This document shows positions 1-47,241 of a DNA stretch of 47,241 bases, one piece after another. The position numbers were made by a program, and so were the translations under genes. The notes under the pieces are model-generated. The model was not told the origin of the DNA. It made no database searches and was given only the letters and a program-made list of their open reading frames with translations. This DNA is from Bacteroidota bacterium (GTDB lineage: Bacteria > Bacteroidota > Bacteroidia > Chitinophagales > LD1). The DNA lies in the NCBI GenBank assembly GCA_947478005.1, contig CANJVG010000013.1:1-47241 (forward strand), read 5' to 3'. The stretch's first letter is position 1, and each line of letters opens with the position of its first letter.

Positions 1-139
1 ATAGTAACGAGGTAGTCAATATCAATAATCACATCACCAATATCGAAGATTAAGTTTTTGAATTTTGTCATAGAATTTCAAAAATAACCGCGAATATTTA
101 CTTTCGCCCCTCGTTCTTATTTGTTAGTTCTTTTTAAGA

Positions 140-213
140 GGTCTTATAGCTCAGCTGGTTAGAGCACTTGACTCATAATCAAGGGGTCCTTGGTTCAAGC
201 CCAAGTGGGACCA
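140..213 (+). tRNA. tRNA with CAU anticodon (tRNA-Met or lysidine-type tRNA-Ile2)
   Basis: Cloverleaf: acceptor GGTCTTA/TGGGACC, D-arm AGCTCAGCTGGTTAGAGC, anticodon stem TTGA-CTCATAA-TCAA, T-arm with GGTTCAAGCC; CCA not encoded. Met versus Ile2 cannot be decided by eye. Confidence 0.93.
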
Positions 214-218
214 CAAGT

Positions 219-250
219 AGCCTCCTGAAATTCAGGGGGCTATTTTATTT
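219..250 (+). terminator. Rho-independent terminator after the tRNA
   Basis: AGCCTCCTG-aaatt-CAGGGGGCT stem (one wobble) followed by ATTTTATTT. Confidence 0.6.
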
Positions 251-383
251 ATACCCAATTCGGTTTCCCTTTTAACTTGCAAATAGCTGCAAATTATATG
301 GCTTGCTTTGGCTTAATGTTGGGTGAGTCATTATCCTAAAGAACTGAATATTTTCGTGATACTTGTATGAAATTGACCTGAAC

Positions 384-413
384 AAAAAAAGGGCCGGTAC
401 CCCTACCGACCCT
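384..413 (-). terminator. Rho-independent terminator of the decarboxylase operon
   Basis: On the minus strand AGGGTCGGTA-gggg-TACCGGCCCT followed by TTTTTT; 10-bp stem with one G:T wobble, 19 nt past the stop of the 432-1790 ORF. Confidence 0.8.
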
Positions 414-431
414 AACACTAACCAATCCTTA

Positions 432-1790
432 TTACAACTTAAATTTCGACAAATACTGCGGCATTACCTCGCTGCTTTCAATAGCTGAAAGTGTTTCGCG
501 TTGGCGGATTAAGTGCGGTTTGCTTTGCATATCAATCATCACCACAGCCGGGCGAAGCGAAATAAACTGCATCCACTGAGTCATATTATATGCACCTACG
601 TTGTGCACCACCACCTGGTCGTCCTTCTTCAGTGGAGGCAGGGTTACGTTCTCGCGAATCACATCTATGTTCATGCATAGTGGGCCATAGAGCACACAAT
701 CTTCGGTATAGTTGCTGAACTCCTGCGCGGGTGAAATTTTATGGTCATACCAAAACGAAGTAAACATGATGTTCACGCCAAAATCCATAATCGTAGCACG
801 TCTTCCATCACTCAATCGTTTGTTACTGATAACCGTGCCGAGCAAGAAGCCCGCCTCATCAATCAGCGCGCGACCTGTTTCAAGAATCAGCAAAGGCAAT
901 TCATCCTTTCCAAAACCGGCATTCAATATGGCGGTGGAAATAGCCTCAGCAAACTGGTCGAAATTAGGATTAGAATCAGCGCCTTGCAGGTAAGAGCCCT
1001 TGAGCGTATTCTTCGAAGCAAAGCCTCCGCCCATATCAATGTATTGAATATCGCGTTTGAATTTGCGCTTGATGCCGAGCGCAAGGTCGCTCATTTTAGC
1101 AGCCGCAATGCCATAAGCACTTGGCGATAGCATAAAGGTGCCGATGTGACAATGCAAACCAATCAACTCCAACTTATCGGCCAACACAATTTTGTTGATG
1201 GCATCCCAAGCCTGTCCGTTTTCATAATTAAAACCGAAGCGGTCCCATATGGGATAAATGCCAGTGTCCATATTTACACGAATAGCCACATTAGGCCGCG
1301 CTTTTAATTCTTCGGCCAATTCAGTTAGGCGATAAAGTTCATCGAGGTGATCGATATGAATAGGTGAATTGTTTTTGATAGCAGCAGTCAAATCTTCATC
1401 CGTCTTATCGGGCCCGTTAAAAATCACCTTGTTGCCGGGAACTCCGTTTTGAATTGCCTTTTGATATTCAAAACCGCTCACTACTTCGCCCCAAGAGCCT
1501 TCCTGATGAAACACGTTGCACACCGCATTGATGTAATTGGTTTTATAACTCCACGCAAACTGAACTTTTGGATAGCGCGTTTTAAAAGCGCGGTTCACTT
1601 CCTTGTAAGTATTTCGGATTGTCTTTTCAGAAATAACAAACAGCGGTGAGCCGAATTCTGCCAGCAAACTTTTTACGCTTACATCATCAATATGGCTTAC
1701 CGGTGCGTATTCAGTTCTGGTGCCAAACTTGTTCATCAACCCGGTGTTCAAGCGCTGAATGAGGGGTCTTTCGTATTGTAGCTTTTTCAT
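432..1790 (-). CDS. PLP-dependent fold-type III decarboxylase (diaminopimelate/ornithine decarboxylase LysA-like)
   Basis: Motifs FAWSYKTNY (PLP lysine), HCHIGT, DMGGGF, ETGRALID, GPLCMNIDVI and HNVGAYNMTQW are typical of the LysA/alanine-racemase-fold decarboxylases. Confidence 0.88.
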   Translation of the reverse strand: MKKLQYERPLIQRLNTGLMNKFGTRTEYAPVSHIDDVSVKSLLAEFGSPLFVISEKTIRNTYKEVNRAFKTRYPKVQFAWSYKTNYINAVCNVFHQEGSWGEVVSGFEYQKAIQNGVPGNKVIFNGPDKTDEDLTAAIKNNSPIHIDHLDELYRLTELAEELKARPNVAIRVNMDTGIYPIWDRFGFNYENGQAWDAINKIVLADKLELIGLHCHIGTFMLSPSAYGIAAAKMSDLALGIKRKFKRDIQYIDMGGGFASKNTLKGSYLQGADSNPNFDQFAEAISTAILNAGFGKDELPLLILETGRALIDEAGFLLGTVISNKRLSDGRRATIMDFGVNIMFTSFWYDHKISPAQEFSNYTEDCVLYGPLCMNIDVIRENVTLPPLKKDDQVVVHNVGAYNMTQWMQFISLRPAVVMIDMQSKPHLIRQRETLSAIESSEVMPQYLSKFKL

Positions 1791-1808
1791 AATTGGATTT
1801 CTTTGGGT

Positions 1809-2861
1809 TTACAATTCTCCAAGCGTAGAGATGGTTTCAAATTCTTTTAAATCACAAATCATATCATAACTGTAGCGGATAAACATTTTGCCAATGTCAT
1901 AGTGCTCAAACGATTTTACGTCATCGCCTAAGGCCAATTTCAATAAAGCCTCGGGATGATTTTGTCCGGCACCTACGGCCAGATAAACCCAGGCCGGTGT
2001 TCGCGGATTTATTTCTATCAGGTAATACTCCCCTTCGTTGGTCTTTATCATTTCTAATTCACACGGGCCTCTCCATTTAGAATTGCCAATCAGTTTCCGG
2101 CAAATGCCCAGTAGATTTTCGTCTTCCAAAGTAATGCCCGCCCAAGCTTTACCTTTGTCGGTAATTACCTGTTTACGCATAGGCACCGCGCCAATAGTAT
2201 TTCCATTGCCATCACCCAGGGCAGTTACATTTACTTCGGTTCCGTAAGTGAATTGCTGAATGATAATCGGCAGACCCCACTTGGCGCTTATCTTATTAAA
2301 ATACTGCGCTGCTTGGTCGGGTGTATAGGCTACCGATGCATCGTAGAATTTCCCTTTCACTACTAAAGGATAGGTGAACTCATGAGTAAGTGCCGGGATT
2401 TCAGCAATGCTGAAAATCATTTTACTCTTGGGCACTTTGATATCATACTTCGAACCAAAGACCGGAAGATTGGATTTGTGCCGCTCCTCAAATTGTTCCA
2501 ATGTTGGCAGAAAACTTTTAATGCCTAATTCCTTTTCAAGAGTCGGAGCCATCTTTATAAAGTTATAAAGCTCGGCATCAAAATTCGGAATGATGACATC
2601 TATATTCTCTGCGCTGTTGATGTATCTCAAACGCTCCATAATACTGGCAATTCCGGCAGATGGAAGCGGAATCTGGTAAGATTTATCTACCAGATCGTGC
2701 ATATAAATGCCGGGTTCCAGCGCATCATACGAAAGCCCGATAATGCGAACATCATACTCCTTGCTATCGCGCAATCCCCTTATTACAGGAATCCCGGGCC
2801 CCGGACTATCAATATTATTTAGTCCGGTAACTGCTACCGTTACATTTTTCTTACTTGGCAT
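1809..2861 (-). CDS. ATP-grasp family ligase (carbamoyl-phosphate-synthase L-chain/PylC-like)
   Basis: ATP-grasp signatures: YPLVVKGKF, PIIIQQFTYGTEVNVTALGD, GPCELEMIKTNEGEYYLIEINPRTPAW. Confidence 0.85.
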   Translation of the reverse strand: MPSKKNVTVAVTGLNNIDSPGPGIPVIRGLRDSKEYDVRIIGLSYDALEPGIYMHDLVDKSYQIPLPSAGIASIMERLRYINSAENIDVIIPNFDAELYNFIKMAPTLEKELGIKSFLPTLEQFEERHKSNLPVFGSKYDIKVPKSKMIFSIAEIPALTHEFTYPLVVKGKFYDASVAYTPDQAAQYFNKISAKWGLPIIIQQFTYGTEVNVTALGDGNGNTIGAVPMRKQVITDKGKAWAGITLEDENLLGICRKLIGNSKWRGPCELEMIKTNEGEYYLIEINPRTPAWVYLAVGAGQNHPEALLKLALGDDVKSFEHYDIGKMFIRYSYDMICDLKEFETISTLGEL

Positions 2862-3102
2862 CGGCTTCAGTTAATTGCAGTTGCTCAAGCATCTTGGTAA
2901 AATCATAAAAATCCTTTTCCACCGAATCGGCATCGGTGCTATAGGTTTCAAGTAACTGTTTCTTGATTTTGTCGTGCGGTTCGTTGTCCTTCAACTTCCG
3001 CAGAATTTCTAAACCGATTGGGTTTACCGAAAATGAATCTCCGGTAGAGGGGTTAAACACAAAGCCGGTATCGCTGAGTGCTATGTTCTTCTTTATTTTC
3101 AT
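2851..3102 (-). CDS. PqqD-like small protein (RRE/PqqD fold)
   Basis: 83 aa; pattern DTGFVFNPSTGDSFSVNPIGLEILRKLKDNEPHDKIKKQLLETYSTDADSVEKDFYDFTKMLEQLQL matches PqqD-like architecture; overlaps the ATP-grasp start by 11 nt. Confidence 0.75.
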   Translation of the reverse strand: MKIKKNIALSDTGFVFNPSTGDSFSVNPIGLEILRKLKDNEPHDKIKKQLLETYSTDADSVEKDFYDFTKMLEQLQLTEADAK

Positions 3103-3130
3103 CTGTCTCTATTTTATTTTTTAACGGTCA

Positions 3131-3155
3131 GATGGAATGTCCATGATATTCCATC
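3131..3155. promoter_or_regulatory. Perfect 8-bp inverted repeat upstream of the PqqD-like gene
   Basis: GATGGAAT-gtccatgat-ATTCCATC lies 29-53 nt upstream of the minus-strand start at 3102. Confidence 0.45.
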
Positions 3156-3272
3156 TTTAATATTTACTGAATCATGGCATTTCATAATTATTGATTTGCT
3201 TTATTGAACGTGCAAATGTGCCGAAGGTTTAGTGAACCACCGTTACAAGATTCGGGAAAAAAGTTATAGAAT

Positions 3273-3878
3273 TTAGGATTGGGGGAACCGGTTAAGGGGT
3301 ATCCGCTTCTTATGAAACTCCTTTTTATAGTCGTTCACATTTACTCCCGTTACCTGCTTAAACTGATTGGAAAGATATTGCACACTGCTATAGCCCATCA
3401 TCTGGGCTATTTCACTTAAAGTAAGTTCGCCATAGCTGATGAGTTCCTTCACCTTTTCCATTTTAATCTGAATCACATACTTCTCGAGCGTAAGGTTTGT
3501 TTTAGCAGAAAACAATTTACTTAAAACATGATATGGCTCGCCCAGTTTCTGACTTAAATAATCAGAGTTACGAATAATAGTATTGGTGTTATTGCCGAAG
3601 AAAATAAGCTGAATTACAGACTGCTTGATTTGCTCCACCAGTTTATCTTCTCTGTCATCAATCAGCGCAAAGCCGCTGTTCTTTAATATTTCATCAATCA
3701 ACGAAAGGCCGATTACCTGTTCGTTGTAACTTATCACAGCCTTGCCCAATTCTACATGCTCAACTTTAATAAACCCGGTGCGTTCTAATTCTAGTCGCAC
3801 CAATTTCACACAGCTATCGCTCACCATATTGCGGATATGGATAGTAGATTGTTTGGTATTGAGGTTAGATGGCTGCAT
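3273..3878 (-). CDS. AraC-family HTH regulator with N-terminal HMA-like (ferredoxin-like) domain
   Basis: N-terminal HIRNMVSDSCVKLVRLELERTGF...VEHVELGKAVISY resembles an HMA domain with a degraded CxxC; C-terminal LTLSEIAQMMGYSSVQYLSNQFKQVTGVNVNDYKK is an AraC HTH. Confidence 0.85.
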   Translation of the reverse strand: MQPSNLNTKQSTIHIRNMVSDSCVKLVRLELERTGFIKVEHVELGKAVISYNEQVIGLSLIDEILKNSGFALIDDREDKLVEQIKQSVIQLIFFGNNTNTIIRNSDYLSQKLGEPYHVLSKLFSAKTNLTLEKYVIQIKMEKVKELISYGELTLSEIAQMMGYSSVQYLSNQFKQVTGVNVNDYKKEFHKKRIPLNRFPQS

Positions 3879-3922
3879 GGTAATTCAGAGGCGTAAAATA
3901 AAAAAGTGTTTTTGTGGTTTAG

Positions 3923-4285
3923 AAAAAACTGGTCTTCGGAAGCCGAGAGGCAACTCTCAATACAGAAAAAATAATTTACAAAAAACAAGGTTTGGATATT
4001 TTAGAGGAGTTTATACAACTATCCAAACTACATGGAGCTAAAGTGGCAATCATATTTTCCCCCATGTTTAACGATGGCAAAAAGCATTTTGAAGGCTCAG
4101 CTAAATATTTTGAAGCTGTTAAAGGATTACCCGATCGCAAACAAGTTCCATTGTGGGATTATAGGAGCGATTCTATCTGTTTTAATAAAAAATACTTCTA
4201 CAACAACGGGCTTTTAAGTAAACGGGGGGCTGAAAAGTTTTCTTTAAAATTGGGTAAGGATATTAAGTTATATACATCTAAATAA
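3923..4285 (+). pseudogene. 5'-truncated remnant of an SGNH/DUF1574-like protein (C-terminal part only)
   Basis: Frame is open from 3923 (after TAG at 3920-3922) without an ATG: ...TEKIIYKKQGLDILEEFIQLSKLHGAKVAIIFSPMF...YNNGLLSKRGAEKFSLKL; looks like an SGNH C-terminal end lacking the N-terminal GDS block. Confidence 0.5.
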
Positions 4286-4315
4286 ACAACAAAAACCTTC
4301 TTAGCTTCCAGAACC

Positions 4316-5521
4316 CTATTTAAGGCCGGCACAAACCCCATCGGCCATCATCCAATATCCTTTGGCGTTGTGGTGTCCATCCAGGGGCCAGTAATAAACT
4401 TCGGGTTTTGTGTGAGTGCTTTTTATCTGCTCGGCATAAAAAGGAAGAAGGTCTATCATGCGTAGGTTGTCTATTTTTTGCAGGCCTTGCAAAATGGCGG
4501 TGAAATCGTAGCTGTAATTATGGGCAATTACTTCGTTCATAAACGGCTGCAACACCACTACCAATTGGCTGTTATTCTTTTTTGCCAAAGCCGCATAGTC
4601 GGCAAAGAGGGCAATGGTGGTTTGGTCCAATTCATTTTTGCGAGCCAGGATATCGGCATCGCGCATCAAAAGCTGATTGTAACCAAGCGCATTAAAATAA
4701 AACCGCGATAAATAACTGAGTGCATAGATGGGCTCCCACCAGGGGCCTTTTCTAAACTGCACCCGGCCGTTAGGCAAAAACCGCCCCATACCACCGCGCA
4801 CCATCAAGTCTACACTTATATCGCCCGATGAAAGCGTTTGCAAAATTATATCGGGTTGATAGGCTACCAGCCGGTCGGCATAGTTTACATAATTAATAAA
4901 CGGGTCGCTGCCACACACGCCCGCGTTCATGACATACACCAGCGAATCGGATTCAAACTTTTTGCGCAGCAGTGAAACATAGTTGGAGTCATAAGACGCC
5001 CCATCGCCTTCGGTAAAGCTATCGCCCAGCGCCAACAGGCGTTTTTCGTTTTTCTTTTTGCCCACCGGCCACTCGGGGTCAGAGTACCCCAATGAGTTGG
5101 AGGGGCGTTCAAAGCGATACTCTTGTTTTGTAATCCAATGGGTTTCATTAGCGGGATTCACATGATACTTCGATTCGCCATTGGCGTTGTAAAAAGAATT
5201 ATAGCCGCTGCCAATTTTCTCTACAAAGGTTTCGTTTATCTTAAACCAGGAAACAAAAGCCTCTGCCAACATCAGCGGAATGATGATAGCCGAACAAACA
5301 GTCAGCCCGAGTTGAAACAGAAGCCGTTTCTTTTGGTGCCAAGTATAATACAGCAAAAGATAAACGCCTATCCATAAATAGACATACACCATTAACCGTG
5401 TGTGCCATTTTATGCAGGCATAATCCACTTTATAGGCCCAGTATATTTCCCATACTAAATAGGGCAGGGCTATTAAAATGAGCACTCCATTAAAATGTTT
5501 TGTCAACCGCGATTCTTTCAT
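4316..5521 (-). CDS. Membrane-anchored SGNH/GDSL hydrolase-like protein
   Basis: N-terminal TM helices; ALGDSFTEGDG block I; WPLDGHHNAKGY block V. Confidence 0.8.
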   Translation of the reverse strand: MKESRLTKHFNGVLILIALPYLVWEIYWAYKVDYACIKWHTRLMVYVYLWIGVYLLLYYTWHQKKRLLFQLGLTVCSAIIIPLMLAEAFVSWFKINETFVEKIGSGYNSFYNANGESKYHVNPANETHWITKQEYRFERPSNSLGYSDPEWPVGKKKNEKRLLALGDSFTEGDGASYDSNYVSLLRKKFESDSLVYVMNAGVCGSDPFINYVNYADRLVAYQPDIILQTLSSGDISVDLMVRGGMGRFLPNGRVQFRKGPWWEPIYALSYLSRFYFNALGYNQLLMRDADILARKNELDQTTIALFADYAALAKKNNSQLVVVLQPFMNEVIAHNYSYDFTAILQGLQKIDNLRMIDLLPFYAEQIKSTHTKPEVYYWPLDGHHNAKGYWMMADGVCAGLK

Positions 5522-5669
5522 TGGTTTATAGAGGGAATCAATTCTTTTTAGGTCTGCCTGCTCTTTGACGCACAGCGTTGAGCAGAATTATTTTATTTTT
5601 CGAAACTAAATGCAAGTTAGATAATCCGGAGATTTAGCTGGCCTTGAAATATAAACCACGGATGCAAGT

Positions 5670-7127
5670 ATGAAATTAATAACCATAAAAAGACTGTTGC
5701 CGATAATTGCTTTTGCCCTCAGCAAGTTTAGTTATTCGCAGGAGGTGCCGATGGTGCCGCGCCCGGTATCTGGTATGCTTCAATATCCAAATGCAAGCGA
5801 TGCGACTGAATGGTTAGTGAACTCTCCTATGCTTTATAACAAGCGCGTGGATATGATGGTGTCGGCCCCTCCACAGCCACTACCCACGCCAAATGTTGAA
5901 CTGCCAACAATTGATTCAGTGTGGTTAAAGGATAATGCTGATTTGCCTGCCAATGGAGTGAGCAATTATGATAGTAGTAAAGCCGAAAACGGTGTGACGC
6001 TGCTTGACTTAGCTACAAGAAGCATATTGATTGATATTAACGGAAAAGTATTGGGCAAGCTTCCGATTGGCTTAGCCAACTTGTTCCCCGATGGAACCAT
6101 GCTTGGCGCCATTCCTCCGGTATTGATAAAGCTCGATTCGGAGATGAATCTGGTTTGGAAAATATGGGCATCACCCCACCATGAAATAACCACCGATGAG
6201 AACGGATCTATTTATCTGCTCTCAAGTGAAGAACATGATTTTATGGGATTGAAAGTACATTTTGATTTATTGAAAATATTCTCCCCCGAGGGTATTTTAA
6301 TTTATGAATGGCATGTATTCGATCACCTTCAGGATGTGGTTAAAGTAATTTCAAAATCTGCCTACTTAAACACCTTGCATAATGCCTATGATCCCGAAAA
6401 AGAAGTGAGTAGGTATATAGCACAAGACCCTGAAAGGTTTTTTTGGCATCAAATTCCGGTCTATTCCGATACTACCTCTTTTGAGTTTACTCATTTAAAT
6501 TCCATTCAGGTGCTTCCCGAAAATGAAGTTTCAAAGAAAATACCAGCCTTTAAAAAGGGCAACTTGCTGCTAAGCTTTAATCCTTATTCCTGTTACGGGA
6601 TTTTAGATACAGCCACCGGCAAAATTGAATGGGCAGGGTATCTACCTGAGAGAACCACGCTGCACACGCCTTTGTTAACAGCTACCGGAACCATTCTTGT
6701 TTTTCAGAACAGTACACAAAGCAGCCTTTGGCCCAATAAGAAAACGGATGGTTGCTTGAAATATCTTCATAAAATAATTCCTGCTCAAAATCCCAGCCCT
6801 GAGCCTACACCAAGAAATTGGGTAAGTATTACTGAGTATGACCCGGTAACAAATGCCAAGGTTTGGGAATACACGGCCAACCCGAAGGAATCACTGTCGG
6901 CTATGTATTTAGGAAATGCACAACGTTTATCGAACGGAAATACGTTGATATGCACGACTAATGGGGATGGAGGGCAGGTATTTGAAGTAACCCCTGATAA
7001 GCAAATTGTTTGGACCTATACTTCACCGCATAAAAATTTGGGAAATAATACACCACTTAGCTTCTATCGGGCCAAGCGAATTAGTTTTGATATAGCACAG
7101 AAGATAATCCCCGGATTTAAAAAATGA
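5670..7127 (+). CDS. Secreted arylsulfotransferase-like (ASST-type) beta-propeller protein
   Basis: Signal peptide; repeated blades including NAQRLSNGNTLICTTNGDGGQVFEVTPDKQIVWTYTSP, typical of ASST/PQQ-like propellers. Confidence 0.65.
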   Translation: MKLITIKRLLPIIAFALSKFSYSQEVPMVPRPVSGMLQYPNASDATEWLVNSPMLYNKRVDMMVSAPPQPLPTPNVELPTIDSVWLKDNADLPANGVSNYDSSKAENGVTLLDLATRSILIDINGKVLGKLPIGLANLFPDGTMLGAIPPVLIKLDSEMNLVWKIWASPHHEITTDENGSIYLLSSEEHDFMGLKVHFDLLKIFSPEGILIYEWHVFDHLQDVVKVISKSAYLNTLHNAYDPEKEVSRYIAQDPERFFWHQIPVYSDTTSFEFTHLNSIQVLPENEVSKKIPAFKKGNLLLSFNPYSCYGILDTATGKIEWAGYLPERTTLHTPLLTATGTILVFQNSTQSSLWPNKKTDGCLKYLHKIIPAQNPSPEPTPRNWVSITEYDPVTNAKVWEYTANPKESLSAMYLGNAQRLSNGNTLICTTNGDGGQVFEVTPDKQIVWTYTSPHKNLGNNTPLSFYRAKRISFDIAQKIIPGFKK

Positions 7128-7198
7128 GCATCAAGTTTATCCTCCTAATTTTTCATTTGCGTAGTATTACTGCCATAAACTAAACAAAGACGAAGTCC

Positions 7199-8275
7199 AT
7201 GACTCCCGCACAGGTATTTAATTTAGTAATAACAAAGGAGTATCCTGCTACCCTAGTTCATTTCCTCACCGACCGGTGCAATGCCCGATGCCCATTTTGT
7301 TTTATAGACTTTGATTCTCCGCAACACGGCAAAAACGAACTGAGCTTGCCGGAGATAGAAGATATAACCAAGCAGTTGCCCCGATCTTTAATGAACGTAA
7401 ATTTTACAGGTGGTGAACCCTTTTTGCGCAACGATATCTATGAAGTTGCCAAGGCCTATTTCACCAACTCAGCGGTTCAAAGCATTTTCATAACGTCTAA
7501 TGGATACTTTACCGAAAGGATAAAAAACTTTTGCCTGAGAATTTTAAAAGAATTTCCCGACAAAGAAGTTTTCATAGCTCTTTCCATTGATGACTTTCCA
7601 GAGAGCCACGATAAAATCAGAAAGGTAAAAGGCTTGTTCACTAAGTGCATGGAAACCTTTGCTATGCTGAAACAACTTCCGGTAAATGTTCGTCCTTCAG
7701 TATCTATCACTGTTTCGCAGGAGAACTACCAGCATGCAGAAGCTATTTACGAACTGCTGATAAATGAATATGGGGTTGATGCTATACAGTTGATAATGGT
7801 GCGAAGCGAAGGAGTATTTAAGTTTGATGAAAATTTCCGACAGCCCATGTTGCAGGTATATTCCAAACTTTCCGAGCGGTTAAAGGAAGACTATAGCACC
7901 AATCGGTTGAAAGGATTTAACCGGCATTCGGTGCGAGGTAAAATTCTTAATAAAAAGAATGAACTTTCCCGAAATATTCTGACGCAATATTTACATACTC
8001 CTCATTATATGCATCCCTGCCGAGCTGCCGCTTTGTTCGGAGTTATCACCGCTACTGGCGATGTTTATCCATGCGAGGTATTGAGCAAATCAATGGGAAA
8101 TTTACGTCAATACAATTACGACTTAAGGCAGTTATGGCAAGATAAAGCCGCGGAGGATGTCCGTTCGTTTATTTCCAAAACCAATTGCAACTGCGAATAT
8201 GAGTGCGCCATGAGTGTAAACATTCTTTCCAATCCTAAATATTTTCCGGCTGTTGTTGCGGGTTTGGTTCAATGA
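7199..8275 (+). CDS. Radical SAM protein with SPASM-type C-terminal domain
   Basis: CNARCPFC (CX3CX2C), NFTGGEPFLR, C-terminal CRAAALFGVITATGDVYPCEVLSKSMGNLRQ...CNCEYEC. Confidence 0.9.
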   Translation: MTPAQVFNLVITKEYPATLVHFLTDRCNARCPFCFIDFDSPQHGKNELSLPEIEDITKQLPRSLMNVNFTGGEPFLRNDIYEVAKAYFTNSAVQSIFITSNGYFTERIKNFCLRILKEFPDKEVFIALSIDDFPESHDKIRKVKGLFTKCMETFAMLKQLPVNVRPSVSITVSQENYQHAEAIYELLINEYGVDAIQLIMVRSEGVFKFDENFRQPMLQVYSKLSERLKEDYSTNRLKGFNRHSVRGKILNKKNELSRNILTQYLHTPHYMHPCRAAALFGVITATGDVYPCEVLSKSMGNLRQYNYDLRQLWQDKAAEDVRSFISKTNCNCEYECAMSVNILSNPKYFPAVVAGLVQ

Positions 8276-9264
8276 AAGAAGTAAGCATCATTATTCCGTC
8301 TGTAAAATGGGAGCCATTTACGGAGCAATGTGTTACCACCTGCGCCAATTTATTTCCGCAATCGAAAATTATTCTGATTCTGAATGACCAAACTCCGGTA
8401 AAGCGTTCGATTCAGAACCTCACTGTTTTGTATGGCCATGAAGGGACTATCTCTCTCAAGAGAAATATAGCCGTAAAGGCGGCCAAAACCGAGTTTGTTG
8501 CTTTTATAGACAGCGATGCTTATCCGCATAAAGATTGGTTGGACAACGCTTTGCAAACCCTCAAAACGGATACAAGCATTGGAATGGCGGGTGGACCCAA
8601 TATATCGCCACCTGCACAAGAGCAGGAAAGAACTCTGGTAGGCATGGCAACTAAAAGTTGGCTGGTGGCCGGTAAGTGGAATTTCTATAAGTCAGAAACC
8701 TCCTCTGCGCGCTATTGCGACAACCTGCCTTCCTGCAATCTTATTTTACGAAAGAGCTTATTTGAAGAATTGAATGGAATGAATAAAGAACTGGAGGTGG
8801 GAGAGGACACGGATTTTTGTGCCCGGATGATTGCTGCTGGGCATCTCGTATATTTCAATCCGAAAGTAGTTGTGTATCATTACGACCGAAAAATCTCAGA
8901 CTACTTTCGACAGCGAATAGTCCGTGGAGCCGGTGTGTTTTTACTTCTTTCTAGCAGTTCACCACAGAAGGAAAATCTTTATACCTATTTGCTACTTCAG
9001 CCGGTATTTACTTTGTTGTTTTGGTTATCGTTTCCATTAGGTCTTTGGTGGCAGTCTTGGTTATATTTAATGATAATATTTGGCGGCATATATTTACTCC
9101 TGATAATTAGGGAAGCATTTAAACACAGCACTAGAATGAAATATTTACCAATGGTGATTGCGCTTATACTCGCAGGAAATATTCTGCCGGGAGTTGGTTT
9201 TATTTTGAAGGCTTTTCATCTGTTACCTTCGCTACAGTCTTTTTACAGAAATGATAAAGGCTAA
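8272..9264 (+). CDS. Glycosyltransferase family 2
   Basis: VSIIIPSVK, SLKRNIAVKAAKTEFVAFIDSDAYPHKDWLDNAL, EVGEDTDFCARM; C-terminal TM helices; ATGA overlap with the preceding gene. Confidence 0.88.
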   Translation: MKEVSIIIPSVKWEPFTEQCVTTCANLFPQSKIILILNDQTPVKRSIQNLTVLYGHEGTISLKRNIAVKAAKTEFVAFIDSDAYPHKDWLDNALQTLKTDTSIGMAGGPNISPPAQEQERTLVGMATKSWLVAGKWNFYKSETSSARYCDNLPSCNLILRKSLFEELNGMNKELEVGEDTDFCARMIAAGHLVYFNPKVVVYHYDRKISDYFRQRIVRGAGVFLLLSSSSPQKENLYTYLLLQPVFTLLFWLSFPLGLWWQSWLYLMIIFGGIYLLLIIREAFKHSTRMKYLPMVIALILAGNILPGVGFILKAFHLLPSLQSFYRNDKG

Positions 9265-10298
9265 ACTAAATTTCCCAGAATACTTTGATAAGCCTCGCAA
9301 GGTTGCCAGCACTGCGGGCATTGCCCTTGCCAAATTTCCTGTTGCAATTTTTTTGTTTCAGGCAGGTTCCATATTTTTTCTAAATCAAAATTATGGTCAC
9401 GAAGGTTGCCTAGTTTATGGTCATAAGTTACACATGGGTATACGTTTCCCCATGAGTCGATAAAACAGGAAGCATTTAGGGAATGGCAACGAACAGGTGT
9501 CTTTCCTGTTTCAAGATACTTTTCCACCTTTCCCAAATATCGGTTCTCCAAAAAGCTTACGGGTCCTCTGGTAATGCCTCTCGATTTTTGGTATTGCTTT
9601 AACTCTTGAATGATTATTTTCTCGGAACCGTCATCGGTTAATTCATTAGCGCCATTGTTATAAAAATGAGACGACTCATGCGCAATGTTTACGTGGAAAT
9701 CTCTGGGGTGCAAATCTGGTAAAACCTTTTTTACCGCTTCAAATGTTTGCCTATACAACCCCGCATTATGTTTCGACAGCGTCATCCCTAAAACCGCTTC
9801 TACACCTTTAATTTCCTGTAACTGTCTGAACGTATCTATCTGCCTCTTCCATCCTCCCTTTTTCCCTCTAATTTCATCATTGGTCTCCTCATCTCCATCT
9901 AGGCTCACCGTAATAATCATTTTGGGCGGACTCATTTTCATAATTTCCTTAACACCTTCTACCGTTTTTTTTGTAAAGTATCCATTGGTAGGAAAGTGAA
10001 TGAGTGCAAGGTCTTTACAATGTTTTAAAGAAGATTCAACGATGGAGACAAAATCGTTTCTTATCCATATTTCACCTCCGGTAAAATCAATCCAGTTAAA
10101 TCGGTTTGATTTTTCAAATAAGGTGGTAATTTCTTTTGTAGTCAATTCATCTTCGGGGCGTTTCTGCCAAATATTGCAGGTCTTACATTTGTAATTGCAC
10201 CAATAGGTTAAAACGAAAGTTAACTTATATGGAAATGGAAGTCTGCCAAAATTAGAGGATAGAATATTCTTTGCGAGGTTTAATCTTTCTCGAACCAT
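9261..10298 (-). CDS. Radical SAM/SPASM protein
   Basis: CNYKCKTC, WIDFTGGEIWIRND, C-terminal CHSLNASCFIDSWGNVYPCVTYDHKLGNLRD...CPQCWQPCEAY. Confidence 0.9.
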   Translation of the reverse strand: MVRERLNLAKNILSSNFGRLPFPYKLTFVLTYWCNYKCKTCNIWQKRPEDELTTKEITTLFEKSNRFNWIDFTGGEIWIRNDFVSIVESSLKHCKDLALIHFPTNGYFTKKTVEGVKEIMKMSPPKMIITVSLDGDEETNDEIRGKKGGWKRQIDTFRQLQEIKGVEAVLGMTLSKHNAGLYRQTFEAVKKVLPDLHPRDFHVNIAHESSHFYNNGANELTDDGSEKIIIQELKQYQKSRGITRGPVSFLENRYLGKVEKYLETGKTPVRCHSLNASCFIDSWGNVYPCVTYDHKLGNLRDHNFDLEKIWNLPETKKLQQEIWQGQCPQCWQPCEAYQSILGNLV

Positions 10299-10423
10299 TT
10301 ATTGTCAAAATAATGGTGCAAAATAGTGATTATTGTGTAAGCGATTTTTATTTTTCTCTTTTGAATTTACGTCTTGATGGAATATTTGTGAAGTGCTCTT
10401 CAATATTTTAACCTTACTTTCAG

Positions 10424-11617
10424 ATGGACATTGCGAGACTTAGGAAATTCGACTTTTTTTTAGGCTCCATATTGATTGTGATGCTTCGTCCCGCCTCCAT
10501 TCTGCTGGGTACCATTTTAGGGCGTAATCACGACCTCACTATCAGGAAACAATTAGTGGTCATGAAGATTAAGGGGGGAGGAAGCCTGCTTCTTGCGCTA
10601 CCAGCTATGCTTTCACTTCGAAAAAAATACCCTGACAAAACATTTACTCTGATTACTTCAACTGAGGTTAAGCCGTTTGCCGACTTAATGGGTGTTTTTG
10701 ATGAAATTGTGCTTGTGGATACTTCTCGTTTTATTTCCTTTTTCACCTCTTCTCTATCAGCCCTACAAAAGGCATGGCGTGCAGATGGCCTCATAAACTT
10801 TGAGATACATTCAAAACTCACCACAGTTTTCTCTTCTTTATCTTGCGCAAGAAACAGATTTGGTTTTTATCACGAAACCAATTCCTGGCAAAGGGATGTT
10901 ATTACACATCTTTTTTTCTACAATATCACTTCGCCTGTTTATGTAAATTATAATCAGGTAGCGCTTGCTTTGGGGGCAGAGATTTTACCATATAGAGAAG
11001 TTTCCGAGTTTTTTGTTCAGCATAATAAGCTTAAAAACAGTCTTCATGAGGAGCAAGAAATCAAAGTTGTATTAACTCCTTTTTGTTCCGACTTGGGTAA
11101 GGAGCGCGAATTTTTTCCTGAACATTGGGCAAAAATTTTAAAAACTAAATTCGAAAATAAGCCACCTCTGCTGATTATTCTGGGTGGAGTAAGCGATACT
11201 AGCCGCGCTTCTGTATTAGAGATTTATTTGAAGAAAGCATTGCCCGATTTTATTATTGATAATCGTGTGGGGCAAACAACACTTTACGAATCTGTTTTAA
11301 TCATAAAATCTGCACAAGAGCTTTTAACTATTGATTCCGGCCTTAATCATGTTGCCCGATTGATAGGCGGAGATATCCATGTTACTTCATATTGGGGACC
11401 AACCGACCCAATTACTCGTCTTGCTCCATTTTCGAATCTTAAAGAAACGGTGGTTTACACAAAACTATTTTGTTCACCCTGCGTTCATGTTGTTACCACA
11501 CCACCATGCAAGGGAAATAATATTTGCATGAAGCAGTATGCCAAGCAAGACCTTAATCAATATTCTACTGGTGGATGGATGATAATTTCAAACAGCGCAA
11601 CACCGAGAAACATTTGA
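10424..11617 (+). CDS. Glycosyltransferase family 9 (heptosyltransferase-like)
   Basis: VVMKIKGGGSLLLALPAML, LTPFCSDLGKEREFFPEHWAKIL, LLTIDSGLNHVARLIG, TSYWGPTDP. Confidence 0.85.
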   Translation: MDIARLRKFDFFLGSILIVMLRPASILLGTILGRNHDLTIRKQLVVMKIKGGGSLLLALPAMLSLRKKYPDKTFTLITSTEVKPFADLMGVFDEIVLVDTSRFISFFTSSLSALQKAWRADGLINFEIHSKLTTVFSSLSCARNRFGFYHETNSWQRDVITHLFFYNITSPVYVNYNQVALALGAEILPYREVSEFFVQHNKLKNSLHEEQEIKVVLTPFCSDLGKEREFFPEHWAKILKTKFENKPPLLIILGGVSDTSRASVLEIYLKKALPDFIIDNRVGQTTLYESVLIIKSAQELLTIDSGLNHVARLIGGDIHVTSYWGPTDPITRLAPFSNLKETVVYTKLFCSPCVHVVTTPPCKGNNICMKQYAKQDLNQYSTGGWMIISNSATPRNI

Positions 11618-11621
11618 TGCA

Positions 11622-13310
11622 ATGAGGGGAGTAGTTAGAATTAAGGGGTTCGTGTATGAATATTATTCAGCAAAAAGTAAATCCCTTCTTGCATTTGCTT
11701 TTGCCTTGCTATTGATTTTACCAAGTTTTATTTGGATTGTTCTTGATAGAGGTATATGGCGAGGCGACCCAGTGGGTTACGCACTCGGTTCCGTATCGCT
11801 ATATCAAAAAATGATAACCGACCAATCATTATGGTTCCGATATTTGTTTGGCGGTTACAAAGGACCTTTCATATTGTGGATAGGCCAGTTCTTTGTAGTT
11901 CTAGGTAAATTAATTGGTTCCCTAAACTTCGCTCTTCTACTTATACCTCTAGCTGCATCTTTCATTTCGTTAGTTCTTCTATTCAAAAGTTTTGAATCGT
12001 TGTTCAAAAGCAAATTAATTGCAGTATGCGGATGTTTAGCGGTTGCTTCTTCACCTTTGTTTAACGGCCTTTCAACCGGATTTTGGGTAGAACCAATTCA
12101 GGTAGCTATTACCTCATGGTTCATTTATGCTATGGTAAGGACAACCAAGTGGAATTTCTATTCCGCGCTTTCTCAATTTATTATTGCGCTATCACTCGCC
12201 ATGCTAATAAAGGTTTCCTCCCCTTTATATATTATAGGTCCGATTGTCGCTTTTTGGTTTAGAATTTTTAAAGGAAACCCATCCATGAAAATAAGCGGAG
12301 AGAGCTTTCTTTTTCTGGCCATTTCCCTTTTATTCTTTCTGCCAACTGCTGTTTTTTACCTACATAATTTGAAGGAAATACTGGCATTTGCTCATTTTGC
12401 AGCGACTAGCCCCCTATTTGGTTCCGAAGCCGCTAAACTCGACCTTTGGATGGGAAATATATGCAACGGAATTTTTCTAAAAAATGCATATTGCCTAGCG
12501 CTCCTGTTGCATTTATTTGGTATTATAAAGACACTTAAAATTAAGTCTTACCGTAATTTTTCCCTCATTTTCGTTGTTGCATTTTTTCAAATAGGTTTAT
12601 TTTTTTGTGCCTGGCTTCGATCGTCTAATATCGACCCAAGATATTTTTTACCAGCACTCCCTTATTTTGCTATTCTGATATGTTGGGGCTTGGCTGCAAT
12701 TAATAATACAATAGTAAACATCCTGTCAATCGCTGTATTTCTGATTCAGTTTATAACAGTTAGTGGATTCTCTTTTGGTGTTTTTCAAATAAACCCTTCC
12801 TATGGAATGATACGTCCATTGATAAGAGAACCCGAAAGAGGTATGAATATCATGCATGATTTAATGCCTTTAGCGAAGCAAGACTCTGCTATTGTTTTTG
12901 ATTTAAACCCAGAGCTTGGTGTTGCTGAATTTCAGTATGAACTTGCCAAACAGAATTTAACCGGCAACTGGGATAAAAGCAACGTTGACATCAGTTCCTT
13001 CTTTAATTATACTCACCAGGAAATTGATACCGGAAAAATTAGTGTGGAATTGGTTTGGAAAAACCTGCTTGCCTACAACCCCGATTTTTACATTACGTGG
13101 AATTCAAGACTTTCTCCCCAATTAGCAGAAAAAGAGATAAAGAGAATTGACGTTTATAATGCAGTCACAGTGAAGGCACGATGGGCTTTAGCTGAAAAAA
13201 TGAAAAACTGTGCTCTTTATGAATGCGCGACATTACCTTCCTACCCGGAATTATTAATTTATAAACGTTGCGATATTCAGTTGCCTGGCCTATTGAAAGA
13301 TCTTCATTGA
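11622..13310 (+). CDS. Polytopic membrane protein, probable GT-C/GT39-like glycosyltransferase
   Basis: Many TM helices, early periplasmic-loop acidic RGDPVGYALGS and SSNIDPRYFLPALPYFAILI typical of GT-C enzymes. Confidence 0.6.
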   Translation: MRGVVRIKGFVYEYYSAKSKSLLAFAFALLLILPSFIWIVLDRGIWRGDPVGYALGSVSLYQKMITDQSLWFRYLFGGYKGPFILWIGQFFVVLGKLIGSLNFALLLIPLAASFISLVLLFKSFESLFKSKLIAVCGCLAVASSPLFNGLSTGFWVEPIQVAITSWFIYAMVRTTKWNFYSALSQFIIALSLAMLIKVSSPLYIIGPIVAFWFRIFKGNPSMKISGESFLFLAISLLFFLPTAVFYLHNLKEILAFAHFAATSPLFGSEAAKLDLWMGNICNGIFLKNAYCLALLLHLFGIIKTLKIKSYRNFSLIFVVAFFQIGLFFCAWLRSSNIDPRYFLPALPYFAILICWGLAAINNTIVNILSIAVFLIQFITVSGFSFGVFQINPSYGMIRPLIREPERGMNIMHDLMPLAKQDSAIVFDLNPELGVAEFQYELAKQNLTGNWDKSNVDISSFFNYTHQEIDTGKISVELVWKNLLAYNPDFYITWNSRLSPQLAEKEIKRIDVYNAVTVKARWALAEKMKNCALYECATLPSYPELLIYKRCDIQLPGLLKDLH

Positions 13311-13415
13311 TGATTGATACATTTTTACAAGCCGGCAAATTTATGCTATCCATATTTTGCCTAATCATTCCAATGTATTTTTTAAGTTTGATTACCTAAA
13401 CCTTCAACCGGATTT

Positions 13416-14714
13416 ATGATTGGATGGAACACGATTGACGATTTGCTTACGCTGAAATCTTCGCAGAAACATAAACTGCTGAAAAAATCGGAGGTATTCT
13501 GTATGGCGCCTTGGCTGCAATTACATGCTCAAACCGATGGAAAAATTTCCCCTTGTTGTATGACTTCAGTGCATGATGGAAATGAAATCGGCAATTTGCG
13601 GGAAAACCCCAACCTGCTCGATTCGTGGAACTCGGAAAACATGAAACAACTGCGGCAGAATATGTTGAAAGGGGAAAAGAGTTCGCTTTGCAACAATTGT
13701 TATAAATACGAAGAGTTGGGTAAGTTCAGTGAGCGGATGCAGTACAATCAGGACTTTAAGCATTATTTTAAACGAATAAAATCTACCGCACCAGACGGCA
13801 CACTGACCGAAAATACAGTTCCCATTATTGACATTCGATTTTCTAATAAGTGTAATTATAAGTGTAGAATATGCAATAGTGATTATAGTTCGTTGTGGTA
13901 TGAAGAGGAATTGAAGCTGGGGAAAAATGACCCGAATAAACCGAAGGAAATGAGGGTAGCTAAAGATGAAGCTGCCTTTTGGAAATCCTACAAAAGTTTG
14001 TTGCCCGATGTAAAACGCCTTCATTTTGCAGGAGGGGAACCGCTGTTTATGGATGAGCATTATCAAATCTTGGAGCATCTCATTTCTATTGGCAATACCG
14101 ATGTGCATTTAACTTACAACACTAATTTCTCTACTCTTCGCTACAAGAAATATACTGTAATCGACCTTTGGAATAAATTTAAAACAGTCAGTATTTGGGC
14201 GAGTTTAGATGGAATGGAAGAAAGAGGCGATTACCAGCGCAAAGGTCAGAAATGGAAAGAGATTGAAGAGAACATTCGCACGGTGCAAGAGAAATGCCCG
14301 CATGTTTTCTTTGGCGTAAACATTACGGTAAGTCTTTTCAATGTGCTTCACATTCCTGCTTTTTACAAGCACTTGGTGCAAAACAAATTTGTGAAGCCGG
14401 ATAGGGTGAATCTATATCCTCTTTTTTATCCGCATGCTTTTACAGTTACTAACATGACACCAGTGTTAAAGGAAAAAGTATTACAACAGTTTGGTAGCTT
14501 TGAAAAGGAATACCTTCATTCTCTCTCTGGCTCTTTAAAAATTAAAGACCATATTACAGCAATCATCAACTATATGTTATCCGAGCAAGTGTCGCGGCAA
14601 AAGGAATTTCAACAGAAGATTAGCGAAGTGGATGAAATCAGAAATGAAAAGTTCACCTCTGTTTTTCCAGAACTTGCTGAATTGATGAGCACAGACAATG
14701 TGCCTGTAAATTAG
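13416..14714 (+). CDS. N-terminal-twitch-domain radical SAM protein (copy 1)
   Basis: N-terminal Cys cluster CMAPWLQLHAQTDGKISPCCM...CNNCYKYE precedes the core CNYKCRIC; RLHFAGGEPLFMDEH. Confidence 0.9.
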   Translation: MIGWNTIDDLLTLKSSQKHKLLKKSEVFCMAPWLQLHAQTDGKISPCCMTSVHDGNEIGNLRENPNLLDSWNSENMKQLRQNMLKGEKSSLCNNCYKYEELGKFSERMQYNQDFKHYFKRIKSTAPDGTLTENTVPIIDIRFSNKCNYKCRICNSDYSSLWYEEELKLGKNDPNKPKEMRVAKDEAAFWKSYKSLLPDVKRLHFAGGEPLFMDEHYQILEHLISIGNTDVHLTYNTNFSTLRYKKYTVIDLWNKFKTVSIWASLDGMEERGDYQRKGQKWKEIEENIRTVQEKCPHVFFGVNITVSLFNVLHIPAFYKHLVQNKFVKPDRVNLYPLFYPHAFTVTNMTPVLKEKVLQQFGSFEKEYLHSLSGSLKIKDHITAIINYMLSEQVSRQKEFQQKISEVDEIRNEKFTSVFPELAELMSTDNVPVN

Positions 14715-14750
14715 TAGCTGAATTAAAATAAGGCAGAGAGCTACTATTGC

Positions 14751-16628
14751 TTATCTTCTCAACAAGACGGCATCTTCTCTTTCCTGGTTCTTTCTTTTCT
14801 CCTCTTGAAGTAGAAGTTGTTTCGACAGTTCTTCCGATGAGTTGGCATCTATATCGCGAAGCATTTTAGGAAGCGGTCCGCTTAATGCACGTGCATAAAA
14901 CATGTCTTCCGCAATGGTGGCAGAACTAAACTGATAGGCCAGCTTTATTTTCGCTTTATATTCCACCAACTTCTGTTTTTGCTCTTCGACACTTCTCCCG
15001 TTGGCACTTTCTAAATGTGTTTTTATTTTATCGAACAAGCGTTGGCTTAGTTCAGTGGCTGTGCCATCTATTTTTATTTCCCATTCTTCTTTAGGCGGTT
15101 CATAAAATCCTTCTTTGGCATTAATGGCTACCGGCTTGGTTTTTTCTTTGCCTAGCAAATGCAATATTTTTCTGAAACCCGTAGCTTCTCTCTGTATGCC
15201 TTGTAGTTCATCCCAACGGGCAAGCAAAAAAGATTTATCCTTATTGGTCCAAGAGGAGAAGTATTTCACATAGAGCGGGTCGCCAAAGTAAAAAGTGAAC
15301 TTTCCCTTTCTGGCTCTGCGAGTTGTTTCCAACACATCCATCAGCAACAAAAAGCGTTCCTTCCTTTTTTCAATCGTATTCAAACCACTCACCCAATCCC
15401 ATTGAATGTTGGAATTATATTTTACAATACCCGGCCTATCGTGCAGATACTTTGCATTGGGACCAAACGCATTGGCAGTAACATGACTTAATACATTGGG
15501 GTTTTGAATAAACCAATTCAGCGTTTCCTTAAAATTATCATCCGTTTCTGTAGGGTATCCATAAATAATCCACGATTCGGTTTTAATTCCTTCATCAGCA
15601 AATAAACGACATGTTTTATCGGCATCGTCATAGCGCGATGATTTGCCCATAGCATGTTGTACATCGGTAGAAAAACTTTCCACTCCCAACGACACGCGTT
15701 CCATTCCACTCCTTCTCAATTTGCTTACATAGGGTTGGGTCAACATCTTTTCTACACGCGTTCCATAAACACTCCATGGCATCACCAACCCTTCGGCCAG
15801 CACCAGTTCGCAATACTCGTCCAACTGTTTGAAGGTGATATGCGAAATGAGCGAATCGTCATTAAACATATATTCCTTAATGCCATACTCTTTTACGTTT
15901 CGTTTTAGCTCCTCAAAAACCAAACGACCGGTGCGGGTGCGCTGCGTTAAGTGATTCCATTTGTTTTCGCAGTAGTTGCAATTTAAGATGCAGCCTCTGG
16001 AAAAAAGAATGGGTAAGCGACCCGGGCAGGGGTATGCCTTTAAATCAAAATCGGTGAAATCGGGCAGCGGGATGGTGTTAATATTTTGCTGCATGCCCGG
16101 ACCGGTATAGTAAACAGAGCCATCAGGTTTTCGAAGCCATACCTGTTTCACTTTATGAATATCGCCTTTCTGCTCTATGCACCTCACAAAATCAACCAAC
16201 AGGTTTTCGCCTTCGCCTTCAATGATGTAATCCGAAAACTTATACGCTTGTTCAATATTGTCCTGATTTTCGCGCGTTAAACTGGGGCCGCCCGAAACGA
16301 TGATTACGTTAGGCAATAGCCTCTTTACTTCTTTGGCAACAAGACCCGTGTTTTTAGTGTTTGATACCAACAAACTAAACCCAACTATATCGGGTTTTTG
16401 GTCCGCTATTTGTTTGGCCCAGTTTTTATAAAGATGAGGGTGAGTTGCTACATATTGTTCGGCAGGCACATCGCCCAAGGCCGAAACCATGATAGGCCTA
16501 AATTGAACCGAGAAATCAATACATGTGCAATCGTAACCCGCTTGCGCTAAACTCGATTTGAGAAATGCAAGTGCCAAGGGCGGGGTTACTGAATCCCAAA
16601 CAGGCGCTAAGGCTAATACTACTTTCAT
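14751..16628 (-). CDS. B12-binding-type radical SAM protein
   Basis: N-terminal Rossmann-like region (LALAPVWDSVTPPLALAFLKSSLAQAGYD...IVGFSLLVSNT...IIVSGGPSLTRE) followed by CILNCNYC and SLGVESFSTDVQHAMGK. Confidence 0.88.
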   Translation of the reverse strand: MKVVLALAPVWDSVTPPLALAFLKSSLAQAGYDCTCIDFSVQFRPIMVSALGDVPAEQYVATHPHLYKNWAKQIADQKPDIVGFSLLVSNTKNTGLVAKEVKRLLPNVIIVSGGPSLTRENQDNIEQAYKFSDYIIEGEGENLLVDFVRCIEQKGDIHKVKQVWLRKPDGSVYYTGPGMQQNINTIPLPDFTDFDLKAYPCPGRLPILFSRGCILNCNYCENKWNHLTQRTRTGRLVFEELKRNVKEYGIKEYMFNDDSLISHITFKQLDEYCELVLAEGLVMPWSVYGTRVEKMLTQPYVSKLRRSGMERVSLGVESFSTDVQHAMGKSSRYDDADKTCRLFADEGIKTESWIIYGYPTETDDNFKETLNWFIQNPNVLSHVTANAFGPNAKYLHDRPGIVKYNSNIQWDWVSGLNTIEKRKERFLLLMDVLETTRRARKGKFTFYFGDPLYVKYFSSWTNKDKSFLLARWDELQGIQREATGFRKILHLLGKEKTKPVAINAKEGFYEPPKEEWEIKIDGTATELSQRLFDKIKTHLESANGRSVEEQKQKLVEYKAKIKLAYQFSSATIAEDMFYARALSGPLPKMLRDIDANSSEELSKQLLLQEEKRKNQEREDAVLLRR

Positions 16629-16741
16629 CTGTCCGAATTATTATTGTTTGTAAAGATGAAAAAAATGCGGGAGAATGAATAACTTTAGTTGAGTAGACAA
16701 AGGCATTTGGAGAATACCGTAAATTTTCCAATCATTATGAA

Positions 16742-18049
16742 ATGAATATAGCGGAGCGGTTAAAGGATTTATTTACAAGTGCCGAAGCCAAGGAGCGCAA
16801 ACGAAGACTGCTTTCAGAGTCAGAGGTTTTTTGTATGGCTCCCTGGATTCAGTTGCATGCACAAACCAACGGAAAGGTTTCTCCCTGCTGCATGTCGTTT
16901 GTTACCGGTGGCAACGAATTGGGCGACCTGCGGGAGAATCCCGATTTGCGCGAAAGTTGGAATTCCAAAAACATGAAACAATTGCGGCAGAATATGTTGC
17001 AGAGTAAAAAGAGTTCTATCTGCACACACTGCTACGAATATGAAAAGGTGGGCAAGTTTAGCGAGCGAATGCAGTATAACCGCGACTTTAAAAACGAGTA
17101 CCCAAGAATCACCGCCACCTTAGCCGATGGTACTTTTAAGAAGTTGAGTGTGCCTGTGATTGATATTCGGTTTTCGAACAAATGCAATTACAAATGCAGG
17201 ATATGCGACAGCGACTACAGCACTTTGTGGTATGATGAAGAGAAAAAAATTGGACGCGCGGGAAGGTTAGCCCCGCTTACTTCCAAAGAAAATAAAGTAG
17301 CCAATGATGAACTTGCATTCTGGCAATCCTATCAATCGTTATTGCCCGAAGTGAAGCGGCTGCATTTTGCAGGAGGCGAGCCTTTGTTTATGGATGAACA
17401 CTATCAAACATTGGAACACCTTATTGCTATTGGCAAAACAGATGTGGCCCTTAGTTACAACACCAATTTTTCTACTCTTCGCTACAAACAATATAACGTG
17501 GTGGAGCTATGGAATAAATTTAAGAAGGTAGATGTGTGGGCCAGCCTAGATGGCATGGACGAGCGGGGCGATTATCAACGCAAAGGACAACGATGGAAAA
17601 CGATTGAAGAAAATATTCGCATGGTGAAGCAGCAATGCCCTTCGGTCATTTTTGGGGTGAATGCCACCGTGAGTATTTTTAATGTGCTCCATATTCCCTC
17701 GTTTTATAAATATTTGGTAGAGCAGCAATTGGTGTTGCCCGAACGCATGAATTTGTATCTGCTCTTCAGCCCCGAATATTTCAATATCACCAATCTTACC
17801 CCGGCTCTCAAACAAAAAGCTGTTCAGCAATTTGAAGAGTTAGAGCGCAGCTATTTGAACACATTGCCTGATTCGGCTAATATCAAAAATCATATTCGGT
17901 CAGTGATTACTTACATGCAGTCGGCTGAGGGCAACGCCCAAAAGGAATTTCAGCATTGGGTAAAGGCAGTAGACAACAGTCGGGAAGAAAATTTTGTTTC
18001 AACTTTTCCAGAGCTGGAAGAAATGATGGCTGAGAACCAATTTGCATAA
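16742..18049 (+). CDS. N-terminal-twitch-domain radical SAM protein (copy 2)
   Basis: Near-colinear with the 13416-14714 product: CMAPWIQLHAQTNGKVSPCCM, CTHCYEYEKVGKFSERMQYN, CNYKCRICDSDYSTLWYDEE. Confidence 0.9.
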   Translation: MNIAERLKDLFTSAEAKERKRRLLSESEVFCMAPWIQLHAQTNGKVSPCCMSFVTGGNELGDLRENPDLRESWNSKNMKQLRQNMLQSKKSSICTHCYEYEKVGKFSERMQYNRDFKNEYPRITATLADGTFKKLSVPVIDIRFSNKCNYKCRICDSDYSTLWYDEEKKIGRAGRLAPLTSKENKVANDELAFWQSYQSLLPEVKRLHFAGGEPLFMDEHYQTLEHLIAIGKTDVALSYNTNFSTLRYKQYNVVELWNKFKKVDVWASLDGMDERGDYQRKGQRWKTIEENIRMVKQQCPSVIFGVNATVSIFNVLHIPSFYKYLVEQQLVLPERMNLYLLFSPEYFNITNLTPALKQKAVQQFEELERSYLNTLPDSANIKNHIRSVITYMQSAEGNAQKEFQHWVKAVDNSREENFVSTFPELEEMMAENQFA

Positions 18050-18073
18050 GTTCGAATCCATTTAAAATTAACC

Positions 18074-19345
18074 GTGGGCAAACCTTTCGATTTTGTGCAT
18101 CAAAATGTGGTTATTAAAATACCCATCAGGCTAATATTGTTGTTGCCTTTTACCGCCTATCTATTGTGGGAATACTATTGGTTCAAACAAGTAGGGTTGC
18201 ATTTTATTCAATGGCATACGCATCTGGCGGTCTATGTATATGTATGGTTAGTGGGTGCAGTTTGCTTCGTTGCTTTTTTACAAAAAGGTTCGTTCGAAAA
18301 AATACAGAAAGCGTTTTTGATTTTTACTTCCCTGGTTTTTTCGCTACTGATTGCCGAAATATTTTTGGGCTTTAGCGGCCAACTGTTTACACAAACCGAA
18401 AAAGATAGTGGCGTTTATAGCAGCCCCTTCAACGCTTCGGATAAAACCTATTACCACTTGTGGCCCGCTACACAAAAAGAACACTGGCTCACCAAGCCCG
18501 AGTTTTCTTTTTGGCGACCTACCAATTCAAAAGGGTTGCCCGACAGCGAATGGCCTACGGCTAAAAAACAAAACGAAAAACGGATATTGACTATGGGCGA
18601 TTCCTTTACCGAAGGTGATGGCGCCCCAAACGACTCCAGTTACGTTGCGTTGTTAAGGCAAAAACTGCTGGCTCGTGACACAGGCTTTTCGGTGTTCAAC
18701 GCGGGAGTTTGCGGCAGCGACCCTTTTAATAATTATGTGGTACTTCGCGATTGCCTGTTGGTTTATAAACCCGATATGATTATTGAAGCCATTGGCAGCA
18801 ACGATATGAATACCGATATTGCTCTGCGCGGAGGCATGGAGCGGTTTCAAAAGGATGGTTCGGTAAAATATTTTGCGGCTCCGTGGTGGGAGCCCCTGTA
18901 TGCCATCAGCTATGTAAGCCGTGTTTTTTTTAGGCTGGCGGGCTACAACGAACTACTGGTGAAAAATAAAATGAGCGAGGAACAGGAGGCGGAAGTAAAT
19001 GCCAAAACAATAGATTTGTTTAAGCAGTTTGCCGCTTTATGTCGCCAAAATCATATTCGCCTGGCGGTGGTTCTTCGGCCCGATAAATATGAAGTGAAAG
19101 ACAACCGCTATTCCTACAATTTTTCGCCTTTGCTGCATCAACTGCAAGCAGACACCACGCTACAAGTGCTTGACCTTTTGCCGGCCTACCGCTCTTATTT
19201 AAACAATAAACAGGCCGACCCTTTTGCCTATTACTGGGTTATGGACGGGCACCATAACGCGCGGGGTTACGAAATGATGGCGCAAACTATTTTCGAAAAT
19301 CTGGCTCCTTGGCTAAGCGACACCACCACAGTCGCACCCCAATAA
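18074..19345 (+). CDS. Membrane-anchored SGNH/GDSL hydrolase-like protein
   Basis: GTG start; TM N-terminus; TMGDSFTEGDG, GSNDMN (block III), WVMDGHHNARGY; paralog of the 4316-5521 product. Confidence 0.82.
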   Translation: MGKPFDFVHQNVVIKIPIRLILLLPFTAYLLWEYYWFKQVGLHFIQWHTHLAVYVYVWLVGAVCFVAFLQKGSFEKIQKAFLIFTSLVFSLLIAEIFLGFSGQLFTQTEKDSGVYSSPFNASDKTYYHLWPATQKEHWLTKPEFSFWRPTNSKGLPDSEWPTAKKQNEKRILTMGDSFTEGDGAPNDSSYVALLRQKLLARDTGFSVFNAGVCGSDPFNNYVVLRDCLLVYKPDMIIEAIGSNDMNTDIALRGGMERFQKDGSVKYFAAPWWEPLYAISYVSRVFFRLAGYNELLVKNKMSEEQEAEVNAKTIDLFKQFAALCRQNHIRLAVVLRPDKYEVKDNRYSYNFSPLLHQLQADTTLQVLDLLPAYRSYLNNKQADPFAYYWVMDGHHNARGYEMMAQTIFENLAPWLSDTTTVAPQ

Positions 19346-19646
19346 TTTTCATCTCCCTCAACTTATTCTTTGCAGTTTCCAGCCGTGCGTAATGCCGTGT
19401 CTCCCGAATTGTATATTCTTTTATGCGCTTTGCCCACAGCCTTGGCTATTCGGGTTGGCGAATAACTCTTTGTCCACTCTTCCATGGTCAATTCAAGATC
19501 TTGGTCCGGTTTCAGTTCCTTTAGTTTGGCGGTTATCCATAACTTGCGTCCATTTGAAAGTAATAGCCGGCTGCTGGCTTCTTATTTACTTAATTTTTGC
19601 ATGTGCTTTACTTTAAAAATTAGTCGGGCGGGTTTCCGATAACGAT

Positions 19647-19856
19647 AGCCCTACTTACTAATTGATTCACTCAAAGTTTCATTTGCATCACTCAACCGCC
19701 TCTTAAATGCACTCAACCTACCATGAAGGTAGCCCAACTTACACTTACATACACTCAACCTGCATTTGGGTCAACTAAACATACAACTACATTCACCCTA
19801 CCTACCTTTAGATACAAGCAACGCACATTCCCATTCACCGAACTGCATGCAGCTAT
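19647..19856. repeat. Degenerate tandem array, strict 21-bp period, about 10 units
   Basis: Core CACTCAACC at 19689, 19710 and 19752, with related units in phase at 19647, 19668, 19731, 19773, 19794, 19815, 19836; position 7 (A) is invariant in all ten. Confidence 0.75.
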
Positions 19857-20002
19857 AGGTGCAAGCATCAAAAAGATCCGAGTTTCAGGTTTTTTTGTGT
19901 CCTCCTGCATGTTTTAGGTAAGTGCTACAGAACGGATGGAGTTACTTCGCTATCCACACGCCCTTTTCTATTTTCGTAGAGTCAAAAAATAGACCCTATT
20001 GT

Positions 20003-21013
20003 ATGAAGAAAAATCTACTGCTATTGGTGGTTGCGCTGGCGCTAAGTTTTGGTATAGCAGAAATGGCCTGTCGCTTAAAAGGCGTTTATCTTTCCTACAA
20101 TGAACGAACCGGAGCAGGTGGCTACACTTCGCCTTTCCAAACCGATAACAGGGGATGGACCCATCGCTATCGCCCGAGCGAAACACGTCTATTGAAAAGA
20201 AATGAATTTACCGATTCATGGACTGCCAACGAAGATGGGTTGAAGGAGAAAGCCTTTCGCCTTAGTAAAGAAGAAAATCGGCTTTTGATATTGGGCGATA
20301 GTTATGCAGAAGGTGTAGGGGCTCCACCCGATAGTGCTTATCCGCGCATTTTAGAATCGCTTTTTAGGCAACATGGCGATTCGCAAACGCAAGTAATCAA
20401 TGGGGGCATTGGCGGCTCCGATGTGTTTTTTGCCTACAAATTATTGTTGGCTTTGGCACCAAAATATAAACCCGGCACGGTGGTACTCACCTGTAATCCC
20501 TCCGATATTCCGGAATATTTAACGCGGGGTGGTTTCGAGCGATTTGTGGACGATGACCATTTGCAATATAAAAGTGGGCCTTGGTTCGAATTTTTTTATG
20601 CCCACAGTTTATTAGTGCGGCTGATAGTGCATGATGTGCTTCATTACGACTTCAACTTTATTCCCCAAAAAAACTACCGGCAAGAGGTGATCCAGGCAGA
20701 AAATGCGATGTGTGGTGCTATCGATAGTTTTCAAATGTATTGCAACATTCATCACCTTCCTTTTGCGGTGGTGTTTCACCCTTTTTACCCGGATATTCAG
20801 CGACCTCAGGAATATCAAATGAAACGCATGATTGCCCACTGCCGTGAAAAAAATATTCGATGTACAGATGAACTGCCCTATTTGTTCCATCGCGGGATTA
20901 CTAAAGACAACTGGCAAAGTATTTATTGGCCGAGCGATGGACACTTCAAAAGCAGCGGCTATGAACTATTGGCCCAATGCGTGTATGAAATGGCAAAAAC
21001 CACCAATCAATAG
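20003..21013 (+). CDS. SGNH/GDSL hydrolase-like protein
   Basis: Start chosen at MKKNLLLLVVALALSFG (internal ATG of the 19922 ORF); ILGDSYAEGVGAP; WPSDGHFKSSGY. Confidence 0.8.
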   Translation: MKKNLLLLVVALALSFGIAEMACRLKGVYLSYNERTGAGGYTSPFQTDNRGWTHRYRPSETRLLKRNEFTDSWTANEDGLKEKAFRLSKEENRLLILGDSYAEGVGAPPDSAYPRILESLFRQHGDSQTQVINGGIGGSDVFFAYKLLLALAPKYKPGTVVLTCNPSDIPEYLTRGGFERFVDDDHLQYKSGPWFEFFYAHSLLVRLIVHDVLHYDFNFIPQKNYRQEVIQAENAMCGAIDSFQMYCNIHHLPFAVVFHPFYPDIQRPQEYQMKRMIAHCREKNIRCTDELPYLFHRGITKDNWQSIYWPSDGHFKSSGYELLAQCVYEMAKTTNQ

Positions 21014-21031
21014 GCTACAACTCCTTTTTTT

Positions 21032-23209
21032 CTACCTCTGCAGAACCAATTTTCGGGTAATAGTTTCGCCAACCGCAGTTAATCGAAGGGAATAGACACC
21101 CGATTGCCAGTTGGAGGTTTCTATTGAAAAACCGGAAGCAACTATTTTATCCGCATATACAATTCGGCCAAGTGCATCTACTATTTCCAGCGTGTATTGG
21201 GTATTTGTAGCTACTCCTAAAAATGAAAACTGTAAAGTTTCACTAAACGGATTTGGATACACCTGCCATGAGCTAAGAGGCGAAAGCTGAGCAATAGTAT
21301 TGGCAAAACTTACAGTAAACGTATCGGTCTTGGTGCAAAGGTTGCTGTCAGTTACTGTCACAATATATTGCCCCGGACTTAAAGCAGTAAGGTCAGAAGG
21401 AGAAGTAATATAAGGAGGCACACCACCACTAACGCTCACATTAATTGCACCATCAGTAGCGTTAGCAGTGCTGGCATTGATTGTTGTGCCGCTAACGTTT
21501 AATGCATAAGTATCATCAGCTATCGATACACTATCTGTTCTTACACAAGTGCCGGCAGTAACTGTATATCGATAATAACCCGCAGCTACATTCTGAATAC
21601 TGGTTGAATCAGAGCCATTGCTCCAATTAAAACTATACGGGGAAACCCCTGCGCTAACTGTTAACTCTGCCGAACCCAAGCCGCTACATGTCACTGCGGT
21701 ACTGTTGCTGGTTATAAACGGACAGTCGGTTGACCCGAAGTTCGGGCGAATAAATAAAGCGCGCTGATAGCCGGCTCCAAAGTTTTCAATAGCATCCCAG
21801 GAGGTATTAGTGCCCCAGTATTTTCGAGAAGTATTAGGGGTAAAAGATCCAAAAGCAGCGCCTAGTGTCATGGTAGAGGCACCATGCTCTTCCACTCCTA
21901 CATAAATTTTTCTGCCTGCAGCTACCTGTATTGGCGGATACACAGACATAGTTACCAAAACTCCATTAGCCGAATCGGTAGCGTTGTAAGAATAATCAGG
22001 CGAAGTGTATAATAGTTCACCCGGCAAATCAGTAAACCTGTCATACCCAAAAATTTTCAGGCGGGTCCGGTTGTCGTTATAAGTTCCCCCTTCGGTAAGG
22101 TAATAGGAAACTGAAGTAAGCAGGGTGTTTTCGTGAATTTCAAAATAACTGGCATACACGCCATCGCCAGTAAGTGCACCTACACCAACCGAGCCTACTA
22201 CCTGATCATTGTCACGGGCATAAGTGGAATCAGCAATGCTGATGGTAGAAGAAGCAGAGGTATCATTGGCATGATTCAAATCGGTTCCCTGAAATTTAGC
22301 CACATATTTTATTAGGTACACCCCATCACCGGTTGGTGTATAGGCTTGTGGTACAATAACGTTGGTAGACGAACCTGGAGTAAGCGACCCAACCGGATTA
22401 GAATTTGTAGAAGACACCCTCACCCCATCCCGATAAACTTCCATTTGCAAATACGCTCCCGAAACATTCGTGGTACCATAATTTTTGATGGTAGCCCCTA
22501 AATTTGAGAAAGCATGGATTTGGGAAGAAGGCGTTTTGACATATTCATCGGGATATTGTTGGATGCCTTCAACACCCACGTCATCCGGACTAAGAACGTC
22601 TACTTTTACATCATCAATCAACAAAAGATAATCATCAAACGAATTGTTTCTGTAAGCAATGCGTACGGTTTTATTGGCATAAGCCGCCAGAGAGACCGTG
22701 TGGGGAGTCCATACCGCATTTTCTGCAGGAACAGAAAATAAAACGGTTGAACTATCCACCATATTACCCAAGTTCCCTCGTGAGCCATTCGGCACATTTG
22801 GGTCAACCATTATTCGCACCTGATAACCATCCGGTGAATCTACATCATACACAACAGCCCTCCACGACAGTCGACCATTTGGTGAATTAGGAATAGAAAT
22901 AGGCGGTGTCCACATCCAGTCATCAGCCCGACCGGCAGGAACATACCAGGAGTTACTGAAAGCAGCAGTATCTGTAATAGTTTCATTAAAGTCTTCCCTT
23001 CTTATCCAGGCATCAGTAACAAATGCTACCGATGATTCGGGTGTCAGACTATCTACATCAACCAAGGTCCATGCCGGAGGGAAGGTGAAAGTTCCAGGTC
23101 CACCTGAGGTAGGTCCCGGGATATTGTCAAAAGTCTCATAAAATAATACTTGCGAAAATCCTATCACTATAAAGCATAGCAACATGAGCGTTATCGAAAT
23201 TTTTTTCAT
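21032..23209 (-). CDS. Secreted protein with choice-of-anchor-J-like domain, SprB-type repeats and T9SS type A sorting domain
   Basis: Signal peptide MKKISITLMLLCFIVIGFSQ (start at 23209 rather than 23302); LFYETFDN...PPAWTLVDVD; C-terminal WQVYPNPFSETLQFSF...YTLEIVDALGRIVY...SGVYSLRLTAVGETITRKLVLQR. Confidence 0.87.
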   Translation of the reverse strand: MKKISITLMLLCFIVIGFSQVLFYETFDNIPGPTSGGPGTFTFPPAWTLVDVDSLTPESSVAFVTDAWIRREDFNETITDTAAFSNSWYVPAGRADDWMWTPPISIPNSPNGRLSWRAVVYDVDSPDGYQVRIMVDPNVPNGSRGNLGNMVDSSTVLFSVPAENAVWTPHTVSLAAYANKTVRIAYRNNSFDDYLLLIDDVKVDVLSPDDVGVEGIQQYPDEYVKTPSSQIHAFSNLGATIKNYGTTNVSGAYLQMEVYRDGVRVSSTNSNPVGSLTPGSSTNVIVPQAYTPTGDGVYLIKYVAKFQGTDLNHANDTSASSTISIADSTYARDNDQVVGSVGVGALTGDGVYASYFEIHENTLLTSVSYYLTEGGTYNDNRTRLKIFGYDRFTDLPGELLYTSPDYSYNATDSANGVLVTMSVYPPIQVAAGRKIYVGVEEHGASTMTLGAAFGSFTPNTSRKYWGTNTSWDAIENFGAGYQRALFIRPNFGSTDCPFITSNSTAVTCSGLGSAELTVSAGVSPYSFNWSNGSDSTSIQNVAAGYYRYTVTAGTCVRTDSVSIADDTYALNVSGTTINASTANATDGAINVSVSGGVPPYITSPSDLTALSPGQYIVTVTDSNLCTKTDTFTVSFANTIAQLSPLSSWQVYPNPFSETLQFSFLGVATNTQYTLEIVDALGRIVYADKIVASGFSIETSNWQSGVYSLRLTAVGETITRKLVLQR

Positions 23210-23382
23210 GCCAGGTTTGTTGGTATTAATATACCGCCAAAGATAAATTCCTTGTACAAACAGGAACCCCTTTCCCTTGCTTCTGCCAATAGAACTTATC
23301 AACCCTGAGCCGTTATTATGTTATCAATACTACACCAAACCCACAAGCGGGAAAGGAAGATTGGGTAAAGCTAAGAAATGCC

Positions 23383-23910
23383 TTACTGTTTCGCTAACTT
23401 TTGAAGTTCTTCTTCCAGCACAAATTCATCGCCATCCACATAGCCTGAATGCGTGAAAGCAATTTTGCCTTTGGCATCTACCACAACCGTAAATGGAACG
23501 CTTTGGATATTCATTTGGCGCTTCAAATCCTGATTTACATCGAGCAACACCTCATATTCCCATCGTTGTCCATCAACCGTTGGCTTCACCTTTGTGCTGC
23601 TACGCGAATCGTCAATTGAAATAGCTACAATTTGTACATTATATTTCTTTTTCCAATCGTCATAGATATCGGCCATATTAGTGAGTTCCTTTTTGCAAGG
23701 TACACACCAAGTTGCCCAAAAGCTAAGGATGGTAATTTTCCCTCTTTTGCCAATATCAGACACATTCACGTTTTTGCCGTTTATATCCGACAGAGAAATG
23801 TCCGGCAAAGATTTTTCACCAATAAATTTTTCTAATCCCTTTTTTTCAGATTGAGCAAAAGCTGAAAATGCCAGGGCAATGATTAATGCAGAGATGAAAC
23901 CTTTTTTCAT
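23383..23910 (-). CDS. TlpA-like thioredoxin/disulfide reductase family protein
   Basis: SFWATWCVPCKKEL active site; signal peptide MKKGFISALIIALAFSAFAQ; start moved to the internal Met. Confidence 0.88.
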   Translation of the reverse strand: MKKGFISALIIALAFSAFAQSEKKGLEKFIGEKSLPDISLSDINGKNVNVSDIGKRGKITILSFWATWCVPCKKELTNMADIYDDWKKKYNVQIVAISIDDSRSSTKVKPTVDGQRWEYEVLLDVNQDLKRQMNIQSVPFTVVVDAKGKIAFTHSGYVDGDEFVLEEELQKLAKQ

Positions 23911-24106
23911 GTAGTTCTTTTTGGTGTTGCTATTTTCAATGACTGTGCCAAATGCTGAATACAATGTAAAACTAACGCATTTTTGAAGAATTTGTATTCA
24001 AGAGTCTTTTGAATGTCTACGGGCAGACCCGGGAAAGGTTTGATAGAAATCGTTCAGACATAGTGCAGATGCCCCATGAGTATTCTTCTAATTTTATATT
24101 TGCCGC

Positions 24107-26533
24107 ATGAAGATTTCATACAATTGGTTAAAGAATTATGTCGATTTCAATCTTACGCCAAATGATTTAGGCGAAGTGCTTACAGGAGTAGGTTTGGAAG
24201 TAGAGGATATTGTTCCTTTCGAAACTATTAAAGGAGGTTTGGAGGGTGTGGTGATTGGCGAAGTGAAAGAATGTTCAAAGCATCCCGATGCCGATAAACT
24301 TTCGGTAACGAAAGTAGATGTTGGCAGTGCGGAGTTATTACAGATTGTTTGTGGCGCACCGAATGTAGCTGCCGGACAAAAAGTAGTCGTGGCCTTAGTA
24401 GGTTCTACGCTATATCCTTCCATAGGGGAGAAACTACAGATTAAAAAAGCGAAGATTCGCGGGGTAGAAAGTTTCGGTATGATTTGTGCCGAAGATGAAA
24501 TTGGTTTGAGCGAAAGCCACGCAGGCATTATGGTTTTAGATGCTGCCGCAATAGTGGGAACAAAAGCTGCGGATTATTTCAAAGTAGAAAAGGATTTTGT
24601 TTTCGAAATTGGTTTAACACCCAATCGTGGCGATGCGAATTCGCACATAGGTGTTGCGCGCGATGTGGTGGCTGCGTTGCATGTCGCCTATAGAGCGAAG
24701 GTTCATTTCACTAAGCCAGATACAAGCAAGTTTAAAGCCTCCAATTCAAAATCTAACCTTGAGGTGGAAGTAAAAGACACCGAAGCATGCTTGCGTTATT
24801 CGGGTGTAAACATCTCTAGTATTACCGTAAAAGATTCTCCCGATTGGTTGAAGAATAAGTTGAGCGCGATTGGTGTTCGAAGTATCAACAACGTGGTGGA
24901 TGCAACCAATTTCGTGTTGCACGAATACGGACAGCCGCTCCATGCTTTTGATGCAGATAAAATTAAAGGTGGCAAAGTAATAGTGAAGAAAGCTATCGCA
25001 GGAACCACTTTTAAAACGCTGGATGCGAAAGAAGTAAAACTCGGTGCTAATGATTTGATGATTTGTGATGCTGAAGAACCTATTTGCATTGCGGGAGTTT
25101 TTGGCGGATTTGAAAGTGGCGTTACCTCTGCCACCAAAAATATTTTCCTCGAAAGCGCCTGCTTTTCTTCCATCTCTGTTCGAAAAACGGCCACTCGCTT
25201 AAACCTTCGCACCGATTCAGCCACACACTTTGAAAAAGGCACCGACCCGAACATTACTGTGGAGGCATTGAAACGTGCAGCATTGTTGATTACCGAAATT
25301 TGTGGCGGAGAAGTTTCTTCCGAAATCGTGGATGTTTATCCTCACAAGATTGAAGGCTGGCGTTTTCCGGTTTCGTTCGATAGAATGATTCGCCTGGCTG
25401 GCTTTTTTATTACCAACGAAACCGTTGAGAAAATTTTAGAGCATCTCGAAATAAAAGTTGAAAAGGAAGAGGGCGATGAATTGCACCTGCTGGTTCCTGC
25501 TTTTAAAACTGATGTGAAACGGGAGGCCGATGTAGTGGAGGAAATTATCCGCATACTTGGTTACAACAGTTTTACGCTTCCAAAACATTTGAAATCGAGC
25601 CTGCCGCTTACACCAAAAGTAAATGCGCAGAAAGTGGAAAATGCGGTAGCCGATATTTTGTGCGGGGCGGGCTTCCATGAAATATGGACGAACTCGGTGA
25701 CCCAGTCGAAGTTTGAAGAAGATGAAGTCTTGCAGAAGCAGCAAATTAAATTGCTGAATAGCCAGACAGTTGAATTGGATTCTATGCGGACGTCCATCTT
25801 GTATTCGGCATTGGAAGTGGTGGCCTATAATCAAAACCGCAAGGCCACCGATTTACGCTTGTTTGAATTTGGAAGCACCTATCATAAGCAAGCCGATGCG
25901 TATCTGCAACAGCGCCACCTTACTTTATTACTTACGGGTAAAAGTGCAGAGGATAATTGGCTAAGCAAAGGGACTTCATTTAGCTTCTATCATTTGAAAA
26001 GTTTTGTGATGAATGTGTTGCAACGTTTGGGACATCGTCATTTTGAAACAGAAACAACGGAACAAAATCCATTTGGTTTTAGTTTGAAATTGAAAACCGA
26101 AGGCACGCAAGTGGCCTTACTTGGCAGTGTTTCGAAAAATGTTTTGTCGAAGTTTGACATTAAGAATGATGTGTTCTATGCTGACCTCAACTGGGATTAT
26201 CTGCTCGAAAAATCGCAGTTCGCCAATACTTCTTTTACGGAGTTGCCTAAATTTCCTTCGGTGCGCAGAGACCTTGCCTTGGTGGTGAATGAAGATTTGC
26301 AGTTCGCGGCCATTCAGAAAATTGCTGAAGCAGAGTCGAAAAAACTATTGCAGGAGGTTTCGCTTTTTGATGTTTACAAAGGCGACAAAATGGAAAAGGG
26401 CAAGAAGAGCTATGCTGTAAGTTTTGTTTTTCAACATCCCGACAAGACCCTTACCGATGCCGAAATCGAAAAAGCCATGAGCCGCCTGATGAATAAATAT
26501 GAAAGCGAATTGGGCGCTTTGATTCGCAAATAA
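24107..26533 (+). CDS. pheT: Phenylalanyl-tRNA synthetase beta subunit
   Basis: N-terminal tRNA-bind domain (KISYNWLKNYVDF, HPDADKLSVTKVDVG), B3/B4, B5 and C-terminal anticodon-binding (FPSVRRDLALVV) regions. Confidence 0.97.
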   Translation: MKISYNWLKNYVDFNLTPNDLGEVLTGVGLEVEDIVPFETIKGGLEGVVIGEVKECSKHPDADKLSVTKVDVGSAELLQIVCGAPNVAAGQKVVVALVGSTLYPSIGEKLQIKKAKIRGVESFGMICAEDEIGLSESHAGIMVLDAAAIVGTKAADYFKVEKDFVFEIGLTPNRGDANSHIGVARDVVAALHVAYRAKVHFTKPDTSKFKASNSKSNLEVEVKDTEACLRYSGVNISSITVKDSPDWLKNKLSAIGVRSINNVVDATNFVLHEYGQPLHAFDADKIKGGKVIVKKAIAGTTFKTLDAKEVKLGANDLMICDAEEPICIAGVFGGFESGVTSATKNIFLESACFSSISVRKTATRLNLRTDSATHFEKGTDPNITVEALKRAALLITEICGGEVSSEIVDVYPHKIEGWRFPVSFDRMIRLAGFFITNETVEKILEHLEIKVEKEEGDELHLLVPAFKTDVKREADVVEEIIRILGYNSFTLPKHLKSSLPLTPKVNAQKVENAVADILCGAGFHEIWTNSVTQSKFEEDEVLQKQQIKLLNSQTVELDSMRTSILYSALEVVAYNQNRKATDLRLFEFGSTYHKQADAYLQQRHLTLLLTGKSAEDNWLSKGTSFSFYHLKSFVMNVLQRLGHRHFETETTEQNPFGFSLKLKTEGTQVALLGSVSKNVLSKFDIKNDVFYADLNWDYLLEKSQFANTSFTELPKFPSVRRDLALVVNEDLQFAAIQKIAEAESKKLLQEVSLFDVYKGDKMEKGKKSYAVSFVFQHPDKTLTDAEIEKAMSRLMNKYESELGALIRK

Positions 26534-26732
26534 GCGGCCCGCATTACGAGTTTCTTTACCTTACCTTTAAGTTTCTGTTGCCCCATTTATTTTCCAGCTT
26601 GGAATGTGGAAGAACTTGTGGAATTGATTTTGGTTTAATCATCCTTAACAGCTAGAAAGCCGAAGGCTTTGCGGACCGAATTTAGATCTTTACCCAAGAC
26701 CAGACAAGGCTTACCCAGCGAGCGTAGGGCCG

Positions 26733-27167
26733 ATTTTAGAATACCCGATGTAAATCCGTACAAAGCCCGTTTTGATTTCAGAACGCCCGATGTACATCCG
26801 TATAGAAGCCGTTTTATTTCAGAACGCCCGATGTAAATCCGTACAGAAGCCGTTTTGATTTCAAAACGCCCAATGTACATCCGTACAAAGACCGTTTAAT
26901 TTCAGAACACCCGATGTACATCCGTACAAAGTGCGTTTGATTTCAGAACGCCCGATGTACATCCGTACAAAAGCCGTTTTGATTTCAGAACACCCGATGT
27001 ACATCCGTACAAAGGCCGTTTTGATTTCAGAACGCCCGATTTACATCCGTGCAAAGGCCGTTTTGATTTCAGAACACCCAATGTACATCCGTACAGAAGC
27101 CGTTTTGATTTCAGAACACCCGATGTACATCCGTACAGAAGCCGTTTTGATTTCAAAACATCTATGT
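26733..27167. repeat. Tandem array of ten 41/42-bp units plus a decaying last unit
   Basis: Consensus ttttgatttcagaacRcccgatgtacatccgtacaaaRgccg; CCCGATG (or CCCAATG/CCCGATT) at 26744, 26786, 26827, 26869, 26910, 26951, 26993, 27035, 27077, 27119. Confidence 0.95.
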
Positions 27168-27458
27168 CCTTTCCTTTGATACAAAAGGACCCAAAAAACA
27201 AGAATAGGTGAGTTTTGGCGTTAAAAAATCATTTTTCCCGCCTAACCGCGCAAACTCGTGTATTATGACTTGTCATAAACGTGAGGAGTTGACTTCGCTG
27301 AAACAGCAATTTGCTTTTATGGAGCAGTAGAATAAGTATGCTGGAACTGGTGGAGATGGCGAAGTGAAGTTGAAAAAATGATGCGGATTAGTCGTTGGTC
27401 AAAAGACAAACAACAGCGCCATTAAATTTGGTTAGGTAGTAATAGCCCTAAAAATGAT

Positions 27459-29558
27459 TTACTCCACCATCTTCAAAAACTCTTCTTCCGTCAACACCAC
27501 AATCGAAGGAATCTTTTTTGCCTTAGAAAGTTTGCTGCCGGCATCTTCGCCTACCACTAAATAATTGAGGTTGGCGGAAACGCTGCTCAATAGTTTGCCT
27601 CCGTTTTCTTCTACCAGTTGTTTGGCGCGGTCGCGGGTAAATTGTTGTAAGGAGCCCGTGAAGAGAAAAGTTTTGCCTTCGAGTTTGTTGTTTTTAGAGA
27701 GAGCATCTTCGGGGCGGTTATCAGTGTTCACGCCAAAGTTTTTCAACTCGGTGAGCAGCTGAATATTGCTTTGGTTTTGAAAGAAATCGAAAATGCTATG
27801 CGCTACCTTTGGGCCAATGCCTTCAATGTTCGTCAAATCATCCACGCTCAATTTCTCTAAATCAAAAATGGTTTGGATATGGCTTGAAATATCTTTTGAA
27901 GTAGTGACGCCTACATGTCGAATGCCGAGCGCATTGAGCAAACGCCAGAGAGGACGGCTCTTGGAATCTTCGATGCCCGCATGTAGGTTGCTTACGCTTT
28001 TTTCTTTCCAGCCTTCGAGCTTCAGAATTTCATCGTAAGGTAAACGATAGAGGTCTTCGATGTTTTTGATAAAGCCGCGCTGAATAAATTCGATGATGGT
28101 GGAGCTTCCACAGCCGTCAATATCCATCGCATCTTTGCTGACGAAGTGAATGGCACGCTCTTCGGTTTGCGCGGGGCAGTCCACATTGTCGCAACGCCAA
28201 ATCGCATCTTCTTCGGGTTTTACCAAAGGCGAATTGCACGAAGGGCAGGTGCGCGGAAAATTAATTTTGACTTCGCTGCCATTGCGCAAATCAGGCACCG
28301 AACCAACGATGTAGGGAATGACTTCGCCCGCGCGTTCTACAATCACGGTATCGCCCAGCAATAAATCTTTTTCTAAAATAAATCCTTCGTTGTGCAGCGA
28401 GATAGACGAAATAGTTACACCCGCCAAAGGCACCGGTTCAATCTTTGCCACAGGGGTGATGGCTCCGGTTCGCCCGACCTGAAACTCTACATCTATCAAT
28501 TTGCTCTGCGCCTGTTTGGCGGCAAATTTATAGGCAATAGCCCATTTAGGGTGATGCGAAGTGCTGCCGCATTGCTCCTGCATTTTCAGTGAGTTTACCT
28601 TCACCACCATGCCATCGGTTTCGATATTAAAGGTCAGGCGCTTGGCGTCCCAGGTGTTGATGAAGTCGTCCACTTCTATAGCGCCTTTGCAAACTTTCAA
28701 TTCTTTCAACGGAGTTTTGAAACCGCATTGATAAAGCATTTCGATATTGCCGAAATGCGATTGCAATTTATTGGCGATGAGATTTTTTCCGTCCTTATCT
28801 TCTGCAAAGCTGATGTGATAGAGAACGGCTTCGAGCCCGCGCTGTGCCACTTCGTTCGGGTCTTTCATGCGCAGGGAACCGGAGGCTGTGTTGCGTGAAT
28901 TCTGAAAAACCTTTTCGCCCTTGGCTATGCGCTCGGCATTTTTGCGTTCGAAAGTTTCTTTGGTGATAATGACCTCGCCCCGCAGCTCCACTTTATAAAT
29001 TCCGAATTTTGAAAAGGGAGCGGAAAGCGGAATGGATGGAATGGCCTTGGCATTGTTGGTGATGTCTTCACCCACCGTTCCATCGCCACGGGTGGCAGCG
29101 CGAACGAGCATATCGTTTTCATATACCAATGCAATACTTGCTCCGTCAAATTTCGGTTCTACGCAATATTCAATTTCGGTGGTGTTGGTGAGGCCAGTTA
29201 CTCTTTTATGGAACTCTTCAATGTCGGCAAGGTTGTAAGAATTCTCGAGCGAAAGCATCGAAGCTAAATGCGAGACTGATTCAAATTCATCGGTGAGTGC
29301 GCGGGCTACACGTTGAGTGGGGGAGTCTTCGGTTATGAGATTTGGATGCTGTGCTTCGAGTTGCTTGAGTTGTTTGAAAAGAGCATCGTAATCGAAATCG
29401 GTAATGATGGGTTCACTTAAAACATAATAGCGCCAGTCGTGATAGTTGATGACTTTGCGAAGAGCGGTGACTTTATCTTCTTCAGAAAAATCAGATTCCG
29501 GTTTAAGGAGTTGTTGCGAAAGATGGTTAAGGTGTTGCTGTTCTTCTTTAGAATACAT
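27459..29558 (-). CDS. ligA: NAD-dependent DNA ligase
   Basis: CVEPKFDGASIALVYENDMLVRAATRGDGTVGEDIT adenylation motif, zinc finger CPSCNSPL...CDNVDCPAQ, HhH and BRCT C-terminus. Confidence 0.97.
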   Translation of the reverse strand: MYSKEEQQHLNHLSQQLLKPESDFSEEDKVTALRKVINYHDWRYYVLSEPIITDFDYDALFKQLKQLEAQHPNLITEDSPTQRVARALTDEFESVSHLASMLSLENSYNLADIEEFHKRVTGLTNTTEIEYCVEPKFDGASIALVYENDMLVRAATRGDGTVGEDITNNAKAIPSIPLSAPFSKFGIYKVELRGEVIITKETFERKNAERIAKGEKVFQNSRNTASGSLRMKDPNEVAQRGLEAVLYHISFAEDKDGKNLIANKLQSHFGNIEMLYQCGFKTPLKELKVCKGAIEVDDFINTWDAKRLTFNIETDGMVVKVNSLKMQEQCGSTSHHPKWAIAYKFAAKQAQSKLIDVEFQVGRTGAITPVAKIEPVPLAGVTISSISLHNEGFILEKDLLLGDTVIVERAGEVIPYIVGSVPDLRNGSEVKINFPRTCPSCNSPLVKPEEDAIWRCDNVDCPAQTEERAIHFVSKDAMDIDGCGSSTIIEFIQRGFIKNIEDLYRLPYDEILKLEGWKEKSVSNLHAGIEDSKSRPLWRLLNALGIRHVGVTTSKDISSHIQTIFDLEKLSVDDLTNIEGIGPKVAHSIFDFFQNQSNIQLLTELKNFGVNTDNRPEDALSKNNKLEGKTFLFTGSLQQFTRDRAKQLVEENGGKLLSSVSANLNYLVVGEDAGSKLSKAKKIPSIVVLTEEEFLKMVE

Positions 29559-29642
29559 AGCACAAGTTTAAACTTATCGCGTAGATTTTCGATGCTTAGG
29601 CAGATTCATATTTATTTATCTTGGCGCCATAACCTCTGAACT

Positions 29643-30173
29643 ATGAACCTTCAAAAACTAGAAAACCAAACGAACGAAATAATTGATTACTGGATTTCGG
29701 AGTTCAAACGAACACCATGGGAAAAGGTAATTGAGAAGCCATCGGAGAAAGAATGGAGCCTGGGGCAGGTGGGAATTCATCTATGGATGGCATCGAAAGG
29801 TTTTTTCTTTAAGAATGCGGAAAAGTGCCTGAATAAAGAAGGTACAGAAAAAGGGATGGGTAAAAAACTTGGTGCTCACCTAATCTTTACTTTTGGGATG
29901 ATGCCTCAGGTGAAATATGAAATGCCTCAGCAGGTAGCGGTTATTCCCAAACAACCTGAATCGCTGGAGCAGTTGATAGGGAAGTTGGAAGAGATAAAGA
30001 AAATGGCGGCAACCTATATTCAGCGCATTCCCGATAGCGACCCTGCTTTGAAGACCCGGCATCCTTTCCTCGGTTGGCTGAATACGGCTGAGTGGATTCA
30101 GCTTTGCAATATTCACTTCCGCCATCATTTACGGCAGAAGAGTCGTTTGCAGAAACACTTGGGTTTAAAGTAA
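29643..30173 (+). CDS. DinB-family (DinB_2-like) protein
   Basis: Helical bundle pattern with EWSLGQVGIHLW and IHFRHHLRQKSRL. Confidence 0.7.
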   Translation: MNLQKLENQTNEIIDYWISEFKRTPWEKVIEKPSEKEWSLGQVGIHLWMASKGFFFKNAEKCLNKEGTEKGMGKKLGAHLIFTFGMMPQVKYEMPQQVAVIPKQPESLEQLIGKLEEIKKMAATYIQRIPDSDPALKTRHPFLGWLNTAEWIQLCNIHFRHHLRQKSRLQKHLGLK

Positions 30174-30224
30174 AATTTCTGTTTCATCAATTCGTTTACT
30201 TTAGCGCACTCAAATTTTAGACCC

Positions 30225-31622
30225 GTGAATATTTTGCGCCTTTCTGTTATAACCGCGCTGTTTTTTTTCGCTCAAATTTCCTTCGCTCAAACAGCCGATA
30301 AATGGACTTTGGAAAAGTGTATTGATTATGCATTGCAGAACAATATACAGGTGAAACAAGCAGATGTTACTTCCAACATTTATTCGAACGACCACTTGCA
30401 GAGCAAGTTGAATTTTCTTCCTACCATTGAGGGAAATATCAATTTCAACAGCAACTACGGAAACAGTATCAACCCGCAGACTTACACCTTTACTTCCGGT
30501 AATGCGCAACAAGCTTCTGCTTCTTTGCAAGGAACCTTGCCTGTGTTTACCGGTTTGCAGCAGATATTTAATGTAGAGCGCACGAAGTATGAATTGCTCG
30601 CTTCGAAAATGGATTACGAAAACGCTAAGCGCAATATTGCCCTGTCAGTGGCATCCGCCTATTTGCAGGTTTTGCTGAACAAAGAAATTCTGACAGTAGC
30701 GACCAAGCAAAAGCAATTGACCGAAGCGCAGAAGACTACAGTGGCTTCGAAAATAAAAGCAGGTACTTTACCCGAAACTTCTGCATTTGAAGTAGATGCG
30801 CAGTTAGCACGCGATGAAGTGAATGTGGTTAACGCCAAGAGTTCGATTGATTTGGGCTTGCTTCAGCTTCGTCAGTTGTTGCAGATAGCCGATGAGAAGT
30901 TTGATGTGGAAACTCCCGAGCTGAAGTTTGATAACATAGCCGATGTGGCTTCGCTTTCTTCCGTATCCATTTTCGAGTATGCACTAGCTAATCAGCCAAG
31001 CATTATGAGTGCCGAGGCGCGATTGAAAAGCGCCAACGCCTCACGCAAAATTTCGATAGGAGCGCTTAGCCCAACCATTGCTGTTTACGCAAGTTTGAGT
31101 TCCGGATATTCGAGTCAGGATAGAAGATATGAAACTAAGGTGGATACTTTTTTAGGTATTCCGATTCCTACATCAACAGATGTCGGGCTCAAACCATTTG
31201 ACAATCAGTTGAAGGATAATTTCAGAAAGGTAATAGGTGTGCAAATGAGTATTCCGCTATTTAACAAATGGCAACGGGTAACGAACATTCAAAACGCAAG
31301 ATTGCAAATGCAGATTCGCGAGTTGCAGTTAGACGGAACAAAAAATCAATTGCGCAGTGATATTGAACAGGCTTATACTAACGCCAAAGCAGCAGTGCAG
31401 AGTTATGTGGCGAATGATAAAAGTGTGCAGGCAGCGGATAAATCATTCCAGGCTTTAGAGAAGAGATTCGGTGCCGGCATGTTGGGCAGCTATGAGTTTC
31501 AACAAGCGAAGAACAATCTGGCAATTGCCGAATCGGAAAAAATTAAATCGAAATACACGTATGTTTTCCGTTTAAAGGTGCTTGATTTCTATCAAGGCAA
31601 ACCTTTGAAACTGGATAACTAG
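30225..31622 (+). CDS. TolC-family outer membrane efflux protein
   Basis: Signal peptide; WTLEKCIDYALQNNIQVKQADV; paired OEP repeats. Confidence 0.92.
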   Translation: MNILRLSVITALFFFAQISFAQTADKWTLEKCIDYALQNNIQVKQADVTSNIYSNDHLQSKLNFLPTIEGNINFNSNYGNSINPQTYTFTSGNAQQASASLQGTLPVFTGLQQIFNVERTKYELLASKMDYENAKRNIALSVASAYLQVLLNKEILTVATKQKQLTEAQKTTVASKIKAGTLPETSAFEVDAQLARDEVNVVNAKSSIDLGLLQLRQLLQIADEKFDVETPELKFDNIADVASLSSVSIFEYALANQPSIMSAEARLKSANASRKISIGALSPTIAVYASLSSGYSSQDRRYETKVDTFLGIPIPTSTDVGLKPFDNQLKDNFRKVIGVQMSIPLFNKWQRVTNIQNARLQMQIRELQLDGTKNQLRSDIEQAYTNAKAAVQSYVANDKSVQAADKSFQALEKRFGAGMLGSYEFQQAKNNLAIAESEKIKSKYTYVFRLKVLDFYQGKPLKLDN

Positions 31623-31640
31623 TTAACCGGAATAGAAAAT

Positions 31641-33014
31641 ATGAAGAACAACAAAGTTTTAGTTTGGTTAGGAATTGGATTGGCAATCCTGCTTGTAATT
31701 GCTGTTGCCGGAAAAAAACTCGGATGGTTTGGTCAGGGCGATGTGTTGCAGGTGGCGGTTGAGAAGGTAGCTAAACGTTCGTTGGTAGAAACCGTAACAG
31801 CCAGTGGCAAAGTGGTGCCGCAAACGGAAGTGAAGTTGAGTTCTGAAGTTTCGGGTGAAGTAATTCAGTTGAATGTGCATGAAGGTGATTCTGTAAGAAA
31901 AGGGAAACTGATGGCGATAGTAAACCCAGCCATATACGAAGCCATTGTAACACAGGCTACTGCGGGTATGAATCAGTTCAAAGCAAATTTAGCGAGTGCA
32001 AAGGCAACTTCTATTCAAGCAAAAGTGGCCTTTGACCAAGCCAAGCGCACTCTTGAACGCAACGAGAAATTGCATAACGAGAATGTAATTGCCGATGCTG
32101 AATTTGAAGCTTCGAAATTGCAATACGACCAAGCCAATGCCAACTATCAAACTTCCTTGGAGCAGGTGAACGCAGCTTCATTCAGCGTAAGCAGTGCCGA
32201 AGCACAGTTGAAACAAGCCCATGACAATTTGAAGAAGACAAACATTACCGCGCCTATAGATGGCATCGTTTCACTAGTAAACGTAAAGCTGGGTGAGCGT
32301 GTAGTTGGAACCGCGCAGATGGCTGGTACTGAAATCATCCGCATTGCTGACCTCAACAATATGCAGGCGGAAGTAGATGTAAACGAAAATGATGTGCTGC
32401 GCATTTCGCTGGGCGACACAGCCGATATTGAAGTGGATGCTTACGTCAACAAAAAATTTAAAGGCGTAGTTAGCCAGGTTTCTTACTCTGCCACCAACAC
32501 CATCAATCAGGTTATCAGCACTTCCCAGGCTACCAATTTTACGGTTAAAATAAAGCTGTTGAAAGAATCATACACCGATTTGATTAAACCCGAACTCGGC
32601 AAGAAATTTCCTTTCCGTCCGGGCATGAGCGCCACGGTTGATATTAAAACCGAATCTCGCGATAATGTGCTCACAGTGCCTATTCAGTCGGTGACCACCC
32701 GCGAGGAAAAAGATTTGAAAGAAAAAGATACTGACTTTGCCAAAACAAAAAAAGCCGAGAAAGCAGCAGCGGGCACTAAAAAAGAATTGCAGGAAATTGT
32801 GTTCGTAACCGAAAAAGGAAAAGTAGTTGCTAAGCCGGTGAAGACCGGCATTCAGGATGCGAGTTACATGGAAATCATCTCCGGCTTAAACGAAGACGAA
32901 AGCGTGGTGAAGGCTCCTTTCAAACTTATCTCCAAAACGCTGAAAGACGGCAGCGCGGTAAAAGTAGTGGAAGAAAAAGACCTGTTTAAAGAGGATAATG
33001 CTGGTAAAGAATAA
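31641..33014 (+). CDS. HlyD/RND-type periplasmic adaptor subunit
   Basis: Single TM, biotinyl-lipoyl-like GEVIQLNVHEGDSVRKGKLMAIVNP, coiled coil, NITAPIDGIVSLVNVKLGERV. Confidence 0.92.
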   Translation: MKNNKVLVWLGIGLAILLVIAVAGKKLGWFGQGDVLQVAVEKVAKRSLVETVTASGKVVPQTEVKLSSEVSGEVIQLNVHEGDSVRKGKLMAIVNPAIYEAIVTQATAGMNQFKANLASAKATSIQAKVAFDQAKRTLERNEKLHNENVIADAEFEASKLQYDQANANYQTSLEQVNAASFSVSSAEAQLKQAHDNLKKTNITAPIDGIVSLVNVKLGERVVGTAQMAGTEIIRIADLNNMQAEVDVNENDVLRISLGDTADIEVDAYVNKKFKGVVSQVSYSATNTINQVISTSQATNFTVKIKLLKESYTDLIKPELGKKFPFRPGMSATVDIKTESRDNVLTVPIQSVTTREEKDLKEKDTDFAKTKKAEKAAAGTKKELQEIVFVTEKGKVVAKPVKTGIQDASYMEIISGLNEDESVVKAPFKLISKTLKDGSAVKVVEEKDLFKEDNAGKE

Positions 33015-33183
33015 CTCCCCAGCCCACCTCCACAGATAAATTTTCACTATACAAAATTCTAAGTGCATTCTCTTATAGGGATTTTGTTCATCTTTTTGCA
33101 TTACCAGATGAATTGAAAAACTAAATCCAGTATTTTTCAATCAATACAAAAAAGCGAATGGCTATTTTTGAAGGATAAAACCC

Positions 33184-33588
33184 ATGACCCGCATAGCCAC
33201 CGCCCTGCTCTTCGACCGAAACCATCAGTTGCTCATTTACCTGCGCGATAACAAACCCGAAATCTCCTTCCCCAACCATTGGGATTTGTTTGGCGGCCAT
33301 GTAGAAGCAGGCGAAACACCCGAACAAGCCCTGGTGCGCGAACTGAAAGAAGAACTGAACATCCATATAGATAAGTACAGCCTCTACAAAACCTTCGAAA
33401 GCCCGAACGAGGCCCGGCCCAATACCAAGTTTGTGTTCCTGGTCCACATTCCCGAGGCTGCCAATGAGCTGACCCTTTATGAAGGACAATATTTAAAGGG
33501 AATTGACCTAAGCGAGCGGGCTGATTATACGTTTGCCAATATTTTGGGGCAGATTTTGGACGAATATGCCCAATCGGGGCTCGTATAG
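33184..33588 (+). CDS. NUDIX hydrolase
   Basis: Nudix box GGHVEAGETPEQALVRELKEELNI. Confidence 0.93.
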   Translation: MTRIATALLFDRNHQLLIYLRDNKPEISFPNHWDLFGGHVEAGETPEQALVRELKEELNIHIDKYSLYKTFESPNEARPNTKFVFLVHIPEAANELTLYEGQYLKGIDLSERADYTFANILGQILDEYAQSGLV

Positions 33589-33615
33589 GCTTCTGTTTTC
33601 TGTACCAAAGCCCGC

Positions 33616-33645
33616 TTGGTTCTCTTCCTTATTCTTCTATTTTTG
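33616..33645 (+). promoter_or_regulatory. Candidate Bacteroidota-type sigma-A promoter for atpG
   Basis: TATTTTTG at 33638-33645 matches the TAnnTTTG -7 consensus; TTGG at 33616-33619 as a variant -33 box. Confidence 0.35.
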
Positions 33646-33666
33646 CCGCGCAATTTTTAAAAAGAC

Positions 33667-34554
33667 ATGGCAAACCTCAAGGAAGTAAGAATAAGAATAG
33701 CGAGTGTGAACACCACACAGCAAATTACCAAGGCAATGAAGCTGGTAGCAGCTTCTAAATTGAAGCGTGCGCAGGACCGTATTTTGCAAATGCGCCCCTA
33801 CTCCGAAAAGCTGAACGAAATGCTCAGCAATATCATGAGCGGTATGGAAGGAGGTTCTTCGCTTAGCTTCAACAAGCAGCGCGAGCCAAAGAATGTGCTA
33901 ATCGTGCTCATCACTTCCGACAAAGGTTTGGCAGGCGGCTTCAACAACAACCTCATCAAGACCGCCCGCAAGGTGATAGATGAGACCTATTCATCTCTGA
34001 AAAAGAAAGGTGGGGTTACCATTCTTCCTGTAGGAAAAAAGGGATACGACTTCTTCAAGAAAGATAAAGACCTTCAATTCATTACCCACCACGTTAGCCT
34101 GATGGCAGGTCTTACTTTTGAGCGTTCTCAAAAGATTTCTGAAATTTTGATGACCGCTTTCAGCGAAGAGAAGTATGACGTTATCGAACTGGTGTATGCC
34201 AAGTTTGTAAATGCCGCTACTCAGCGTTTTATGTTAGAGCGTTTTCTGCCTGTAGCTGCCACAGCCGCCAGCAAAACCGTGAAGACCAAGGCCGATTACA
34301 TTTTCGAACCGGAGAAAGAAAAGTTGTTGGAAGAATTGGTTCCAAAGATTCTGAATACACAGCTTTTCAAAGCCCTTTGCGATACCAATGCCTCTGAGCA
34401 TGGCGCGCGTATGGTGGCCATGGATTCGGCTACCAACAATGCGAATGAATTAATCCGCAGCTTAAAGATTCTTTACAACCGCGAACGTCAGGCCGCCATC
34501 ACCAAAGAAATTTTGGAAATTGTGGGCGGAGCAGCGGCACTGGAAGACAAATAA
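33667..34554 (+). CDS. atpG: F1 ATP synthase gamma subunit
   Basis: MANLKEVRIRIASVNTTQQITKAMKLVAASKLKRAQ...C-terminal AMDSATNNANELIRSLKILYNRERQAAITKEILEIVGGAAAL. Confidence 0.97.
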   Translation: MANLKEVRIRIASVNTTQQITKAMKLVAASKLKRAQDRILQMRPYSEKLNEMLSNIMSGMEGGSSLSFNKQREPKNVLIVLITSDKGLAGGFNNNLIKTARKVIDETYSSLKKKGGVTILPVGKKGYDFFKKDKDLQFITHHVSLMAGLTFERSQKISEILMTAFSEEKYDVIELVYAKFVNAATQRFMLERFLPVAATAASKTVKTKADYIFEPEKEKLLEELVPKILNTQLFKALCDTNASEHGARMVAMDSATNNANELIRSLKILYNRERQAAITKEILEIVGGAAALEDK

Positions 34555-34578
34555 TCGTTCAGCACTTAGCATACAGCC

Positions 34579-35196
34579 TTGGAAAATCTACATCAACATA
34601 TCGAAGCCCTCGTTTTCAGCTCCGAACAAGCCGTTACTGTAGATGATTTGAAAAGTGCAATGGGCAAAGCCTTCCCTGATTCCGGTCTTGATATCAAAAC
34701 GATAGAGGCCGTTCTCAACGACCTGCAGGAAAAATTCAGAAGTGATATTTTTGCCTTTGAGTTACGTGTAATAGGCGGTGGCTATCAGTTTTTCTCTAAA
34801 CCCGAATATCATAATACCGTAGCGGCCTTTATAGGGCAGAAGGAAAAGAAACGTCTGTCTACTGCCGCCCTCGAAACACTTTCCATTATTGCCTACCGTG
34901 GACCTATCACCAAAGTAGAGTGTGAAAAAATACGTGGAGTAGATTGCAATTACTCGGTAGAAAAGCTCCTGGAAAAAGAACTGATTGAAATTTCTGGTCG
35001 TCTGGAACACATGCCCGGCAAACCTATCTTATATAAAGTAACGCAAACTTTCCTCGATTACTTTGGTCTGAACTCCACCAGCGAGCTGCCGAAGCTAAAA
35101 GATGTACTGCCACAGCCTGATGAAAACACTATTGGAGAAGTTCCGGAAGTAATATCTGACAGTCTTCCTTCTTCTGATTCAGGTGCCGAAGTCTAG
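34579..35196 (+). CDS. scpB: SMC-Scp complex subunit ScpB
   Basis: TTG start; IEALVFSSEQAVTVDDL, LSTAALETLSIIAYRGPITKVECEKIRGVDC. Confidence 0.93.
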   Translation: MENLHQHIEALVFSSEQAVTVDDLKSAMGKAFPDSGLDIKTIEAVLNDLQEKFRSDIFAFELRVIGGGYQFFSKPEYHNTVAAFIGQKEKKRLSTAALETLSIIAYRGPITKVECEKIRGVDCNYSVEKLLEKELIEISGRLEHMPGKPILYKVTQTFLDYFGLNSTSELPKLKDVLPQPDENTIGEVPEVISDSLPSSDSGAEV

Positions 35197-35325
35197 TTGA
35201 CTCAATCTGAAGAAGACAACATCTTAATTTCCCCAAGCGCTAAAAGATTTCCAAAATTTGTAAAAATCGATTTTTGGTAGAAATTTGGCGCGGCTCTTGA
35301 AATGAACCACCCAAACAAAATAATT

Positions 35326-36234
35326 ATGACAAAGAAACTACTCACCCCCATCTGCCTCCTGCTCTTTATCTTTACCGCTTCTGCACAACCTCAGCCTGCT
35401 GCCAACCTCACTGTTTTTTCGGAAGATGGCGACAAGTTCTTCCTTATATTAAATGGCGAACGTCAGAACAACGTGGCGCAAACCAATTTAAGAATGGAGG
35501 ATCTACCTCAACCTTATTACAATGCCAAAATCATTTTCGAAGACAAAACCATTCCGGAAATAAACAAGAACTATCTGCAACTGGCCGATGCAGATGGCGC
35601 TATGATGGATGTCACCTACAAAATCAAACGGGATAAAAACAACGGAAAGGTTACGCTCAAATATTTCTCGATGGTTCCAATTCAACAAAACTACAGAGCC
35701 CCCGAAAATGTAACCGTTGTTCGCTATGGAACTCCTATGCCTGCAGCTACTACTGTTACCCAAACTACTACCCAAACTACAAGCCCCAATTCAGTTAATA
35801 CTTCGATTAATGTTCCTGGTGTAACCATGAATGTAACCATCAACGACCCTGTTGTAGAAACTACTACTACACATACCACCACCACTACTACCACTCATCA
35901 GACAGAAGTTAATACTCCTCCTGTGCAGGTAGGATGTAATGGAAGCTATCCAATGGGTTCAGGAGATTTTTCGAGCGCTCTCAGCACCATTAAAGGTCAG
36001 GGGTTTTCTGATACACAATTAAAAACGGCCAAGCAAATCGCATCAAGCAATTGTTTAAGCACCAACCAGATTTCAGAAATCTGCAAAGTATTTGGCTTTG
36101 AAGAAACCAAACTTGATTTTGCCAAATTTGCTTACAGCCATTGCACCGAACAGAAAAATTATTTCAAAGTTAATAATGTGTTCAGCTTCAGTTCCAGCAG
36201 TGACGACTTGAACGAATACATTCAAGGACATTAA
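35326..36234 (+). CDS. DUF4476-domain secreted protein with Thr-rich linker
   Basis: Signal peptide MTKKLLTPICLLLFIFTASAQ; Thr-rich central segment; C-terminal FSSALSTIKGQGFSDTQLKTAKQIASSNCLSTNQISEICKVFGFEETKLDFAKFAY. Confidence 0.8.
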   Translation: MTKKLLTPICLLLFIFTASAQPQPAANLTVFSEDGDKFFLILNGERQNNVAQTNLRMEDLPQPYYNAKIIFEDKTIPEINKNYLQLADADGAMMDVTYKIKRDKNNGKVTLKYFSMVPIQQNYRAPENVTVVRYGTPMPAATTVTQTTTQTTSPNSVNTSINVPGVTMNVTINDPVVETTTTHTTTTTTTHQTEVNTPPVQVGCNGSYPMGSGDFSSALSTIKGQGFSDTQLKTAKQIASSNCLSTNQISEICKVFGFEETKLDFAKFAYSHCTEQKNYFKVNNVFSFSSSSDDLNEYIQGH

Positions 36235-36243
36235 TAAAAATAC

Positions 36244-36268
36244 AAGGGCTGCTCAAAAGGCAGCCCTT
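36244..36268 (+). terminator. Terminator-like hairpin
   Basis: AAGGGCTGC-tcaaaag-GCAGCCCTT; only a weak T-tract follows. Confidence 0.5.
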
Positions 36269-36275
36269 CATCTTT

Positions 36276-36824
36276 ATGCAAAAAAGCAGCCTTCTTTTTT
36301 TTATTTTTTTTAGCTGCCTCACGCAAACTGTGCCGGCACAAACCAGAAAGCCGTCCTATAATCCATGTCTTTTAATGGATAGCGTAGAAAGAAAGCTTCC
36401 ATTCATACAGCAGTATTCCTATCGCATATTTATTGATTCGTTTGACTGTAAACAAGATCTGCTTGATAGCATTGGCTTGAAATATCTGCAGACGAAAAAT
36501 GGAAAATATCTTACTGCACTGGAGATAATCCATCAAAAGGCAGGGGAAAAAGTAGAAGATTTATTCACGAATATAATGCAGCGATTTTGCGAACACGATT
36601 TCACCGGATTGGTGCAAGATCTTGCTGTGGCAAAAGGGGCTTACTATAATTTAGAGAGAGAACTGGTTGCTACCATGAATATGATTGTTGATGGACATCC
36701 TTTAAAACAGAAGTATATGGGTGTGCTCAATGTGCAAATAACCAAAGCGCACGAAAAGAAGGATTACAGTGCCATCTACTATTGGGAGAAAATCAAAAAG
36801 AGAATTGACGAAGAAAAGTATTAA
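36276..36824 (+). CDS. Hypothetical secreted protein
   Basis: Signal peptide MQKSSLLFFIFFSCLTQTVPAQ; no recognised domain. Confidence 0.65.
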   Translation: MQKSSLLFFIFFSCLTQTVPAQTRKPSYNPCLLMDSVERKLPFIQQYSYRIFIDSFDCKQDLLDSIGLKYLQTKNGKYLTALEIIHQKAGEKVEDLFTNIMQRFCEHDFTGLVQDLAVAKGAYYNLERELVATMNMIVDGHPLKQKYMGVLNVQITKAHEKKDYSAIYYWEKIKKRIDEEKY

Positions 36825-36898
36825 GACAATCCAACGACTTAATTTTACTTTTGAAATACTAAAACCAATTCACCCTGTTATTATTGCAAATCTTATCT

Positions 36899-37432
36899 AT
36901 GGAAATTGTAACTGTCATTCTTGAAATCCTGAAATACACGCTACCTGCGCTTATTGTATTTCTTACGGCCTATTATTTACTGACGAAGTATATGCTGAAA
37001 GAGGCTACTGAAAAAACCATTGAGTTTAAAATGAAACGCGACAAGGAGATTGTTTTGTTGCGACTACAAGCGTATGAGCGCCTCACGCTTTTTTTGGAGC
37101 GTATCAATTTTGTAACGGTTATATCAAGAGTGAGAACACCCGATATGCTTTCCAGCGAGTTGCAGTATACTATCGTAAAAAACATTAGAGAAGAGTTTGA
37201 GCATAACCTTTCACAGCAAATTTATGTTTCCTCTGCTGCTTGGGGTCTTATCGTGCAGGCCAAAGAAGAAATGGCCAAGACCGTCAATCTTATCGGCACT
37301 CAACTTCCTTCTGACGCAAGTGCCGGGCAACTTATAAATGCACTCTTTACCGGGATTCAAAGCGCCAATGCTCCACTTCCAACAGAACATGCGTTAGAGT
37401 TTTTAAAAGCAGAATGCAGGGAACTCTTTTAG
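36899..37432 (+). CDS. Hypothetical single-TM protein
   Basis: MEIVTVILEILKYTLPALIVFLTAYYLL TM helix then a charged helical region; ATG at 36899 preferred to TTG at 36884. Confidence 0.7.
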   Translation: MEIVTVILEILKYTLPALIVFLTAYYLLTKYMLKEATEKTIEFKMKRDKEIVLLRLQAYERLTLFLERINFVTVISRVRTPDMLSSELQYTIVKNIREEFEHNLSQQIYVSSAAWGLIVQAKEEMAKTVNLIGTQLPSDASAGQLINALFTGIQSANAPLPTEHALEFLKAECRELF

Positions 37433-37470
37433 AATGAAAAATCTGTTCTCGAAAATTTGATATTTGACTC

Positions 37471-39018
37471 ATGAAGAAGTTTGTCACTGACAGCGGAATA
37501 GAAATTCAACGGGTGTATTCCCTCTGCAAAAATGAAGTAGGTGAGCCGGGGAAATTTCCTTTTACACGGGGAGTGCATTCAGAGATGTATCGAAGTAAGT
37601 TGTGGACCATGCGCCAATATGCTGGATTCTCCACAGCCGAGGAAAGCAACAAACGTTATCATTATTTACTAAGTCAAGGGGTAAGTGGTTTAAGTATAGC
37701 CTTCGACCTGCCTACGCAAATAGGTTACGATAGCGACCACGAACTTTCAGAAGGGGAAGTAGGAAAAGTAGGAGTTGCCATTGATTCATTGGAAGACATG
37801 GAAACACTATTCAATGGAATTAAACTGGACGAAGTGTCCACCAGTATGACCATTAATTCAACAGCCTATATCTTGCTCTCCTTATATATAGCACTTGCGA
37901 AGAAGCAGGGCGCGGATTTAAAAAAGCTAACGGGCACTATTCAAAACGACATTCTGAAAGAGTATGCTGCACGTGGCACCTACATTTATCCGCCCAAGCC
38001 GAGCATGAAAATAATTACTGACATTTTTGAGTATTGCAACACCGAAGTACCAAAGTGGAATACTATTTCCATTTCCGGGTACCACATTCGAGAAGCAGGC
38101 TCAACTGCGGTGCAGGAAATTGCTTTCACACTTTCGAACGGGAAAGCTTATTGTATTGCCGCGCAAAAAAAGGGTTTGGATATTAATCAGTTTGGTCAGC
38201 GACTTTCTTTCTTCTTTAACGCACACAACAATTTTTTTGAAGAGATAGCTAAATTCAGAGCCGCGAGAAGAATGTGGGCAAAGATTACTTTAGTGCTTGG
38301 TGCTACAGATGTGCGGGCGCAAATGCTTCGCTTCCATACTCAAACCGGAGGCAGTACCCTTACGGCACAGCAACCGAAGAACAATATTTCCCGAGTTACC
38401 TTACAGGCACTTGCTGCAGTATTGGGTGGGACACAGTCACTGCATACAAATGGATATGATGAAGCGCTTTCTTTGCCCACGGAAGAAGCGGCAAAGGTAG
38501 CGCTGCGTACCCAACAAATTATAGGTCACGAAAGTGGAGTTGCTGAAACTGTTGATCCCCTTGCGGGCTCTTATTTTATCGAAACCCTTACAGACCAAAT
38601 AGAAGAAGCGGCTTGGAAATACATTCAGCGAATTGATGAGATGGGTGGTAGTGTTTCGGCTATTGAACAAGGGTTCATGCAAAATGAAATTGCCCGGGCT
38701 TCATACAGCTACCAACAATCGGTAGAATCGAAAGAAAAAATTATTGTAGGTGTTAATCAATTTGTTGAAAAGGAAGCCATCCCCACTGGACTTTTGCGCA
38801 TAGATGACTCTATTCGTAAAATTCAATCTGAAAAATTGGCAAAGCTTCGGGCAAAGAGAAATAATGGCAGGGTTCAAGAATGTTTGAGTAGAATAAAACA
38901 AGCGGCTAAGGAAGAAAGCAACATCATGCCTTATGTAGTTGAAGCGGTTGAAAGTTATGCAACCCTTGGAGAAATTGCTGATTCGCTTAGGGCTATTTAT
39001 GGAGAATATCAAGGTTAA
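37471..39018 (+). CDS. Methylmalonyl-CoA mutase catalytic (large) subunit lacking a fused B12-binding domain
   Basis: [74 protein letters not shown]-like [17 protein letters not shown]; ends at about 515 aa without a GxVxGxG/DxHxxG cobalamin domain. Confidence 0.9.
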
Positions 39019-39024
39019 ATCAGC

Positions 39025-39762
39025 ATGAGAAATTTTTTTCTTTTTTTTCTACTCCTTGGCGTTTCTTCGTGCTCTAAGCATTTTGTAGCTACCCAATACA
39101 GCTTTCAGGAGGAAAACATTAAACCCGGCTCTGCAGTTGACACAAGACTTTCGACCATAATAAAGCCATACAAAGATTCACTCGACAAGGAAATGAATAT
39201 TGTTCTCGCTATTTCAGATACTATTCTAACCAAATCAGTTCCTGAAAGCGATTTAGGTAATTTAATGTGTGATTTGGTTTTGAAAAAGAGCAAAGATTAT
39301 AGTGAGCAGAAAGTAGACTTTACCTTTCTAAATAACGGAGGAATTCGTTTACCCAATTTACCTAAAGGGAATATTACTTTAGGTAAAGTAATTGAACTCA
39401 TGCCCTTTGAAAATTTGATTGACATTATGCAAGTGAATGGAAAGACGCTTGACACCCTCTTCAATTACATGGCCTCGAAAGGTGGTTGGCAAGTAAGCGG
39501 TGCTCGATATAAAATAAAAGATGGAAAATCAATGGATGTTCAGATTCAAGGAATCCCCTTGAATCTGAATGCAACCTATACCATCGCTGTTTCAGATTAT
39601 TTGGCACAAGGTGGAGATAATTGCAACATGCTTTCATACCTCCCTAAATCGATTCTATCAAAGAGCCTCCGAGATGCTATTATTGACGGACTTAAAGAGA
39701 TGAATTTAAAAGGGGAGCATATCAAAAGTATAATTGACGGGCGAGTGCAAATGGTTAAGTGA
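39025..39762 (+). CDS. 5'-nucleotidase C-terminal-domain lipoprotein
   Basis: Lipobox LGVSSC; ESDLGNLMCDLVL...FLNNGGIRLPNLPKGNITLGKVIELMPFEN. Confidence 0.88.
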   Translation: MRNFFLFFLLLGVSSCSKHFVATQYSFQEENIKPGSAVDTRLSTIIKPYKDSLDKEMNIVLAISDTILTKSVPESDLGNLMCDLVLKKSKDYSEQKVDFTFLNNGGIRLPNLPKGNITLGKVIELMPFENLIDIMQVNGKTLDTLFNYMASKGGWQVSGARYKIKDGKSMDVQIQGIPLNLNATYTIAVSDYLAQGGDNCNMLSYLPKSILSKSLRDAIIDGLKEMNLKGEHIKSIIDGRVQMVK

Positions 39763-39768
39763 TACATT

Positions 39769-40689
39769 ATGAAAAGGAAGGCATTCATACAAAAATCATT
39801 ATCAGTTGGTTTGCTGTTAGGAGCAAGTACATTCCCGTTCGAGGCGTTTGCAAAAGGCGATTCCAAGAGAGTTACGATACTTCACACCAACGACCAACAT
39901 AGCCGTATTGAATCTTTCCCAATGGATGGCGGAAAGTTTCAGGGATTGGGAGGGTTCGCCCAACGCGCAGTTTTGATAAATGAAATTCGAAAGGTTGAAA
40001 AAAATATTTTGCTGCTTGACAGCGGGGATATTTTTCAAGGCACCCCATATTTTAATAAATATGGAGGGGAGTTGGAATTCAAGCTAATGAGCGAAATGGG
40101 GTATGATGCTTCAACCTTAGGAAACCATGATTTTGATGCCGGTATTAACGGATTTGTAAAACAACTACCGCACGCATCGTTTCCATTTTTGAATTGTAAC
40201 TATGATTTTAGAGATACAGCAATGGAAGGGAAAATTCAAACCCACAAAATTTTTCAGTTTGATAATATTAAAGTGGGTGTATTCGGTTTGGGCATAGAAC
40301 TAAACGGTTTAGTTCCGAAAGCTTTATATGGTGGAGTAAGATACAATGAACCAATAGTAAATGCGAATAGGATTGCGAAACTATTAAAGTACGACCATGG
40401 TTGTGATTTAGTGATTTGTCTTTCCCACCTTGGGTACAAATACGATGAAAAGAAAGTAAGTGATATGGACTTAGCCTATCAGTCACAGAACATTGATTTG
40501 ATTTTAGGCGGACATACGCATACATTTTTTACAAAACCAGAGGAATTCAAAAATGCAGACGGAGCCAAAGTCTTGGTGAATCAAGTTGGTTGGGCTGGAA
40601 TTTATTTAGGACGATTGGACTTTTATTTTGAGCGGAAAAAAAAAGGTATTTTGATAGCTGACTATCCAAAACTAATTTCGAAAGTTTAG
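39769..40689 (+). CDS. Metallophosphatase (5'-nucleotidase N-terminal catalytic domain)
   Basis: TILHTNDQHSRIE, LLLDSGDIFQGTPYFNKYGG, STLGNHDFDAG, LILGGHTHTFF. Confidence 0.92.
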   Translation: MKRKAFIQKSLSVGLLLGASTFPFEAFAKGDSKRVTILHTNDQHSRIESFPMDGGKFQGLGGFAQRAVLINEIRKVEKNILLLDSGDIFQGTPYFNKYGGELEFKLMSEMGYDASTLGNHDFDAGINGFVKQLPHASFPFLNCNYDFRDTAMEGKIQTHKIFQFDNIKVGVFGLGIELNGLVPKALYGGVRYNEPIVNANRIAKLLKYDHGCDLVICLSHLGYKYDEKKVSDMDLAYQSQNIDLILGGHTHTFFTKPEEFKNADGAKVLVNQVGWAGIYLGRLDFYFERKKKGILIADYPKLISKV

Positions 40690-40881
40690 TTGCACGTTAA
40701 ACTTATTTTCTAAAAAAGAAAGAGTTCGCTCGTCTTTTTCACCTAAAAGAAATTTTTTGATACCCTGCAAAAAATAGTTGAAAAACAAGAGCGGAAAAAT
40801 TTTTTTGTAAACTTTCTTTTCCTCATTTTCACGTCACACTTTTTGACAGACACATTTTTAGTACACATTAAATAGAGCCCC

Positions 40882-42327
40882 GTGAGCATGAAAGAAAAAT
40901 CGTCTAACAGCGTTTGGAATGAATGTCTTGAAATTATCAAAGACAACGTAAGTGCACAAAGTTTTAAGACGTGGTTTGAGCCTATTAAGCCGGTGGAACT
41001 GAATGGCACCATTCTTACTATTCAGGTACCTTCTCAGTTTTTTTACGAATGGTTAGAGGAACATTATGTAGCCTTGTTAAGAAAAACTATCAAACGAGAA
41101 TTAGGAGTTAATGCAAGATTAGAATATAGAATTGTGGTTGAAAACTCTTCCAATGGCAATCTGCCATCAACAGTAGATTATCCCAATCAGAATTCAGGAA
41201 ACAATCAAAACCCAGAAGTTGGGTTTCCTTACTTTTTAAACGGAAATCAAATAAAAAACCCATTTGTAATTCCGGGGTTGAAAAAAATTAACGTTGACCC
41301 TCAATTAAATGCGAGCTACAATTTTGACTCCTTTGTAGAAGGAGATTGTAATCGATTAGCACGTAGTGCAGGGTATGCGGTTGCTCAAAAACCAGGTGGG
41401 ACTGCATTTAATCCGCTTGTAATTTATGGGGGAGTAGGTTTAGGAAAAACACACTTAGCGCAAGCAATTGGCAATGAAGTGAAAGCTAACTTCCCGAATA
41501 AGACAGTTCTTTATGTGTCAAGTGAAAAGTTCACGAACCAATTTTTTGATGCAGTAAAGAATAATTCAGTAAACGACTTTATTCATTTCTATCAACTAAT
41601 TGATGTTTTGTTGATGGATGATATTCAGTTTTTTGGGAATAAGGAAAAGACTCAGGACATCTTCTTCCATATTTTCAACCACCTTCATCAAAATGGTAAG
41701 CAGTTAGTGTTGACTACTGATCGTCCTCCACGCGACCTTGAAGGTATGGAAGAAAGGTTACTCTCGAGATTTAAATGGGGACTTAGTGCAGATTTACAAA
41801 TTCCCGACTTCGAAACCCGCATAGCTATTCTGGAGAAAAAAATGTATGCTGATGGCATTGAACTTCCGAGAGAAGTAGTTGAGTTTGTGGCATATAATAT
41901 AAATACTAATGTGCGTGAATTAGAAGCTGCTTTAATTTCTCTTTTAGCTCAGGCATCATTAAATAAGAAGGAGGTTGATTTAGACCTGGCCAAGAAGATT
42001 ATCAAAAATTTCGTAAAGAGTATTTCGCGTGAAGTTTCTATTGATTACATTCAGAAAACGGTTTGTGATTACTTTAGTGTCAATGTAGACATGCTTCGCG
42101 AGAAGACAAGAAAGAGAATGATTGTTCAAGCGCGTCAACTATCTATGTTCCTAGCAAAGAACTATACCAAAAATTCATTAAAGGTTATTGGAAAACACTT
42201 TGGCGGAAGAGATCACTCTACTGTTATTCACTCTTGTCAGGCTGTTCAGAATCTAATAGATACAGACCAGGAATTCAGAGATGCAGTGGCGGATATTCAA
42301 AAGAAAATACAGATGAGTATATCGTAG
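40882..42327 (+). CDS. dnaA: Chromosomal replication initiator DnaA
   Basis: YNFDSFVEGDCNRLARSA, GGVGLGKTHLAQAIGNE, LLMDDIQFF, C-terminal FGGRDHSTVIHS. Confidence 0.97.
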   Translation: MSMKEKSSNSVWNECLEIIKDNVSAQSFKTWFEPIKPVELNGTILTIQVPSQFFYEWLEEHYVALLRKTIKRELGVNARLEYRIVVENSSNGNLPSTVDYPNQNSGNNQNPEVGFPYFLNGNQIKNPFVIPGLKKINVDPQLNASYNFDSFVEGDCNRLARSAGYAVAQKPGGTAFNPLVIYGGVGLGKTHLAQAIGNEVKANFPNKTVLYVSSEKFTNQFFDAVKNNSVNDFIHFYQLIDVLLMDDIQFFGNKEKTQDIFFHIFNHLHQNGKQLVLTTDRPPRDLEGMEERLLSRFKWGLSADLQIPDFETRIAILEKKMYADGIELPREVVEFVAYNINTNVRELEAALISLLAQASLNKKEVDLDLAKKIIKNFVKSISREVSIDYIQKTVCDYFSVNVDMLREKTRKRMIVQARQLSMFLAKNYTKNSLKVIGKHFGGRDHSTVIHSCQAVQNLIDTDQEFRDAVADIQKKIQMSIS

Positions 42328-42349
42328 CAATTCAATAACCTAATTTATT

Positions 42350-42387
42350 AAGACCCGCAAGACTTCATCTTCTTGCGGGTCTTTTTT
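42350..42387 (+). terminator. Strong Rho-independent terminator after dnaA
   Basis: AAGACCCGCAAGA-cttcatct-TCTTGCGGGTCTT-TTTT; 13-bp perfect stem. Confidence 0.92.
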
Positions 42388-42464
42388 ATTGCCATGTATT
42401 GGGTGTAATCGTAATTTTTATTCTTAGGAAGTTTGATATTTTCACGCCTCTAAAACAAAACTCT

Positions 42465-43727
42465 ATGCCATACTTATTTACATCCGAATCAGTTTCGGAA
42501 GGACATCCTGATAAAGTTGCAGACCAAATATCGGATGCACTTATCGATAATTTTTTAGCCTACGACCCACAGTCCAAGGTAGCCTGCGAAACATTAGTTA
42601 CCACCGGTTTGGTTGTTCTTGCAGGTGAGGTAAAATCGAATGCCTATTTAGATGTACAGGAAATTGCCCGTGATGTAATTCGCAAAATCGGTTACACTAA
42701 AGCCGAATATATGTTTGAAGCAAACAGTTGCGGAATTTTATCTGCTATTCACGAACAAAGTGCAGATATTAATCAAGGAGTAGAGAGAAAGAAACCTGAA
42801 GAACAAGGTGCAGGTGACCAAGGTATGATGTTCGGTTATGCAAGTCGCGAGACAGATAACTATATGCCTCTTCCGTTGGAATTAGCGCATACTTTATTGC
42901 GTGAACTTTCCGCTATTCGGAGAGAAGGTAAAGTAATGCAGTACTTACGTCCCGATGCAAAGAGCCAGGTAACTATTGAGTATGGCGATGATAATAAGCC
43001 GGTGAAAATTGATGCTATTGTTATTTCTACACAACATGATGACTTTGCCAAAGATGCGGTAATGTTGAAGAAGATAAAGGAAGATGTCATTAACATTCTT
43101 GTTCCACGCGTAATGAAGAAGTTACCTAAGCGTGTTCAGGCTTTGTTCAACAACCAAATAAAATATCACGTTAACCCAACCGGTAAATTTGTTATAGGTG
43201 GACCACATGGTGATACCGGATTGACAGGTAGAAAAATCATCGTAGATACCTATGGCGGCAAAGGTGCCCACGGTGGTGGTGCATTCAGCGGCAAAGATCC
43301 TTCAAAGGTGGATCGCTCTGCTGCTTATGCGACCCGTCATATTGCCAAGCATTTAGTTGCTGCAGGAGTTTGTGATGAGGCGTTGGTTCAAGTTGCTTAC
43401 GCTATTGGTGTTGCGCAGCCCGTGGGCTTGTTTGTAAACACTTACGGAACAGCTAAGGTGAATTTAAACGATGGACAAATTGCTGCTAAGATTGCTAAGA
43501 TTCCGGAGTTTGATATGCGTCCTTATTTTATTGAAAAGCGTTTTAATCTTCGCACCCCTATTTATTTGGAAACTGCTTCTTATGGTCACATGGGAAGAGA
43601 AAGCAAGGTTGTAGAGAAGACCTTTAACAAAGGAAAAGCTACTGAGAAAAAAGTGAAAGTAAAATTGTTCCCTTGGGAAGAATTGAACTCGGTGTCTGTG
43701 GTTAAAAAAGCCTTCGGTTTGAAATAA
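42465..43727 (+). CDS. metK: S-adenosylmethionine synthetase
   Basis: [58 protein letters not shown]; start at the internal Met. Confidence 0.97.
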
Positions 43728-43765
43728 ACCTTCATTACTTCTAAAAGAAATAAAGCTATAAATTG

Positions 43766-43790
43766 AGTCCCGCGAAAGCGGGACTTTTTA
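43766..43790 (+). terminator. Rho-independent terminator after metK
   Basis: AGTCCCGC-gaaa-GCGGGACT-TTTTA. Confidence 0.88.
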
Positions 43791-43796
43791 TTTTCC

Positions 43797-45149
43797 ATGA
43801 ATCACAAAAGAAGTATTCTCTTATTTTTTCTTCTAGCTATTGCGCTGCTGCCTTACCTGATTATTTGCTTTTACGCTGCTCCGTATGCTGATGATTTTTG
43901 TTTCGGTTGGACGGCTTCTGCTAATATTCCCTTTTCACAAAAAATTCTGAACCAATATTTGCATTGGAACGGAAGATACTCGGCTGATGTGCTGGTGAAT
44001 TTTCATCCGCTGGTAACGGGGCAAATTATCTTCTATCAGTTTGCTGCCTTTCTTTCAATTATTGCAACTCCCTTTGTTTTGCTTTTTCTGCTTCGATTGC
44101 TGGTGGTTGATTTCTCCTTTTCAGTTATCGCATCTTTGCTGGGTTCTCTTTTTTATCTCTGTTATATGCCCACTATTACTGAAGGCATTTACTGGTTTAT
44201 CGGCAGTTGTAATTATCATTTAGGGAATCTCTTTTTGCTATTACATTTTATCTTTCTGATGAAATCTCTAGCTACCAAAGATCCATCGAAGTACGCGTTT
44301 CTTTTTTCTGCATTTCTGCTTGTCATAATTTCTATCGGATTTAATGAAGTGGGAGCTTTTCTTATTCCCCTGTTCTATTTTTCGGTGATGGTGTGGAGGG
44401 GAAGGCTGAAGGCTGAAAAGCAAAAGCTAATTACCGCGCTTTTTATCATAAGCTTTGTTGCATCAGCCTTTGTTTTTTTCTCTCCCGGAAATTTTACGCG
44501 CTCGAATGAATTTACGGAACGCTATAACTTACTGTACTCCTTGTTTTATGCTTCGGCACAAACCATTCGTTTTTGGGGAACCTGGATATTGAATCTGCCG
44601 CTTATTCTTCTGAGTTTATTGCTTGTGGCAAATGCTGAAAAAATAAAGTTGCGGGTTTTTCTTTTTGACTATAGAATTTTATTGGCGGCTATTGTTGTTG
44701 TTGTCTTCGCGGGTTCTTTCCTTCCTTATTTTGCTACAGGTATGCTGGGGCAGCATCGAACTATCAACTATGTTTTTTTCTTCTTCCTGTTACTATGGCC
44801 TTTTTTTCTGCTCTCCTTGTCGCAGAAATATTTGCTGTACGAAAAATTGAATTGGTTGAAGGGAGAATTCCGAATTTTCAGTCTGACCGCATTGAGCATT
44901 TGTTGGATGACTATTTCGGGAAATGGTAAGCTGATAATAAACGATTGGAAGAACGACCGATTTAGAAAGTATGAGGCGGCCTTTTTTGAAAGACAGGAAA
45001 CGATTCTTCAAAATCCGAATGGAGTCATTCAACCCCTGGCCGTTATTCCAAGAACGTTTCGAATAGTGGATGCAAAAGCCGATACTACCTGGTGGGTAGA
45101 TAAGTGTATGAGACAGTTCTACACCGAAACAAAAATTAAACTGAAGTGA
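43797..45149 (+). CDS. Polytopic membrane protein, DUF6056-like
   Basis: Multiple TM helices; APYADDFCFGWTA...HWNGRYSADVLVNFHPLV resembles the DUF6056/GT-C-like family. Confidence 0.65.
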   Translation: MNHKRSILLFFLLAIALLPYLIICFYAAPYADDFCFGWTASANIPFSQKILNQYLHWNGRYSADVLVNFHPLVTGQIIFYQFAAFLSIIATPFVLLFLLRLLVVDFSFSVIASLLGSLFYLCYMPTITEGIYWFIGSCNYHLGNLFLLLHFIFLMKSLATKDPSKYAFLFSAFLLVIISIGFNEVGAFLIPLFYFSVMVWRGRLKAEKQKLITALFIISFVASAFVFFSPGNFTRSNEFTERYNLLYSLFYASAQTIRFWGTWILNLPLILLSLLLVANAEKIKLRVFLFDYRILLAAIVVVVFAGSFLPYFATGMLGQHRTINYVFFFFLLLWPFFLLSLSQKYLLYEKLNWLKGEFRIFSLTALSICWMTISGNGKLIINDWKNDRFRKYEAAFFERQETILQNPNGVIQPLAVIPRTFRIVDAKADTTWWVDKCMRQFYTETKIKLK

Positions 45150-45150
45150 T

Positions 45151-46230
45151 TTAGCTGGAGAAAAACAGAAAACGCAGATACAGCACGCTTTTGCCTGCCG
45201 GTGATTTAGAATAATCGAGTACTACGGCTCCGTATTTATCGTTTCTGAATTCTAAATCGGAAAGTGTTTTTGATTCTTTGTTCGAAATGCAAGAAGCCAC
45301 CCAACCGTCTTTGGCCGGAAAGCTTTCCATCAATTTTTTCTCAAAGGCCTTGTAAGTAGTTTGAAAGGCAGGGTCGGTTTCTTCGCCTTCGAGCAGAACA
45401 GAAACAAAATCAAGTTGCGAGGAGGCAAAGGGGAAACTATAGAGCATATTAAATTTTTCGCCCGGAATTTTATGCTTGGTACGATAGGTAAACTTATAGT
45501 TCCAAAAGTTAGCCACATGATTCAATCCATCGCGGATGGTCGCAAAATTCGATTCGCGGTAAGCTTTGAACACATCTAAGATGGCGCGCTTGAAAGGAGA
45601 TAGATTTTCGACCTTAGTTTCTGTTTTGGATGCAACGGTCGAAGTGGGAACAGTGGTGTAGGGTTGCGCTTTTTTTTCTTCTAACTGATATTTGGTTACT
45701 GCATTTACATTCACCAATACAGGTGGAGCCGATTTCAGAACAGGCGGCACAAACGGTTTTGCTTCTTTTAAAAACCGGATGGAATGAATGGTTTTAAATT
45801 TATCATCGGTAAAGGCAACCTCTATTGCATATTTATCCTGATAGTATTTGAGCACATTTCGGCCCAATAATTTTTGGCCCTCCCCTAATTTCAGATTGAG
45901 CTTTGCGCTGTCGTCTTTCATCTGAATTTTATAAGGCAGCACCGAGTTGAATTTGGAAAAAGGCTTGCCATTGAGTACAAAATTTTCTCCGGCCACTATC
46001 AGGCTTTCTATTTTGTCGCTCATTGCATTGACCGATAGTTTGATACCCCTGGTGGGGCTTTCGAAATTTTTATCGAGCACCCATTGCTCTTTCACGGGTT
46101 TGTAATCTTTGGTTGCTGTGCTAAAACCAATAAGCTGCACCAAGCGACTCCCGGTATATTGAGAACAAACAATCGTTGTTTGAAAAAGGAAAGAGATAAA
46201 GAAAACTGCTATCACCCACTGCTGCTTCAT
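45151..46230 (-). CDS. Hypothetical secreted protein
   Basis: Signal peptide MKQQWVIAVFFISFLFQTTIVCSQ; no recognised domain. Confidence 0.65.
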   Translation of the reverse strand: MKQQWVIAVFFISFLFQTTIVCSQYTGSRLVQLIGFSTATKDYKPVKEQWVLDKNFESPTRGIKLSVNAMSDKIESLIVAGENFVLNGKPFSKFNSVLPYKIQMKDDSAKLNLKLGEGQKLLGRNVLKYYQDKYAIEVAFTDDKFKTIHSIRFLKEAKPFVPPVLKSAPPVLVNVNAVTKYQLEEKKAQPYTTVPTSTVASKTETKVENLSPFKRAILDVFKAYRESNFATIRDGLNHVANFWNYKFTYRTKHKIPGEKFNMLYSFPFASSQLDFVSVLLEGEETDPAFQTTYKAFEKKLMESFPAKDGWVASCISNKESKTLSDLEFRNDKYGAVVLDYSKSPAGKSVLYLRFLFFSS

Positions 46231-46383
46231 TCCGTATTATTATTAAATCGAAAATATTTTTTTGCAAGCAGATAATTTTGGTTGTTGTTCAATTGATAAA
46301 CATACAGAGTTGTGCAATCGACTATTTATTTAAACAGTTTTTTTGTACCCATTATTTTTTTGTGCCGGTAGCGAGCCTCATTT

Positions 46384-47241
46384 TCATTCTTCCTTCTTCG
46401 CTATCTTCTCTTTCCTTAGCAGCATCTTCACTTTGCCCGAAGTAGTATTTTCAATAACCAAAAATTTCTTTAATGGCTCTTCAGCTTCCACAGAAATTAT
46501 TTCTCCTGCATTCAACAAATATTTTTGCGCTGGTTTTTCTTTTGCAGTGTTTGCCTGCCAATATTCTACAGGCTCGTTGCTTTGATTAGTCAGCCTGAGC
46601 TTATATTTTTTCAGTACGGTGGACCACAATATTTTTCGCAGTCCATTAGCATCGAGCTCGAAATATGTTTTAATGATTTTGGCGCGATGCGAAGGAGCCA
46701 GTAAAAACAATTTTCGTTTGGCCGGGCTGGTGGCAAACACCGTGGGTGCCACCATAGCCACTTGTTGCCCAAAGCCATAGTAAGTGTTGAGAAGTTCGAT
46801 GCGGCTTCGTGTTTGAGTGGGGCGCTCCTGCTTTTTCAATTGCTGCTTTTTATTGTCTTCGCGCAGCTCGTTGGCAAGCGCAGCTATTTCATCAATAGCG
46901 GCCTGGGTATAACCCTTGGCAATCAACTCAGTTTTATATTTCATCGCTACCCCATACAGGGTTTCCATAAACTGCACCATCCGCAATGGGCTATTGCGCA
47001 CCTTGCTGTATTTTCCTTCGCCAAATTCTTTCAGTGCCTCCGCATTTTTTGGAAACGCCTTGACCACAAAATATTTCACTTCTATATATTTAGTCTGGCA
47101 TTTTTGCAGGGCAGTAATGGACTCGTCCAACAAAATCTCTCCTTGAATAACTTCTAGCTTGTCGGGATAAAATTTGAGCACCTGCTCCTGAATGGCTTTC
47201 CAATTGTTTAAAAAAGCAGCATCTAAACCGGGGTCGAACGC
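46384..47241 (-). CDS. Hypothetical protein, 5' end beyond the window edge
   Basis: The listed ORF begins at GTG 47181, but the frame stays open to 47241 (AFDPGLDAAFLNNWKAIQEQV...), so the true start is probably outside. Confidence 0.65.
   Translation of the reverse strand, partial: AFDPGLDAAFLNNWKAIQEQVLKFYPDKLEVIQGEILLDESITALQKCQTKYIEVKYFVVKAFPKNAEALKEFGEGKYSKVRNSPLRMVQFMETLYGVAMKYKTELIAKGYTQAAIDEIAALANELREDNKKQQLKKQERPTQTRSRIELLNTYYGFGQQVAMVAPTVFATSPAKRKLFLLAPSHRAKIIKTYFELDANGLRKILWSTVLKKYKLRLTNQSNEPVEYWQANTAKEKPAQKYLLNAGEIISVEAEEPLKKFLVIENTTSGKVKMLLRKEKIAKKEE

Follow-up and report, generated by a model that had tools for sequence, protein, structure and literature searches.

In butirosin biosynthesis, the carrier receives its amino acid from an ATP-grasp ligase (BtrI/BtrJ), and a fold-III enzyme then decarboxylates the loaded residue. 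This enzyme, BtrK, acts on a glutamate, and MccE, likewise a fold-III enzyme, acts on a side group of microcin C (PMC8503589). FigA and FigC (FslA/FslC) form a putrescine-circumventing rhizoferrin pathway, in which ligation comes first and the conjugate is decarboxylated; FigC acts on citrylornithine, and its residues R387 and H357 are predicted to hold citrate (PMC7857480). The locus described here joins an ATP-grasp ligase gene to a gene for a fold-III PLP decarboxylase and places a PqqD-like gene in front of both. It lies in a 47,241-nt stretch of DNA from a Bacteroidota bacterium (contig CANJVG010000013.1), which is called the window in the following.

The three genes and their products

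An ORF check of the window gave three minus-strand genes with ATG starts in the order pqqD-like, ATP-grasp, decarboxylase (Table 1). The three frames, their strand, the 11-nt overlap of pqqD and the ATP-grasp gene (2851-2861) and the 18-nt gap in front of the decarboxylase gene (1791-1808) had been proposed by a sequence-only reading of this DNA and were all reproduced at the same coordinates; its three domain calls agree with the Pfam, profile and model results given below. The strong hairpin terminator named there was likewise borne out by a stem-loop followed by a T run: the region 375-431 folds at -19.6 kcal/mol versus -10.9 kcal/mol for shuffles (z = -3.7; 0 of 200 shuffles were as stable). 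Beyond this terminator, 3' of the decarboxylase gene, the window contains a tRNA-Met gene (140-214). For comparison, GTDB genomes were scanned; among 324 ATP-grasp relatives, the best 80 were analysed as loci.

Table 1. Features of the trio, its upstream region and the second operon half
Feature	Position	Strand	Details
AraC-type regulator gene	3273-3878	-	201 aa, HTH_18 1.9e-12
Direct-repeat operator YRTAAC-N15-YRTAAC	3242-3268	-	21 nt repeat to repeat; between AraC gene and pqqD
TTTG-containing element CACATTTG	3213-3220	-	aligned by eye; relatives have a similar TTTG there
pqqD-like gene	2851-3102	-	83 aa, RRE-type peptide-binding protein; PF05402, profile matches
ATP-grasp ligase gene	1809-2861	-	350 aa; PF15632, model and Foldseek
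Fold-III PLP decarboxylase gene	432-1790	-	452 aa, FigC-like, without citrate- or DAP-reading residues
Intrinsic terminator of the trio	390-413	-	10-pair stem, 4-nt loop, then minus-strand T run
UT-M23 gene	contig C103, 3360-5570	-	same genome as window
TPR-barrel gene	contig C103, 2161-3372	-	same genome as window
TPR protein gene	contig C103, 1533-2255	-	same genome as window

The small protein scores 31.9 bits against PF05402 (cut-off 23.4), and a profile of its family (24 members) matches the lasso-peptide RRE structures 5v1u (1.7e-11) and 6jx3 (1.2e-7). The PqqD fold, on which the sequence-only reading had been staked beforehand, is supported by these profile matches; an RRE-type leader-recognition domain, as found in RiPP gene clusters, is present. 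The gene is the sole PqqD-family match in the host genome; with 17.3 bits versus a cut-off of 46, its product falls below the equivalog model TIGR03859 for PqqD of PQQ biosynthesis. No precursor-peptide gene had been noticed next to the trio, and this absence holds across the 80 related loci: clustering of ORFs of 18-110 codons gave no precursor linked to the operon, the conserved short ORFs being only pqqD, anti-sigma-like genes and antisense frames. No ACP family occurs among the conserved operon genes, and Pfam finds PqqD alone in the small protein. A role of PqqD itself as a LysW-like tail carrier was rejected, because its C-terminus varies in length and sequence. A carrier or precursor encoded away from the operon may still be compatible with the linkage search.

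The ATP-grasp protein matches PF15632 above cut-off. Its confident AlphaFold model (pLDDT 88) resembles, according to Foldseek, biotin carboxylase, 2pn1, the L-amino acid ligases RizA (4wd3) and 3vot, and PylC with lysine (4ffl); the fold is related to those of CarB-like enzymes, L-amino acid ligases and PylC. Residues E283, N285 and R287, together with further sites, are invariant in 22 relatives. The protein was not classified as a graspetide ligase, as it matches PF15632 and PRK12767-type models and has no linked precursor.

The decarboxylase matches PF02784 (3.8e-28) and PF00278 (2.6e-12). Its closest solved relative is the N-citrylornithine decarboxylase FigC (7kh2, 3e-58), and structures of BtrK match at 1.7e-21 to 2.5e-21. 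K83, the PLP lysine, and C372 do not vary. In the alignment with 7kh2, the FigC pocket residues M355, Y383, Y331 and T327 correspond to M373, Y401, Y348 and T344, and R387 and H357, the putative citrate-holding residues, are replaced by Q405 and I375. Likewise, the arginine (RPxLY) and the glutamate (CE(S/T)) of DAP decarboxylases correspond to T344 and M373. All of these residues are invariant in 72-73 of 73 sequences. The protein remains below the cut-offs of both the LysA model (TIGR01048, 214.6 versus 297.9 bits) and the FslC model (238.8 versus 500 bits); it lacks the Arg and Glu by which LysA recognises the D-centre of DAP. The host genome's own LysA, encoded on contig C132, keeps both DAP-reading residues (RPMLY and ICET), and a SpeA-like enzyme is encoded on contig C136. 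An identity as LysA or as a polyamine enzyme was rejected on the basis of the pocket residues and of these genes elsewhere. Because the DAP- and citrate-reading residues are invariantly replaced, the substrate should be neither DAP nor a citryl conjugate; judged from its residues, the pocket would accommodate an amino acid that is extended and carries an N-substituent. The earlier statement that fold-III PLP enzymes decarboxylate diamino acids was therefore right as to the family and too loose as to the substrate, as the DAP-reading residues are absent.

Recurrence, second operon half and upstream region

In the best 80 of 324 ATP-grasp relatives, PqqD, ATP-grasp and decarboxylase follow one another in a practically constant order, and most loci continue on the same strand with three further genes. 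These encode a fusion of about 730 aa, UT-M23, which in the L023 homologue consists of a urea-transporter domain (PF03253, 7e-53) and an M23 peptidase (PF01551, 9e-14), a TPR-barrel protein of about 385-515 aa, and a TPR protein of about 205 aa with a signal-peptide-like start. Where these loci offered enough sequence, the decarboxylase was found in 73/73, UT-M23 in 61/65, the barrel in 50/53 and the TPR protein in 49/53 cases. Even beside more distant ATP-grasp relatives (41-56% identity), the decarboxylase and UT-M23 are still present. The records belong nearly all to Bacteroidota MAGs, a few being titled Kapaibacterium, Ignavibacteriae or Chlorobiota; one record titled Bifidobacterium breve (L050) also carries the Bacteroidota operon and is very likely a mislabelled MAG bin. 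The expected co-occurrence of the trio across Bacteroidota genomes was thus observed, with fixed order in related loci. In the window's genome, the three further genes lie together on another contig (C103), and in the sister genome L023 the whole operon forms one unbroken run; for these reasons we regard the operon as split in the window's lineage and the trio as one half of it. The compact operon originally described is real and its order is fixed across Bacteroidota; what did not stand is that it is self-contained, since it is half of a six-gene system.

The association extends to whole genomes. In a sample of the order (249 genomes), the ATP-grasp gene is present in 19, a count that leaves out two weak matches, and the UT-M23 fusion in the same 19 (in one of them truncated at a contig end); in 8 others, only a separate UT of about 300 aa is present. 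In a sample of the phylum (393 genomes), the ATP-grasp gene occurs in 35, i.e. about 9% of the sampled Bacteroidota genomes carry the operon. All 35 contain a UT domain, and the long UT-M23 frame is found in 34 of them and in 0 of the 358 others; in another eleven genomes, which lack the ATP-grasp gene, UT stands alone. Within the sampled genomes, the fusion is thus restricted to operon carriers. Fisher's test gave P-values of 3e-48 and 7e-29 for the co-occurrence, phylogeny being ignored. The divergences of the families are correlated (r = 0.46-0.93), with 0 of 500 permutations as high. In the 35th genome, G253 (L195, 10944-13195), UT and M23 are two abutting frames meeting at a T7 run, which may reflect a gene that is truly split, a frameshift or a misassembly.

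The UT domain belongs to its family (PF03253, see above). Its urea filter, with positions taken from an alignment, has changed: 51/62 sequences retain Gln24 of dvUT, while Glu187 is replaced by Ala in 52/62, Thr130 by Ser in 53/62 and Thr294 by Ser in 55/62, and the score against urea_trans_yut is 108.6 bits versus a cut-off of 274.6. The M23 domain resembles peptidoglycan endopeptidases; H375, D384, H459, H492 and H494 are conserved in 62/62 sequences, so that the zinc ligands are intact. Lysine and arginine residues are concentrated (mean K+R per sequence) at the N-terminus (3.75), in alternate inner loops (1.69, 1.32 and 0.92) and in the linker to M23 (4.37). The short loops between the inner ones contain only 0.06-0.24, and the long middle loop is mixed (3.7 K+R, 4.5 D+E). 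In UT channels both ends are cytoplasmic; because of this topology and of the positive-charge pattern, the M23 domain is predicted to lie in the cytoplasm. A model of the barrel protein derived from 29 relatives (pLDDT 91) has a signal-peptide-like N-terminus, TPR-like helices and about 14 beta strands, and Foldseek groups it with outer-membrane barrels such as FadL, OmpG and BcsC. The protein is accordingly a predicted 14-strand outer-membrane barrel.

Several genes interrupt or adjoin the operon. In the sister L022, two genes, one of them multicopper-oxidase-like, lie between the decarboxylase and UT. An IF-2B family gene occupies this place in L080 (3730-4575) and L084 (10461-11366) and may encode an extra pathway enzyme. 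DUF2202 genes adjoin the operon in L091 (163-915), with relatives in L087 and L094. Imperfect tandem repeats, open in several frames, lie downstream of the region with the other operon half on C103 (L105, 8992-9525), and degenerate repeated phrases (variants of ctttaaccgcctaggacgtagc) lie just 5' of the operon in L023 (7360-7590).

Just upstream of the trio, an AraC-type regulator gene and a direct repeat are found (Table 1), both in addition to what the sequence-only reading had noticed. The regulator gene adjoins the operon in 22 of the 80 best loci; other loci have ECF-sigma or histidine-kinase/response-regulator neighbours. The operator pattern occurs once in the window (0.05 expected), and its exact form lies 5' of pqqD in 27/76 loci versus 0.007 expected per 400-nt region; all 80 loci (2.1 Mb, both strands) contain 38 matches, and loci without an adjoining AraC gene are among those with the pattern. 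The pattern alone is not specific genome-wide (18 matches versus 58 for the reversed control). The only look-alike with a T-rich spacer, on contig C50, precedes a response-regulator-like ORF. The TTTG element is a possible Bacteroidota -7 box. Since the repeats are two helical turns apart and lie 5' of TTTG, they look like an AraC-family activator site, through which the regulator would act. No operator was found upstream of the C103 half, and a single regulon for both halves in the window's genome was therefore rejected. The N-terminus of the AraC protein weakly resembles an HMA domain (14.0 bits, below the cut-off of 24.8); together with the multicopper-oxidase-like insert in L022, this was regarded as a weak hint only, and a link to metals was not adopted. 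The pqqD leader contains a near-perfect inverted repeat (AGATGGAATGTC / GATATTCCATCT, 3130-3156), which is not evident in the relatives compared.

Elsewhere on the plus strand of the window, a 97-codon frame (3992-4285) resembles by eye an SGNH/GDSL-type remnant near an intact GDSL gene (4316-5521, minus strand), and a run of arylsulfotransferase-like, radical SAM/SPASM and family 2 glycosyltransferase genes spans 5670-9264. The glycosyltransferase partially matches mycofactocin MftF (102 bits versus a cut-off of 280).

A possible carrier-based biosynthesis model and its alternatives

Gene content, order, co-occurrence, intact catalytic residues, operator and barrel model are computational results of this analysis. 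Tentatively, and as a possibility rather than a probability, we favour the reading that a conserved six-gene system for a small molecule spans the envelope, with the trio as its biosynthetic half in the cytoplasm; we infer every reaction, the carrier and the direction. In a first step, the PqqD-like RRE would hold a carrier peptide or protein tail encoded elsewhere; the ATP-grasp enzyme would then ligate an amino acid to this carrier, probably via its side-chain amine. After ligation, the FigC-like decarboxylase would remove the alpha-carboxylate of the carrier-bound amino acid. At the cytoplasmic mouth of the channel, where the M23 domain is predicted to be located, this domain would cut the product off the carrier. 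The product would exit by way of the UT-like pore and the 14-strand outer-membrane barrel; the TPR protein would be an adaptor. The idea of building on a peptide and clipping afterwards stems from the combination of an RRE, a ligase and a decarboxylase with a cytoplasmic peptidase at the mouth of a narrow channel, and the order of loading, decarboxylation, clipping and export is preferred because of the precedents of fold-III enzymes acting on bound residues.

The model is based on the fixed gene order, the co-occurrence with UT-M23, the three genes together on C103 and the correlated divergence; on the RRE profile, the ligase-like fold and the kinship of the decarboxylase, with its invariant non-LysA pocket, to an N-acyl amino acid decarboxylase; and on the M23 zinc ligands, the inside-positive charge and the barrel model. 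Against it count, most of all, the lack of a linked carrier, the PqqD C-terminus being too variable to be one, and the location of the halves on different contigs, the second without the operator. In addition, a cytoplasmic M23 peptidase would be unusual, and UT pores pass very small solutes. The stronger claim of a new carrier-peptide pathway is doubtful: here, the RRE presents a peptide, the ATP-grasp enzyme charges it, a dedicated decarboxylase acts on the bound residue, the cytoplasmic M23 domain, fused to a modified urea channel, releases a small amine or amide directly into the pore, and export proceeds via a dedicated barrel. The earlier proposal of activation, coupling and decarboxylation fits the gene and fold evidence; it misses the half consisting of UT-M23, barrel and TPR protein.

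We consider it unlikely that the operon encodes a conventional RiPP, in which PqqD and ATP-grasp, together with the decarboxylase, modify a ribosomal peptide that is encoded elsewhere and remains a peptide, M23 is the leader peptidase and the barrel the exit. The RRE profile, the ATP-grasp enzyme and the intact M23 domain would suit this reading, but the 80 loci contain no linked precursor, the conserved operon genes include no ABC peptide exporter, the ATP-grasp protein matches PF15632 and no graspetide model, and a peptide is too large for a pore of the UT type.

Rather unlikely, too, is a modification of the envelope, in which peptidoglycan or an envelope protein gains or loses a decarboxylated amino-acid group made by the enzymes, and a periplasmic M23 domain cuts peptidoglycan for assembly of the TPR-barrel complex. 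The resemblance of M23 to peptidoglycan endopeptidases, the export of the barrel and TPR proteins, and the ECF-sigma or histidine-kinase neighbours at some loci are consistent with it. However, the charge pattern and UT homology put M23 in the cytoplasm, and the RRE is left unexplained.

The reverse direction, i.e. import of a small amide or urea-like compound through barrel and UT pore and its conversion by the cytoplasmic enzymes, appears quite improbable. Transport by UT channels is passive and possible either way, and AraC-type control suits induction by a substrate; yet a ligase that consumes ATP, paired with an RRE, is a hallmark of biosynthesis, the filter for urea has changed, and the conserved operon genes include neither a hydrolase nor a urease. 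An ordinary lysine or polyamine set, in which free amino acids are the substrates of a LysA, ornithine or lysine decarboxylase and the neighbouring genes are incidental, is very improbable: it accounts for the fold-III family membership, but not for LysA and the SpeA-like enzyme encoded elsewhere, the invariant Thr344 and Met373 in place of the DAP-reading residues, or the strict linkage to ATP-grasp and UT-M23. An identity as an anti-phage defence system was rejected, as none of the five proteins compared matched PADLOC-DB.

If the favoured biosynthetic model is right, the operon would add a route by which small molecules are built on a peptide independently of tRNA and ACP, and would provide a function for a class of PqqD proteins and urea-transporter homologues. 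The likely automatic names "urea transporter" and "diaminopimelate decarboxylase" would mislead.

Relation to described systems

A literature search found no paper describing the operon and, among the papers searched, no co-mention of PqqD, ATP-grasp and urea transporter, of PqqD and urea transporter, or of urea transporter and peptidase M23; the six-gene system is apparently undescribed. On comparison, its parts are known folds and its ligate-then-decarboxylate logic has precedents, while the full set of six genes matches no named system that we know.

The lasso-type, RRE-dependent RiPP systems (5v1u, 6jx3) resemble the operon in their stand-alone PqqD-fold protein, to which ours is closest by profile; the operon differs in having no linked precursor, cyclase or ABC exporter, and in its enzymes. 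Urea transporters (dvUT, 3k3f/3m6e; Yut) and M23 endopeptidases are recognized in the second half by PF03253, PF01551 and the intact zinc ligands. Here, in contrast, both are fused, the filter is altered (Ala for E187, Ser for T130 and T294) and M23 is predicted to be cytoplasmic. With BtrI/J/K, the operon shares the ATP-grasp gene adjoining that of a fold-III decarboxylase, whereas the ACP with its phosphopantetheine site is replaced by a PqqD-like RRE and export genes are attached. FigA/FigC is similar in that ligation comes first and the conjugate is decarboxylated second, and FigC (7kh2) is the closest solved relative of the decarboxylase; the ligase there is an NIS synthetase rather than an ATP-grasp enzyme, and the RRE, UT-M23 and the barrel have no counterpart in that pathway.
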